This document shows positions 1 to 63,382 of a DNA stretch of 63,382 bases, piece by piece. The DNA is from an uncultured Candidatus Actinomarina sp. (GTDB lineage Bacteria > Actinomycetota > Acidimicrobiia > Actinomarinales > Actinomarinaceae): assembly GCA_902593475.1 (NCBI GenBank), contig CACJIM010000006.1:1-63382 (forward strand), written 5' to 3'. The notes under the pieces were generated by a model. It did no database searches, was not told where the DNA came from, and saw nothing but the letters and a program-made list of their open reading frames with translations. Numbering within the stretch: position 1 is the stretch's first letter; every line of letters begins with the position of its first letter. Position numbers and translations under genes: made by a program.

Positions 1-1069
1 TTTTCAGAGTATCTTCAAACAATTCAGGTTCTAATAAAAATGAATCGTGTCCTTTTATTGAGTTAATAGTTGTATATTTAGTGTTAATTTCGTGATTATT
101 TAAAACTGCTAAAAAATCTTTTTGTTCATCAGGATAAAAACAAACATCTGAATCTACCGATATCACTAATGTCTCAATATCTTTTAATTTATTTAAATCT
201 TCTTGTTCAATTTTAAAATTTTGCCAACCCTTAATAATCGAAAGGTATGATTCTGGTGTAAACCTTTCTATAAACTTTTCACCTTGATGCATCATGTATG
301 ACTCTTGAGGCGTAGAAAGAAATCCTTTTATTAAGTCATCATCATATAGGGTTTCACTTTTTGCTCTATTGGAAAGCAACTCTAGAGATATATATGTTTT
401 ATGAGCAACCATTCTTGCAAGTGATAAATATTCATTATTGCGATTATTTGATTCTCTTCCTAAATCTAAAATATATGCTTGTTCAAGATTGTGAAGAGTT
501 TGGAGTGTAGAAAGCTTATATCCACTTGAAATAGAAATAAGTTTATTTACATACTCTGGATATATTGTACAAAACTCAAGTGCCATTAACCCACCTATAG
601 AGGGACCAATAACAGCTTCTAAAGACTTAACATTTAAATAATCTAAAAGTAATTTTTGTGATATCTCAATATCTTTAAATGAAACTGATGGAAAATCATA
701 ACCATACTTTTCATTTGAGCTGTTATTAATAGAACTTGGACCGGTGGAACCGTAACAACCTCCTAAATAATTTGCACAAACAACAAAATATCTGTTTGTA
801 TCAATTATTTTATTAGGACCAACAAAGCCGTCCCACCACCCTGTTTCTAATTCTTCATTCCAGGGTATATCGGGATTATCTAGTTGTTGATAGCTGCCAG
901 CCAGCATGTGACTTCCAGTAAGTGCATGAAAGACAAGAATTGCGTTATCTCTGCTCTCTGAGAGTTTTCCCTCAGTTGTGTATGCAATCTCTACATTCTC
1001 TAATAATTCACCTGAATCAAGTTTGAATTGTGGAATGTAAAACTTGCTTGAATTACTTTGTGCTTTCAA
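1..1069 (-). CDS. metX: Homoserine O-acetyltransferase (MetX), 3' end truncated by the window edge
   Basis: My own minus-strand translation gives ...FYIPQFKLDSGELLENVEIAYTTEGKLS...ILVFHALTGSHMLAG...GPSIGGLMALEF...; alpha/beta-hydrolase acetyltransferase of MetX type. Probable TTG start at 1067-1069 overlapping the metY 3' end. Absent from the ORF track because it is open at the edge. Confidence 0.85.
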   Translation of the reverse strand, partial: MKAQSNSSKFYIPQFKLDSGELLENVEIAYTTEGKLSESRDNAILVFHALTGSHMLAGSYQQLDNPDIPWNEELETGWWDGFVGPNKIIDTNRYFVVCANYLGGCYGSTGPSSINNSSNEKYGYDFPSVSFKDIEISQKLLLDYLNVKSLEAVIGPSIGGLMALEFCTIYPEYVNKLISISSGYKLSTLQTLHNLEQAYILDLGRESNNRNNEYLSLARMVAHKTYISLELLSNRAKSETLYDDDLIKGFLSTPQESYMMHQGEKFIERFTPESYLSIIKGWQNFKIEQEDLNKLKDIETLVISVDSDVCFYPDEQKDFLAVLNNHEINTKYTTINSIKGHDSFLLEPELFEDTLK

Positions 1070-2333
1070 GTGCTTGGGTTAAGTCTTCAATGATATCCTC
1101 AATATCTTCAATACCAATTGATAACCTAACAAGTTCAGGTGGTGCGCCTGCTGCAACAAGTTGCTCATCGTCAAGTTGTGAGTGTGTAGTAGAAGCAGGA
1201 TGTATAGCTAGAGATCTAGTATCTCCAACATTTGCAACGTGTCTGAACATTTTAAGGTTGTCTATAAACTTCTGACCAGCATCTTTTCCACCTTTAATAC
1301 CAAACACAACCATTGTTCCCCCTGTGCCTTTGAGATATTTTTCTGATAACTCATAAGCAGGATCATCTTTTAATCCGGGAAATCTTACCCATTCAACAAG
1401 TTCATGATTAGATAAATACTCTGCTGCTTTTATTGCATTTTCACAGTGTCGTTCCATTCTTAGACCTAATGTTTCAAGACCGCTCAAAACTTCAAAAGCA
1501 GTTTCAGGACCCATGTTTGCTCCAAGGTTTCTTAGAGGAACTGTTCTCAGCCTCAATGAATAAGCAACATTTCCTAAATCACCTAAGTCATGACCCCATC
1601 TCATGCCACCGTAACTGGTATCTGGCTTGTCATATAATGGAAAGTTTCCATTGCCCCAGTCAAAACCTCCCTTTTCAATTACTGCACCAGCAATAACCCT
1701 TCCGTGACCGGACATCCATTTTGTCAATGAGTAAACAACAATATCTGCTCCATATTCAAAGGGCTTTAATATAGCTGAAGTAGTAAATGTTGCATCAACA
1801 ATTAATGGTATTCCTTTCGAATGTGCGATCTCAGATAGGGCTGATATGTCAGCAACAACTAAACCTGGGTTTGTAATTGTTTCACAATATATCGCTCTAG
1901 TTTTGTCGTCTATCGCATTTTCAACTGCTGCTAAATCAGTAATATCAACTTTTTTTGAATCAATACCGTATTCAGGAAGAATATTGTCAAACATTGTGTA
2001 AGTTCCACCATAAAGTTGGTTAGCAGTAACAAAATTATCCCCTTGACTCATAATATTTATAAGTGAATACATTACTGCAGATGTTCCTGATGAAAGAGCA
2101 ACACACATAGCGCCGTCTTCTAGTGCGGTAAGCCTGGCTTCAAGTGCTCCAACTGTAGGATTGCCTAGTCTGGAATATATATTTCCAAACTCTTTTAAAC
2201 CAAATAAATTTGCAGCATGCTCTGTATTGTTAAATTGATATGCTGTTGTTTTATATATAGGAACAGTTATCGAACCTTCTGCATCTGCATCTGAATCCCA
2301 ACCTGCATGTATTAGCTTAGAATTAAATTTCAT
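1053..2333 (-). CDS. metY: O-acetylhomoserine aminocarboxypropyltransferase / sulfhydrylase
   Basis: PLP Cys/Met-metabolism enzyme: MKFNSKLIHAGWDSDAD...SLTKWMSGHGRVIAGAVIE...; next to metX and metK. Confidence 0.93.
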   Translation of the reverse strand: MKFNSKLIHAGWDSDADAEGSITVPIYKTTAYQFNNTEHAANLFGLKEFGNIYSRLGNPTVGALEARLTALEDGAMCVALSSGTSAVMYSLINIMSQGDNFVTANQLYGGTYTMFDNILPEYGIDSKKVDITDLAAVENAIDDKTRAIYCETITNPGLVVADISALSEIAHSKGIPLIVDATFTTSAILKPFEYGADIVVYSLTKWMSGHGRVIAGAVIEKGGFDWGNGNFPLYDKPDTSYGGMRWGHDLGDLGNVAYSLRLRTVPLRNLGANMGPETAFEVLSGLETLGLRMERHCENAIKAAEYLSNHELVEWVRFPGLKDDPAYELSEKYLKGTGGTMVVFGIKGGKDAGQKFIDNLKMFRHVANVGDTRSLAIHPASTTHSQLDDEQLVAAGAPPELVRLSIGIEDIEDIIEDLTQALESTK

Positions 2334-2336
2334 TTT

Positions 2337-2356
2337 TTCTCCTTAAATTTGGAGAA
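2337..2356 (-). promoter_or_regulatory. Shine-Dalgarno-sequestering hairpin of metY (UUCUCC-AAAUUUAA-GGAGAA)
   Basis: Perfect 6-bp inverted repeat whose 3' arm is the metY SD (AAGGAGA) just upstream of the ATG at 2331-2333. Confidence 0.65.
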
Positions 2357-2445
2357 GATTTTGACTACTTAGTTGCATTGCTGCCACATCTTCAAGCACC
2401 TTGGATAGTCTTCCAGGTTGCCGAGGTCTTTACCTTCTCTTTATG
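2352..2445 (-). promoter_or_regulatory. SAM riboswitch of the SAM-I/SAM-IV clan (metY leader)
   Basis: Minus-strand GAGAAGGUAAAGACCUCGGCAACCUGGAAGACUAUCCAAGGUGCUUGAAGAUGUGG...; GGCAACC and GGUGCU core motifs; P3 CCUGGA/UCCaAGG; shared with the metK leader. Confidence 0.8.
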
Positions 2446-2478
2446 TTCCTTAAATTATATCAAATGATTTAAATATTT

Positions 2479-3567
2479 TTAAATATTTTCTATATTTTCC
2501 CAATTTCTATCTGAATGTCCAAAATGAGAAAATAAAGTATCTTTTCTGTAATCTACGTTGGTTAAATTTAGCCTTTCAATAATAGCTCCAGGTTTCATGT
2601 CAAACTTATCAACAAAATCATCTAATTTGCTTTGTTCAACTTTAAGTGTGTCAAAAGTCTCTATTGTAAGCTCATACGGATCAGCTTTGCCAATTGCATA
2701 CGACACTCTGACTAAACAATCGTCAGCTAATTTGTGTGCAACAATATTTTTTGCTAAATGTCTGGCAGCATAAGCAGCTGATCTATCAACTTTACTCGGG
2801 TCTTTTCCTGAAAATGCTCCTCCACCTACTGGTACAGATGGGCCATAAGCATCAACTACTATTTTTCTACCTGTAAGCCCAGTGTCGCCAGCTGGTCCTC
2901 CCTTGACGAATGATCCAGATGGGTTCAAATCTAGCTCAAATTCAGATTCAACGTTACTAGCAACAATTTCAGAGACCTCTTCAAATAATTTCTTCATATC
3001 AATATCTTTATTGTGCTGGGTTGATACTACAACTTTTGTTTTTTCTCCTCCACTAGTTACCTGAACTTTTGAATCAAGATCAAGCATCTCGTCTGAGTTC
3101 TGAAGATCCCATAAAGATTTTTGTATATTTCTGGACATATCAAACGTTGGAGGCATAAATGATTTTGTTTTGTTGGTTGCAAATCCTACCATTATTCCTT
3201 GATCACCAGCACCTTGATCTTCATCGTCTTCAACAGCAGCTCGAATTTCTTCAGATTGTGGTGTTAATTCGTTATATATTGATAGATTTTCTAAATCAAA
3301 ATCTTCAAAGCTAGTCTTGATAGTTATTTTCAGTGCTTCTTTGACAATTTCAATAACATCATCAGTAGATATTGCTGCGATTTCACTGATTTCTCCTCCA
3401 ACGAGTACTAAACCACCATTCTTAGTTCCGGTAAGAAAAGTCTCAACTGCTACTCTTGACGAACTATTGTTTTCTAGAGCCTTTGTTAACACATAATCAG
3501 ATATTAAGTCCGCAATTTTATCTGGGTGTCCTGGAGACACTGTTTCAGCGGTTACATATTTTGTCAA
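2479..3567 (-). CDS. metK: S-adenosylmethionine synthetase
   Basis: AETVSPGHPDKIADLISD, GAGDQGIMVGFATN, GGAFSGKDPSKVDRSAAYAARH; TTG start with GGAGG upstream. Confidence 0.95.
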   Translation of the reverse strand: MTKYVTAETVSPGHPDKIADLISDYVLTKALENNSSSRVAVETFLTGTKNGGLVLVGGEISEIAAISTDDVIEIVKEALKITIKTSFEDFDLENLSIYNELTPQSEEIRAAVEDDEDQGAGDQGIMVGFATNKTKSFMPPTFDMSRNIQKSLWDLQNSDEMLDLDSKVQVTSGGEKTKVVVSTQHNKDIDMKKLFEEVSEIVASNVESEFELDLNPSGSFVKGGPAGDTGLTGRKIVVDAYGPSVPVGGGAFSGKDPSKVDRSAAYAARHLAKNIVAHKLADDCLVRVSYAIGKADPYELTIETFDTLKVEQSKLDDFVDKFDMKPGAIIERLNLTNVDYRKDTLFSHFGHSDRNWENIENI

Positions 3568-3599
3568 TTAAATCCTCCATAGTTATTTAAGCAAGTTTT

Positions 3600-3680
3600 A
3601 GAACGCCAATTTTTGTTGTCTAACCACATCAAAAAGCACCTTAGTTGGCAACTAGGTTGCTGAGGTATTCCTCTCTCTAT
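3600..3680 (-). promoter_or_regulatory. SAM riboswitch of the SAM-I/SAM-IV clan (metK leader)
   Basis: Minus-strand GAGAGAGGAAUACCUCAGCAACCUAGUUGCCAACUAAGGUGCUUUUUGAUGUGG; P2 GAGG/CCUC; P3 CCUAGUU/AACUaAGG with the same bulged A as metY. Confidence 0.8.
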
Positions 3681-3765
3681 GCATTTAATATGGTAATTAA
3701 AATAAAATAATTTTCAATCAACAGACAAAGAAAACTTTAAATAATTCTTTAGCTAATCTTTAACT

Positions 3766-4944
3766 ATGGTTACTGATACTAAAAAAATATTAGGTCTTTT
3801 ATTATCAGTTGGATTTTCATCAATTGGGTTTATAGCTGCAATAACTGTTACAGTCTTAGCTGCAAGAGAGGTCTCAAGTAACCCTTTATTTCTTGGATTT
3901 CCAAATGCTGTGGGTGTTGGTGGTGCATTTCTTGGAACCCAAATGTTTTATAAAATTTCGAAAAAATATTCCAGACTTGCCGCATTATCCTTGACATTTT
4001 TTGTAGGAGCTGTTGGGAGTATTGTGCTATTTTACAGTCTTATTATTGACTCTTTCATTTTATTGATGATTGGCGCACTAATACTCGGATTTGGACAATC
4101 TGCAACACTTCAATCTAGGTATGCTGCTTCATTTGTAGCAAGCGAAAAGTTTAAAGCTACAGCATTATCCCTCGCGGTTTGGTTTTCTGTGTTTGGATCA
4201 GTTTTTGGACCAAGATTAGTTAGTTTGTACTCTGACTATTTTGAGAATTTATTTAACTCTGAGTTAATTGTTGGTTATATAGTCGCAATGGTTGGTATGC
4301 TTTTTGCTTCTGCATCAGTTTTGACGTTTACTTCTTCGAATAGTTCACTCCGAGAACCAGCAGAAGTTGAAGAAGTTGCAGAGAAAGCAATTGTATCAAA
4401 AAAAGATGGTAATATTTTAACACTGCTTTTAGTACTCAATCACTTCACAATGGTTGTAATTATGTCAGCAACCCCTCTCCACGTAAAAGATATTGGCGAA
4501 ACAGTTGAATTAGTGGGGGTAATTATCAGTTACCACACTCTAGGTATGTTTTTACTCTCACCTATATTAGGAAATTATGTTGACAAATATGGATACAAAA
4601 GTTTTACATATATTGGTACTGGGATTTTATTCATGAGCTGTTTAACAACATTTTTTGATTCCGGACCACTTGCACTAAAAATAGGTCTTTACTTGCTTGG
4701 ATTAGGTTGGAACTTCAATTATGTGGCAATCAGTGCAGCTATTTCAAAATTTTCGATAAAATTTAAAACACCTTTAAACATTCGAAGCGATTCTTATGTG
4801 TTCCTCGGAAGTTTTATAGCTCACACAACCTTAGGACTCTCTTATTTATTAATTGGATATAGAGGATTAGTAACAGTAGGAATGCTTGTGAGTATATATT
4901 TGTTCTTAAATTTAAAGAAGTTAAATAAACTAGATATTGACTGA
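3766..4944 (+). CDS. MFS transporter
   Basis: About 12 hydrophobic segments, MFS-like repeats. Confidence 0.8.
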   Translation: MVTDTKKILGLLLSVGFSSIGFIAAITVTVLAAREVSSNPLFLGFPNAVGVGGAFLGTQMFYKISKKYSRLAALSLTFFVGAVGSIVLFYSLIIDSFILLMIGALILGFGQSATLQSRYAASFVASEKFKATALSLAVWFSVFGSVFGPRLVSLYSDYFENLFNSELIVGYIVAMVGMLFASASVLTFTSSNSSLREPAEVEEVAEKAIVSKKDGNILTLLLVLNHFTMVVIMSATPLHVKDIGETVELVGVIISYHTLGMFLLSPILGNYVDKYGYKSFTYIGTGILFMSCLTTFFDSGPLALKIGLYLLGLGWNFNYVAISAAISKFSIKFKTPLNIRSDSYVFLGSFIAHTTLGLSYLLIGYRGLVTVGMLVSIYLFLNLKKLNKLDID

Positions 4945-5547
4945 ATGAATGCTGATTTCACCTCAGAAGAGAAATTTTTAATTAAAAGAGATAAAGTTTT
5001 ATCAAAAGTAATTAAAACTAATGGACCCATAAAATTCGCAAAGAGTAAAAAAGATCCTTTTGATACTTTTGTAGACATAATTATTTCACAATTCATCTCT
5101 ACCCTTGCTGCCAAGAGCATTAAGGAAAAAATGTTGGAAAATTTTAACGAAAAAATGTTTAAAGTAGAAAACTTTGAAAAACTTAGCGTTATACAAATTA
5201 GAAATTTAGGATTAAGCCTCAACAAAGCCAAATCAATTAAAGCAGTGATCGGTTGGCTTGAAATGCAATCGATGAAAAATTTTTTTAATCTCACTCAGGT
5301 GGAAAGAGAAAAGTCATTATTAAAAATTTTTGGAATAGGTCCTTGGAGTGTTGATATGTTTGAAATGTTTTGCATTCGCAATAAGAATATTTTTTCTTAT
5401 GGAGATGCTGCTTTAAGACAAGCAATGATTCAGCTTAAAATGGTTGACAAAGATGCAACTCAAAAACAATTCGAAAACTATGCAGAAAAATGGGGTCCTT
5501 ACAAAACCCATGCTTGTTTACATTTGTGGGAGATGATTGAGTCTTAA
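4945..5547 (+). CDS. HhH-GPD DNA glycosylase (AlkA-like, 3-methyladenine DNA glycosylase II family)
   Basis: DPFDTFVDIIISQFIST...KIFGIGPWSVDMFEMF (HhH-GPD with catalytic Asp). Confidence 0.85.
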   Translation: MNADFTSEEKFLIKRDKVLSKVIKTNGPIKFAKSKKDPFDTFVDIIISQFISTLAAKSIKEKMLENFNEKMFKVENFEKLSVIQIRNLGLSLNKAKSIKAVIGWLEMQSMKNFFNLTQVEREKSLLKIFGIGPWSVDMFEMFCIRNKNIFSYGDAALRQAMIQLKMVDKDATQKQFENYAEKWGPYKTHACLHLWEMIES

Positions 5548-6812
5548 ATAGTAACTTTAACGTCCTCAATTGGGTGAGGAATAGGAGTAGGTCTAATATT
5601 TAAACTTTTGTCAATGGAAGGCTGCTCAACATTCTGAACGTACTTATAAATTACATTTTTAAACATATAGCTAGCAAAAAACTTTCCAATACAAGTGTGC
5701 GCTCCACCAGCAAAAGGGAAATAAGCCTTATTCGTATAAGTTGGATCTATAAACCTATACGGATCAAATACTGATGGATTATCCCAATACCTTTCATCAT
5801 GGTGAAGCAACAAAGGACTTATAGTTAAATAAGTACCGCCGTCTACGTTGTAGCCTCCAATTTTTGTATCTCTCATAACTCTTCTTATTGAAAATGGTAC
5901 TGGTGGATAATATCTGATCGCTTCTTGAAAAATTGATTCCGCAAAATTTCCATTTTTAAGTGATGAAATATCCAGTGGATCAACTTCAGAAGCTTCCTGT
6001 CGAAGATCATTTAAAAAATCTGGATTTTTTGAGAGATTATAAATTGAATTGGTAAGTGTTATGGTCGTTGTGTCATGAGCTGCAAGTAGTAAAAAAATCA
6101 TATGTTCTGCAATTTCATGATTACTTAGCCCTGCATCTCCCTTGTTTGTGTTAACTAATTCTGCAAATAGTGTTTTTTTACTTTCATCATCAATCATTTG
6201 TGACTTTGACTCAAAATAATCGAGTAAATATTCTCTTGCCTTGAGTCCCTTTTTCAACTGTGTGAATGGAAGAGGCCATCGAACAGCTGATGTAGCAGAT
6301 GCAATAGAATCCATAAAAAGATTGTTTAGCTTTTGAGATTCATCGTTTTTTACATCTAGAAAAAATAAACTCAAAGATATATCGAACATTAATTGTTTTA
6401 TGGATTCATACAAATTAAAGGTTGTTTTAGTTTTTATGCTTTCTACCCAGGTATCAATAATTGGTTGGATGATTGAAAGGTAATTATGAATTGCATCGTG
6501 CCTGAAAGAGTCTTGAAGAAGGGTTCGGTGATATTTATGATCATCAAAGTCTCGAAGCATAAGTCCGTTTTCAAATGTTGGACCAAGGGTGACTGCCCAT
6601 CCTTCTTTAGAAGAGAAATTGTCATCCTTATCTAGAAAGACTTCCTTTGTAATTTCTGGAGTCAAAAGAACTATAAAATTTTCGTTTAGCAGTGAAATCT
6701 GAAATATATCTCCATATTTTTTCTGCTTTTCAGCTGTAAAATTTAGCGCATTTCTTTGAAATGGTATAGAGTGGCCAATTATTGGTAAACCAGGAACTTT
6801 AGGTATTTCCAT
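5544..6812 (-). CDS. Cytochrome P450
   Basis: AAHDTTT I-helix motif; FAGGAHTCIGKFFA heme Cys loop. Confidence 0.95.
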   Translation of the reverse strand: MEIPKVPGLPIIGHSIPFQRNALNFTAEKQKKYGDIFQISLLNENFIVLLTPEITKEVFLDKDDNFSSKEGWAVTLGPTFENGLMLRDFDDHKYHRTLLQDSFRHDAIHNYLSIIQPIIDTWVESIKTKTTFNLYESIKQLMFDISLSLFFLDVKNDESQKLNNLFMDSIASATSAVRWPLPFTQLKKGLKAREYLLDYFESKSQMIDDESKKTLFAELVNTNKGDAGLSNHEIAEHMIFLLLAAHDTTTITLTNSIYNLSKNPDFLNDLRQEASEVDPLDISSLKNGNFAESIFQEAIRYYPPVPFSIRRVMRDTKIGGYNVDGGTYLTISPLLLHHDERYWDNPSVFDPYRFIDPTYTNKAYFPFAGGAHTCIGKFFASYMFKNVIYKYVQNVEQPSIDKSLNIRPTPIPHPIEDVKVTI

Positions 6813-6861
6813 ATTTGTATTTTACAACTTATTAAAGTGGTTGAAAAGATTGTTCATCAAA

Positions 6862-7686
6862 TTATAAAATAAACTCATCTAAATCATTACCAACAATTAT
6901 TTCGCCGTCGTAATACTGAGATATTTCAGCTTTTAGACTTTCCTCATCAAATACTGGCGGAACGAAATGATTTAATATTAGCTTTTTTACATTGGCTGCT
7001 TGAGCTAAAGTTCCAACATCTTCTGGTGTGGAATGATACTCTTTTACATTTACTAATGTATCTTGTGTCATTCTTTTATCATCAAAATTAAGACTCACAA
7101 AAACCTCATGTATTAAATAATCTGCATCTTTTGAAGCCTCTTCCAAATTTATACTGTACCGTGTATCTCCTGAATAAGTTATTTTTTTATCATCTACAAA
7201 AACTTGATACCCATATGCTGGCTCAACAGGCTGATGTTGTACCTCAATGCTTGTTATTTTTATACCCATTGATTCGTAAACAAATTCTTTTTCAATTTCA
7301 GTAATCTCAATATCTAAACCTTCATGGTTAGGTCTTTTCTCCCAGTCAACTCTTAGATTTAGTTCATCTGAATATGCTTCAACAGTTTTATCAAAAAACT
7401 TTTTTATACCCTTTGGGCCAACAATTTTAAATGGCTTAGTTCTTCCAGTATGCCACCCTGAAATATAAAGTTGATATAAATCAACAATATGGTCTGAGTG
7501 AAGATGGGTAATTAAGATGACATCTATTTCCGATGGAGCTAACCCAAACTCACTTAATCTTTGTGTTACTCCAGAACCAGCATCTATCAATATTTTTTGT
7601 TTTTCTGTAGAGATTAAAGTGCTTGGTCCATAGCGAATGTGGCTTGGGCTAGGACAGCCTGTACCAAGTAAAACAATCCTATTCAT
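6862..7686 (-). CDS. Ribonuclease Z-like metallo-beta-lactamase-fold hydrolase
   Basis: LGTGCPSP, LITHLHSDHIVDL, YSGDTRYS, LNHF. Confidence 0.85.
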   Translation of the reverse strand: MNRIVLLGTGCPSPSHIRYGPSTLISTEKQKILIDAGSGVTQRLSEFGLAPSEIDVILITHLHSDHIVDLYQLYISGWHTGRTKPFKIVGPKGIKKFFDKTVEAYSDELNLRVDWEKRPNHEGLDIEITEIEKEFVYESMGIKITSIEVQHQPVEPAYGYQVFVDDKKITYSGDTRYSINLEEASKDADYLIHEVFVSLNFDDKRMTQDTLVNVKEYHSTPEDVGTLAQAANVKKLILNHFVPPVFDEESLKAEISQYYDGEIIVGNDLDEFIL

Positions 7687-8548
7687 TTGAACCTGAATTT
7701 ATTGTTAGATTGCTTAATACTATTTGAGGTCTCATGCCCGAACTTATCTCTCGCATTGCGGTTTCAAGTTTCAAAATAAAATCATAATAATCTTGATCAA
7801 GGTTTTCTTGGATAATTAATGAACTTCCTAAATAAGTAAGACTTTCTATTAAAACAGAGTTTGGAGTTATATATCTGGTTTCATCAAAATTAGAAACGAA
7901 TTCATTTATTGTGTTGAGAAAAATTTGGTAGCGTTTTATTCTTTCTGATTCAGTTTCATTAATATCCTTTAGATCCTGTGTAGCTTCTTGTAGTTTTTCA
8001 ACTAAGTTTTTTTCTATATCCAAATTTAAATATGTACCATCTAAAAATTTTTCGAAATCTAAAGTTGAAAAATCAAATTTAATTTCATTCTCAGATTCAA
8101 GAAATATTGTCCTACATCTACTTTTTATCGTAGACAAAATTGTGTTTTGAGAATCATCTCGTGCATGTGACCAAAACTTACCAGAAGATAAAATAATAAA
8201 AATACTTCTACTTGAAGGCTCTTCGATAGTTTTAAGTAATGCATTTGATGCTTCTTCGGTTAATGACTTTACGGGAGGAAATATTACTACTTTATATCTA
8301 CCCTCAATAGGTGAGAGGCTATCTTTATTAATAACATCTCTAATATCTTCAACCCCTAAAGTGTTTAGATTTTCAGAATCTATAACCTTGATATCAGGGT
8401 GTTCAGCATAATCTTTTGAATCAAAAGCTAATAACATTGCAAACATTTTTGCTTGTTTAACTAACTCAGATGAAAAATTCGAAAATAACAAATAGGAATG
8501 AAATGGTGATTCTACTTCTTGTAATAATTTTTTATTTATTGTTGTCAA
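7679..8548 (-). CDS. holB: DNA polymerase III delta'-like subunit
   Basis: Directly downstream of tmk; VKSLTEEASNALLKTIEEPSSRSIFIILSS, TIKSRCRTI. Confidence 0.85.
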   Translation of the reverse strand: MTTINKKLLQEVESPFHSYLLFSNFSSELVKQAKMFAMLLAFDSKDYAEHPDIKVIDSENLNTLGVEDIRDVINKDSLSPIEGRYKVVIFPPVKSLTEEASNALLKTIEEPSSRSIFIILSSGKFWSHARDDSQNTILSTIKSRCRTIFLESENEIKFDFSTLDFEKFLDGTYLNLDIEKNLVEKLQEATQDLKDINETESERIKRYQIFLNTINEFVSNFDETRYITPNSVLIESLTYLGSSLIIQENLDQDYYDFILKLETAMREISSGMRPQIVLSNLTINSGSNE

Positions 8549-9143
8549 TTTCTAACCAGTTACAAATGGCCTCAATGTTTACTTCGATATCATTTTCTGC
8601 ATTCAAAATTAAAAAGCTATCTTTAAACTCTTCTGCAAGTTTTAAATATCCTTTACGCACTTTTTGAAAGAATTCTTCTTTGTCGCTTCCAATCCTGTCT
8701 GCTACTTGTTGTCTTGAAAGTGAAACTTCTGGATCTATATCAAGAAGAACAACTCTTTCAGGCCAGTTGGATTGTATTGAGATATCGTTTAATTGATATA
8801 TTTTTTCATATCCAAGACCTCTCCCTTCTCCTTGATATGCAACCGAAGAATAAGCGCTTCTGTCTGACAAAACCACCACACCATTATTAAGAGATGGGAG
8901 AACTACTTCTTCGATCAACTGAGATCTTTGAGCACAGAACAATAGTGCTTCAGCGAGTGGGTTAACTTGATAGTCGTGACTTAATAATAACTCTCTAATG
9001 CCCTCTCCTACGGATGTTCCACCAGGTTCTCTCACAATTGTATGTTCTTTGTTTTGAGAGTTTAAGATATCTGAAAGATTTTCAATAATGCTGGTTTTAC
9101 CAGATCCATCAATTCCCTCAAAGGCTATGTAATTAGAATTCAT
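8532..9143 (-). CDS. tmk: Thymidylate kinase
   Basis: YIAFEGIDGSGKTS P-loop, REPGGTSVGEGIRELLL, SDRSAYSSVAYQG. Confidence 0.95.
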   Translation of the reverse strand: MNSNYIAFEGIDGSGKTSIIENLSDILNSQNKEHTIVREPGGTSVGEGIRELLLSHDYQVNPLAEALLFCAQRSQLIEEVVLPSLNNGVVVLSDRSAYSSVAYQGEGRGLGYEKIYQLNDISIQSNWPERVVLLDIDPEVSLSRQQVADRIGSDKEEFFQKVRKGYLKLAEEFKDSFLILNAENDIEVNIEAICNWLEIDNNK

Positions 9144-10471
9144 AATGGCTCATCCTCATTGCTCTCAAGATTTAATCTTAACTTGTTAAAATTTGAATTT
9201 TCAAACCCAAATTCTCTTATAATTTTTTTATATCCTCTTACAAAAGTCATGAGTCCAGAAAATAATATAAAGCAGGAACTTAATCTAAGTACTAATAAAA
9301 CTCCATCTACCTCAAAGTAGTTATTTGCAAAGCTTGCGACAAAACCAGAAATGAAAACTGAAACCAACAGAGATAATCTCCCAATTGTATAAAAATTACC
9401 AAAAACTCTACCTCGAAGATTTTCAGAAGTTGTGCTTTGTAAATAACTAATTGTTAGTAAATAAACAGAGCCTGAACCAATTCCAGAAATAAATATAAAA
9501 AATAAAATAGTAGAAAACTCATAAGAGTTAAAGGCAAACAGTAATGAAAGGCCTGTGATAATCATGCTGATGCCTATAAAAAAAGACACTCTATTAAAAG
9601 TAGTTACAAAATAACTCAAAATTACCATTGTGAACACAATCCCAAAACCAAATGAAGCAATCATGAAACCAAATGAGCTCTGAGTAAATTTGAGAGATTG
9701 TGTAAGGTATGAACTCCCCAGAACAAACAATGCCCCAGCTCCAATAAGACTGAGAGATATAGATGTTGTTACGGTTCTGAGTTCTTTATTTTTAAAAAAA
9801 TAATTTATTCCTTCTTTTAAGTCAGAAATCGCATTGTTTTGAGTTGTGGTTCCAACGCTTTGAGAACTAGTTTTTAAGGAAAATAATAAAATAGTTGATA
9901 TTAAAAATGTTAATGAATCTACAAGAAATACAACTGAACCACTCCAACCATTACCATATGAAACTATTGATTCTATAAACTTTGCATCAGAAAAAAATCC
10001 AAATAGTAAAGATGCCAAAGGAAGAGATGCATAGGTTCCAACAACAAATAATGAATTTGCTTTAACTAAGTAATCATTTTCTACTAACTCCGGAACAATT
10101 GCCTCTCTTGAAGGTTGTCTGATTAATGAAAAGATTTCAGCAATAAAGTTAATTAGAAATAGTTGAAAAAGAGTTGTGGTAAAAAATAATCCTAAAACAA
10201 CAACCATTCTTACTAAATCACTAATAATCATTACATTTTTTTTATTAAATCTATCCGCTAATAGACCAGCAAATGAAGACATGAATGCTGGAATTATTCT
10301 TGCTACAACAGGTACTACAGCAGTTAGTTCAGAATTTCCATCAGTTGCACCCAAATAACTAGCAAGCGCTACAGATGCAAAAAGCGTTGCCCAGTCACCA
10401 AAGCTAGAAAGAGTGCCTGACCACCACAAAATAGAAAAGGGTGATCTTGAAAATATTTTTACTGATTTCAT
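9140..10471 (-). CDS. MFS transporter (EntS-like MFS_3 type)
   Basis: FSILWWSGTLSSFGDWATLFA...GLLADRFNKKNVMI. Confidence 0.85.
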   Translation of the reverse strand: MKSVKIFSRSPFSILWWSGTLSSFGDWATLFASVALASYLGATDGNSELTAVVPVVARIIPAFMSSFAGLLADRFNKKNVMIISDLVRMVVVLGLFFTTTLFQLFLINFIAEIFSLIRQPSREAIVPELVENDYLVKANSLFVVGTYASLPLASLLFGFFSDAKFIESIVSYGNGWSGSVVFLVDSLTFLISTILLFSLKTSSQSVGTTTQNNAISDLKEGINYFFKNKELRTVTTSISLSLIGAGALFVLGSSYLTQSLKFTQSSFGFMIASFGFGIVFTMVILSYFVTTFNRVSFFIGISMIITGLSLLFAFNSYEFSTILFFIFISGIGSGSVYLLTISYLQSTTSENLRGRVFGNFYTIGRLSLLVSVFISGFVASFANNYFEVDGVLLVLRLSSCFILFSGLMTFVRGYKKIIREFGFENSNFNKLRLNLESNEDEPL

Positions 10472-10558
10472 TTCTTTTATTTAATCCTAATAATATTTAA
10501 AAATACTTTTTTTCTTAAATACTGTACATATGAACAAAATAGTGTTATCAATAAGAAC

Positions 10559-13249
10559 ATGTCAAAGCCTTTAGTAATTGTTGAGTCACCAACAAAAGTT
10601 AAAACTATATCGAAAATTTTAGGCCCCGGCTATATTGTTAAGTCAAGCGTGGGCCATATAAGAGATCTTCCTAGAAATACAAAATCTATACCTTCTAAAT
10701 TTGATAGTAAGAAAATTTTATGGGGGGCAGTTAAACCTGGGAATTTTGAGAACATATATGTCATACCTGAAGATAGAAAAAAAATAGTGAGTGAACTAAA
10801 GGAAATAGCGAATACAGCTCCAGAAGTTTACTTAGCAACTGACGATGATAGAGAGGGTGAAGCAATTGCTTACCATTTAAAAGAAGCACTTGAAATTAAA
10901 GGTGAACCCAAAAGAATTAAATTTAATGAAATAACTGAATCAGCAGTGACAAAAGCTATGAGCAATCCTGACACAATTGATGTAGGTAAGTTTAAATCTT
11001 ATGAAGCTAGGAGAACCTTAGACAGAATGATTGGTTATGAAATTTCTCCAAAAGTTAGAGATTTAGGTGGTGCTTTTATATCAACAGGTAGAGTTCAAGG
11101 ACCAGCAATAAGGCTGATTGTTGAGAGAGAAGAGGAAAGATTAAAATTTGTTAAATCTTTATATTTTGAAATAAAAGCAAATTGTGGAAGCAATGAAGTT
11201 AATTTTGATGCTAATTTAAAAAAAGTTGGTGAAAAGAGAATTGCAACATCAGCTGACTTTAACGATAAAGGTGAAAAAACAAATAAAGATAAGAAGTATC
11301 TTGATAAAAACGATGCTGTGAAAATAGTAGAGATATTAACTAATTCGATTGCAAAAATTTCAAATATAAAAGAATCTTCAAGAAGCGGAAAGCCACCGAA
11401 ACCTTTTAAAACTACCAGTTTGCAAACTTCTGCGAGAAGCAACCTAGGCTTTCAGCCTAAAAAAACAATGGGCATTGCTCAAAGACTTTATCAAGAGGGA
11501 TTAATTACTTATATGAGGACAGACTCTATAAGGCTCTCTGATAATGCAATCAAAGCTTCCCGCGATTATATTTCTGAAAATTTTTCAAGCAAACATCTTC
11601 CACCTCAACCAAATTTATATGGTGATACAAAAAATGCCCAAGCAGCACATGAGGCAATAAGACCCTCTGGAGATAAATTTATCACACCTGAAGAATTGCT
11701 ATCAACTCATAAAGAAGATAGCGATGAATACAAGTTATATAAATTAATTTTTAATACCACCGTAGCCTCACAAATGACTGACGCTCAGGGAATAACTAAA
11801 ACAATTGAAATAGAAGTTACAGATCCTGAATATTCTTCTCTGACACTTAGCATCTCTGGAACCACATGGACATTTGGTGGTTATAGAGATTTAATAAAAG
11901 ATGCTACTGAAAAGTCTCAAGAGTTACCAGACTTAAAAGAAAATGATGAGGTATCTATTGTTTCTGCAGAAAAAGAAGAAAAATTTACAAATCCACCAAA
12001 TAGATATTCATCTACTTCACTAATTAACAAATTAGAAGAGCTTGGAATAGGAAGACCTTCAACCTACGTCTCCATTATTGAAAGTATTACATCTGTTTTC
12101 ATAAATGCTGAATCTAGTTTAAAACCTAGAATTTTAGCGATGGCTTTAATTAATAATTTTATGAAACCACACTTTAATCAATATATCGATTATGAATTTT
12201 CAAAATCTATGGAAGATGATCTTGATAAAATCTTAGAAAGTAGTGATCCAGAAAAATCTAAAATTGAATTTTTAGAAAACTCATTTAATACAATTAATAA
12301 TCATGTTGAACATTATGGTGTACAAGACCCTCTTTTACTCACAACTGTAAATCTTCCATTTGAATCTAGATATGTAGTTAAAACTGGAAGAATACAGGGT
12401 AAGATTCCATACCCTTATCTATTAAGAGACGACGATTTTAAGGTTGGTCTTCCACCAGAAATTACACTTGAGGAAATAGAAAATGAATACATCAAAGAAT
12501 TAGAAAGTCATCAAGAAGAAAGTCTAAAAAAAGAGCGGATTGTTTCCAAATGTAATCTTTGTCCTGCTTCGATATTCATAAAACTAGGACCTAATGGAGG
12601 TTTTTATATTCAGCATGGTGAAAAACAAAAAGGTGTTAGACAAGAAAAATGTGAATTCAAAAATCTTATCGGTCCAATATTTGAAGGAGAAGACCCTGAT
12701 ACTTTAACTGAGGAACAATGTATCGAAAGATTTTCATTATCTGCAAAAAACCCGAGAAAAGTAGTTGAAGTTGGTGATTGGACTTATTCTTCAGCTGTGG
12801 GGCCCTATGGTGGATATGCAATGAAACAAAAAAATAGAACCGTCTTCGATAATGACGATTTGCAAGCTTTATCGAAAGACGAAATTAGAGAATTGCTAGA
12901 TGATGAAAAAAATAAAGTTATTTCAAATTATTTAGGTGGAGAAATTCTTAAAATTCCAAAAAGTGCAACTAAAAATAAAATGATTGAAATGATAAACAAT
13001 CACTATTTATTAGATGAAAAGTATATCAAGAAACTATCTAAAGAACATTTGGTTGGTTTAGCTAAGTCTCTTGATATTGTTTTTTATAGAGGAAGATTTA
13101 GAATGAAGCCAGAAGATGCTACAAAAGATAATCTTGTCAATAAAATTCTCATCGAGAAAAAAAATAAACCCCTAGAAAATCCTCGGGATGCTTTAACTAT
13201 TGAAAAAGAGGCAATAATGTCACTGTTTGGAGATAGCGTAGAAGTCTAA
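10559..13249 (+). CDS. topA: DNA topoisomerase I
   Basis: MSKPLVIVESPTKVKTISKILG TOPRIM, ATDDDREGEAIAYHL, EGLITYMRTDS active site, C-terminal zinc-ribbon-like region. Confidence 0.97.
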   Translation: MSKPLVIVESPTKVKTISKILGPGYIVKSSVGHIRDLPRNTKSIPSKFDSKKILWGAVKPGNFENIYVIPEDRKKIVSELKEIANTAPEVYLATDDDREGEAIAYHLKEALEIKGEPKRIKFNEITESAVTKAMSNPDTIDVGKFKSYEARRTLDRMIGYEISPKVRDLGGAFISTGRVQGPAIRLIVEREEERLKFVKSLYFEIKANCGSNEVNFDANLKKVGEKRIATSADFNDKGEKTNKDKKYLDKNDAVKIVEILTNSIAKISNIKESSRSGKPPKPFKTTSLQTSARSNLGFQPKKTMGIAQRLYQEGLITYMRTDSIRLSDNAIKASRDYISENFSSKHLPPQPNLYGDTKNAQAAHEAIRPSGDKFITPEELLSTHKEDSDEYKLYKLIFNTTVASQMTDAQGITKTIEIEVTDPEYSSLTLSISGTTWTFGGYRDLIKDATEKSQELPDLKENDEVSIVSAEKEEKFTNPPNRYSSTSLINKLEELGIGRPSTYVSIIESITSVFINAESSLKPRILAMALINNFMKPHFNQYIDYEFSKSMEDDLDKILESSDPEKSKIEFLENSFNTINNHVEHYGVQDPLLLTTVNLPFESRYVVKTGRIQGKIPYPYLLRDDDFKVGLPPEITLEEIENEYIKELESHQEESLKKERIVSKCNLCPASIFIKLGPNGGFYIQHGEKQKGVRQEKCEFKNLIGPIFEGEDPDTLTEEQCIERFSLSAKNPRKVVEVGDWTYSSAVGPYGGYAMKQKNRTVFDNDDLQALSKDEIRELLDDEKNKVISNYLGGEILKIPKSATKNKMIEMINNHYLLDEKYIKKLSKEHLVGLAKSLDIVFYRGRFRMKPEDATKDNLVNKILIEKKNKPLENPRDALTIEKEAIMSLFGDSVEV

Positions 13250-14286
13250 ATTTCGGAAGTAAACTTATTTATAGTTTTTTCCCAGGAAAAATTTTCTTCA
13301 ACAAAAACTTTTGACTGCTTACCAAATTGTTCTATTTCTTTAGGGTTATCATTGAAATACTTTACGCCATCATATATATCTTGTCTAGAACCGACAATGA
13401 AACCGGTTTTTCCTGGAATAATAGTTTCAAAAGCTCCACCAGAACTGCCGACTAAAATAGGCAAACCAAAACTGCCTGCCTCTAAGTAAACAAGACCCAA
13501 GCCTTCAAATTCTTTTCCAAAAAATCTAGATTTGGCTGGCATTACGAATATATCAAGTTCCTTATAAAAGTTTGATAATGAATGTTCTTCTTCATCGCTA
13601 AAAAACTCAATATTAGGTGATGAAACTTGGCTCAATTTTTTTAAATATTTCTCTAGCTTTCCATACCCAAAGATCTTTAGGTCAACATTAACTCCGTCCA
13701 TCTTTAATTCATGCAAAGCATCTATTACCCAATCAATTTTTTTTCTGGATACAAACCTGCTGGCAACTCCAACTGTAAGGTTATCTTTAGTAGAGTAATC
13801 TTTTGTGTACTCGTTTGGCTCTACTCCAGCTCCTATTAAAACTATTTCCGTTTCGGAAATATCTTCTAGTTTTCTTGCAGTAAAGAAACTAACAGTAAAT
13901 ATTTTTTCTAGCGCATTAAAGCTTCTTCTCAATATTTTTTTTAGTACAGGAATTGAATTGATTATATTAAATTCAGCGCCGTGAACAATCATATATTGTT
14001 TTTTCCCTAGTTGTTCAAGTTGATTAACTAATAAAAATTGTGGGTTGCTTGAAGCATGTAAGATAAGTTCTATATTTTTTTGATTAACAATATCGTTTAT
14101 TTCACGTACGAATCTGTTTCCAGCGAAGATAAAACTATATTTAGATTTGATTACATTATCACCTTCAGCCCAATTAGGTGCATATATAAAGGTCTCAAAA
14201 TCTAAATTTTTAGTAAAAGATTCAATATATGTAGAAATACCACCTTTTTTTGGTGAGTAATCATTTGTTATAACTAATGTTTTCAT
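13246..14286 (-). CDS. Glycosyltransferase family 4
   Basis: ITNDYSPKKGGISTYIE...EFEGLGLVYLEAGSFGLPILVGSSGG. Confidence 0.88.
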   Translation of the reverse strand: MKTLVITNDYSPKKGGISTYIESFTKNLDFETFIYAPNWAEGDNVIKSKYSFIFAGNRFVREINDIVNQKNIELILHASSNPQFLLVNQLEQLGKKQYMIVHGAEFNIINSIPVLKKILRRSFNALEKIFTVSFFTARKLEDISETEIVLIGAGVEPNEYTKDYSTKDNLTVGVASRFVSRKKIDWVIDALHELKMDGVNVDLKIFGYGKLEKYLKKLSQVSSPNIEFFSDEEEHSLSNFYKELDIFVMPAKSRFFGKEFEGLGLVYLEAGSFGLPILVGSSGGAFETIIPGKTGFIVGSRQDIYDGVKYFNDNPKEIEQFGKQSKVFVEENFSWEKTINKFTSEI

Positions 14287-15487
14287 ATCCTATTTTTCCT
14301 ACATTATAAGACCAAAGAAAATATTTGTTATCTTTAGGTACCAAACAAGAAACTCCAAGATTATTTGGAATTGTGAATGCTGATGCTGCTTTTGAATCCG
14401 GAGATTTAATTAAATTTGTAATTGCTGATTTAATAGTTCCTCCATGGCTTGCCATTAATAACTTTTTCTTTTCAAGATCGCTTATGAGATTTTCAACTCT
14501 TTTTCCCGCTTCATGTATTGACTCTCCATCAATGCCATATTTAGTTTTATGATTTAAAAATAATGCTTCTATAAAGTTTTCTTGATACTTGTTAAGTATC
14601 TCAGAAGTCGTTAAGCCTTCCCACTGGCCCAGATTCATCTCGGTTAACTCGTCAGAAATTTCAATGTTGTTTTCGGTGATTAAGGAAAGGGTTTGGTTTG
14701 CTCTTTTGTATGGAGAGGAAATATAAAGATCATAATTTTTAAATAAACCTTTTAAACGACTCGCCTCTTTTATTCCCGTTTCATTCAAAGGGTTGTCTAT
14801 ATGACCTTGCCAAATGCCTTCTAAATTTGAATCAGTCTGCCCATGTCTGATAAATGTTATTGCATTATCTTTAGATTTAGCTGGAAAATCTATATTCTCT
14901 TTGCTCAAATGAATTGAATCATTAAATTTATTTACTTGTGTAACTGTTTCTCTTTTCACAATTGTTGAAATTGAAGTATTTGTAATATCTCCTATTGGAA
15001 AAGGATATGTGTTAAACCCTAATGTCAAACCTATGGCAGTGCCTATAAAAAATCCGTGTGTAACAACAACAGTTTCTGAATCTTCTTCAGTCTGATTAAA
15101 AATGTATTCTAACTCGTTCCTAACTCTGTCTTTAAATTCTTTTACAGACTCACCATTAGGAAATTGAAAAGAATCATTTTGGAGGGATTGAAAAATTTCA
15201 AGATTTGAAGTGTAGGTATCTTTCACAGACATTCCTGTAAAGTCGCCGACATTAATCTCTCTAAGATTATCTCTAAGAACTGGAGAACTAGACAAAAATG
15301 AGGCTGTTTGAGACGCTCTTTTTAAATCAGAAGAGTAAACTTTCGTGACTCTGTCGCTTATCCTTTCAGATAATAATTTAGCTTGTTCTAACCCTTTTTT
15401 ATTTAAAGGTGTGTCAGTGTGTCCTTGCCAAACTTTTTGTGCATTCTGCTCAGTTTCACCATGTCTTATGAAGTGAACTGTTTTCAA
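14261..15487 (-). CDS. Two-domain histidine phosphatase (tandem phosphoglycerate-mutase-like domains)
   Basis: Two RHG motifs: MKTVHFIRHGETEQNAQKVWQGHTDTPLNKKG and ITFIRHGQTDSNLEGIWQGHIDNPLNETG. Confidence 0.9.
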   Translation of the reverse strand: MKTVHFIRHGETEQNAQKVWQGHTDTPLNKKGLEQAKLLSERISDRVTKVYSSDLKRASQTASFLSSSPVLRDNLREINVGDFTGMSVKDTYTSNLEIFQSLQNDSFQFPNGESVKEFKDRVRNELEYIFNQTEEDSETVVVTHGFFIGTAIGLTLGFNTYPFPIGDITNTSISTIVKRETVTQVNKFNDSIHLSKENIDFPAKSKDNAITFIRHGQTDSNLEGIWQGHIDNPLNETGIKEASRLKGLFKNYDLYISSPYKRANQTLSLITENNIEISDELTEMNLGQWEGLTTSEILNKYQENFIEALFLNHKTKYGIDGESIHEAGKRVENLISDLEKKKLLMASHGGTIKSAITNLIKSPDSKAASAFTIPNNLGVSCLVPKDNKYFLWSYNVGKIGYENISYNK

Positions 15488-15492
15488 TTAAT

Positions 15493-17535
15493 TTAAAAAG
15501 CAGATGCAAATATAAGGCTTACAATTGTCATAACTTTGATGACAATATTCATTGCTGGGCCAGATGTATCCTTAAATGGATCACCTATTGTATCCCCAAT
15601 TACAGCAGCCTTATGTTCTTCTGAACCTTTGCCTGCTCCTCCACCAGCTTCGATATACTTCTTAGCATTGTCCCAAGCTCCGCCTGAGTTAGCCATAAAA
15701 ATAGCTAATAAGAAGCCTGTAACCAGTGCTCCAGCTAAAAATCCGCCTAATGCCTCTTTGTTCCAAAATCCAATAGCAAGTGGTAGGACAATAGCTAAAC
15801 CACCAGGTAAAAGCATTTCCTTCAAAGCTGCAGTGGTGGCAATATCAACACATTTTTCATACTCTGGCGTTACACCTTCTTTACCTTCCCTTAATCCAGG
15901 AATTTCTCTAAATTGTCTTCTTACTTCTTCAATCATTTTGAAAGCTGCTCTACCAACAGCATTAATTGTCATGGCTGCAAATAGAAATGGAAACATTCCA
16001 CCTAAAAACAGTCCAGCGGTAACTTCAACTTGAGTAATATCTAGTTCCGTAAGTCCAGCGCTTTGAACAAATGCTGAGAACAACGCAAGAGCGGTTACTG
16101 CTGCTGAACCGATTGCAAAACCTTTGGCAATTGCTGCAGTAGTGTTTCCTAGCGAATCTAATTCATCTGTTGCTTTTCTAACTTCAGGATCTAGGTGAGC
16201 CATTTCAGCAATACCGCCAGCGTTATCTGCTATTGGGCCATATGCATCAACAGCAACTGTAATTCCCAATGTTGCTAAAACGCCAATTGCTGCAACTGCT
16301 ACACCATATATTCCTCCAGCTTCTCCCAAAGCCCATGCACCAGATGTATAAGCTCCCCCAACACCTGCTACGACTACAACGACAGAAAATGCTGCAGACC
16401 TCATTCCTTCAGAAATCCCTGACAAAACTACAGTTGCTGGCCCAGTTTTAGCTTGATCAGCAATATTTTTTACAATTGAATAATGATCTGATGTAAACCA
16501 CTCAGATATTTGTCCAACAGTTATTCCAACTAATAGTCCGATAATGACAGAAATAAATAAACCTATTGGGTTTTCTGAATAATCTGAAAACATCGCATTC
16601 GATAAAAAGTAAACGCCAATTGCAGTTAGACCTGCTGCAGAATATGTTCCTCTGTGTAATGCCTGAGCAAGCTTTCCTTCCTTGGGGACTACTAAAAATG
16701 AGGAAACAATTGATGCTAGCATGCCGATTGTGCCGACAGCTAGTGGAAAGAAAAGTAATGATGGTAGCACGTCTGTGCTGCTGAAAACTATTGCAGCATA
16801 TGCTAGTGGAGCTACTAAGGATCCAACATAGCTCTCAAAAAGGTCTGCTCCCATTCCTGCAACGTCGCCAACATTGTCACCAACATTATCTGCAATTGTT
16901 GCTGGGTTTCTTGGATCATCTTCTGGAATTCCAGCCTCAACTTTACCAACTAAGTCAGCACCCACGTCAGCAGCTTTTGTGTAAATTCCACCACCAACTC
17001 TAGCAAAAAGGGCTATTGAAGAGCCGCCAAGTCCAATCGCAGCAAGAATATCATAGCCATTTTCAAGATCCATAATGTCTATGAATACCCAGTAACCTAA
17101 AGCTACTCCTAATAAACCAAGTCCCGCAACTGAAAACCCCATAACAGCACCGCCTCTAAACGCTACTGGTAATGCTTTTAAGGTGCCGCCATCTCTTGCG
17201 GCTTCTGTAGTCCTGCCGTTTGCAGCAGTTGCAATCCTCATACCAATAAAACCGGCAAGAGAAGAAAATAAAGCTCCTCCAACAAATGCTAGAGATCCCC
17301 ACGGATATCCCCATTCAGTTAATGTGGAAATTAATACTGCTAAAACTATAACAAAAATACTTACCCATGAGTATTGACGTTTTAAAAATGCCATAGATCC
17401 TTTTCTAATTGCATCGGATAAACTTTGAACTTTATTATCTGTAACTTCTATTGATAAAATTCTATTTGCAAAATATGCAGCAAGCGCAAGTCCTAAAAGT
17501 GCTGCAATAACTGAGCCCTGGTAATTTAATAACAT
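15493..17535 (-). CDS. hppA: Membrane-bound cation-pumping pyrophosphatase (K+-dependent type by motif)
   Basis: DVGADLVGKVEAGIPEDDPRNPATIADNVGDNVGD; GNTTAAIAKG; EEVRRQFREIPGLREG. Confidence 0.96.
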   Translation of the reverse strand: MLLNYQGSVIAALLGLALAAYFANRILSIEVTDNKVQSLSDAIRKGSMAFLKRQYSWVSIFVIVLAVLISTLTEWGYPWGSLAFVGGALFSSLAGFIGMRIATAANGRTTEAARDGGTLKALPVAFRGGAVMGFSVAGLGLLGVALGYWVFIDIMDLENGYDILAAIGLGGSSIALFARVGGGIYTKAADVGADLVGKVEAGIPEDDPRNPATIADNVGDNVGDVAGMGADLFESYVGSLVAPLAYAAIVFSSTDVLPSLLFFPLAVGTIGMLASIVSSFLVVPKEGKLAQALHRGTYSAAGLTAIGVYFLSNAMFSDYSENPIGLFISVIIGLLVGITVGQISEWFTSDHYSIVKNIADQAKTGPATVVLSGISEGMRSAAFSVVVVVAGVGGAYTSGAWALGEAGGIYGVAVAAIGVLATLGITVAVDAYGPIADNAGGIAEMAHLDPEVRKATDELDSLGNTTAAIAKGFAIGSAAVTALALFSAFVQSAGLTELDITQVEVTAGLFLGGMFPFLFAAMTINAVGRAAFKMIEEVRRQFREIPGLREGKEGVTPEYEKCVDIATTAALKEMLLPGGLAIVLPLAIGFWNKEALGGFLAGALVTGFLLAIFMANSGGAWDNAKKYIEAGGGAGKGSEEHKAAVIGDTIGDPFKDTSGPAMNIVIKVMTIVSLIFASAF

Positions 17536-17596
17536 TTATTTTCCCCTTTTTTGAACAAATTAATAATAATAAAATTTAACAATTTTGTAGTAAAAA

Positions 17597-18823
17597 TTAT
17601 TCTACAACTGGAGTTTCAAACCTTTCATCATCATCTCTTTCTGATAATGGTACCTTTTGCAGAATTCTATTCAATAATATAGGCGCAATTACTGTTGTAA
17701 CTATTACCATCCAAATAATAATTGAAATAATATCACCTGTAATTATGTCTGATAGTGTGGTTGTAGCAACAGCAACAAATATCAGCCCAACCTCTCCTCT
17801 TGGAGACATTCCAATTCCAATTAAAGAGGTATTTAATCCTTTGCCCATAGCTCCTAGAGCTGAGACATATTTACCAACTAATGCTAATAGACTGACCAGC
17901 ATTCCATATAAAAATACATCAAGTGAAGCTAAAGTTTGAATGTTTACTTCCGAACCAATATATACAAAAAATATTGGAACGAGTAAAAAGTTTAGAGGCT
18001 TCATCTCATCTCTAATTCTATGAGTCATGCCTGATTCTCCAGCAACTACACCCCCTGCAAATGCTCCTACAATAGGATGAAGTCCTACAAAGTGGGCTGC
18101 TGCACCAAGCAACATTGCAAATATAAAACTACCAGTTACAAACGTTCCAGGTGATGGAATTTTTACAAAGAAGTTAAATATTGGTTTTGAAAGTTTTCTT
18201 CCAACAATTACTACTGCAACTAAAAAACCGATTGCCTTTGCGCTGATTATACCAAGATCAACTATTGAGAAATCTCCTGAACTTCCAAGAACTCCTGCAA
18301 CAACGGTAAGAATTAATAAACCTAAAATATCATCTACAACTGCTGCTCCAATAATTGTTTTTGCTTCTCTTGATTTTAAAGCACCCAAATCTCCAAACAC
18401 TCTAGCGGTGATACCTACTGAGGTTGCGGTCATTGCCGCACCTACGAATAAAGCTATTCCGAACTGATCTTCTCCTCCTAAATTGAGTGCATAGATTGAG
18501 CCAAAGCCCAAAGCAAACGGTGCTACAACACCTATCAATGCTACAAGAAGAGAAGTTGAGCCTAATTCAATAAACTCGTCCAAATTAGTTTCTAATCCTA
18601 CTTCAAACAGCAAAAGAACTACACCAATCTCAGCTAAAGTAGACACAACATCTCCAGATTCAAAATGTGGAAGAAGGCCTAGTCCGTAATAACCAATAAT
18701 GATTCCGATGACTAACTCTCCTATTACTGCAGGTTGGTTAATTCTTCTCATTAATTCTGCACCGAACTTAGCGGCTATTAATATAATTGCTATTTCTAAA
18801 AACTTTTCAATAATTGTTTCCAT
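17597..18823 (-). CDS. Cation:proton antiporter (CPA2/Kef-NapA type)
   Basis: INQPAVIGELVIGIIIGYYGLG, LLLFEVGLETNL, GAAVVDDILGLLIL, SPRGEVGLIF. Confidence 0.9.
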   Translation of the reverse strand: METIIEKFLEIAIILIAAKFGAELMRRINQPAVIGELVIGIIIGYYGLGLLPHFESGDVVSTLAEIGVVLLLFEVGLETNLDEFIELGSTSLLVALIGVVAPFALGFGSIYALNLGGEDQFGIALFVGAAMTATSVGITARVFGDLGALKSREAKTIIGAAVVDDILGLLILTVVAGVLGSSGDFSIVDLGIISAKAIGFLVAVVIVGRKLSKPIFNFFVKIPSPGTFVTGSFIFAMLLGAAAHFVGLHPIVGAFAGGVVAGESGMTHRIRDEMKPLNFLLVPIFFVYIGSEVNIQTLASLDVFLYGMLVSLLALVGKYVSALGAMGKGLNTSLIGIGMSPRGEVGLIFVAVATTTLSDIITGDIISIIIWMVIVTTVIAPILLNRILQKVPLSERDDDERFETPVVE

Positions 18824-18872
18824 GATGCTTTATTCTAAATGAGCATAGATTAAATGATAAGAAAATCGAAAT

Positions 18873-20174
18873 ATGAAAAAAGAACCAAATAAAAACTTTA
18901 ATTTCCTCCTGACTGCTTCAGCATTTAGTAATTTAGCTGATGGAATAGCTGGTTTTGCATACCCTTGGCTTTTTTCACTAATAACTCGAGACCCGTTATT
19001 AATTTCTTTAACGGTACTTTTAGCAACACTTCCACAATTGATATTTGTTTTGTTTGCAGGTGTAATTGCAGATAAGTTCAATAGAAAAAATATCTTAATT
19101 TTTACAAGAATTCTTCAAGTACTACTTACTTTGTCATTTATATTGCTTATATATTTTAACTTAGATTCCATTCCAAAAACTGTGCCGATTGTTGAGCCCG
19201 AGTTCAACAGAAAATTCTTATTAATAACGGTTTTCTATATTGGTGCATTTATATTTGGAATGCTAGAGGTTACAAGAGATAATGCTGCTCAATCTTTTTT
19301 ACCTCAAGTTGTTTCAAAAGATGAGTTACCTAAATCAAATGGGAGACTGTTCGGTTTTGAGTTGGTTGCAAATAATTTTCTAGGAGCACCAATAGCTGGG
19401 TTTTTAATTGGCCTCAGTTTAGTTACCCCATTTATCCTCGGTACATTTCTCTTGCTTTTGTCTGTTTTTTTTATTACTGCAATAAAAGGTGACTTTGAAA
19501 GAGCCGAAAAGAGTGCTAGCAACCAAACAACAATTAATCTGATTAAGGAAGGGGTTAGCTGGTTAAGTCATCAAATTCTTCTTCGTCGTCTTGCAATTTA
19601 TACTGGAATTGCAAACTTTTTTGGTTCAATGCAGTTTCCAATAATGATTTTATTTGGTCAGGAGATATTGGGGTTAGATTCTGTTCAATTTGCTTTTTTG
19701 GCATATGGTGGAGCTGTTGGAGGTTTAGTAGGAAGTCTTGTTGCTGAAAAAATTAACAAAAGGATAGGGGAATCTAAAACGTTACTCATTTCAATCGCTT
19801 TGTTTGGAATAGGAGGCTTTGTTCCTTTCATTACCTCTAATCCTTTTGTTGTAGCTGCTGCTTTTGGAGTTACAAGCTTTGGAAGTGTTCTTTGGAATGT
19901 TCAAGCGGTATCAATAAGACAAGCACTGATTCCAGATAAATTAATGGGTAGAGTAAACAGTGTTTATAGATTGCTAGCCCTTGGATTAACCCCCTTAGGT
20001 GCCTTATTTGGAGGTTTTATAGTAAAAATAACGGAAAATTCTTTTTCCAGAGAATTTGCAATAAGATTTCCTTTTCTAATTTGTGGAATATTCATGTTTA
20101 TTCTCTTTTTGACTGCACCGAAACTTTTATCCCAAAAATTAATCGATAAAACAAAAAATATCACTATAGATTAA
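18873..20174 (+). CDS. MFS transporter (EntS-like MFS_3 type)
   Basis: LTASAFSNLADGIAGFAYPWL...GVIADKFNRKNILIFTR; resembles the 9140-10471 product. Confidence 0.85.
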   Translation: MKKEPNKNFNFLLTASAFSNLADGIAGFAYPWLFSLITRDPLLISLTVLLATLPQLIFVLFAGVIADKFNRKNILIFTRILQVLLTLSFILLIYFNLDSIPKTVPIVEPEFNRKFLLITVFYIGAFIFGMLEVTRDNAAQSFLPQVVSKDELPKSNGRLFGFELVANNFLGAPIAGFLIGLSLVTPFILGTFLLLLSVFFITAIKGDFERAEKSASNQTTINLIKEGVSWLSHQILLRRLAIYTGIANFFGSMQFPIMILFGQEILGLDSVQFAFLAYGGAVGGLVGSLVAEKINKRIGESKTLLISIALFGIGGFVPFITSNPFVVAAAFGVTSFGSVLWNVQAVSIRQALIPDKLMGRVNSVYRLLALGLTPLGALFGGFIVKITENSFSREFAIRFPFLICGIFMFILFLTAPKLLSQKLIDKTKNITID

Positions 20175-20206
20175 ATAGAGAAAAAAATATATAATTTATA
20201 TCTGAA

Positions 20207-21604
20207 ATGGGAAAAACATTATTTGAAAAAATCTGGGATAGACACTTAGTTGCGTCTATAGATGAGAGTACAAATTTAGTATTTATAGATTTACATCTTG
20301 TACATGAAGTAACATCCCCTCAAGCGTTTGATAGCTTGAGGCTTGCTGGTAGAAAAGTTAAGCATCCTGAAATGACCCTTGCAACTGTCGACCATGGTGT
20401 CCCAACTTCAAATAGGCTACTGGGAATAAAAGACCCTTTATCTAAAATCCAGATTGAAGCTTTAGAAAATAATTGTGAGGAATTTGGAGTTACATTATTT
20501 GGTATTAATGATCCGCGTCAAGGAATCGTACATGTTATAGGACCAGAACAAGGAATAACCCAACCAGGAATGACAATTGTTTGTGGTGATAGCCATACAG
20601 CAACTCATGGAGCATTCGGTGCACTAGCTTTTGGCATAGGAACTTCAGAAGTAGAACATGTTTTAGCTACACAAACATTGGCAATGGAAAAACCCAAAAC
20701 AATGAAAGTTGAAGTAATTGGAGATGTATCTGAAGGCGTTGGACCAAAAGATATAATTCTAGGAATAATCAGAAAAATTGGAACTGGTGGTGGAGCCGGT
20801 CATGTTATTGAATATGTAGGTGATGTTATTCAAAATATGAGTATGGAAAACAGAATGACTATCTGCAATATGTCAATTGAAGGAGGAGCTAGAGCAGGAA
20901 TGATTGCTCCAGATGAGGTAACTTTCAATTATCTGAAAGAGAAAAATTATGCTCCTAAGGGTTCTGACTGGGATGATGCAATTGCTGAATGGGGAAATTT
21001 ATACTCTGATGAAGATGCTGAGTTTGATAAAGTTGTAACAATAAACGCTGATGAACTTGAACCATCTATATCATGGGGAACAAATCCTTCACAAGTAATT
21101 TTTATAAATGATACCATTCCTCATCCAGATGATTTCAATGAAGAATCTGAAAAAGAAGCGGCTTCAAGAGCTTTGGAATATATGGATTTAAAGCCTGGAG
21201 AAAAAATTAATGAAATCCAATTGGATAGAGTTTTTATTGGTAGCTGCACCAATGGAAGAATCGAAGATTTAAGAGAAGCTGCAGAAGTAGTCAAAGGGAA
21301 AAAAGTTTCGGAAACAATTGGCGCAATGATTGTTCCTGGGTCAACACTCGTTAAAAAACAAGCGGAAGAGGAAGGATTAGACAAAATATTCATTCAAGCT
21401 GGTTTTGACTGGAGAGAAGCAGGTTGCTCAATGTGTTTAGGAATGAATCCAGACATTTTAAGTCCCGGTGAAAGATGTGCCTCAACATCAAATAGAAACT
21501 ATGAAGGTAGACAGGGTGCTGGAGGTAGAACTCACTTAGTAAGTCCAAAAATGGCAGCTGCAGCAGCTCTATATGGAAAATTTGTTGATATTAGGAATCT
21601 GTAA
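20207..21604 (+). CDS. leuC: 3-isopropylmalate dehydratase large subunit
   Basis: [60 protein letters not shown]. Confidence 0.97.
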
Positions 21605-22192
21605 ATGAAGAAATTACGCACCATTGATTCCACGATGCTTCCACTTAATATGTCTAATGTTGACACCGATCAAATAATGCCCAAACAATTTCTTAAGCGT
21701 GTTGAGCGCTCAGGTTATGGTGAGTTCTTATTTTATGATTGGAAGAAAGAACCTGATTTTCCTCTAAACAATGAAGCATATCAAGGGTCAAAAGTTTTAG
21801 TTGCTGGAAATAATTTTGGAACTGGTTCTTCTAGAGAGCATGCACCTTGGGGCCTACAAGATTGGGGATTCGATGCGATAATTTCAACTAAATTTGCTGA
21901 TATCTTTAGATTAAATTCAATCAATATTGGTCTTGTACCTATAGAGACAAATCAAAAAAATATAGATGCACTATTTGCAAAAATTGAAGTTAATCCAAAA
22001 ACTAAAATCGAAATCTCTATAGAAAATAAAACAGTTCAATGTGAGGAAATAACATTTTCATTTGATTTAGATGATTTTTCTCAAAAACGAATTCTTGAAG
22101 GTTTAGACAAAATTGATATTACATTGGGCTACACAGATCAAATAGATAGCTTTAGTAAATCTAGAAAAAAATGGATGCCTAAACTAGTTTAG
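21605..22192 (+). CDS. leuD: 3-isopropylmalate dehydratase small subunit
   Basis: NVDTDQIMPKQFLKRV, NNFGTGSSREHAPWGLQDWGF. Confidence 0.97.
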   Translation: MKKLRTIDSTMLPLNMSNVDTDQIMPKQFLKRVERSGYGEFLFYDWKKEPDFPLNNEAYQGSKVLVAGNNFGTGSSREHAPWGLQDWGFDAIISTKFADIFRLNSINIGLVPIETNQKNIDALFAKIEVNPKTKIEISIENKTVQCEEITFSFDLDDFSQKRILEGLDKIDITLGYTDQIDSFSKSRKKWMPKLV

Positions 22193-23282
22193 ACAAAGTT
22201 AAACTTAAGCTGTCCGCGACCTCTTCTGATAACAAAAGTCCATTGTGTATTTGTAGTGATGGTCTTAAGCTTTCGTTATTTTTGTACTCATCAAACCAAT
22301 TTTCAACTAAAAGATAATCAACATATTTTTGTAAATTTGTAGATAACTCAATAGAAGAGGTTTTAGGAACTGCGCCTGGTAAGTTTGCAATTGCAGAAAC
22401 GATCACACCACTTCTTATTTCAAAAGGTTCACTATGAGTATTAGGCTTAACGCCTTCAACACAACCACCTTGATCAATAGCGACATCTACTATGACTGAA
22501 CCTTTTTCCATCGAACTTATATCATCTTCTGTAATTACAATTGGAGGCTTTCTTCCAGGTAACAAAACTGCACCAACAACTAAATCAGCAGACCTAATTG
22601 CGTTTGTAGCTGACGCACTTCCGCTGACTAAAGTGGTGATATTTTCTCCATACTGATTCTTTAACTCATTCAAAATATCTTCATTTATATCAATCGCAGT
22701 AACAGATGCACCAATCTGAATAGACTTATGAATTGAACTTCTACCAACTTCACCGCAACCAATAACAGTGACTTTTGAATTTTTTTCACCAGATAATGAT
22801 GAAAGAAGCAGTCCTTTTCCTTTTGAAGAGTATTCTAAAAATTGCATACCTTTCTGAATTGCTAAATTGCCAGCAATTTTTGACATAGGAATTAGCAGTG
22901 GATACTCTTTCCCGCTCATAATCATTTCAGTAGCAATCCCTGTTAATTTTTTTTCTAATAGTATTTTGGTAAGTGAAAGATTTGATGCAAGATGAAGATA
23001 ACCAAATAATACATGGTCAGAATTTAAGAGTTCAAACTCTTCAGATTGAGGTTCTTTGACTTTACAAATTATTTGTGCGGTTCCATAAAGTTCTTCTGCT
23101 GAAGACACAATTTTTGCTCCAGCTTGTTTATAATCTTCATCAGTAAAACCAGAGCCAACTCCGGCCTGGGTTTCAACAAAAATATCTGCTAAACCCGTAA
23201 ATTGAGTTATGTGTTCAGGAATTAAAGCAACTCTGCCTTCGTCCTGTTTAACTTCTTTTGGTATACCTAGCTTTTTAATCAT
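22179..23282 (-). CDS. ald: Alanine dehydrogenase
   Basis: MIKKLGIPKEVKQDEGRVALIPEH; I prefer the ATG at 23282 (ATGATTAA overlap with the upstream stop) to the track's longer start at 23315. Confidence 0.93.
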   Translation of the reverse strand: MIKKLGIPKEVKQDEGRVALIPEHITQFTGLADIFVETQAGVGSGFTDEDYKQAGAKIVSSAEELYGTAQIICKVKEPQSEEFELLNSDHVLFGYLHLASNLSLTKILLEKKLTGIATEMIMSGKEYPLLIPMSKIAGNLAIQKGMQFLEYSSKGKGLLLSSLSGEKNSKVTVIGCGEVGRSSIHKSIQIGASVTAIDINEDILNELKNQYGENITTLVSGSASATNAIRSADLVVGAVLLPGRKPPIVITEDDISSMEKGSVIVDVAIDQGGCVEGVKPNTHSEPFEIRSGVIVSAIANLPGAVPKTSSIELSTNLQKYVDYLLVENWFDEYKNNESLRPSLQIHNGLLLSEEVADSLSLTLSKLV

Positions 23283-24390
23283 TTGATGGAACTGTTTCTT
23301 GCAGGTGCTTATCAAGATACTTCATAAAAGGTGTACCACCCGTTCCAACAATGTTTGAGTTTGAATTATTTGTTAGAGACTGTTCAAAAATATATACTCT
23401 CGCATATTCCAAATGCTTATCTCTAAAAGTATGGACTTCATTTATTATTTCATTAATGATCATCCTGGATTTTTCATCTATGCTTAGATTTTTTCTTTTA
23501 TTTTCTGACCATTCATCTAGACCATTAAGTAATTCTCTATGTTCTTTAGGCATATACAATCTCATCTCATCCAAGTACTCTCTTAGTGGATCATTGGAAT
23601 GCGTGACGCCAAGAAGAGCATCAAGTGCTGGAACAATTGAACTTTGTGCTCCTGTTTCACCTCTGAAAAGTTGAGGTTCTTCATTGTAATCTTCAACACC
23701 CTCATAAATTACACCCTCTGGTGTAGCAGGGTTATTTTTCCAACCAAAGATGTATGGTCTCACCCGATTGTAATAAATAAATGGGTCACATTTTTCAGGC
23801 ATTCGATTCATAATTGAGTTGATTTTTTTAATACTCTCTAAAGATTTTTCTAATAATGATTTGTCCAAGTTTTCATCAAGAAAATATGATTTTAAATTTG
23901 AAAGTATAGCTTTTGCTTCATACTCAATAGCAACATGAATCATAATAAACCAATCTTCATCTACTCCTCCCAAGAAATTTTGCATGATTACTATATTCTC
24001 TAGATCAAAAGGCTTTGTATCATCAAGCATTTTCCAATTATTTAAGGCGTATGATGCATAGGAAAGAATTGGTGGTCTTTCTAATTTTTCAGATATAGCA
24101 AACCATGTTGTAGCAAGCTCTTTAGGGATTATATTTTCAACATGTTTTTTTCCCCACATATATGCGTGACCTACATAGGAATACAGTAGCATCGCTCTTT
24201 CCAATTCACTGTTACTTAGATTGCTGATATCTTTTTCTTGCGCTAATTGTTGTACTCTTTCGACAATTTGTTCATTCGCAAGTACTTTTGGAAGTTCGCT
24301 TGCAAGGTTTTCAATATCATCAAAGCTTGCTGGTAGCTTTTCACATATTTGGTTTGGTATAAAACCACTATCTAATATTTCTTGATGCAT
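23275..24390 (-). CDS. Indoleamine 2,3-dioxygenase-family heme dioxygenase
   Basis: FRGETGAQSSIVPALDALLGV, EMRLYMPKEHRELL (proximal His motif), GTGGTPFMKYL. Confidence 0.88.
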   Translation of the reverse strand: MHQEILDSGFIPNQICEKLPASFDDIENLASELPKVLANEQIVERVQQLAQEKDISNLSNSELERAMLLYSYVGHAYMWGKKHVENIIPKELATTWFAISEKLERPPILSYASYALNNWKMLDDTKPFDLENIVIMQNFLGGVDEDWFIMIHVAIEYEAKAILSNLKSYFLDENLDKSLLEKSLESIKKINSIMNRMPEKCDPFIYYNRVRPYIFGWKNNPATPEGVIYEGVEDYNEEPQLFRGETGAQSSIVPALDALLGVTHSNDPLREYLDEMRLYMPKEHRELLNGLDEWSENKRKNLSIDEKSRMIINEIINEVHTFRDKHLEYARVYIFEQSLTNNSNSNIVGTGGTPFMKYLDKHLQETVPSND

Positions 24391-24447
24391 TTTCCCCCTT
24401 CAAGATCCGCAGAATTATAGCTTCTACATTACAATGGTAAACTATTC

Positions 24448-25950
24448 TTGGTTAAGATGGGAAGTAAATTTTTTGTAATACTTGGAAGTCAGCTATTTAA
24501 TCCAAAAATTCTAAAAAAAAATGGCTGTAGTGAAGTGTTTATGGCTGAAGACTTTGGTCTTTGTACATATTTTAAACATCATAAACTAAAGCTCTATTTG
24601 TTTCTTGCTGGTATGCGTGAATATAGAGATGAACTGGAAAATGAATCTATATCTGTAAATTACTTTGAACTTTCAAGTCGTAAAAAAGAAGAAAGTTATG
24701 TCGACTCTCTTATTAAATTCCTAAAAAAGAAAAATTTATCTGAAATCAATATATTTGAAATAGAAGATAAAGCTTTTGAAGAAGAGTTTCTTAAAGCATT
24801 AAAAGCTGCCAATGTAACAGTAAATATTTTCCAATCACCAATGTTTATATTTGAAAGAAATGAATTTGTTTCTATGGCAAAAGGAAAGAAAGTTTATAGA
24901 ATGTCTTCCTTTTATCAAAAAGCTAGGAAAAATTTAGATATTTTAATGGATGAAAATGGAAAGCCAGTCGGTGGAAAGTGGTCATTTGACGAAGATAATA
25001 GAAAAAAAATACCAAAAAATGTAGAACCACCTGAAATGATTGTTTTTAAAAAATCAAAATATGATGAAGAAATTAAAAAACTTATTATTAACAATTTTGA
25101 TGATCATCCAGGTGATTTAGAAAATACTTGGTTTCCTGTAAACAGGGCTGGAGCCGAAAAACAGCTTGATAATTTTCTTAAAGTTCGTTTTGAAAACTTT
25201 GGAATTTACGAAGACGCAATGCTGGAAGAGAAGAATTTTCTTTTTCACAGCTGCATAAGCCCTTTTTTAAATATAGGTCTTTTAACGCCTGATATGGTTA
25301 TAAAAAAAACCTTACAGTATGCTGAAAAAAATAATGTGCCTATGAACTCAGTAGAGGGGTTTGTTAGGCAAATAATTGGTTGGAGAGAATTTATTAGGGG
25401 AATCTATCATGAAGAAGGTGCTTTACAATCAAAAAGTAATTACTGGAAGCATTCAAAAAAACTAACTTCATCATGGTACGACGGAACAACTGGCATTGAT
25501 CCGCTTGATGACTGTATAAAAACTACCCTCAAAGATGGTTACATACACCACATTCCACGGTTAATGGTTATAAGTAATATTATGAATTTATGTGGAGTAG
25601 ATCCTAAAGAAATCTATAAATGGTTTATGGAAATGTATATAGACTCTTCAGATTGGGTTATGGTTCCGAATGTTTTCGGGATGGCTACATATGCTGATGG
25701 AGGAATGATGTCTACAAAACCATATACATGTGGTTCAAACTATATTCTGAAAATGAGTAACTACAAAAAAGGTGATTGGTGTGACACTCTTGATGGTTTG
25801 TATTGGAAATTTACAGAAAAGAATAGAAAGTTTTATGAAAATAATCCAAGACTTGCGCTGCTAACAAGATCGCTTGATCGTCTTAATCCAGAAAGAAAAA
25901 ATCACATTTTTAAAAAAGCTGAAGATTTTATAAAGCAAAATACTATCTAA
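24448..25950 (+). CDS. Cryptochrome/photolyase-related protein of the FeS-BCP (PhrB-like) group
   Basis: GWREFIRGIYH, MYIDSSDWVMVPNVFGMATYADGGMMSTKPYTCGSNYILKMSNYKKGDWCDTLDGLYWKF. Confidence 0.88.
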   Translation: MVKMGSKFFVILGSQLFNPKILKKNGCSEVFMAEDFGLCTYFKHHKLKLYLFLAGMREYRDELENESISVNYFELSSRKKEESYVDSLIKFLKKKNLSEINIFEIEDKAFEEEFLKALKAANVTVNIFQSPMFIFERNEFVSMAKGKKVYRMSSFYQKARKNLDILMDENGKPVGGKWSFDEDNRKKIPKNVEPPEMIVFKKSKYDEEIKKLIINNFDDHPGDLENTWFPVNRAGAEKQLDNFLKVRFENFGIYEDAMLEEKNFLFHSCISPFLNIGLLTPDMVIKKTLQYAEKNNVPMNSVEGFVRQIIGWREFIRGIYHEEGALQSKSNYWKHSKKLTSSWYDGTTGIDPLDDCIKTTLKDGYIHHIPRLMVISNIMNLCGVDPKEIYKWFMEMYIDSSDWVMVPNVFGMATYADGGMMSTKPYTCGSNYILKMSNYKKGDWCDTLDGLYWKFTEKNRKFYENNPRLALLTRSLDRLNPERKNHIFKKAEDFIKQNTI

Positions 25951-25958
25951 ATATTTTT

Positions 25959-26735
25959 TTATTTATTTAAATAATTACGAAATAAAATTGGTTCATCGGT
26001 AATGACACCATCGCATCCAATTTCTAAACAAGTCTTAAAATTTTCTATTGAATTTACAGTCCATACATGTAGTTGAAGATTATTTAATTTACAAAAATCC
26101 ACTAGTTTTTTTGAATAAACTTGTATCCCCCTCCACTTAAATGGGGCTTGGAGAGCTTGAACCTTAAAATTTCTTTTTTGTAAAGGTAAAAATCGTGCAA
26201 TAGCATTTTCTCGAAAAGTCCCAGAGGTTATTATTTCTCCCTTACTTACATTTAAAAACTCGTCTAATCTTTTCGGGCTAAATGAAGAAACTAATACTCT
26301 TTCTTTTGCATTTAGTGAGTTTATTATTTCTACAACCTTTTTTGCCATTCCCGTTTGCTTTAGATCAAGATTAAATTTTAACTTTTCACTCATTTTTAAG
26401 GCATCAACTAACCTAACAAAATTAGTTGTTTTATCTTTTTGTTGACTTTTTTCATAAAACTTATAACCAGCATTAATTTTAGAAATTTCACTCCAATTAA
26501 AGTCTTGTACTTTTCCAGATACATTTGTCGTTCTGTCAAAAGTTTCATCATGATGAAGAAATATTTCACCATCTTTAGACATACGTAAGTCAGTTTCAAA
26601 ATGCGAAAATCCTTCTTTAATTGCTAGCTCAAGACCATGAAGTGTATTCTCAGGTACTATATTTGACCCTCCGCGATGAGGAATAATCAGTGGTTTATCA
26701 CCATCAAAATATGATTTATTATCCAGAAACTCCAC
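25959..26735 (-). CDS. Glycerophosphodiester phosphodiesterase
   Basis: LIIPHRGGSNIVPENTLHGLELAIKEGFSHFETDLRMSKDGEIFLHHDETFDRTTN. Confidence 0.93.
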   Translation of the reverse strand: MEFLDNKSYFDGDKPLIIPHRGGSNIVPENTLHGLELAIKEGFSHFETDLRMSKDGEIFLHHDETFDRTTNVSGKVQDFNWSEISKINAGYKFYEKSQQKDKTTNFVRLVDALKMSEKLKFNLDLKQTGMAKKVVEIINSLNAKERVLVSSFSPKRLDEFLNVSKGEIITSGTFRENAIARFLPLQKRNFKVQALQAPFKWRGIQVYSKKLVDFCKLNNLQLHVWTVNSIENFKTCLEIGCDGVITDEPILFRNYLNK

Positions 26736-28044
26736 CTGTAAAATTAAAGTTTTTTAAATGTATGGCTGGTACTTTTAACATGCCTTCTCCAAATTCTGAA
26801 TCTGCATATCTAGACCTATCCCCAATAGATAAAACATTTCCAGGTGCAAGTGAAGCCATAAAGCTTTGTGTAAATCTTAATCTACCAATAGGTTTAACTA
26901 TCTTTCCATTTTCAATCAAAAAAGATCCATTTCTATTTAACCCAGTTACAACTTGGGTGATTGGATCTAAAACCCTGCAGTACCAAAACTCATTTATGTA
27001 AATACCCTTTTTAACACTTTTTATCATTTCTTCTTGTGAAACATTACCCTCCGAAAGTTTAATATTTGTACCTATTCCGCCAAAATTTTCTCCCCAACCA
27101 AACAATTCATGAAAAGTATTTTCAGCACTTAATTCCTTGGCAGTTCGCCTAGTATGAAAATAAGATTTTGAAACTCCATCTTTAACAACTTCTAAGTTTT
27201 TTTTCTTTGATCCGGACGCATCAATCTTAAACCCAATTGATTCATTATCTTCAGGAGTGTCAAAAATGTTTATTTGGCTATCAAACTGGTTTTCATCAAT
27301 GTTTATTGGACTCATACCATCAATTTTGCTTTTTGCATTAAAACCATAAACTCCAAGAAAAACCAATATAGTGCTAACTGCTTCGTGACCAAGAATTACT
27401 TCATAGTTTCCCGGCTCTATGTCTTCTGGGTTCTCACTGTCTTTTGCTAGTTTTGCTGCTTCACTACCAGCACGTTCAGCTTCTATGTCTGACAATGTTA
27501 TTCCTCCCCTGTGAGAAGACCCTGCTGATGATTCTGTTCTAAATATTCCATCAATGAATGCGCTGCTAGATGAATCAGAAGAATTTAACCCATTAGTGTT
27601 CCATACAAAGTAATTATTTATATAGCTAGAACAGTATCCTGCTGCGTTCATTTGTTTTCCCGCAGAAACAAATTCTAGAACCTTACTAGCCCTCTCCTCA
27701 GGTGATGATTCAACCAGCTTGGATAGACCATTATAGGATTGGGAGGCTTCAGGAAGGCCAGCCCAACCTTTGTCTATTGGACTTTTATTTAAAGAGTCCA
27801 TAGCTTTAGAAACAAATTCTTTTGGATTTTTTAATGCTGTTAAGTTAGTTGACATAGTTACAGTTTTAGAATCATTGTGTAATGTCAAAAATACGTCGGC
27901 AGATTCTTCATCCACATTTTGATGAATTTGAGAATTAGCAAACCTTGTTAATGCACTTTTTGAGTGCATCATTTTTAATTCACATTCTGTATCAGAAGGA
28001 ATATTTTTTTCAATATCTTGAAGTAGGTCTTCCCAAATTTTCAT
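26719..28044 (-). CDS. TldE/PmbA-like metalloprotease-family protein
   Basis: Paired with TldD; TldD/E-type C-terminal fold sequence RTAKELSAENTFHELFGWGENFGG...NRNGSFLIENGKIV. Confidence 0.82.
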   Translation of the reverse strand: MKIWEDLLQDIEKNIPSDTECELKMMHSKSALTRFANSQIHQNVDEESADVFLTLHNDSKTVTMSTNLTALKNPKEFVSKAMDSLNKSPIDKGWAGLPEASQSYNGLSKLVESSPEERASKVLEFVSAGKQMNAAGYCSSYINNYFVWNTNGLNSSDSSSSAFIDGIFRTESSAGSSHRGGITLSDIEAERAGSEAAKLAKDSENPEDIEPGNYEVILGHEAVSTILVFLGVYGFNAKSKIDGMSPINIDENQFDSQINIFDTPEDNESIGFKIDASGSKKKNLEVVKDGVSKSYFHTRRTAKELSAENTFHELFGWGENFGGIGTNIKLSEGNVSQEEMIKSVKKGIYINEFWYCRVLDPITQVVTGLNRNGSFLIENGKIVKPIGRLRFTQSFMASLAPGNVLSIGDRSRYADSEFGEGMLKVPAIHLKNFNFTGGVSG

Positions 28045-29477
28045 CCACGAACTCCAATACGCGTATTTTTAAATCTTGCTGGAGAAGCTGGGTGTCCAGT
28101 GTGTCCAATTTGGCTTGGTTGCCCTTTGCCACAGTTTGGAGTTCCCCAAAATACCCACTCTTCCTCACCTGACAACATATCCATATTTCCCCAAAACTCA
28201 GGTGTAATTCCCGTATAGGTCGGGTTCTTTACCATATCAATTATTTTTCCATTTTTAACTAACCAACCAACTTCACATCCAAATTGAAAATTTAGTCTTA
28301 AGTCATCTATGGACCAAGAACGGTTAGTTTCCATATAGATTCCCTCATCTGTAGCTTCTATAATTTCATCTAACGATGAGTCACCTGGAAGCAAGCCAAC
28401 ATTAGTCATCCTTACCATGGGCAATCTTCCAAAACCATCTGCACGAACCATACCGCCCGGTGGTACTCCTGCAACAGCAGCACTATCTCTACCTGACAAA
28501 ACTCCGGTCCAAATTCCTTCTTTTACAATATCAACTCTTTGGGCAGGAGTTCCTTCGTCATCGTATTTAAATGTTGCAAGTGCTCCAGGTAGTGTGGCGT
28601 CAGCAACTATATTCATTAATTCTGAACCATATTTGTGCTTATTTAATTTTTTTAGATCTAAATGAGAGGTTCCAGCATAAGCTGCTTCCCAACCTAAAAT
28701 TCTGTCAAGCTCAATAGCATGCCCTACAGATTCATGAATTTGTAAAGCAAGCTGGCTACCCTCAAGGATTAAGTCCATCGTTCCTTGGGGACATTGAGGA
28801 GCTACCAAAAGCCTTTGGGATTCCTCAGCTAATCTATCTAAATGACTTTCGAATTCAAAACTTTTTATTACTTCCCAGCCACCAGTTCTATATTCACCAA
28901 AAGATTGCGGGTATGACCTTATTTGGGTTTCTCCATCGCCTACTGATAATGAAGATATTCCTCCTCCGGATTCAATAATATTTTGATATATTTTGTGCCC
29001 CTGACTTGAAGCAAACCACTTTTCTGTATCCCAAAAATCTAATCTTCCAAAAGCTCTTGAACTACCGAGTTTTTTCATCTTTTCAGTAGATGAGATTAAA
29101 AGATCGATTTGTTCAGAACTCGAGACTGAAAAAGGATTTTCTTCGTGTGGAGTCGTATAAGTATCTTCAACTACAGGTACATCAGCAAATGGTAATTCTT
29201 CTCCAGGTACCATTGCAGATGCTTTAGCTATTTCAAAAGATTTTTTTCCTGCTTGTTTTAAAGACTCGCTAGATAAATCATATGTGGAATAAAAACCCCA
29301 AGAAGAACCTACTAATGCTCTAATTCCAATCCCAATTTTTTCATTCTCATTAAAATTTTCGATTTCTCCATTTTTTGCTGCAATACTTCTTGATTTAGAA
29401 ATTAAAACTCTTGCATCAGAATATTTTGCTCCGCTATCTATTGCTGAGTCAATGGCAATTTCCAAATGTTCGAACAT
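28041..29477 (-). CDS. tldD: TldD-like zinc metalloprotease
   Basis: HESVGHAIELDRILGWEAAYAGTSHLD (HExxxH-type motif). Confidence 0.9.
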   Translation of the reverse strand: MFEHLEIAIDSAIDSGAKYSDARVLISKSRSIAAKNGEIENFNENEKIGIGIRALVGSSWGFYSTYDLSSESLKQAGKKSFEIAKASAMVPGEELPFADVPVVEDTYTTPHEENPFSVSSSEQIDLLISSTEKMKKLGSSRAFGRLDFWDTEKWFASSQGHKIYQNIIESGGGISSLSVGDGETQIRSYPQSFGEYRTGGWEVIKSFEFESHLDRLAEESQRLLVAPQCPQGTMDLILEGSQLALQIHESVGHAIELDRILGWEAAYAGTSHLDLKKLNKHKYGSELMNIVADATLPGALATFKYDDEGTPAQRVDIVKEGIWTGVLSGRDSAAVAGVPPGGMVRADGFGRLPMVRMTNVGLLPGDSSLDEIIEATDEGIYMETNRSWSIDDLRLNFQFGCEVGWLVKNGKIIDMVKNPTYTGITPEFWGNMDMLSGEEEWVFWGTPNCGKGQPSQIGHTGHPASPARFKNTRIGVRG

Positions 29478-29522
29478 GTAATATAGATTACCAATTTAAA
29501 GAGTAAAGATAAAATTAAAAAA

Positions 29523-30578
29523 TTAGACTAGGTCTTGTTCTCTAATCCCAAAAGATGGATGACGAAGTCTGCAGAGAGCGAGTTTTTCTAATTGTCTGAT
29601 TCTTTCTCGGGTCAAGTCAAACTCTTCACCAATTTCTTCAAGTGTTCTCGGGACGCCATCGTAAAAACCATATCTTAAAGCTAAGATTCTTCCTTCTCTT
29701 TCAGGAAGTCTGCTAATACTATCCCTGAGGCTCTCAGCTACATCTAAATCTTGAACAATTAATGAAGGATCGCTTGCATCTTCATCTTGGATAAAATCAC
29801 CAAGTTGTGCTCCATCTTCACCGACAGGTTGTTCTAGAGAAACTGTATCAGCAACACTTAAAGCTAGTTCTACCTTATCAACCCCTACACCTGCTTCTTT
29901 AGCAATCTCTTGTGGTTTTGGATCTCTACCTAGTTCAGCTTTAAGTTGAGCTTGTGCTGCACGGACTGCAGCCATAGTATCGTGTAAGTGTACAGGAATT
30001 CTTACTGTTCTTGACTTGTCAGCAATAGCTCTTGTAATAGCTTGTCTAATCCACCAAGTTGCATAAGTTGAAAATTTGAATCCCTTACGCCAATCGAACT
30101 TTTCAACGGCACGTATTAAACCAAGGTTTCCTTCTTGGATTAAATCTAGAAAATCTATACCTGAGGTGTTTGCATATCTTCTTGCATTAGCAACAACTAA
30201 TCTTAGGTTTGCAGTAAGGAAAGCGTCTTTGGCCTCGGCGCCTTTTTTTCTATCTCTTTTTAAACGGATTTCACCTTTTTTATCTTTAAACTGTTTCTTT
30301 TGTAACTTAACTGCAGCCTTTTCACCAGATTCAATTTTCTGGGCTAATTCAACTTCCTGTTCTGCAGTTAGCAGGTCGAAGTTTCCAATTGCAGTCAAAT
30401 ACTGGCTAACTAGGTCTGTAGTAAGTTTTCCTTTATCGTCAGCTAATTTTTTTGTTAAAGATTTTGCTTTTTCACGAGCAGCTTTCTCCTGTTCAGGAGT
30501 TAAAGTAGTATCTTCATTAGAAAAATCAGCTTCTTTGGCCTCTGGTTTTGGCTTTGAAGGTATTGTTTTAGTCACCAT
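29523..30578 (-). CDS. rpoD: RNA polymerase sigma factor, RpoD/SigA type
   Basis: [73 protein letters not shown]. Confidence 0.96.
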
Positions 30579-30641
30579 TAGTATTTTGACCTTTATGCTT
30601 GCTATTCAGTTACAAAGGTGAATAATATACCGGCAATTAAT

Positions 30642-31532
30642 TTAAAGCGAATTGATAAATAAATTATTTTTTGAAAGATCAATGCTTACATATATATAGG
30701 AAATCCACAAAAAATCGGCAATTGCTAGGTGCAATATGCTTAAAGGCAGAACTATATTGGATAAAACATTTATGATTCCCAGAAATACAGCAATAAGTAT
30801 TAATATTTGTAATGGTTTAACGCTTACATTATATTTTTTTCTAATCCCAGTTGCGTAAACATATAGAACTATTGATAGTATTGAGGAAATAATTGGGTGT
30901 AAAATTCTTAATCTAGTCAACACTTCGGATGTTCTGTCAAAATCTGCTAAAAACCCTTCAACAAATGAAGCGCTTGGAAACAAGACGTCAGCTAAAGCAG
31001 TGATTGAGCCGGTTGCTCCACTTAGAAGAAACAAAGAAGAAATTAATAAAAAGTTTTTGTTGAACATATTTTTTATGTTCTGAAGATCGTCTTGAAGTAT
31101 TTTATATAATATTGCGTAACTCCCTAGCAAACCAAAAGTGTTTACTAAATGAATTGGAACTGCAATGATTCTTGGAAGTGAACTATTAAGACCTACCCAT
31201 TCAAAAATGACAATTACTGCTCCGATTAGCGCCTCAAAAATTACGAAAAAGGTAAGGTAATTAGTTACCATTCTTACTAAAGAGTCTTTTTGTAATTTCC
31301 TAGTCTTTGCAAAAATTATCAAAGTAACAACTAATAAAACTCCACTTACAGAACGATGGGAAAATTCAATTAATTCTGAAGTATCTGATAATGCAGGAAT
31401 TATCTTTCCTTTACATGTAGGCCATGTAGCTCCACATCCATCTCCAGACCCGGTAGCCCTAACAAATGCACCAGCCAAAATTGAGGCTATTGATAATAAA
31501 AGACCTGCTTTTGCGTAAGACTCGACTTTCAC
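30642..31532 (-). CDS. ctaA: Heme A synthase (COX15/CtaA)
   Basis: GAFVRATGSGDGCGATWPTCKGKIIP, EFSHRSVSG, HPIIS. Confidence 0.9.
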   Translation of the reverse strand: MKVESYAKAGLLLSIASILAGAFVRATGSGDGCGATWPTCKGKIIPALSDTSELIEFSHRSVSGVLLVVTLIIFAKTRKLQKDSLVRMVTNYLTFFVIFEALIGAVIVIFEWVGLNSSLPRIIAVPIHLVNTFGLLGSYAILYKILQDDLQNIKNMFNKNFLLISSLFLLSGATGSITALADVLFPSASFVEGFLADFDRTSEVLTRLRILHPIISSILSIVLYVYATGIRKKYNVSVKPLQILILIAVFLGIINVLSNIVLPLSILHLAIADFLWISYIYVSIDLSKNNLFINSL

Positions 31533-32131
31533 AATAAATTATCTAAAAATGTTCTAAGTGAATCCCAAAATAAGGAGAATGAATTATAAATAACAATACA
31601 AAGCACCAGAAGCAAAGCAGATGTTTTGAGATTTCGAGTGAAATAAAAACCAATTTGTTTTTGATCATATATGTATGGCTCTTCGTCGGAAAATTCAAGA
31701 AGATTAGTAGTTTGTACTGGTTTTGTAAGATATTCTTCTAAAGTTTCTTCTTTTACCTCAGATACCTCAACTGATTCATAATCAAAATCATTAAGTGTTG
31801 ATTCTTTTCTTTGGAAGGTATTTCGAAGTTTATCAATTCTAGTTTGTTTAATTTGCACATCATCATTTTTTATTGAGAAGAGACTTTCTTCAGTTAATAA
31901 TGAACCTACTTCTTTTAATTGTTCTGTTGAGAACCCATCAAGTGTCTGTGTTATTTCAGTACCTAACAATCCTTCAAGAGCATTAATAATTTTTTTATCC
32001 GTAGGAAAACTTGTTCCAGCTTCCCATTGCTTAACATCTTTTACTTTTACCCCTGTAAAAGAAGCGATCTGTTTATTACTTAAGCCTCTATCAGCTTTAA
32101 GTCTTTTAAATTCTATTTGAAAATTATTCAT
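31529..32131 (-). CDS. XRE-type helix-turn-helix protein with a C-terminal transmembrane segment (RodZ-like layout)
   Basis: MNNFQIEFKRLKADRGLSNKQIASFTGVKVKDVKQWEAG...; hydrophobic ALLLVLCIVIYNSF. Start trimmed from 32269, because the upstream extension is antisense to tRNA-Sec. Confidence 0.75.
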   Translation of the reverse strand: MNNFQIEFKRLKADRGLSNKQIASFTGVKVKDVKQWEAGTSFPTDKKIINALEGLLGTEITQTLDGFSTEQLKEVGSLLTEESLFSIKNDDVQIKQTRIDKLRNTFQRKESTLNDFDYESVEVSEVKEETLEEYLTKPVQTTNLLEFSDEEPYIYDQKQIGFYFTRNLKTSALLLVLCIVIYNSFSLFWDSLRTFLDNLL

Positions 32132-32182
32132 TACTTTAATTCTATTCAATATAATTTTTTTTATATAACTAGTCTTAAGTAC

Positions 32183-32274
32183 GGAGGTGAATGAGCGCCT
32201 GGTGGGCTCCACAGTCTTCAAAACTGTTGAAAGGTGTAAAAGTCTTTGGCAGGTTCGATTCCTGTCCACCTCCG
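32183..32274 (+). tRNA. selC: tRNA-Sec (anticodon UCA)
   Basis: GGAGGUGA AU GAGCGCC-UGGU-GGGCUC C ACAGU-CUUCAAA-ACUGU UG AAAGGU-GUAAAA-GUCUUU G GCAGG-UUCGAUU-CCUGU CCACCUCC G. 6-bp D stem (one bulged G) with a 4-nt loop, UCA anticodon at 32218-32220, 6-bp variable arm, long acceptor (one A-C mismatch), 5-bp T stem; CCA not encoded. Confidence 0.93.
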
Positions 32275-32309
32275 CTACTTTATAAGATATACATGTTTAA
32301 TATAGAAAA

Positions 32310-32639
32310 ATGGCAGAAGAAAAAAGCTTATTAGATGAGGTGCAAGAAGCACCTGCTGGATTTAAGGTTTCTCCAGGTTGGAGAGTTGGTCACTTAAAAG
32401 AAGAGACCATTACTAAGTCAGGACTTCTTGTACCAGCTGGCAGTGAAAAAACTTCAGAAGCACTTCCTCTTATTGATGTTGATACAGGACAGCAGTTCTG
32501 GGCTGTAGCTAGTGGTGCATGGAAATTTATCTGGCCTCCAACTGGAAAAGTAGTTTTAGCAGTTAGAGAATCTCAAATTATTGCTGAAGAAGAGCTTTCT
32601 AAATCTTCTGAAAATGGCCAATTACCTATAATGAAATAA
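32310..32639 (+). CDS. Small conserved-looking protein with faint Cpn10/GroES-like features
   Basis: 109 aa; PGWRVGHLKEETITKSGLLVPAGS...GKVVLAVRESQIIAEEE is reminiscent of the GroES N- and C-terminal motifs. Confidence 0.5.
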   Translation: MAEEKSLLDEVQEAPAGFKVSPGWRVGHLKEETITKSGLLVPAGSEKTSEALPLIDVDTGQQFWAVASGAWKFIWPPTGKVVLAVRESQIIAEEELSKSSENGQLPIMK

Positions 32640-33959
32640 TTGAATCAGAGAAATAATCCAAACCAATCAGACAGAAGGCTTCTAACAGTATCTGATAGAG
32701 ATATCTTTGTCACTACTCAAAAAGCATTATTAATTGGAATAGTCTTAAAAAATGAAATAAGAGCTGACAAGGAAGAGTCTCTTAAAGAGCTTGTTAATTT
32801 AGTAAAAACTGCTGGATCAAGTCCAACAATAATCCAGACTAAAAGAGTAGAAAAAATTGATCCTAAAACTTTTATTGGTAAAGGTTCTATAAAAGAATTG
32901 GTAGATATCTCAGATGCAAATGATATTGATGTGGTTTTATTTGATTGCGAATTAACTCCAAATCAACAAAAAGAATTGAGAGCTTTATTCAAGTGTGATG
33001 TGGTAGACAGGACTGGTCTTATCCTTGACATATTTGCACTTCATGCTCAGTCAAAGGAAGCCAGCTTACAAGTTGAATTAGCTTTATCAATTTACTTAAA
33101 ACCACGTTTAGCTGGCTTAGGTAAAACTTTGAATCAGCAGGGCGGTGGTATAGGAACAAGAGGACCTGGTGAAACAAAACTTGAAACAGACAATAGATTA
33201 ATTGACAACAGAATTAATAAATTAAAAAGGGAAATTAAAAAAGTTAGTAAACAAAGAGAAGTGCAATCTAGCTTTAGAAAGAAAAATAATACACCCCTTG
33301 TTTCAATTGTTGGTTATACGAATGCAGGAAAATCTACCATGCTAGAAAAAATTACGTCTTCGAAAACATATGTAGCTAATGAGTTATTTGCAACTGTTGA
33401 TTCTTTACAAAGAGAGTTAAAAATTGATGGAATAAATGAGCACATCATACTCTCGGATACAGTTGGGTTTATTCAAAATCTTCCAACAACATTGATCGAA
33501 TCTTTTAAATCAACACTTACAGTTGTTAAAGAAGCAAATTTATTAATTCATGTTGTTGACGCAGCATCTGCAATACCCGAAATGCACATAAATACAGTGC
33601 ATGAAATACTAGACCAGATTGAAGCAGATGTGCCTGAAATATTGGTTTTTAATAAAATAGATAGAATTGACAAGGCATCTTTAAATTATTTAACGGAAAA
33701 ATATCCAGATGCAATATTTGTATCATCAACAAAAGGGACAAATATTGAAAAATTAATTTCTGAGATTACAACAAATGTCTTTGGTGATCTAAACGAAGTT
33801 TCGCTTATAATATCGCCTAAGGACTTGGATCAACTACACAAGTATTCTTCCATCGTAAGTGTTAAAAATATTGAAGAGGGGTTAGAAGTAACTGTAGAAA
33901 TTAGAAATTATTACCTAGAAAATCTGCTTCAAAAAGATGTTGTTAAACTTTTATCATGA
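32640..33959 (+). CDS. hflX: GTPase HflX
   Basis: GGGIGTRGPGETKLETDNRLI, SIVGYTNAGKST, LSDTVGFIQNLPTTLIESFKSTL; TTG start. Confidence 0.95.
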   Translation: MNQRNNPNQSDRRLLTVSDRDIFVTTQKALLIGIVLKNEIRADKEESLKELVNLVKTAGSSPTIIQTKRVEKIDPKTFIGKGSIKELVDISDANDIDVVLFDCELTPNQQKELRALFKCDVVDRTGLILDIFALHAQSKEASLQVELALSIYLKPRLAGLGKTLNQQGGGIGTRGPGETKLETDNRLIDNRINKLKREIKKVSKQREVQSSFRKKNNTPLVSIVGYTNAGKSTMLEKITSSKTYVANELFATVDSLQRELKIDGINEHIILSDTVGFIQNLPTTLIESFKSTLTVVKEANLLIHVVDAASAIPEMHINTVHEILDQIEADVPEILVFNKIDRIDKASLNYLTEKYPDAIFVSSTKGTNIEKLISEITTNVFGDLNEVSLIISPKDLDQLHKYSSIVSVKNIEEGLEVTVEIRNYYLENLLQKDVVKLLS

Positions 33960-35308
33960 CTAAATCTATTGGTTTAATTGGTATTGGGGTAATGGGTAGC
34001 AATATTGCTTTTAATTTTGCTGAAAAGGGCACGTCTGTTCACGTATTTAATCAATCTGAAGATAAGATTAATTCTCTTATAGAGAAAGACTCTCACGGTA
34101 ACATTTCTGGATCTACTGACCTCGAGAATTTTATAGAATCTTTACCAAAACCGAGAAGAATTCTTATGCTAATTCCATCTGGTAAACCAACATTCGATAT
34201 GGCAAAAAAAGTAATTAAATATCTCGAACCAAATGACATATTGATTGACGGGGGTAATGCGTACTATCTTGACAGCAACAGACTGGGTGCTCTGTGTGCT
34301 GAGAAAGAGATAGATTTTATAGGAATGGGTGTTTCGGGAGGAGAAGAGGGTGCAAGAAATGGACCGGCCTTAATGATTGGTTCAGAGAAATCAATTAATA
34401 ATGAATTAAAAGAGTCTTTATCTTCAATAGCTGCAAGTTATGAAAACTCACTAAGTATTGGATTTTATAAAGGTTATGGAACTGGCCATTTTATTAAAAT
34501 GCTTCATAACGGTATTGAGTATGCTGAAATGCAAATTATTACTGAGGCTTACCATATTTTAAAAAGGGCAAACTATACCAATATTGAGATAAGTGAGTTT
34601 TTCAAGGAATTTGCCACACAAAACAGATCTTCATATTTAATTGAAATAACTTCAGAAATTTTATTAAAGAAAAACGATTCAGGGTATTTACTTGATCAAA
34701 TACAATCTAATGCAAATCATAAAGGCACAGGCAAACTAACAGTTGAGACATCACTTAACTATGGTTTTCCATTACCTAGTATCTTTGAAGCATTCAATGC
34801 GAGGGTAGAGAGTAACTATGAAAACTTATGGTCAAAAAATATTGATGAAAAGTTAATAGATATTTCTTCAGAATCTTTAAACAACGCAATATATTTTGCA
34901 AGACTAGCAACAATGATTCAAGGTTTGCTCTTTATCCAGCATGTGAGTAAAAAAGAGCAATTAGATATAGATTTGAAAGAAGTCTTGCAGAATTGGTCAG
35001 CTGGTTGCATTATTAGATCTGACCTTCTAAATGAATTGGGTAATGCAAAGCTGCTGAACCCTATTACTACAACCTCTTCTATTCAAGATTTATTACAGAA
35101 TAATCTCAGTGATGCAAAAGAAGTAATTAAATCGTGCATTGATAGCGGTATCTCAATTCCTGTTATAAATTCTTCATACAACTGGTTTGTAGGAACATCA
35201 AGTACATTTAATCCCTCTGCTTTAATTCAAGCTCAAAGAGATTATTTCGGTGCGCATCAAGTGCAATTTAAAAATTCTGACGAATTTATCCACCTGGACT
35301 GGGATTGA
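33956..35308 (+). CDS. gnd: 6-phosphogluconate dehydrogenase (decarboxylating)
   Basis: IGVMGSNIAFNFAEKG, GMGVSGGEEGARNGPALMIG, MLHNGIEYAEMQIITEAY. Confidence 0.93.
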   Translation: MTKSIGLIGIGVMGSNIAFNFAEKGTSVHVFNQSEDKINSLIEKDSHGNISGSTDLENFIESLPKPRRILMLIPSGKPTFDMAKKVIKYLEPNDILIDGGNAYYLDSNRLGALCAEKEIDFIGMGVSGGEEGARNGPALMIGSEKSINNELKESLSSIAASYENSLSIGFYKGYGTGHFIKMLHNGIEYAEMQIITEAYHILKRANYTNIEISEFFKEFATQNRSSYLIEITSEILLKKNDSGYLLDQIQSNANHKGTGKLTVETSLNYGFPLPSIFEAFNARVESNYENLWSKNIDEKLIDISSESLNNAIYFARLATMIQGLLFIQHVSKKEQLDIDLKEVLQNWSAGCIIRSDLLNELGNAKLLNPITTTSSIQDLLQNNLSDAKEVIKSCIDSGISIPVINSSYNWFVGTSSTFNPSALIQAQRDYFGAHQVQFKNSDEFIHLDWD

Positions 35309-35333
35309 TTTAAATTCTTACTAATATTTTTAA

Positions 35334-37847
35334 ATGAATGAAAACATTAGACTACCAAAAATAGCAATACCTCACAGATACGAAATCAATCTAGATATTA
35401 ACTTGGATGAATTTAGCTATACGGGCAAAGAAGTTGTTTTCTTGGAAATAGTTGATGAAACAAAAGAATTACAACTTCACTCACTAGGAATTGATATAGA
35501 AAATGCTTTTATAGAAAATGACACAGGTGAACATATTGAGGCTTCAATTAATTATTTACCTGAAGAAGAGAGAGTTTCACTAATTTTCGAAGATAAAGTT
35601 ACTCAAGGAGATTGGCAACTTTATCTTGATTTCAAAGCCACAATAGTTGATGAATTAAGAGGGTTTTATAGGAGTAGCTTTAAAGATTCAGAAAATAAAG
35701 ATGTTTGGATTGCGACTACTCAATTCGAACCAACAGCAGCGAGAATGGCATTTCCTTGTTGGGATGAGCCAGAATTCAAAGCTATATTTTCCATAGCTTT
35801 AACCACAGACAGTGATTTGATAAGAATTAGTAATGAAAAAGTATTGAATGAATCAACTGAAAACAATAGAACTACAACTAAGTTTGTTGACTCTATGAGA
35901 ATGTCAACATACCTAGTAGCTTTTGTTGTTGGTAAATTAGAAGTTTCTAAGATAGGATCTTCAAAAACAACTGATGTAGGAATAGTGCATAGGCCAGGTT
36001 TTTCTGACCAAACTAATTTTGCTGGTACAGCTGCAATAAAAATTCTGGATTTCTTTGAGGATTATTATGGGATAAATTATCCAGGATCAAAATTAGATCT
36101 TATAGCAATACCTGATTTTGCTATGGGTGCAATGGAAAATGTTGGGGCCGTTACTTTTCGAGAAACGCTACTGCTTATTGATGTAGAAAAAGCAACAAGA
36201 GCAGAATTATCAAGGTCTGTTGAAGTAATTGCTCACGAATTGGCTCATATGTGGTTCGGAGACTTGGTAACCATGAACTGGTGGGATGGTATTTGGCTAA
36301 ATGAAGCATTTGCAAGTTTAATGGAAGTTATAGCTTCTGAAGCAACTTACCCTGAGTTTAAATTGTGGAATCAGATGAACCTAGATAGGTCAAGAGGGTT
36401 TGGAGTTGACTCATTGAAGTCTTCAAGGCCAGTTGAGTTTGAAGTAAAAACTCCAGAAGAAGCAGAAGAAATGTTTGATGTATTAACCTATCAAAAAGGT
36501 TCTACCGTACTCAGGATGTTTGAAACATTTATAGGTGAAGAAACTTTTAAGGATGGTGTGAGAAAATATCTTAAAAAATATGAGTATAAAAATACACACT
36601 CTTCTGACCTTTGGAACGAACTTACAAGTGCAAGTTCTTATAACCTTAGTGAAATTCTTCCTACATGGATACAACAAGAAGGGTATCCAATTGTAAATAT
36701 CGAAAAAGAAGGTTCCAGTTTTAAAATATCTCAAAAGAAATATTTGATTGATGGAAGCACCGACAGCTCTCTTTGGAGTGTGCCGTTGAATATTAGATAC
36801 TTGGATAACGATAAAGTTAATAAATTAGTTATGGATTCTGATTCAATCACGATTGAAAATGATGGTGCAATTCCTTTTATAAATAATGGTGGTTGGTCAT
36901 TTTTTCACTCATCATATAGTGAAGATATCTTTGAAGAAATATTATTAAATTTTGAAAAACTTGACTTAAACGAAAAATATAGAATTTTAGAAGATTCTTG
37001 GATGGCATTGCGAATAGGTGAGTTGAAGCTATCACTTTTTATCAAACTTTTAAACTTATATACAGGCGAAAAAGATGTAAATATTTGGTCATTAACTAGT
37101 AGTATCTTTTCTACCTTTGCAAAAATTGGAGAAAATGATAGTTTTAAAAATTATGTTAAAGATTTTAGCTATCCGTTAATAGAAACTTTAGGAAAAGAGT
37201 ATCGAGATAAATTTAATCAAGAAGAATCCCAGTTAAGATCCTTGCTATGTGGAACTTATGCAAAGATAACTGAAGATTCAAAATTTATTGAATTTTTTGC
37301 AAATCAATTTATTTCAAATGAATATGAAGAATACTCCGATGGTAATTATTTTAATTTAGTGTTATCAATTGCTGGAATGAAACAAGAGTGTTCCTCAGAA
37401 ATATATATTGAAAAGTTTAAAAATTCATCATCACCCCAAATAGAAGCAAGATATAGAGGGGTCATCGGTACATTAAGTGATCCTGATACTCCAAAAAATG
37501 TAATTGGAGCAATTTTGGATCAAACAATAAGAGGGGCGGATGCCCCTTATATAATCGCTACTTTACTTTCAAATAGTAAGAATGCTTCTAATGGGTTTAT
37601 AGAAATAAAAAATAATTGGAGTGCCTTGCTCGAATTAATGCCTGGTTGGACAGCATCACGAATACTTGATTCACTGCCATCAATATATGACGAGTTACTG
37701 AGTGAAGAAATTAAATCTTTTGTTAATGAAAATCCACTTCCATCAGCCGAAAAAATAACAAGGCAAAATATTGAGCGAATGGACGCGAATATAAAATTTA
37801 AAAACACAATAAAGGATGAGTTTATTAATACTAAATTTGAACTGTAA
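35334..37847 (+). CDS. M1-family aminopeptidase (aminopeptidase N-like)
   Basis: GAMENVGAVTFRE, VIAHELAHMWFGDLVTMNWWDGIWLNEAFAS. Confidence 0.96.
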   Translation: MNENIRLPKIAIPHRYEINLDINLDEFSYTGKEVVFLEIVDETKELQLHSLGIDIENAFIENDTGEHIEASINYLPEEERVSLIFEDKVTQGDWQLYLDFKATIVDELRGFYRSSFKDSENKDVWIATTQFEPTAARMAFPCWDEPEFKAIFSIALTTDSDLIRISNEKVLNESTENNRTTTKFVDSMRMSTYLVAFVVGKLEVSKIGSSKTTDVGIVHRPGFSDQTNFAGTAAIKILDFFEDYYGINYPGSKLDLIAIPDFAMGAMENVGAVTFRETLLLIDVEKATRAELSRSVEVIAHELAHMWFGDLVTMNWWDGIWLNEAFASLMEVIASEATYPEFKLWNQMNLDRSRGFGVDSLKSSRPVEFEVKTPEEAEEMFDVLTYQKGSTVLRMFETFIGEETFKDGVRKYLKKYEYKNTHSSDLWNELTSASSYNLSEILPTWIQQEGYPIVNIEKEGSSFKISQKKYLIDGSTDSSLWSVPLNIRYLDNDKVNKLVMDSDSITIENDGAIPFINNGGWSFFHSSYSEDIFEEILLNFEKLDLNEKYRILEDSWMALRIGELKLSLFIKLLNLYTGEKDVNIWSLTSSIFSTFAKIGENDSFKNYVKDFSYPLIETLGKEYRDKFNQEESQLRSLLCGTYAKITEDSKFIEFFANQFISNEYEEYSDGNYFNLVLSIAGMKQECSSEIYIEKFKNSSSPQIEARYRGVIGTLSDPDTPKNVIGAILDQTIRGADAPYIIATLLSNSKNASNGFIEIKNNWSALLELMPGWTASRILDSLPSIYDELLSEEIKSFVNENPLPSAEKITRQNIERMDANIKFKNTIKDEFINTKFEL

Positions 37848-37858
37848 GGAGAATAAAT

Positions 37859-38674
37859 ATGAAACCAAGAATAGCTGTATTTTTACAACCACAACATGCT
37901 GAGTACGACCAGATAAGGGCTGCTGCAATCGAGTCTGAAAAAATAGGTGCAGATGTAATTTATAATTGGGATCATTTTTACCCCTTATACAAAGAAGATG
38001 GAACCCAGTGGGCTGAAGGAGAAAGGCGTGAAGGTAAACATTTTGAATGTTGGACAATGCTTTCAAGTTGGGCAGAGGTAACTAATTCTGTCGAGATAGG
38101 TCCTTTAGTAACATGTAACTCGTATAGAAATCCAGAACTACTTGCTGATATGGCCAGAACTGTTGACCATATATCAGATGGTAGATTAATTTTTGGAATA
38201 GGTTCAGGCTGGTTTGAACAAGACTATGAAGAGTATGGTTATGAATTTGGCACTGCAATATGGAGGTTAAAAGAATTAGAAAAATCACTCGAAAGAATTG
38301 TAAACAGAATGGGGAAACTTGATCCTCAACCTAAACGAAAAATCCCTATTCTTATCGGTGGTGGTGGAGAAAAAGTTACTTTAAGATTAGTGGCTCAGTA
38401 TGCAGATATATGGCATGGATTTGCTACAAAAACTGAAGAAAGAAGCGGGATTGAAACAGTCGCACACAAAAATAATGTACTTAATAACTGGTGTGACAAA
38501 GTTGGAAGAGATCCAAATGAAATCAAAAGATCAATTGGAATTGATATAAAAAGAATAGATTTGGCAGATGATTTGCTAGAAGCTGGTGCAACTGAAATTA
38601 CGCTTGCTGTGAATGGGCCAGGATATGACCTCACACAAGTAAAAGAGTGGATTGCATGGAGAGACTCTAAATAG
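37859..38674 (+). CDS. LLM-class (F420-dependent type) oxidoreductase
   Basis: VEIGPLVTCNSYRNPELLADMARTVDHISDGRLIFGIGSGWFEQDYEEYGYEF. Confidence 0.88.
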   Translation: MKPRIAVFLQPQHAEYDQIRAAAIESEKIGADVIYNWDHFYPLYKEDGTQWAEGERREGKHFECWTMLSSWAEVTNSVEIGPLVTCNSYRNPELLADMARTVDHISDGRLIFGIGSGWFEQDYEEYGYEFGTAIWRLKELEKSLERIVNRMGKLDPQPKRKIPILIGGGGEKVTLRLVAQYADIWHGFATKTEERSGIETVAHKNNVLNNWCDKVGRDPNEIKRSIGIDIKRIDLADDLLEAGATEITLAVNGPGYDLTQVKEWIAWRDSK

Positions 38675-38686
38675 AAAATTGAAATC

Positions 38687-39610
38687 ATGGAAATAGTAAT
38701 TCTTCTTGTTGGATTTTCGATTGGATTAGTCTTACTGGTAAAGGGAGCTGATGAAATGGTTAGCTCTGCAGTACAAATAGCTTTAAAATTCAAACTTCCG
38801 AGTTCAATTATTGGTGCAACATTTATTGGGTTTGGCACTTCTGCTCCCGAACTATTTGCAAGTACTGGGGCTGCGCTGAAGGGTGATCTGGATCTTGGTA
38901 TTGGTAATATAGTAGGTTCCAATATTGCTAATTCTTTACTTGTAGTAGCTGTGTTATATTTAGCATTACCTAAAGATTTTTCGCACAAAATAAAATTAAA
39001 TCAAATCAGTCCAGTGTGGATGGCAATACTCACAACAGTTTTTGTTTCTACTTATGTGCTAACCAATGAGTTTCCTTTTTTACTTGGAGCAGTTTTACTT
39101 ATTCTTGTGATCTATGTCATTTATAAAATGATCAGCACTGAGAGTGTCGATGAAGGAGAGCTCCTTGGGGAAGAAAAAAATTATATATGGTTAAGAGGCG
39201 GATTATCACTTCTCGCTACTCTCTATGGCAGCCAATTAGTTGTAGACAATGCTGTTGCAATTGCTGAACTATTTGGAGTGTCTTCACTAATTATTGGATC
39301 AACAATTATTGCTATTGGCACTAGCCTACCAGAGGTTGCTGGAACAATTTCAGCAGCAAAGATGCGTAAACCTGATATAGTTTTTGGAAATATTTTTGGT
39401 TCAAACTTATTTAATATCGGACTTGTCGGAGCAACAGCAATAATGATAAGTCCCGGTGAAATTAGCTCTGTAATTGATTATCAGCTTTTTATTATGTATT
39501 TTGTTTCTTTTATTGTGATTTTTCTTTCAAGAAATGTAATAAAAAGAAACTCCCTACTCGGATATTTATTTATTATTGCTTATATTCTTTTTCTTATTAG
39601 CTTGTTTTAA
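38687..39610 (+). CDS. Calcium/sodium antiporter (YrbG-like)
   Basis: Two repeats GTSAPELFAS...NIVGSNIANSLLV and GTSLPEVAGT...NIFGSNLFNIGLV. Confidence 0.92.
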   Translation: MEIVILLVGFSIGLVLLVKGADEMVSSAVQIALKFKLPSSIIGATFIGFGTSAPELFASTGAALKGDLDLGIGNIVGSNIANSLLVVAVLYLALPKDFSHKIKLNQISPVWMAILTTVFVSTYVLTNEFPFLLGAVLLILVIYVIYKMISTESVDEGELLGEEKNYIWLRGGLSLLATLYGSQLVVDNAVAIAELFGVSSLIIGSTIIAIGTSLPEVAGTISAAKMRKPDIVFGNIFGSNLFNIGLVGATAIMISPGEISSVIDYQLFIMYFVSFIVIFLSRNVIKRNSLLGYLFIIAYILFLISLF

Positions 39611-40430
39611 AATCTTTATTTCTTAAAAATATAAGTAGTCCAATTATTGCCAACATCAATCCGCCAATTTGATTCCAAGTAAAACTTCCAATTGTTGAAT
39701 CACCCATTCCGAATCTTAACGTATCAAGAACAGCTCTTTGTGACCCATACCATACAGCCCAAAGCCCAATCCATGAACCCCTACCAAAAGTAAAACGAGA
39801 CTGAAGATTTCTAAAAATATAAAAAATCACCATTGCAAGTAGTAAATCGTACATAGCTACGTGGTGATAAGTTCCACATGTTGTTAAAGGTTCAAAGCAT
39901 TCAAGAGAATTGTGTTGAGGAGCAACATCGTAACCTGGTTTAATTTCATAACCAAGGAAGAAATCTGTTGCTCTTCCCAAATGCTCTACAATTGCTAAAT
40001 CGCCGATTCTTCCAATTACTGTACCGAGTATTAATCCAGTGGCAGCATAATCTCCATACTGTTTGAAATCTTGTTTATTGAGAATTGAAATTTTCAAATA
40101 GGCAGCAATTATTCCGCCAGCCATACCACCCATAATTGAATAGCTCCCTGCAAGAGTAAAGATATCATCAAAGCCGTAATTTGGATTGGCATACCATTGA
40201 GCCGGAATTGTAAAAAACCTAGCACCTAGGATCGCACCAAAGATAGCCCAAGTAAGTGCTTCAGAAAATAACTCACTATCGGCACCATCTTCTTCTGACA
40301 ATTTTAAGGCATGATTTGCACCAAAATAAAAACCTACAGCAGCAAAAACTCCATGCAAAGAAAGTGAAATTGGACCAACTTGTGTTATTGGTATTGGCGG
40401 ATAAGTAATCGAAAATAAAAGTTCTTGCAT
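39597..40430 (-). CDS. lgt: Prolipoprotein diacylglyceryl transferase
   Basis: PPIPITQVGPISLSLHGVFAAVGFYFG...GRIGDLAIVEHLGR. Confidence 0.88.
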   Translation of the reverse strand: MQELLFSITYPPIPITQVGPISLSLHGVFAAVGFYFGANHALKLSEEDGADSELFSEALTWAIFGAILGARFFTIPAQWYANPNYGFDDIFTLAGSYSIMGGMAGGIIAAYLKISILNKQDFKQYGDYAATGLILGTVIGRIGDLAIVEHLGRATDFFLGYEIKPGYDVAPQHNSLECFEPLTTCGTYHHVAMYDLLLAMVIFYIFRNLQSRFTFGRGSWIGLWAVWYGSQRAVLDTLRFGMGDSTIGSFTWNQIGGLMLAIIGLLIFLRNKDFKTS

Positions 40431-40432
40431 AT

Positions 40433-41314
40433 TTAGATACTACTCAAAGTAATGAATATATCTGCGACCATAGATAGAAAAATTACTGCAAGATATGTAT
40501 TTGAAAATACAAAATATGAAATTGCTTTAATTTGCTTTCTATAAAGCTGGTATGACTTATACATCAAATACAATCCAAAAATAAGTGACAGCATGAGATA
40601 TACCATTCCTAGTTGAAGAATTGGGGCAAGCAATACTGAAGTCAATACGGTTGCGCATGAATATATTCCAATAAATATTGATGTTCTTTTGTATGATTCT
40701 TGAGTTGGCAACATGGGAAAGTTTGCATCTTTATAATCATTTAACTTATCGATTGATAAAGCCCAAAAATGAGCTGGAGTCCAAAGAAAAACTAATAAGA
40801 ACAAAAGCCACGAACCAGTATCTAAATTTGTACCAGTAGCAGCCCACCCTATTAGAACTGGGGCTGCACCCGCAGCTCCTCCTATGACTATATTTTGATT
40901 TGTTCTTGGCTTTAAAACAAGGGTGTAAATAAATGAGTAAAAAATGTTCGCAGAAAGAGCAATGAATGCAGCAAGTTCTGTTGTTTGGGTGTACAAAACT
41001 AGAAAACCTACTAACCCTAGGGAAATCGAATAAACATAGGCACTTTTTTTATTAATCTCTCCAGTTACGAGCGGTCTGTTTGCTGTTCTCTCCATAAGTC
41101 TGTCCGTCTCGATTTCAAATATTTGGTTTAGAACATTTGCACTGACAGCTAGTAAGGTACCGCCTAGTAGTGTGAATAATATTAATTCGAGGGGTGGAAA
41201 ACCATATATTGATACAATCATTGACGGAACCGTTGTAATTAATAAAAGCTCAACAATTCTTAATTTTGAAAGCCTTATATATTTTGATATGTTTTTTTTG
41301 GTAACAGTTTCCAT
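40433..41314 (-). CDS. ctaB: Protoheme IX farnesyltransferase
   Basis: NVLNQIFEIETDRLMERTANRPLVTG; TPAHFWALSIDKLNDYKDANFPMLP. Confidence 0.95.
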   Translation of the reverse strand: METVTKKNISKYIRLSKLRIVELLLITTVPSMIVSIYGFPPLELILFTLLGGTLLAVSANVLNQIFEIETDRLMERTANRPLVTGEINKKSAYVYSISLGLVGFLVLYTQTTELAAFIALSANIFYSFIYTLVLKPRTNQNIVIGGAAGAAPVLIGWAATGTNLDTGSWLLFLLVFLWTPAHFWALSIDKLNDYKDANFPMLPTQESYKRTSIFIGIYSCATVLTSVLLAPILQLGMVYLMLSLIFGLYLMYKSYQLYRKQIKAISYFVFSNTYLAVIFLSMVADIFITLSSI

Positions 41315-41386
41315 AACGACATAGTACTTATGATTACACTATATATAGTTTCAACGCTATTCTTAATAATTGTTGATAATATAAAT

Positions 41387-42400
41387 ATGCTTGTGAAAAA
41401 CATTTTTAAGTTAAAAAATTTAAAATTTTCGGCCTTGATACTCTTATCTGCTTGTATCGAAAATGCCCCTTTAGACTCTTTAAGTCCTGAGGGCCCTTAT
41501 GCGAGATCAATAGATGAATTATTTTGGTTAACTTTTTGGATAGCTGTAGTCATATTTGTAATTGTACAAGGCGCTTTACTTCTCTCTGTTTTTGTTTTTA
41601 AAGAAAAACCAGACAGTCCTGAACCGAAACAGATACATGGAAATACTAAATTAGAAATTTTATGGACAGTCATTCCAGTAATAATTTTGGCAGTTATCGC
41701 AGTACCCACTGTTAGAACAATTTTTGATCTAGCAAACGAACCAGAAGACGCTCTAAAAATTGAGGTAATTGGTCACCAATGGTGGTTCGAATACAAATAC
41801 CCGGATTATGATATAACTACTGCAAACGTGTTAGTCATTCCAGCTGACAAACCAATAAGGCTTGAAATGTGGTCTAATGATGTACTCCACAATTACTGGG
41901 TTCCTAAATTAAATGGAAAAAGATATCTTGTTCCAGGACAAACTACATATTTAAATTTACACGCTGATTCACCAAATGAGTTCTGGGCACAGTGTGGTGA
42001 ATACTGTGGTTTAAGCCACTCTAAAATGCGTGGTCGTGTGCTTGCGCTTTCAGAATCTGATTTTGATACATGGGTAAAAAATCAACAGCAAAATGCTAAT
42101 AAACTCGAAGGAAATTCATTAGCTGCTGAAGGTCAACAGGTTTACCTAAATGCTGGATGTACACAGTGTCATGTTATTGATGGTGTTTGGGATGTACAGG
42201 GTGACAGAATAGCTCCGAATTTAACTCACTTTGCTAATAGAAATGTTTTTGCTGGAGCAGCACTTTACAACAATGAAGAAAATCTTAGCAAATGGCTTGC
42301 AAATCCTGCTGAAATAAAACCGGGTACATTTATGCCTAACCTAGAATTGACTGAAGAAGAAATAAATGCTTTAATTGCGTATTTAGGAACACTTAAATGA
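41387..42400 (+). CDS. ctaC: Cytochrome c oxidase subunit II with fused cytochrome c domain; predicted lipoprotein
   Basis: Lipobox LLSACIEN; HQWWFEYKYPDYD; WAQCGEYCGLSHSKMRG (CuA); CTQCH heme c site. Track starts at 41330; the ATG at 41387 fits a signal peptide better. Confidence 0.9.
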   Translation: MLVKNIFKLKNLKFSALILLSACIENAPLDSLSPEGPYARSIDELFWLTFWIAVVIFVIVQGALLLSVFVFKEKPDSPEPKQIHGNTKLEILWTVIPVIILAVIAVPTVRTIFDLANEPEDALKIEVIGHQWWFEYKYPDYDITTANVLVIPADKPIRLEMWSNDVLHNYWVPKLNGKRYLVPGQTTYLNLHADSPNEFWAQCGEYCGLSHSKMRGRVLALSESDFDTWVKNQQQNANKLEGNSLAAEGQQVYLNAGCTQCHVIDGVWDVQGDRIAPNLTHFANRNVFAGAALYNNEENLSKWLANPAEIKPGTFMPNLELTEEEINALIAYLGTLK

Positions 42401-44355
42401 CAAAAATAATAGAACCGAGTAAACAAAGTAGTATTTTCAGAAGGCCTTCTTCTGAAACTGGTATATGGAGTTGGATAACTACTGTAGATCATAAAAGAAT
42501 TGGAATAATGTATGGTTATGCAGCGTTTTTCTTTCTTTTGATTGGTGGACTTGAAGCACTCATTCTTAGGATTCAGCTTTCACAACCAGATAACAATTTC
42601 TTAACAGCGGCAGAGTACAATGCAATGTTTACAATGCACGGAACCACGATGATTTTCTTGGCCATTATGCCAATTAGTGCTGCCTTCTTTAATTATCTTC
42701 TTCCGCTACAAATTGGAGCGCGTGATGTTGCTTTTCCAAGGCTAAATGCTCTCTCTTTCTGGATATTTATTTTCGGAGGAGCATTTTTATATTCTACATT
42801 TATATTTGGTACTGCAGGAGCACCAGAGGGCGGATACTTAGCTGAGGAAGTTGGTTGGTTAGGCTCAGCGCCCAACGGGGGTTGGTTTGGGTATCAACCA
42901 AATGCAGGTATGAAATACTCCCCAGGGACTGCCATGGATTATTGGGCTATAGGACTACAGATACTTGGAATAGCTTCTTTAATTTCTGCATTCAATTTTA
43001 TTACAACCATTATCAACATGAGAACTGAAGGCATGCGGTTCATGAGAATGCCAGTATTTACTTGGATGACTTTTGCTGTCTCTTTTTTGCTTGCATTTTC
43101 TTTACCAATAATTGCAATAGCACTCTTTTATGTAACATTTGATAGAAAATTTGGAACTACGTTTTTCTTAACAGAAGGCGGAGGTGATCCAATTTTATGG
43201 CAGCATCTTTTCTGGCTATTTGGACATCCAGAAGTTTATATTTTAATCCTGCCAGCATTTGGAATTGTCTCGGAAGTTCTTCCAACTTTTTCAAGAAAGC
43301 CACTTTTTGGTTATGCTGCGATAGTTTTTGCAGGATTTGGAATTGCGTTTATAGGCTTTGGAGTGTGGGCTCACCACATGTTTGCTTCTGCAATTAGCCC
43401 AGTTGCTCAAGCTGGTTTTGGTTTATCAACAATGGTTATTGCTGTCCCAACAGGTGTAAAAATATTTAATTGGCTTGGCACAATATGGGGAGGAAAGCTA
43501 AAGCTGAATACCCCAATGCTGTTTTCTTTAGGTTTTATAGGTATGTTTGTAATTGGTGGATTGAGTGGTGTAACTCACTCAATAGTTCCAGCTGATACAC
43601 AGCAAACAGATACCTACTATGTTGTAGCTCACTTTCACTACGTTTTATTTGGTGGGGCTTTGTTTGGAATTTTTTCTGGACTTTATTATTGGTTTCCAAA
43701 AGTTTGGGGCAAAATGTATAACGAGTCGCTTGGAAAGATACACTTTTGGCTAATGATGATTGGTTTTAATCTTACTTTTGGACCAATGCATTGGCTGGGG
43801 CTTCAAGGTCAGGTAAGACGTACCTGGGTATATGCAGAAGAAACAAACTTACAATTCTGGAATATTGTTGTAACAGTTGGGGCTTTTATTATCGCTTTGT
43901 CAATTATTGTTTTCATGATCAATTGGATTTTCTCAAAGAGAAATGGAGAAAAAGCTCCATTTGATCCTTGGGATGCAAGGACGCTAGAGTGGGCCATTCC
44001 ATCACCTACACCTGTTTGGAATTTTTCAACAGCACCTATTGTTAAATCACTTGATGACTTTTGGCACACTAAATATTCTGAAGATGAAGAAGGGAGAGCA
44101 GTTAGACGTGAAGAAGCTGATCAGATACTTCTTGAATTAGAAGAAGATGGCCTAAACCCTAGTGAACATATCGCTTTACCTAATCCTTCATATTTCCCAA
44201 TTGTCCTGGCATCTGGTCTGCCATTTTTAGGGTATGCAGTTATTTATAAATCTATTCCATTAGCTTTAATTGGCACCGTGTTGTTGCTCATAGGAGGATT
44301 TGGTTGGGGAACAGAACCTCTTGAAGAAGAAATCCATATAGACTCAGATGAGTAG
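42397..44355 (+). CDS. ctaD: Cytochrome c oxidase subunit I
   Basis: WITTVDHKRIGIMY, LFWLFGHPEVYILILPAFGIVSE, WAHHMF, VVAHFHYVLFGG. Confidence 0.97.
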   Translation: MTKIIEPSKQSSIFRRPSSETGIWSWITTVDHKRIGIMYGYAAFFFLLIGGLEALILRIQLSQPDNNFLTAAEYNAMFTMHGTTMIFLAIMPISAAFFNYLLPLQIGARDVAFPRLNALSFWIFIFGGAFLYSTFIFGTAGAPEGGYLAEEVGWLGSAPNGGWFGYQPNAGMKYSPGTAMDYWAIGLQILGIASLISAFNFITTIINMRTEGMRFMRMPVFTWMTFAVSFLLAFSLPIIAIALFYVTFDRKFGTTFFLTEGGGDPILWQHLFWLFGHPEVYILILPAFGIVSEVLPTFSRKPLFGYAAIVFAGFGIAFIGFGVWAHHMFASAISPVAQAGFGLSTMVIAVPTGVKIFNWLGTIWGGKLKLNTPMLFSLGFIGMFVIGGLSGVTHSIVPADTQQTDTYYVVAHFHYVLFGGALFGIFSGLYYWFPKVWGKMYNESLGKIHFWLMMIGFNLTFGPMHWLGLQGQVRRTWVYAEETNLQFWNIVVTVGAFIIALSIIVFMINWIFSKRNGEKAPFDPWDARTLEWAIPSPTPVWNFSTAPIVKSLDDFWHTKYSEDEEGRAVRREEADQILLELEEDGLNPSEHIALPNPSYFPIVLASGLPFLGYAVIYKSIPLALIGTVLLLIGGFGWGTEPLEEEIHIDSDE

Positions 44356-44932
44356 CTCTCACTCCTATCCACATGAACCCACAGGTGTAGAAACCAGAAA
44401 ACTTGGTATGTGGGTATTTTTATCTACTGAAATATTATTTTTTGGCACATTGATTACCACCTTTATGATATTTAAAGGAAGTGACTTTCCTGGAATGAAA
44501 TTAACAGATGTTTATGATATTCCATTTACATCCATTAGCTCTTTTATTTTGTTAATGAGTTCATTAACTATGGTGTTGGCCCACAATGCATTAGAAGCAA
44601 ATGATCAAGAAAAAACAAGAGTATGGCTTTTAGCAACAGCAATGTTAGGCGCAGTATTTTTAGCAGGACAAATATACGAATTTACAGAGTTTTATCATAA
44701 AGGTTTTGAGCTTACAACAAATATCTTTAGTTCATCCTTTTACGTATTAACTGGCTTTCATGGATTGCATGTTTTTATCGGTGTAGTCTTACTTTTAGCA
44801 TTGTGGGGAATCGGTCAAAGACAAAAAGGGTTAACACTTGAAGGTGGAATGAATCTTGAATTCGTTGCGCTTTATTGGCACTTTGTTGACATTGTCTGGA
44901 TAGTATTGTTTACAGTAGTTTATTTAATTTGA
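44348..44932 (+). CDS. ctaE: Cytochrome c oxidase subunit III
   Basis: RKLGMWVFLSTEILFFG; LTGFHGLHVFIG; YWHFVDIVWIVLF. Confidence 0.96.
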   Translation: MSSSHSYPHEPTGVETRKLGMWVFLSTEILFFGTLITTFMIFKGSDFPGMKLTDVYDIPFTSISSFILLMSSLTMVLAHNALEANDQEKTRVWLLATAMLGAVFLAGQIYEFTEFYHKGFELTTNIFSSSFYVLTGFHGLHVFIGVVLLLALWGIGQRQKGLTLEGGMNLEFVALYWHFVDIVWIVLFTVVYLI

Positions 44933-44933
44933 T

Positions 44934-45233
44934 ATGTCCGATAATCACATAGAACACCCAACTCCAAAAAAATATGTTCAAATAGCAATCGTACTTGGTA
45001 TTTTAACTGCAATTGAAATAGCTCTTTATTACACAGAAGACATTGTTGGTGTTTTCACTGATCCACTTTTGATATTTTTAGCAGTAGGAAAATTCATAAT
45101 TGTAGTTGGTTGGTTTATGCATCTGCGTTATGAAAATAAGACAATTAACAGGTTCTTTGTTGGTGGTATGATCTTAGCTTTGATACTTTTTACTATCGTC
45201 ATGGTCGAAAGAGCTTCAGCGAATTATTTTTAG
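44934..45233 (+). CDS. Cytochrome c oxidase subunit IV-like
   Basis: Three-TM small protein after subunit III; KFIIVVGWFMHLRYE. Confidence 0.85.
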   Translation: MSDNHIEHPTPKKYVQIAIVLGILTAIEIALYYTEDIVGVFTDPLLIFLAVGKFIIVVGWFMHLRYENKTINRFFVGGMILALILFTIVMVERASANYF

Positions 45234-45240
45234 GATTTAA

Positions 45241-46020
45241 ATGCAGAACTTACCTTGGCATCCTCACTATGACGTATGGGCTTTGATTGTGACTCTTGTA
45301 GTATTTTTTGAATTTACTACTAAAAAAGAGTATCTAAAAAAACCTAAAAGAAAAACATGGTATTCGGGCCTGATAGCACTCTGGATATTCACTGATTATC
45401 CAATACATGATATTGGTGAAAAATACTTATTTTCTGTTCATTCTGTAGAACATCTTGTTTTGGCTTTAGTTTCCCCTCCTCTTTTATTGATGGGTATGCA
45501 TAGGGATATGAAAGAACTTATTTCAGTTAAACCATTTATTAAAACTTTAAAAATAACGTCTAAACCTGTAGTTGCTTTTTTTATGTTTAATTTTGTAATG
45601 GTAGGGATGCATTGGTCCTCTGTTGTTAATCTAATGGTAACAAACACTATTGCACATTTTTTTATACACTCGATAATGCTTTTGGTCTCCTTAAACATGT
45701 GGGTACCGGTAATAGGATTCAATGATGAAATTAGGCCAATAAATTCTGCTGCAAAAATAGGGTATTTATTTTTACAATCATTACTGCCAACAATACCAGC
45801 AAGTTTTCTAGCTTTTGGTACAGAGCCACTTTATTCAGCATACGTCATGAGTGATAACATATTTAGCATTTCAGTAATTAATGACCAAACATTGGCAGGT
45901 TTGATATTAAAACTTGGTGGAGGAATTATTTTGTGGATTTCAATCCTTGTTATTTGGATGAGATGGTACCAAGATGAAAAAACGTTTGATGATGTAGTTA
46001 GAAACAACTCAAATGACTAG
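45241..46020 (+). CDS. ctaG: Cytochrome c oxidase assembly factor CtaG (caa3 type)
   Basis: Polytopic; HSVEHLVLALVSPPLLLMGMHRD; position after the cox genes. Confidence 0.82.
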   Translation: MQNLPWHPHYDVWALIVTLVVFFEFTTKKEYLKKPKRKTWYSGLIALWIFTDYPIHDIGEKYLFSVHSVEHLVLALVSPPLLLMGMHRDMKELISVKPFIKTLKITSKPVVAFFMFNFVMVGMHWSSVVNLMVTNTIAHFFIHSIMLLVSLNMWVPVIGFNDEIRPINSAAKIGYLFLQSLLPTIPASFLAFGTEPLYSAYVMSDNIFSISVINDQTLAGLILKLGGGIILWISILVIWMRWYQDEKTFDDVVRNNSND

Positions 46021-46038
46021 AATTATATAGATTTTATT

Positions 46039-47154
46039 ATGGATGAAAAACTCGTAGAACAAGTTAGCTCAAGCAGTGGTATTCCTCAAATGTTGGTATC
46101 ACGGTCTGCACAAGCAAGGGCTGAAGCATCAGGAGTTTCTGTAAATGATGTTCTAAACAGTTGGACTGGTGGTGAAGCGATCCAAGCAGCGCCCGCTAAT
46201 GAAACTGTATCAGAATCACAGGTAGTATTAGAAGACACTCCTGCTCCAGTAGAAGAACCCGTAGATGAACCCGTTGAAATAGAAGAACCTGAAAATCTTG
46301 TTGAACAAATTCAAACAGCAGTTTTGATAAAAGAAGACTTACCTCCTCCTGTAAGTATTAGTCAGAAATTATTAAGATCTTTAAAATTTGGATTAGGCTT
46401 TGGAGTTATAGCTGGATTTGTACAGGGGCTTCTTTCAAGCTCTTATCTCTACGATGGACTAATACTCGAAGCTGAAACACAGAAGTTAATAGCAGAATAC
46501 GATGCTGTGTCTTTTGTTATAATCATCTCACTATCTACTAGCTTTCTTGGAATACTTAATTCATTGAATGTTAAAAAGTTTTTGGATTCAAATTTTGATG
46601 GTTTTGGCATACTTACTTCTGATAGAGAATCTGTATTTACTGGTGGGGGGCTAGGTTTAGTCTTAGGTTCCACAACAGCATTTTTTATAATTAATAGCGT
46701 TGGGCAGACAATAGAACCTGTACTTCCTGATGATCCGGTAATAAATTTAATTAGAGTTGGTAGCGCTTTTTGGAGGGTTGTAATCTTATCAACTTTTGTA
46801 CAAGCTGCGATCTCTACCTTGACAATGCTACTTGGTGTTCCTAAAGGGCTTGAAGATTTTGAGGATTCTGAAGCTCAAAAAATACGCCAGAGAATTGTTG
46901 GCTCAATTGTAATTCCATTGGGATCAATAGTTGTTGGTGGTCTAATTGCGGTTGCTATTGCGCAAGTATTTTTAAACTTTCATGAATATGCTCCACTATT
47001 TGCATTAATTATTTCTGCAGCGATTTTACTTTTTGCAAGTGTAATGAGTGCGGCTCCAAAGATAAAAATTACAAGAAGTGAAGTTCTAATTGCGTCTGCT
47101 GGAGTGTTGACTCTTATTGTTATAATTGCTAGTGTGGCTGCAAGCCAACACTAA
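46039..47154 (+). CDS. Uncharacterised membrane protein with an N-terminal helical motif and acidic Pro/Glu linker
   Basis: IPQMLVSRSAQARAEASGVSVNDVLNSW then PAPVEEPVDEPVEIEEPENL then several TM segments. Confidence 0.6.
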   Translation: MDEKLVEQVSSSSGIPQMLVSRSAQARAEASGVSVNDVLNSWTGGEAIQAAPANETVSESQVVLEDTPAPVEEPVDEPVEIEEPENLVEQIQTAVLIKEDLPPPVSISQKLLRSLKFGLGFGVIAGFVQGLLSSSYLYDGLILEAETQKLIAEYDAVSFVIIISLSTSFLGILNSLNVKKFLDSNFDGFGILTSDRESVFTGGGLGLVLGSTTAFFIINSVGQTIEPVLPDDPVINLIRVGSAFWRVVILSTFVQAAISTLTMLLGVPKGLEDFEDSEAQKIRQRIVGSIVIPLGSIVVGGLIAVAIAQVFLNFHEYAPLFALIISAAILLFASVMSAAPKIKITRSEVLIASAGVLTLIVIIASVAASQH

Positions 47155-47158
47155 ATTT

Positions 47159-48418
47159 ATGAATCAAACTTTTAACCAAACTGAAACCGTAGAAAAGTAC
47201 TTATCATCTAAGAGATGGTCTGATATAAAAAGAGATTACTCTGTGGATGATATTTGTTCTTTGAGACCTTCTTTTAAAGTAGAGCACTCTTTATCTGAAA
47301 TTGGGTCTGAACTACTTTTGGATCTTCTTTCTAGAAAAGACTCCTGGGTTTCTGGATTGGGAGCAGCAACAGCACAACAAGCTCTTCAAATGTTTCATCT
47401 TGATTATGAAATAATTTACGTAAGTGGTTGGCAAGTAGCAGCAGAGAGCAACATTGGAGTTAATACTTACCCAGACCTATCACTTTATCCATCAAACAGT
47501 ACTCCAAATTTTGTGAAAAAAATTAATAACACTCTTCTGAGAAGGATGGCAGAACTGGATAAGAAAAAGTTACCTCCAATTATTGCTGATGGGGAGTCTG
47601 GTTTTGGTGGAATTTATAATGTATACGAACTTACAAATCAATTTATAGATTCTGGAGTATCTGGAATTCATTTTGAAGACCAACTTGCTTCTGAAAAAAA
47701 ATGTGGACATGTTGGTGGGAAAGTTGTAATCCCTACACATGAATATATTAAAAAACTTAATTCTGCAAGGTTATCATCTGATGTTTCAGGAGTTCCAATA
47801 ATCATTATTGCTAGAACAGATGCAATGAACGCAAAGCTAATGACATCAGATTTTGATGATAGAGACAGTAAATATCTCAGTAAAAATAGAACTTCTGATG
47901 GGTACTTCTTAATTGAAAACAACCATGAGATGGCGATAACAAAATCACTTAACTACGCTGATTACGCAGATGTAGTATGGTGCGAAACTAACACTCCAGA
48001 TTTAGGCTTTGCAAAAGAATTCGCTGATGAAATAAGAAAATCTCATCCAAATAAAATTCTTGCATATAATTGCTCTCCATCATTTAATTGGTTAGATAAA
48101 TTTACTAAAAAAGAAATTGAAAACTTCCAAAGTGAACTTAGTTCATATGGATATAAATTACAATTTGTCTCTCTTGCCGGTTTTCATTCATTAGCAAGTT
48201 CAATGTATGACTTAGCATCAAAATACAAAGGTGGAAATATGAGTGCAATCTTAGAACTTCAACAGTTTGAAAAAGATTTGTCAAAAGATGGTTACACAGG
48301 AATCAAGCATCAACAAGAAGTTGGTGGGAATTACTATGAAAAAATTGGTGAAGCCTTACTTGGAGATGAATCAGAACTACTTTCAAAAAAAGACTCTACA
48401 GAGAATACACAATTTTAA
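47159..48418 (+). CDS. aceA: Isocitrate lyase
   Basis: YVSGWQVAAESN, ADGESGFGG, EKKCGHVGGKVVIPTHEYIKKLNSAR, IARTDAMNAKL. Confidence 0.93.
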   Translation: MNQTFNQTETVEKYLSSKRWSDIKRDYSVDDICSLRPSFKVEHSLSEIGSELLLDLLSRKDSWVSGLGAATAQQALQMFHLDYEIIYVSGWQVAAESNIGVNTYPDLSLYPSNSTPNFVKKINNTLLRRMAELDKKKLPPIIADGESGFGGIYNVYELTNQFIDSGVSGIHFEDQLASEKKCGHVGGKVVIPTHEYIKKLNSARLSSDVSGVPIIIIARTDAMNAKLMTSDFDDRDSKYLSKNRTSDGYFLIENNHEMAITKSLNYADYADVVWCETNTPDLGFAKEFADEIRKSHPNKILAYNCSPSFNWLDKFTKKEIENFQSELSSYGYKLQFVSLAGFHSLASSMYDLASKYKGGNMSAILELQQFEKDLSKDGYTGIKHQQEVGGNYYEKIGEALLGDESELLSKKDSTENTQF

Positions 48419-48430
48419 TAGAATATAAAA

Positions 48431-49279
48431 ATGACATATTTTAAAAACAAAACAGTAATTATGAGCGGAGGCTCACGTGGAGTAGGTCTTGAAATAGCAA
48501 AGGCACTTGGAAAAGATGGGGCAAATATTGCAATTTTAGCAAAAACAACAGAACCTCATCCGACTCTTCCAGGAACAATTTTCACCGCAGCAGAAGAGAT
48601 TGAGCAAGTTGGAGGTAATGCGCTGCCAATAGTTTGTGATATTAGGTTCGAAGAGCAAGTAGAGGCTGCTGTAGAAGAAACTGCAAGCAAGTTTGGTGGC
48701 ATTGATATTTGTATCAATAATGCAAGTGCTATACACCTGACTGACACTGTCAATACCCCAATGAAAAGATACGACTTGATGCACAATATTAATGTACGCG
48801 GAACTTTTATGTTAAGTCAAAAATGCATACCCCATCTTAAAAATGGAGATAATCCACATATTTTGACACTATCTCCGCCTTTAGATATAGATCGTAAGTG
48901 GTTTGGTATGACTCTTGCTTACACTACCGCAAAATATGGAATGTCTTTAGTGGCACATGGTCTAGCTGAAGAACTTGGAAAACATAATGTTGCATCCAAT
49001 TGCCTTTGGCCAAGAACCTCACTTGACACAGCAGCTGTAAGAAACGTTATCGGTGCTGAGTTAATAAAGGGGTCAAGAAAACCTTCTATTTATGCAGATG
49101 CTGCTTATGCAGTATTGAAAAGAGACTCCTCTACTTGTACAGGTAATTTCTTTTTAGATCAAGATGTTCTTGAAGAAGAAGGTGTTTCTGATTTTGATCA
49201 ATATGCAATCGATCCAGAGGCAACTTTGGTATCTGATTTTTTTGTTGATGATAATCCTGAAGGTTGGATACAAGCTTAA
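48431..49279 (+). CDS. SDR-family oxidoreductase (HSDL2-like)
   Basis: TVIMSGGSRGVGLEIAKALGKDGANIAILAKTTEPHPTLPGTI; YTTAKYGMS. Confidence 0.88.
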   Translation: MTYFKNKTVIMSGGSRGVGLEIAKALGKDGANIAILAKTTEPHPTLPGTIFTAAEEIEQVGGNALPIVCDIRFEEQVEAAVEETASKFGGIDICINNASAIHLTDTVNTPMKRYDLMHNINVRGTFMLSQKCIPHLKNGDNPHILTLSPPLDIDRKWFGMTLAYTTAKYGMSLVAHGLAEELGKHNVASNCLWPRTSLDTAAVRNVIGAELIKGSRKPSIYADAAYAVLKRDSSTCTGNFFLDQDVLEEEGVSDFDQYAIDPEATLVSDFFVDDNPEGWIQA

Positions 49280-49506
49280 TTTCCTAAGAAATCAATAACA
49301 CTTTCCCAACCCTTAGACACGCCTTTATAAAATTCTGTATATTGACAATTTGTACAGGTAATCGCTAGAAATTTACGATTTTGGATATTCATAAAACGTG
49401 ACCAAGTTTTTCCAGTCATAGTAACGGTGTCTTCTGTAAAGCTAGTAGATTCACATTTAGGACACGTCCATACTTTTTTTTGTGCTGGATATCTTTCTTG
49501 TTCCAT
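49276..49506 (-). CDS. Zn-ribbon protein (DUF2082-like, predicted nucleic-acid binding)
   Basis: WTCPKCES...ITCTNCQYTEFYK, two CxxC knuckles. Confidence 0.7.
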   Translation of the reverse strand: MEQERYPAQKKVWTCPKCESTSFTEDTVTMTGKTWSRFMNIQNRKFLAITCTNCQYTEFYKGVSKGWESVIDFLGN

Positions 49507-49580
49507 ATTTCTAATAATAATGAATGAATCTTATATTTCTTTTAAATGGACTGGTAAATATTACAAGGGTAAAATTTAGT

Positions 49581-51548
49581 ATGTCTAAATTTCTTAGAAT
49601 CTTGTTCCTCTCTACGTTGTTATTCTTGTTTGCTTGTGGCTCAGAAGAAGCTGCTAATGTTGATCCTCAAATTGTAAAAGTTGTTGATGATGAGTTTTCG
49701 CCAAGAGTTTTACGTGTTGACCCGGGCACAACAGTAATTTGGGAATCTGGAGGGGCTAACAATCACAATGTAATTGCTAGTGATGGCAGTTGGCAAGCTA
49801 TATCTTCAGACTATTTTGAGTATGGAATTATAACTAAAGGCGACCAATATGAACACACCTTTAATGAACCTGGTGTTTATGAATATTACTGTCCATATCA
49901 TGGAACAAATAATAAAGGAATGGTTGGAACAATAGTTGTTGGCGACGTAGATTATACAGAAACTGTTGAGGCCGTCTCTGTTACTTTGACTGACAATGTT
50001 CTTAAAGTTGGAAAAAACGAACAGTACACAACAATTCAAGACGCTGTAGATAGCGCAAACACTGGTGATTTAGTTCTGATAAGTCCAGGGGTGTATAACG
50101 AAAGCGTCACAGTTACTACCTCATATTTAACCCTAAGAGGAACCGATAGAAATAAAGTCATAATTGATGGAGAGTTTATGAGGGAGAATGGAATTCAAAT
50201 CTATGAAACAGATGGCGTAACAGTTGAAAATCTCTCTGTCAGAAATTTTTCTCTGAACGGTGTTTACTGGAATACTTCAAAAGGTTTTAAAGGTTCATAC
50301 CTCACTGTTTATAACAATGGTGATTATGGAGTCTATGCATTTAATTCAACAGATGGTGTGTTTGATAATGTATATGCATCTGGACATCCTGATAGTGGAA
50401 TTTATATTGGGCAGTGTTATCCATGTAACTCATTAATTTTTGATAATGTTGTCGAAGGAAATGCTTTAGGTTACTCAGGAACTAATGCAGGAGGTCACTT
50501 GTATCTTTATAACAATATATGGAGAGACAATATGTCAGGTATAGTACCAAATACTCTCGACTCAGAGCTAAATCCACCTGGGCGAGAAACAACAATTGTA
50601 GGAAATTTAGTAATAGATAATAACAACTATGAAGCACCAACAAATCGATTTGGTGTTGTTGCAAAAGGAATGGGAATAGTTGTGCCTGGAAGAGTAGGTG
50701 ACATAATAGAAAAAAATTTGGTTGTTAACCATGACAGGTATGGCATTGTCGCAAGTCCAATGTTGGATGCTAATTTATATTTTTCACAACATGTGAGTGT
50801 AAAAGACAACGTTGTTTTGGATTCTGGATACACTGACTTGGCTCTTGCTGGACCATGGGGTCCAGGAAATTGTTTTGAGGATAATGTTTATCAAACAAGT
50901 ACCCCACCACTTTTAGAGCAACTTCATAACTGTTCATCAATAGACTCTTCAAACTTGATTGCAAGGTTTCCTTTACAGGGGGATCCTTCGGGTTTAATGA
51001 TGCTTGCTGGGTTTTTTGCTGATGCCCAAACAACAGAACTTGATAAAAACAGATATAAAGAGTACCCATGGCCAAAGGAACAAGAAAACATGAAATTTGT
51101 AGATATCAATAAGCCTTCCCCTGCAATAAATTTATTTTATGTACCTGATTTAGACTCTATTCAGGTGCCAACAAACTTACTAAATGAAGACTTAGAAAAT
51201 TACTACAATTCTGAAAAGGAGATAATTATGAGCGGAGTGCCTATTTCTAGCCCTACAATATGGCAGTTATTGTTTCAACTTTACGGTTACTTGATGCCGT
51301 TTGTGTTGTATGCTGCTTGGGCTGCTTTAGCAATAAAAGATATTGACTCTAACGAAAGGGTTAATGGGAGTATGAAGTATGTTTGGTTGGGTGTTGTTTA
51401 CCTAGTTCCATTCTTTGGAGTTTTGGTTTATCACCTTGCCGGACCTAGTGCAATTTCTCGTAGTATGAAACTTGCTGCCATAGTCGGTGGTTTGTTTAGC
51501 TACATCGCGATCCTGGTTGCAGGAGCAGTAATTAGCGGACTTGTATAA
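49581..51548 (+). CDS. Lipoprotein with cupredoxin domain, right-handed beta-helix (NosD-like) domain and C-terminal transmembrane segments
   Basis: Lipobox FLFACGSEE; ANNHNVIAS...YEYYCPYHGTNNKGMVGTIVVGD (type-1 Cu ligands H, C, H, M); YTTIQDAVDSANTGDLVLISPGVYNESVTV...; terminal hydrophobic helices. Confidence 0.85.
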   Translation: MSKFLRILFLSTLLFLFACGSEEAANVDPQIVKVVDDEFSPRVLRVDPGTTVIWESGGANNHNVIASDGSWQAISSDYFEYGIITKGDQYEHTFNEPGVYEYYCPYHGTNNKGMVGTIVVGDVDYTETVEAVSVTLTDNVLKVGKNEQYTTIQDAVDSANTGDLVLISPGVYNESVTVTTSYLTLRGTDRNKVIIDGEFMRENGIQIYETDGVTVENLSVRNFSLNGVYWNTSKGFKGSYLTVYNNGDYGVYAFNSTDGVFDNVYASGHPDSGIYIGQCYPCNSLIFDNVVEGNALGYSGTNAGGHLYLYNNIWRDNMSGIVPNTLDSELNPPGRETTIVGNLVIDNNNYEAPTNRFGVVAKGMGIVVPGRVGDIIEKNLVVNHDRYGIVASPMLDANLYFSQHVSVKDNVVLDSGYTDLALAGPWGPGNCFEDNVYQTSTPPLLEQLHNCSSIDSSNLIARFPLQGDPSGLMMLAGFFADAQTTELDKNRYKEYPWPKEQENMKFVDINKPSPAINLFYVPDLDSIQVPTNLLNEDLENYYNSEKEIIMSGVPISSPTIWQLLFQLYGYLMPFVLYAAWAALAIKDIDSNERVNGSMKYVWLGVVYLVPFFGVLVYHLAGPSAISRSMKLAAIVGGLFSYIAILVAGAVISGLV

Positions 51549-51565
51549 TTAAAGATTCTTAATTC

Positions 51566-52417
51566 ATGTCGTTTAAGAATATTCTTTGCTTTGGAACTTT
51601 AAATCCTGATTTAATTTACTTTGTTGATGAGTTGCCTAATAAAGGTGACGACATTCGCAGTTTAAAATCTTCTATTAGACCAGGAGGGACTGCTATAAAT
51701 TGTTCGGAATTAATTTCTCTTTGGGACAAATCCGTTAATGTTAGAGGAAATAGTATTGGTAGTGACCCTATGGGTAAATACTTAGTTGACTATCTAAAAG
51801 AAAATAACATAAATTTTGATGGTTTAATAATCAATCAGTCATTAACTCCAACATGTTCTATTTTTGTAGATTCTTCTGGTGAAAGAACAATAGTCTCATC
51901 AGGATATGAAGGTCTTGAGTGGAGTAATTTTGAAAATTTAAACAACTTTGATTCATTGATTATAGATAGGTACTCTATTAAGTTCATTAAAGATAAACTA
52001 AAAGATCTCAAAAAACAAAATAATTTGTTTGTTTGCCAAGCAGGTTATGAATATGAAATTAATTACAAATTAGACTTTCTAATAGTCAGCAAAGATGAAA
52101 TAAGTGTTGATGAAGCTAATAATCTTATAGATTCAAAAACTGTAAAGTATATACTTTTAACATCCTCAAACTTGCCAGCAAGACTATTGAGTGCAGAAGG
52201 GGCTATAGAAATAGTTCCTCCAGACTTTAAAACTATAAATTCAAATGGTGCTGGCGATGCAACTGCAGCATATATTGCAGCTTTTGGTGTAAACGACTTA
52301 ATTCCAAATATAAAAAAAGCCTGTGCAGCAGGTGCTATCGTAGCTGGAACAAATGATAAACCTACGGTTGAAAAAATTGAGGAAATATCACAGCTTGTAG
52401 ACGTAAACCCTCGTTAG
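51566..52417 (+). CDS. PfkB-family sugar/nucleoside kinase
   Basis: FGTLNPDLIYFVDELPNKGDD...RPGGTAIN...NGAGDATAAYIAAF. Confidence 0.9.
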   Translation: MSFKNILCFGTLNPDLIYFVDELPNKGDDIRSLKSSIRPGGTAINCSELISLWDKSVNVRGNSIGSDPMGKYLVDYLKENNINFDGLIINQSLTPTCSIFVDSSGERTIVSSGYEGLEWSNFENLNNFDSLIIDRYSIKFIKDKLKDLKKQNNLFVCQAGYEYEINYKLDFLIVSKDEISVDEANNLIDSKTVKYILLTSSNLPARLLSAEGAIEIVPPDFKTINSNGAGDATAAYIAAFGVNDLIPNIKKACAAGAIVAGTNDKPTVEKIEEISQLVDVNPR

Positions 52418-52458
52418 CAATTTATACTTTTTAGAAATATCTACTAAAATAATTACTT

Positions 52459-54249
52459 ATGGCAGTTCCCTATAAAGCTCCAGTTAAAGATATAGTTTTT
52501 GGCTATGAAGTTATAGATTCTTATAATGTTCTAAATAAAATTTCAGCATTTAGTGATTTTTCAGAAGATATTGTTATTCCAACAATGGAAGAGTGTGCTA
52601 AATTCTCTGAAGAAGTCCTTGCACCAATAAATGCCATTGGAGATCAACAAGGAGCAACGATTAAGGATGGGGTTGTAACCATGCCTGAAGAGTTTGTTGA
52701 TGCTTATCAAAAATTTGCAGAAGCCGGATGGGCCTCAATATCTCTGCCATCTGATATTGGTGGTGGTGGAATGCCTATAACTTTGTCTGGTGGAACTTTA
52801 GAAATTCTTAGTACAGCCAATTTAGCTTTTGGTTTAGCACCGGGTTTAAGTGCTGGTGCAATTTCTGCTATAAATTTTCACGGCAGCCAAGAGCAAAAAG
52901 ATAAATTTTTACCAAAACTTGTTTCAGGTGAATGGACAGGAACAATGAATTTAAGTGAGCCTCAATCAGGGTCAGATCTTGGAACAATTACTACAAAGGC
53001 TGAGCCTCAAGAGGATGGTTCGTATAAAATAACAGGCACAAAAGTTTGGATTACATTTGGTGAACATAATATGACAGAAAATATAATTCACCTTGTTTTG
53101 GCTAAAGTTCCTGGATCTCCTGAAGGAACCAAAGGTATCTCTATGTTTATAGTGCCAAAATATACAGTTAATGATGATGGATCTGTAGGTGATTCAAATA
53201 ATGTAAGCTGTATATCTATTGAAGAAAAGCTGGGAATTCATGCAAGTCCGACTTGTGTTATGGAATATGATGGTTCTGTTGGTTATTTAGTTGGAGAAGA
53301 GAACCGAGGTCTTAACTATATGTTTACGATGATGAACGAAGCTCGTGTATGGGTAGGTGGACAAGGATTAGCATGTGCTTCAGGTTCATTGCAGGGTGCT
53401 GCTCAATATGCTAGAGACCGAGTACAAGGAAGACCTGTAGGTATGTCTAAGGAAGACGCTAAAAATTCAACAATTATTGATCATGCAGATGTTAGAAGAA
53501 TGCTTATGACAATTAAAGCATATGTCGATGCAATGAGATACCTCATGTATGATAACCAGTTAATGCTTGATGTTGAGTACTTTGGAGAAGATGAAGAAAT
53601 GAAAGCATTTGGTGAAGAAAGGTGTGGAATATTGACACCTATAACTAAAGCTTGGATATCTGATCTTGGAGTTGAATTGTCTAATATTGCAATTCAAGTC
53701 TATGGAGGCATGGGCTATGTTGAAGAAACAGGAGTAGCTCAGTACTTACGTGACGCAAGAATAGCTCCAATTTATGAAGGAACGAATGGAATTCAAGCAT
53801 TAGATTTAATGTTTAGAAAGCTACCTCTTGATAATGGTCAAGCAATGCAAAGGCTTCTATCAGATGTCAATAAAGTTATCGATGAAATGAAACAAGACGA
53901 TGAAGAGCTTGTATCAATGGCTGAAAAGCTTGAAAAGGAAGTAAATACATTATCTGAAATAACTTTATGGCTTGGTTCTAAAATGCTTGAGGGAGAGTTG
54001 GTTGATGCAAGTGCTGGTGCCACACCATATTTGAAAATGTTTGGTCAAGTTTTAGGTGGATACTATATGGGTAAAGCTGCAATTCTTGCAAACAAAAAGT
54101 TTAAAGAAACTGGTGATGAATTTTACAAAGACAAACTAACATTATCAAAATTTTATATAGAACAACTATTACCTTTAGCATCAGGATACGCATCATCTAT
54201 AACAGCAGGTAAAGATGATTTGTATGCAATGAAGGCTGAAAACTTCTAA
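52459..54249 (+). CDS. Acyl-CoA dehydrogenase
   Basis: GTMNLSEPQSGSDLG, TGTKVWITFGEHN, QVYGGMGYVEETGVAQYLRDARIAPIYEGTNGIQALDL. Confidence 0.96.
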   Translation: MAVPYKAPVKDIVFGYEVIDSYNVLNKISAFSDFSEDIVIPTMEECAKFSEEVLAPINAIGDQQGATIKDGVVTMPEEFVDAYQKFAEAGWASISLPSDIGGGGMPITLSGGTLEILSTANLAFGLAPGLSAGAISAINFHGSQEQKDKFLPKLVSGEWTGTMNLSEPQSGSDLGTITTKAEPQEDGSYKITGTKVWITFGEHNMTENIIHLVLAKVPGSPEGTKGISMFIVPKYTVNDDGSVGDSNNVSCISIEEKLGIHASPTCVMEYDGSVGYLVGEENRGLNYMFTMMNEARVWVGGQGLACASGSLQGAAQYARDRVQGRPVGMSKEDAKNSTIIDHADVRRMLMTIKAYVDAMRYLMYDNQLMLDVEYFGEDEEMKAFGEERCGILTPITKAWISDLGVELSNIAIQVYGGMGYVEETGVAQYLRDARIAPIYEGTNGIQALDLMFRKLPLDNGQAMQRLLSDVNKVIDEMKQDDEELVSMAEKLEKEVNTLSEITLWLGSKMLEGELVDASAGATPYLKMFGQVLGGYYMGKAAILANKKFKETGDEFYKDKLTLSKFYIEQLLPLASGYASSITAGKDDLYAMKAENF

Positions 54250-54642
54250 TTGATTGATTCATTAAAAAACAAAAATAACCTAATTGCTCTCATAGGAGCA
54301 AGTAATGATAAAAATAAATACGGAAATAAGATTTTATTAGACTTAGTATCAAAAGGTCATAATGTTGTTCCTGTAAACCCTAAAGAAACATTCATCGCTG
54401 GTTTAAAGTCATACAACAATGTTTCTGAACTGAGTGAAAACCCATCAATAATTAATTTTGTAGTGCCACCCAGTATTGGTTTTGAATTAACTAAAGACCT
54501 AGTTGAATCAGGTTATGATAATTTCTGGTATCAGCCTGGTGCAGAGAGTTCAGAAATTTCTTCGTATTTAGAATCTAATAACAAAAATTATATAGATGAC
54601 AAATGCATAATGGTTGTCACAAGACTAGCCGATAATTACTAA
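54250..54642 (+). CDS. CoA-binding domain protein
   Basis: LIALIGASNDKNKYGNKILLDLVSKGHNVVPVNPKE; TTG start. Confidence 0.88.
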   Translation: MIDSLKNKNNLIALIGASNDKNKYGNKILLDLVSKGHNVVPVNPKETFIAGLKSYNNVSELSENPSIINFVVPPSIGFELTKDLVESGYDNFWYQPGAESSEISSYLESNNKNYIDDKCIMVVTRLADNY

Positions 54643-55664
54643 TCCTCTAGCTCCTTATTTACGCTATCTAATTCTTCAAATGATTTCTCAAGTTTATTTA
54701 CTCTAGTAGTTTTTAATGCCTCAAAAGATTTTACAGTTTGATCTAGCCTCTTAGTTACATCGTCAAAAGATTCAATAAACTTTCTAATTTCCACTTTAAT
54801 TTTTTCATGAGTGGCCAAAATATTTTTTGTATCAGTTTGTAAACTGAATAGTTTCATTGAGTGCCTTATGGTCTCGAGGTAAGCCATTAGTGTCTGAGGA
54901 CTTACTAGTATAACTTTTTTAGAGAAAGCATACTGAATAACAGGTGTTCTGTTTGCACCGATTTCTGAAGTTAATAAAAAGTGATACAAATTTTCAAGTG
55001 GTATGTACATTAAGACAAAATCAACAGTACCTTCTTCAGCTGATATGTACCCTTCCCTTGAAGATGTATCATCAATTTTGGTTTTAATTGCTTTATCTAA
55101 AAACTCTTTATTTTTACTTCTAATAGATTCAGTTATTTCTTTTCGTGCTAACTCGTCAAGAGTTTCATCTTCAAGATCTCTGTTTAATTTGGCTATCTCC
55201 ATATAGTTCGTTAATGGAAATTTTGAATCCATATTTATTGTTTTATTTTCAGGAAGATAAAATGTGAAATCAGGAATTGTACCACTAGACATTCTTTTTT
55301 GGGTTTGGTAATGGAGGCCCTCTTTATACTCCATAATTTCTAGCAAGTCTTCGACCTGAAACTCTGCCCACTGTCCTCTACTTTGGTTATTATTTAATAC
55401 AGATATTAAATTTCTAGTTTGCTGATCCACTCCAGTTATAGAGGACTTAATTTCACCAGTCTTCTCTAGAAAATCTTTTACTGTCTGATCAGACCTATTG
55501 AGTAATTTGTATATTTGGGATTCTTCATTTTCAATTATTTCACTTACAATTCCTTTAATTAAATACTCGTCATCTTTATTGTCTTCTTCAGTTTCTTTTC
55601 TTGTTACAAAATAAAGATTGGCAAGTAAGAGGATAACTATTAAACCATAAAATATATTTTCCAT
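54639..55664 (-). CDS. rmuC: RmuC-family DNA recombination protein
   Basis: SRGQWAEFQVEDLLE, PDFTFYLPENKTINMDSKFPLTNY, N-terminal TM. Confidence 0.9.
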   Translation of the reverse strand: MENIFYGLIVILLLANLYFVTRKETEEDNKDDEYLIKGIVSEIIENEESQIYKLLNRSDQTVKDFLEKTGEIKSSITGVDQQTRNLISVLNNNQSRGQWAEFQVEDLLEIMEYKEGLHYQTQKRMSSGTIPDFTFYLPENKTINMDSKFPLTNYMEIAKLNRDLEDETLDELARKEITESIRSKNKEFLDKAIKTKIDDTSSREGYISAEEGTVDFVLMYIPLENLYHFLLTSEIGANRTPVIQYAFSKKVILVSPQTLMAYLETIRHSMKLFSLQTDTKNILATHEKIKVEIRKFIESFDDVTKRLDQTVKSFEALKTTRVNKLEKSFEELDSVNKELED

Positions 55665-55716
55665 AATTTAAGAATAGCAATATAGCAAGACAGTTTATGT
55701 TGTAAGTATTATTTAG

Positions 55717-56850
55717 TTAAACAGTATCGAATATTTTTTGAAAACTAAATTTAAAATTATCTGAGGAATAATTAGATAAAATGAATTCTTTTGCATTTAT
55801 CCCAACAGAAGTTGCTTCATTATAATTTTGAATCACATGATTTATTTTTTTTATCATGGAATCTAAATTATTACTCTCAAATACATAACCTGTTTGTCCG
55901 TCTATGACTATGTCTTGCATTCCAGGGGCGTCTGTAACAAGCACTGGGCATGCTGTTACTTGGGACTCAAATATTACTCTTGCTAGGCCCTCTGATACCG
56001 AAGGAAGAATCATTAAGTTATTTTCAGAGTAAAACTTTTTCACTTCATCTCTATTTTTATTTCCATGAATAAAAACTCTATCTTCAACATTTTTAGATTT
56101 TATTTTTTCTTTTAGACTTTCTAGATATTTTTGATTTGGTGTTGGGCCTACTATGTTCAGCTCAACCTGGTCACTAATTAACTCGGGCAAGGCATCGATA
56201 ATCATATGAGGTTTTTTTCTATCAGTCACACTTCCAATAAAGAGTATTTTAAATTTTCCACTACCATCTCTCATAGGGTCGATGTTGCTAAATATTTCAA
56301 AATCTATCCATGCTGGAAATCTTACAACACGTTTTGATGGATTAAAAGACAGTGCTTGCTCCTCTGTAGAAGAAGAAACTGCTCTCAACATATCAGCGCA
56401 ATTTATTGTGTAAGATGCAATCCTGGAAAATAAATTTTTATATAAATTTGGAAATGTTAGATTTTTTTCTAACTCCAAAGTATTTATAAAATCTCCATGT
56501 GATTCGATGACTATTTTTACATCTTTATACTTTTTTTTGATTTTATAAACACCCAGAAAACTTGTTACCGGATCTTGAAATGTAACTATTTCAATTTCAT
56601 ATTGGGATATTAATTTAGGTATTTGAAAATAAGATACAAAAAATATTTTCAAATAGTTAAAAATTCTTGATTTGTTTTTTTTATTTAAATAAAAAGTTGT
56701 CTTTGATTCAGAATGTATTTTTTTTTGGCTCGAAAATGCAAGAACTGTAACATTTGCGACTTCACTTAAATTATCGTACTTTTTTTTTATATTTTCATTT
56801 AAAGGTAAGTCATAAAAAGTTGGTGAGAAAAATAGTACATTTTTTTTCAT
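55717..56850 (-). CDS. Glycosyltransferase family 4
   Basis: FIGSVTDRKKPHMIIDALPEL, LPSVSEGLARVIFESQVTACPVLVTDAPG. Confidence 0.88.
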   Translation of the reverse strand: MKKNVLFFSPTFYDLPLNENIKKKYDNLSEVANVTVLAFSSQKKIHSESKTTFYLNKKNKSRIFNYLKIFFVSYFQIPKLISQYEIEIVTFQDPVTSFLGVYKIKKKYKDVKIVIESHGDFINTLELEKNLTFPNLYKNLFSRIASYTINCADMLRAVSSSTEEQALSFNPSKRVVRFPAWIDFEIFSNIDPMRDGSGKFKILFIGSVTDRKKPHMIIDALPELISDQVELNIVGPTPNQKYLESLKEKIKSKNVEDRVFIHGNKNRDEVKKFYSENNLMILPSVSEGLARVIFESQVTACPVLVTDAPGMQDIVIDGQTGYVFESNNLDSMIKKINHVIQNYNEATSVGINAKEFILSNYSSDNFKFSFQKIFDTV

Positions 56851-57770
56851 AAACTAAAAAATTCTCTAAGTTCTGTTAATAGATCTACTTCATGTGTCCA
56901 TGGAACTGAGTGGCCAGCATCAGGAAAAGTTTTCACTTTTACTTCGTTTAATCTCTTAACAACATCATTTGAAGTTTCTTCTGGTACAAGTTTATCTCTA
57001 CCCCCAGTAATTACTAGGGTCTCAGCTTCAATTTCTTGTATCCAAGACCTTGCATCATAAGGAACAACAAATCTTCCCCCATCTGCGTAAATGAAGTCAT
57101 CTTTTGATTTATGCAGATTGTTCCATGCCCACTCTGTATATTCATCGTTAATAGAGTTTGATTTTTTTAAAAATGAAAACTTAGATTTTGGATTGAAATT
57201 AGGGAATAATCTTTCTCTTATTCTTACAAAACTAACAAATATTTTAAATGCTACTTTATCGCTATACACAGCACCACCAAGCCAGCTGAAAGGTGTAATT
57301 AAAACTAATTTATTTACTAATGGCTTATTTTTTTTAGCAATTGACATTGCAACTGCACTTCCCATTGACCAACCAACAATATTGCAACTTGAAATGCCAA
57401 GCTCTTTTAGAATGCTAATAACAACATCGGCATTTTCATCTACGTCCCACCTGTCCCAACTAGCATCAGACTTTCCATGATTACGCATATCTATAGCAAC
57501 AAAAGAGGTTTCATTTTTAATTTTAGGCAATATTTTAAACCAGCTTCCTAGGGAGTCTGACCCCCAGCTGTGGAGAAATATTATAGGAGTTGTGCCGTCT
57601 ATAATATTTTCTCTAATAAAGTATTCTTTTTCTCTTATGAATACAGTCCTGCCTGGAATTTTACTTGGGTGAATTTGTGTAGTTCCTGCAGATTGGCTTT
57701 TTTTGGTCTCGAGTAGGCTTTTTGTTACTGCCGTAAAAGCAAAAATTTTAGTTAGTGTTTTAATCATCAA
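56847..57770 (-). CDS. Alpha/beta hydrolase
   Basis: IIFLHSWGSDSLGSWFKI, DMRNHGKSD, NIVGWSMGSAVAMSIA, DAGHSVPW. Confidence 0.9.
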   Translation of the reverse strand: MMIKTLTKIFAFTAVTKSLLETKKSQSAGTTQIHPSKIPGRTVFIREKEYFIRENIIDGTTPIIFLHSWGSDSLGSWFKILPKIKNETSFVAIDMRNHGKSDASWDRWDVDENADVVISILKELGISSCNIVGWSMGSAVAMSIAKKNKPLVNKLVLITPFSWLGGAVYSDKVAFKIFVSFVRIRERLFPNFNPKSKFSFLKKSNSINDEYTEWAWNNLHKSKDDFIYADGGRFVVPYDARSWIQEIEAETLVITGGRDKLVPEETSNDVVKRLNEVKVKTFPDAGHSVPWTHEVDLLTELREFFSL

Positions 57771-58795
57771 CTACTAATAATATTTATTTTTTGATTATAT
57801 CTAACAGTTATATTTCCAATTTCTTTTAGAAAAACTCCATATATTTTTTCAATTTCTATCAAATCTATATCTGTTTCAGCAGGTGCAGAAATTAATAATC
57901 CTCCACTGGTTTGAGCATCTGCTAATAAAAGTGCCTCGTCTTGATCCTCGAATGAGATAATGTCTTTTACTGAGTCAAAATTTCTTTGGCTTCCTGATGG
58001 ATAAATGCCACTATGAAAATAATTTTTTGCAAACTCAATGATTGGAACTTTATCGAATATCAAATTTGCTGATAATTTTTCATCAATCAACATCTCACTG
58101 AGGTGGCCAAGAAGTCCAAAACCAGTAACGTCTGTAATTGCATTTGCATTGAGGTGCTTTGCGACTTCAAGGCCTGCATCATTTAGGGTTGTCATTACAT
58201 TTGTTACCTGATTTATTGCTTCTTCATCGGCAACGCCTTTTTTTATTGCGGTTGCAATAATTCCAGAACCGAGAGGCTTGGTTAGAAAAAGTTTATCTCC
58301 ATTTTTAATATTCGTTTTTGTATAGATTTTTTCATTAACGATACCTGTTACAGCAAAACCATATTTTGGTTCTTTGTCATCAATACTGTGCCCTCCAACA
58401 ATATTGCAATTGGCAGACTTCATTACATCTGAGCCTCCCCTAATAACTTCTGATAAGACATCAAAACCTATATCTTCTCTTGGCCAACTTACTAACTGTA
58501 AAGATGAAATAGGTGTACCACCCATGGCATATATATCAGATAAGGCATTTGTTGCAGCAACTCTTCCCCAATCGTAAGGGTTATCTAATATAGGCGTAAA
58601 AAAATCAACTGTTTGTACAATTTTAGTTTTATTGCCTAGATCAATAACCGCGCCATCATCTGGATTTTCTAACCCCACTAAAACTTCAGAATTGTTTAAA
58701 TTATTTTGTTTTGATTGCTTCAGAACCTGAGCAAGCTCTCCTTGGGAGAGTTTACATGCTCAACCTGAGCCATGAGAATACTCTGTGAGTCTCAC
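57767..58795 (-). CDS. selD: Selenide, water dikinase, itself a selenoprotein (in-frame UGA = Sec at 58760-58762)
   Basis: Minus strand: AAGGAGG-GTAAA-GTG AGA CTC ACA GAG TAT TCT CAT GGC TCA GGT TGA GCA TGT AAA CTC TCC = MRLTEYSHGSGUACKLS..., continuing in frame into the track ORF (VGLENPDDGAVID...), DIYAMGGTP, NIVGGHSIDD. Confidence 0.95.
58728..58762 (-). promoter_or_regulatory. Candidate bacterial SECIS element in selD
   Basis: UGAGCA-UGUAAA-CUCUCC-CAA-GGAGAG-CU-UGCUCA: two perfect 6-bp stems, the outer stem starting with the Sec UGA itself. Confidence 0.75.
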
Positions 58796-58805
58796 TTTAC
58801 CCTCC

Positions 58806-59630
58806 TTAACTTTCTTGCTTTTCCTTAAGAACTTCTTTCGCAAATAAATCTTGTATCGTAACTAATAAAGGTGACTGCTCAAACACTTGATTATCAATCT
58901 TTGAAACAAATACTCCATGTTTAGCTGTAGACATTACAAAAACTGTATCAACTTTATAGAGTTCATCTATTGTCACTCTAGAAACAGATACTTGAATCTT
59001 GTCTTCCTCACCAAACTTCAATAAATACTGTCGAGTTATTGAATCTAAAATTCCCAAATCAAGATCTGGAACATAAACAACTTCATCCTTAATCCAGCCA
59101 ACACAAAAAGTTGGGCCTTCTAAAACTATGCCCTTATTATTGATAAGCAAGGCGTCTGTAAAACCGTCTCTAACTGCTTCTCTGGTTTGCTTTATGTTAT
59201 AAGCATAGGAAGTTGATTTTGAACCAACTATATTTTTACTATCAACTTCATAATCTCCACCGGCATGCCATGGAGCGGGTTGAGATTGCAATGTAAATTC
59301 TTCGGGTAAGTTTAATAATGGTTGATAAAAAGAATAAATTGTAAAATCGTCATCTGATTCATTTCTCAAGATTAAAACTCTCACATAGCCACTTTTATGG
59401 TTTGATGCTATTTTTAAGATATTGTTTTTTACCAAATTAAAATCTACATTGTCAAATAGTTGTTTTTTGCAAGACTGTTTTAACCTGTCTATATGTTTTT
59501 CTAACCCAAAGGGATAGTGGTCATGAATCTTCAAAGCTTCAAAGACCCCATCTCCTCTCCATACCGCTAAAGTTTCAACAGGTAAAGTAAATTCATCTTT
59601 TGTAACTTCCAAATCATTGATCAAATACAA
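58806..59630 (-). CDS. Class IV aminotransferase (PabC/branched-chain aminotransferase-like)
   Basis: VWRGDGVFEALKIHDHYPFGLEKHIDRLKQS; class IV PLP pattern. Confidence 0.85.
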   Translation of the reverse strand: MYLINDLEVTKDEFTLPVETLAVWRGDGVFEALKIHDHYPFGLEKHIDRLKQSCKKQLFDNVDFNLVKNNILKIASNHKSGYVRVLILRNESDDDFTIYSFYQPLLNLPEEFTLQSQPAPWHAGGDYEVDSKNIVGSKSTSYAYNIKQTREAVRDGFTDALLINNKGIVLEGPTFCVGWIKDEVVYVPDLDLGILDSITRQYLLKFGEEDKIQVSVSRVTIDELYKVDTVFVMSTAKHGVFVSKIDNQVFEQSPLLVTIQDLFAKEVLKEKQES

Positions 59631-59635
59631 AACGA

Positions 59636-61342
59636 TTATCCTCTTTCTCGAATATAGGTATTTGTAATTGGCATTCTTCTGTCTTTGCCAAATGCCTTTT
59701 CTGTTAATTTTACTCCTGGTGCAACTTGTTTTCTCTTATATTCGTTTCTATCGACTTTGGACAAAACATCATATACTATATTCTCATCGATCCCCGTAGA
59801 AATAATCTTCTCTGAAGAACTATCTTCTTCAATATACATACGTAAAATTTCATCAAGAAGTTCGTATTCGGGTAAAGAATCCTTATCAAATTGATCTGGT
59901 CTTAATTCTGCACTTGGTTCTTTATCGATTGTATTTTGAGGAATTACGCTTGAAATTGAATTTCTGAAATTTGCCAAGTTATAAACTTCAGTTTTATATA
60001 AATCTTTCAATAATGCAAAACCTCCTGCTAAATCACCATAAAGAGTTGAATAACCTACAGCCATTTCAGACTTATTACCTGTAGAAACAACCATAGCTCC
60101 AGTTTGGTTGGATAAAGCCATCAAAATATTACCCCTTACGCGGGATTGTATGTTTTCATCTGTTGTTTGTCCAAGTTCATCATTAACACTTTCCTTTAAT
60201 GTATTTCTAAAAATATTTACTATTTCTTCAATTTCTATAACTTTAAATTCTATATCAAGATTTTCTGCAAGTAACCTGGCGTCGACAAGAGACTCCTCTG
60301 TGTTGTATTTAGAGGGCAACGCTACACCTATAACATTATCGGATCCAAGAGAATCAACGGCAATAGTTGCAGTCAAAGCGGAGTCTATTCCTCCAGAGAG
60401 TCCTACTAGAACTTTTTCAAAGTTATTTTTACTAACGTAATCGAACAACCCTAATTTTAAAGCTGAGTACAGAGATTCATTTTTGGATAGAAGTTGAGCA
60501 GACTGTGGAAGATCTAGCTCAGATACTTTTTGCCTAATCTCCAGTATCGACCCTTTGGGCTGTTCCTTCACTTCCAAATCTAGATCGATATAGAATAACT
60601 CCTCTTCAAACTGTTGGGCTTGATAGATTATTTCCCCTTTACCATCTATAACAAATGAACCTCCATCAAAAACTAATTCGTCTTGACCACCAACCATGTT
60701 TAAGTAAATAATTGGCACGCCTAATTTTTTAGCCTGTTTGACAACGAGCTCTTTCCTCAAGTCAGTTTTATTTTGATCATAAGGAGAAGCGTTTATGTTA
60801 ATTATTAAAGATGCACCATTCTCTACTTGTTGTGATGAAGGGCCATCTTCAATCCATATATCTTCGCAAATACTGATTCCAATCCCAATATCTTCATACC
60901 AAAATACATTTCCTGGATTATTGCCTTTGGCAAAATACCTAGCTTCATCAAATACTGAGTAGTTTGGAAGGAAACACTTATGATAGATTCCTTTTACATC
61001 CCCGTTTTGAATTATTGCTGCCGCATTAGCAATATCTCTTTTTTGTTTGTCTGTATGGTTATCGTCCAGGTTTCTGTCAACAAAACCAACAACACCACTT
61101 GTTGAGCTAGAAAATTCAGCTAATTCTTCCAAAACAGCAAAGTTTTTACCAACAAAACTCTCTCTTAAAAGTAAATCTTCAGGTGGATATCCTGTAAGTG
61201 CTAATTCAGGAAAAATCAGGATATCTGCTTCTTTTTCTTCGGCTGCCTCAAAACAATCTAAAATAGTTTGCTTGTTTTTCTGTATAGCTCCTACTGGAAA
61301 TGACTTTTGGGCACCAGCTATTCGAATTGTTTTTTTATTCAC
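59636..61342 (-). CDS. nadE: NAD+ synthase, glutamine-hydrolysing
   Basis: Nitrilase domain (FPELALTGYPPEDLL) plus synthetase (VGLSGGIDSALTATIAVDSLG; STGNKSEMAVGYSTLYGDLAGGF). Confidence 0.96.
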   Translation of the reverse strand: MNKKTIRIAGAQKSFPVGAIQKNKQTILDCFEAAEEKEADILIFPELALTGYPPEDLLLRESFVGKNFAVLEELAEFSSSTSGVVGFVDRNLDDNHTDKQKRDIANAAAIIQNGDVKGIYHKCFLPNYSVFDEARYFAKGNNPGNVFWYEDIGIGISICEDIWIEDGPSSQQVENGASLIININASPYDQNKTDLRKELVVKQAKKLGVPIIYLNMVGGQDELVFDGGSFVIDGKGEIIYQAQQFEEELFYIDLDLEVKEQPKGSILEIRQKVSELDLPQSAQLLSKNESLYSALKLGLFDYVSKNNFEKVLVGLSGGIDSALTATIAVDSLGSDNVIGVALPSKYNTEESLVDARLLAENLDIEFKVIEIEEIVNIFRNTLKESVNDELGQTTDENIQSRVRGNILMALSNQTGAMVVSTGNKSEMAVGYSTLYGDLAGGFALLKDLYKTEVYNLANFRNSISSVIPQNTIDKEPSAELRPDQFDKDSLPEYELLDEILRMYIEEDSSSEKIISTGIDENIVYDVLSKVDRNEYKRKQVAPGVKLTEKAFGKDRRMPITNTYIRERG

Positions 61343-61368
61343 AATTTAATGATAGATGGGAAACTTGG

Positions 61369-61773
61369 TTATGAAGAAACCTTAATTTCTATATCTTTAG
61401 AGTCTTCGATCCAATTAGTAACTCTCTTTAGAGAGGGCATTCTGTCTACTATATTTCTCTTTAAATTAATTTTTGCCATTACTTCATGAAGTGATTCTGG
61501 ATTTCTTCTCTTTAATTCAGACACACTTTCTACTCCTGCGGCTTCAAGTAAGTCTGCATAGTCTCTTCCTAGGTTTTTAATTTTCATTAGTTCAGCACGT
61601 CTAGCCCAGTGCAGTAATTTAGGTGAACTTATTCCTGTTTCTTTTGTTAAGAGAGCCCTGCCTGACCTGGAAGAAGCGATTTGTAAAAAAGTTGTTGTTG
61701 TTCTGACTCTAGCTCTTCTTAATTTTGTAGCTTCGGTATGTGTCATACCATTTATAGAGTCAATTGAATTCAT
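61369..61773 (-). CDS. HhH-containing DUF4332-like protein
   Basis: LMKIKNLGRDYADLLEAAGVESVSELKRRNPESLHEVM. Confidence 0.75.
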   Translation of the reverse strand: MNSIDSINGMTHTEATKLRRARVRTTTTFLQIASSRSGRALLTKETGISSPKLLHWARRAELMKIKNLGRDYADLLEAAGVESVSELKRRNPESLHEVMAKINLKRNIVDRMPSLKRVTNWIEDSKDIEIKVSS

Positions 61774-61836
61774 GTTTTAAATTTTACAAAATAAATTACA
61801 TAAAGAAACGATTTTTTTTAAGAGTTTTTCCCACTC

Positions 61837-62433
61837 TCAAAAATCTTTTTCCTCGTCATAATCAATAGGTTCTAAAAAATTAAAATTTAGTTTTTTGATT
61901 TCAATTTCTGACGAGATAAGAAAATCAACTAAATCAAAATCTTGAAATACTGATTTTTCTTCATCAATTTCATCGTCTTCCGTTATCAGTTCTAATTTCG
62001 TCCAAAATATTCTCGGAATTAAAATTGGAAATCCTAGTTTGTATCTATATTGAGGAACCAAAACCTTACTACCATCATGGTCATCGTTGTTGAGACCATC
62101 TATTACTTCAACTTCGACTTCTGGTTGGTCCCCAAGGAAAAAAATTATATTATTAATCTCTTTTTGATTTTGATAGAAAAATAAAGCTGTCCTAATTGAT
62201 GATGTGATACCCTCTGGCCAATTTTCATTAATAAGGATATTTGAGTTTTTAAAATCTATTTTTTCTGAAATTATTTCATTTTCAGACCCCAGCACTACAG
62301 AAGAGTTATCAAAATTAATGTTAACTTTATCAATTATTGCTTGGAGTAATGGTTTATCCCTAACTTCAGCTAACTGTTTAGGAAATCCCATTCTACTTGA
62401 GCTACCTGCGGCTAAAATTACTGCAGCATTCAA
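61837..62433 (-). CDS. MobA/MocA-like nucleotidyltransferase
   Basis: AAVILAAGSSSRMGFPKQLAEVRDKPLLQAII. Confidence 0.85.
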   Translation of the reverse strand: MNAAVILAAGSSSRMGFPKQLAEVRDKPLLQAIIDKVNINFDNSSVVLGSENEIISEKIDFKNSNILINENWPEGITSSIRTALFFYQNQKEINNIIFFLGDQPEVEVEVIDGLNNDDHDGSKVLVPQYRYKLGFPILIPRIFWTKLELITEDDEIDEEKSVFQDFDLVDFLISSEIEIKKLNFNFLEPIDYDEEKDF

Positions 62434-62435
62434 AA

Positions 62436-62705
62436 CTATACTGATCCTAAAATTGAACCACCGAATGTTAGTGCAATGACAACAAGGACAACTTCAATAT
62501 TTCTTAATAAGTAAACCTGCTTTATGCCAGAGCCAAATGCAATTAGTGCGTAGATAGAAGTTATAAAAACTAATAATGCTTGTAGAAGTGGGTCTTGTAT
62601 AAACAACACAGGAAACACAAGTAGTCCTGGAACACTTGAAAAGAATGAAATTATAAGAAGATCAATTGGTTTTGGATCTTTTCTAAACAGAAATTTTAGA
62701 ATCAA
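62436..62705 (-). CDS. Small membrane protein, possible 3' half of a frameshifted Yip1-like gene
   Basis: FLFRKDPKPIDLLIISFFSSVPGLLVFPVLFI...; overlaps the next ORF at a T7 run. Confidence 0.5.
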   Translation of the reverse strand: MILKFLFRKDPKPIDLLIISFFSSVPGLLVFPVLFIQDPLLQALLVFITSIYALIAFGSGIKQVYLLRNIEVVLVVIALTFGGSILGSV

Positions 62706-63054
62706 AAAAACATATTACCAGTCCAACTACTGTTGTAACACTGGTTGATACGATTGATGAAATCAATACTGATGTAGTTGAATCTTGCTGAACAAAAATA
62801 ACAGATAATTCATCGATCAAAGACCTAAACATCTGAAACTCTTCTTCTGACATTTCACCTTGAAAAAGAACAATGTTGCTCTCAAGAAACTCGATCATTC
62901 CATTAAAAAATCTAAAAGCGCTTAAAGTAGTTAAGGTTGCAACTGCTAAATAAATTGCAATTCCCTTTTGCAACGCCCCGTTCAGGTTAAGGAGGTCATT
63001 ATATATATATTTATCAAGACGTAAAATTTTTGAGAATATTTGTCTTTCACTCAT
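62683..63054 (-). CDS. Small membrane protein, possible 5' half of a frameshifted Yip1-like gene
   Basis: Two hydrophobic segments; ends in ...VGLVICFFDSKISV* just after the T7 run. Confidence 0.5.
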   Translation of the reverse strand: MSERQIFSKILRLDKYIYNDLLNLNGALQKGIAIYLAVATLTTLSAFRFFNGMIEFLESNIVLFQGEMSEEEFQMFRSLIDELSVIFVQQDSTTSVLISSIVSTSVTTVVGLVICFFDSKISV

Positions 63055-63085
63055 TTTTAATTTTTCCTTATTTAAAATCTATCTT

Positions 63086-63382
63086 ATGACTATAACAAAA
63101 ATTATTTCCTACTTTATAACTCTTTCTATGGCTGGAGTGATATTTTGGGCACAAGGAGAGGTCACAATTTTTGACTCGCCAATTCCTGATTTACCTTGGG
63201 GTATTGTTTCATTAGTTGATCTTTACTCTGGATTTGTTTTGTTTAGTCTTTGGATTTTCTACAAAGAGAATGTTTTGCCGGCTATAGTATGGACATTTTT
63301 TGTTATGACTTTAGGAAGCTTTACAATTGCTTTATATGTTATTTACAGTATTAATAAGTCTGATGGAAATATTCAGAAATTT
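63086..63382 (+). CDS. DUF1475-like small membrane protein, open at the window edge
   Basis: My own translation: MTITKIISYFITLSMAGVIFWAQGEVTIFDSPIPDLPWGIVSLVDLYSGFVLFSLWIFYKEN... Confidence 0.6.
   Translation, partial: MTITKIISYFITLSMAGVIFWAQGEVTIFDSPIPDLPWGIVSLVDLYSGFVLFSLWIFYKENVLPAIVWTFFVMTLGSFTIALYVIYSINKSDGNIQKF

Follow-up and report, generated by a model that had tools for sequence, protein, structure and literature searches.

A conserved tRNA-Sec gene and the selenocysteine system of the streamlined marine genus Candidatus Actinomarina

Introduction

The bacterial selenocysteine (Sec) pathway is made up of SerRS, SelA, SelD, SelB and the SECIS element (PMC7609411). The layouts of the acceptor and T stems of tRNA-Sec described in the literature are 8/5, 9/4, 7/5, 8/4 and 9/3; of these, 8/5 is the standard bacterial form, and natural 7/5 forms are found in Cloacimonetes, Clostridiales, Rubrobacter and others (PMC5330540). 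The Actinomarina group has streamlined genomes of ~1.1 Mb with short intergenic spacers (PMC7771536; summarized in PMC12008989). Selenium is not mentioned in the Actinomarinales genome paper, and in the literature outside subscription journals we found no paper in which 'Actinomarina' and 'selenocysteine' appear together. Here we analyzed a tRNA-Sec gene (selC) that had been predicted on a contig of an uncultured Candidatus Actinomarina sp., and the whole stretch of DNA studied (63,382 nucleotides) is referred to as the window. We read it as the only selC gene of its Candidatus Actinomarina genome, and as a functional one, with Sec clients that include SelD, a SelW-like and an AhpD-like protein, and we give this reading a probability of about 97%.

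Identification of the tRNA-Sec gene

The original prediction had placed a tRNA-Sec with a UCA anticodon at positions 32183-32274 (+ strand), to be checked with an Infernal tRNA-Sec model and ARAGORN. When the window was searched with Infernal and Rfam 15, RF01852 was the sole family reported at this locus (75.4 bits, E = 1.1e-13; curated cut-off, 47 bits), with no other Rfam family scoring there, and ARAGORN returned tRNA-SeC(tca), extended by one base (32275), as the window's only tRNA. The gene runs from G1 at 32183 to the discriminator G at 32274, which are exactly the predicted limits, and it is followed by CTA, so that no CCA is encoded, again as proposed. The anticodon TCA (32218-32220), which reads UGA, sits in the expected 7-nt loop, CUUCAAA. 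The D stem, GAGC-G-CC/GGGCUC, has 6 bp, the 4-nt UGGU loop and the single unpaired G (32197) that had been described; this is the part of the molecule associated with SelA recognition, compensatory changes were present in it, and the bulge is common to most of the sampled Acidimicrobiia tRNA-Sec. The predicted 6-bp variable arm AAAGGU/GUCUUU is also there, and two of its six pairs are G-U. The long variable arm and G73 are associated with SerRS recognition; two-sided changes were observed in all five of the variable-stem pairs counted, and the discriminator was G in all the sequences. A consensus scan found no sigma-70-like promoter or terminator near the gene.

The molecule thus shares with the bacterial RF01852 family the UCA anticodon, the 6-bp D stem with a 4-nt loop, the long variable arm, the G discriminator, the GGUUCGAUUCC T arm and the 13 nucleotides from the T loop to the discriminator. 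It differs from the family in that the eighth acceptor pair is not canonical, one G of the D stem is bulged and an extra G48-C66 pair is possible. A tRNA-Ser, or another tRNA with a long variable arm (e.g., an allo-tRNA or a UGA suppressor), could be misread as tRNA-Sec, since tRNA-Sec and tRNA-Ser look alike, and weak RF01852 matches do occur elsewhere in this genome. However, the gene is the only RF01852 match above the cut-off in the whole assembly (837 kb, 60% complete), and the other matches reach at most 44.4 bits, the score of the runner-up on contig 4. Furthermore, such a misreading would not account for the 6-bp D stem, the 4-nt loop, the UCA and the G discriminator at 32183-32274, nor for the presence of selA, selB and a UGA-containing selD in the genome, and we consider it very improbable. 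The locus therefore encodes an ordinary RF01852 tRNA-Sec, almost certainly a working one. In some Actinomycetota, second and weaker RF01852 matches above the cut-off were also seen, for example two close together at G117:C45:20383-21255, and these are possibly allo-tRNA-like or tRNA-Ser genes.

Conservation of the gene and its neighbourhood

The tRNA-Sec was found in 34 of the 35 genus genomes searched and was absent only from one 78%-complete assembly. It is single-copy and syntenic across the genus, with an unchanged position upstream of hflX. Its conserved downstream neighbour is an hflX-like GTPase gene (32640-33959, + strand). On the other side lies a conserved divergent gene of 201 aa (31529-32134, - strand), whose N-terminus looks helix-turn-helix-like by eye only and which has no Pfam match, and, also upstream of the tRNA-Sec in the genus, a COX15-like gene. 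This synteny is kept even though the 201-aa protein falls to 39% identity. Between the tRNA-Sec and hflX, the window carries an ORF of 109 aa (32310-32639, + strand) with no Pfam match. It is 81-100% identical where found, and much of the genus is without it, hflX then following the tRNA directly. The description of the gene as lying in an otherwise empty intergenic space is a fair one, as the gap between start codons spans ~32135-32309 and the tRNA takes 92 of its ~175 bp.

In an alignment of 16 distinct sequences from the genus and the class, 99.6% of the paired cells were standard, and two-sided changes were observed in 13 of the 29 pairs. When the structures were slid by 1-3 columns as a control, pairing dropped to 42-56%. 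The structure is thus not a product of chance, and the tRNA-Sec is a maintained RNA rather than a relic. No match was obtained when it was compared with phage records, and therefore a phage-borne gene is unsupported. A search of E. coli with the tRNA-Sec gave nothing at this similarity.

The eighth acceptor pair

The canonical 8-bp acceptor stem of the standard 8/5 form is not found in the Actinomarina tRNA-Sec. The A-C mismatch that had been noted at the eighth acceptor position is real, and it involves A8 (32190) and C66 (32266). Positions 8/66 are A/C in all of the 34 Actinomarina sequences parsed. Among 15 other Acidimicrobiia, where the base at position 8 is mostly U, ten have U8-C66 and five have a 3′ strand of seven nucleotides, so that a canonical 8-66 pair was seen in none of the 49 Acidimicrobiia tRNA-Sec sampled. 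In 43 other Actinomycetota, the combination was C-G in 14, U-G in one, A-C or U-C in 21 and another mismatch in seven, and in a sampled set composed mostly of Nitrospirota most genomes had C-A or another mismatch, C-A being the usual one in Nitrospirota. The idea that the mismatch is specific to Acidimicrobiia was rejected, as the phylum and Nitrospirota samples show a wider spread. A mismatch at 8-66 is normal, since it is seen across the class, in other Actinomycetota and in Nitrospirota. Neither is a canonical 8-bp acceptor a requirement of the family, given the natural 7/5 forms (PMC5330540) and the Nitrospirota mismatch.

These observations bear on whether the locus is a pseudogene, a possibility that the original prediction had named, and more precisely a decaying selC in which the A-C mismatch is the first lesion, as the non-canonical eighth pair and the bulged D stem could suggest. 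However, the A-C and the D-stem bulge are invariant in the 34 Actinomarina sequences, the canonical eighth pair is absent class-wide, and the stems are kept by compensatory changes. In addition, three genes with a UGA codon stay open around a single TGA in every genome where they were found. The pseudogene reading, which we consider extremely improbable, is thus largely refuted by conservation. Since the A-C does not vary within the genus and a canonical pair is missing from every sampled Acidimicrobiia tRNA-Sec, this apparent defect is a lineage trait and not a sign of decay.

The 7/5 tRNA-Sec of other bacteria (PMC5330540) offer the nearest comparison. Like them, the Actinomarina molecule has seven canonical acceptor pairs, and it shares the D-stem bulge with those of Clostridiales; unlike them, it has one extra nucleotide on the 3′ side, C66. 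True 7/5 tRNA-Sec, with a 3′ strand one nucleotide shorter, were seen in five other Acidimicrobiia (L171, L176-L179), three of which are without the D-stem bulge.

Layout of the acceptor/T helix

In the minimum-energy fold of the Actinomarina tRNA-Sec, C66 is paired with G48 (32248), the base directly 5′ of the T stem. Of the 42 distinct phylum sequences with A or U at position 8 together with C66, 39 show the same pair in their minimum-energy folds, where it gives a T stem of six pairs and restores a total of 13. In most of the sampled Acidimicrobiia tRNA-Sec, C66 can pair with G48 in this way, in a 7+6 instead of an 8+5 arrangement. It is therefore suggested, and only suggested, by the predicted folds and the survey that C66 may pair with G48 to form a 13-bp acceptor/T helix of 7+6 rather than 8+5, a proposal to which we give odds well short of even. 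G48 is invariant in all types, including those in which 8-66 pairs, and no covariation is seen at 48-66; since G48 does not vary, covariation cannot confirm the 7+6 form.

The same invariance of G48 fits a molecule of standard 8+5 layout in which a mismatch is tolerated, A8-C66 perhaps forming a protonated A-C pair, and G48 is left unpaired. It is also favored by Nitrospirota, where C-A mismatches occur at 8-66 without compensation at 48-66, no pair being possible there. Against it, a protonated A-C pair is not available to the ten sequences from other Acidimicrobiia that have U8-C66, the minimum-energy folds prefer 48-66, and in Actinomycetota with eight nucleotides per side A8 or U8 always occurs with C66, with the exception of one U-G. 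On balance, we consider the tolerated mismatch within 8+5 somewhat probable. The broader proposal, that Actinomarina and many other Actinomycetota of the A/U8-C66-G48 type have a 7+6 tRNA-Sec, as a third layout beside the bacterial 8+5 and the archaeal/eukaryotic 9+4, and that SelB and SelA read that register, is a tentative one that may well prove wrong. No 7/6 layout of tRNA-Sec was found in the literature covered, to which the main article about unusual cloverleafs (Mukai et al. 2017) does not belong. If the 7+6 form were true, the rule that SelB recognizes an "8-bp acceptor" would need new wording.

The selenocysteine machinery

The genes selA and selB adjoin on another contig of the same genome (C2:16650-19543), with selB directly after selA. 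SelA scored 386 bits (cut-off, 268). The SelB score of 189 bits is below the curated cut-off of TIGR00475 (242), and hence this protein was named by gene order, by the winged helix (its SelB winged-helix domain is present) and by conservation. The window itself holds selD, the gene of selenophosphate synthetase (57767-58795, - strand), with a GTG start after AAGGAGG and a Sec codon, UGA, as its twelfth codon (58762-58760; GSGUACK). The original prediction had pointed to a UGA-containing selD about 25 kb from the tRNA gene, and the measured distance is 25.5 kb. With TIGR00476, the part after the UGA scored 333 bits, and reading through the UGA raised the score to 381 bits. The nearest relatives of this selD, as found by tblastn, are Candidatus Actinomarina single-cell and metagenome assemblies (99% identity to AG-911-M23). 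Exactly one TGA was present in each of the 36 full-length selD copies of the genus. In the genus, selA was detected in 32 and selD in 37 of 39 genomes. With selA, selB and selD all present in genome and genus, the predicted set of genes for Sec decoding is there.

In line with the established bacterial route, the tRNA-Sec would be charged with serine by SerRS, SelA would convert the serylated tRNA to Sec-tRNA using selenophosphate from SelD, and SelB would carry the Sec-tRNA to UGA codons that have a hairpin 3′ of them. Among the clients in the Actinomarina genome would be SelD itself, along with one SelW-like (CVVU) and one AhpD-like (CEYU) protein. We infer expression, charging and use of the tRNA-Sec from its sequence and from the genes that accompany it.

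Selenoprotein genes and candidate SECIS elements

Family searches in 16 genus genomes found the SelW-like protein (MEIKLEFCVVU...) with one TGA in all of 15 matches and the AhpD-like protein with one TGA in all of 13; in the genome under study, the genes lie within the stretches C4:7300-8600 and C10:9500-11000, respectively. In the three proteins, the conserved in-frame UGA falls at the redox or active site (GSGUACK in SelD, CVVU in the SelW-like and CEYU in the AhpD-like protein). Hairpins were found 3′ of the UGA in all three genes. The one in selD, which is centred on CUCUCC-CAA-GGAGAG (58731-58755, - strand), lies a few nucleotides 3′ of the UGA and is a candidate bacterial SECIS, the same sequence being folded in relatives. 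Covariation was seen in only one pair, in the SelW element, which switches between C-G, U-A and G-C across species (eight sequences).

The number of selenoproteins is at least three, as obtained from searches and from targeted stretches of the genome. When the window was scanned for further UGA read-through genes, selD alone was convincing. The Prx/TlpA family (PF00578) was rejected as a source of Sec genes, as its members had no TGA. The molybdopterin Fe4S4 domain (PF04879) gave one open gene of ~780 aa per genome, with no TGA, which was taken as NuoG by its length; hence nothing pointed to a Sec formate dehydrogenase. GrdB/PrdB (PF07355) gave no match, and the control was equally silent.

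Selenocysteine use in streamlined marine genomes

The tRNA-Sec belongs to a known family, and the modest news lies in the conserved use of selenocysteine in the streamlined Actinomarina, together with the possible 7+6 fold. These bacteria live free in the ocean with genomes of only about 1.1 Mb, and yet they keep the full selenocysteine machinery to serve at least three proteins. As they do so while nothing points to a Sec formate dehydrogenase, selenium seems to be worth its genomic cost to them. In the part of the Global Ocean Sampling selenoproteome report considered here (PMC2398784), SelW-like, SelD and AhpD-like 1 proteins are common, and the same three families are present in Actinomarina with one UGA each; unlike in that part, where Actinomarina is not named, the genes are here tied to one genus. 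A named genus can thus now be linked to three selenoprotein families that are among the commonest in the sea. A practical consequence is that gene prediction in which every UGA is taken as a stop will shorten the Actinomarina selD, selW-like and ahpD-like genes; standard gene calling would truncate the SelW-like and AhpD-like genes at the UGA.

Other RNA elements in the window

Two SAM-I/IV riboswitches were also detected in the window, both on the - strand. The first (2359-2451, 70.7 bits) precedes the gene of a Cys/Met-metabolism PLP enzyme (1053-2333), and the second (3599-3687, 59.2 bits) precedes metK (2479-3567).
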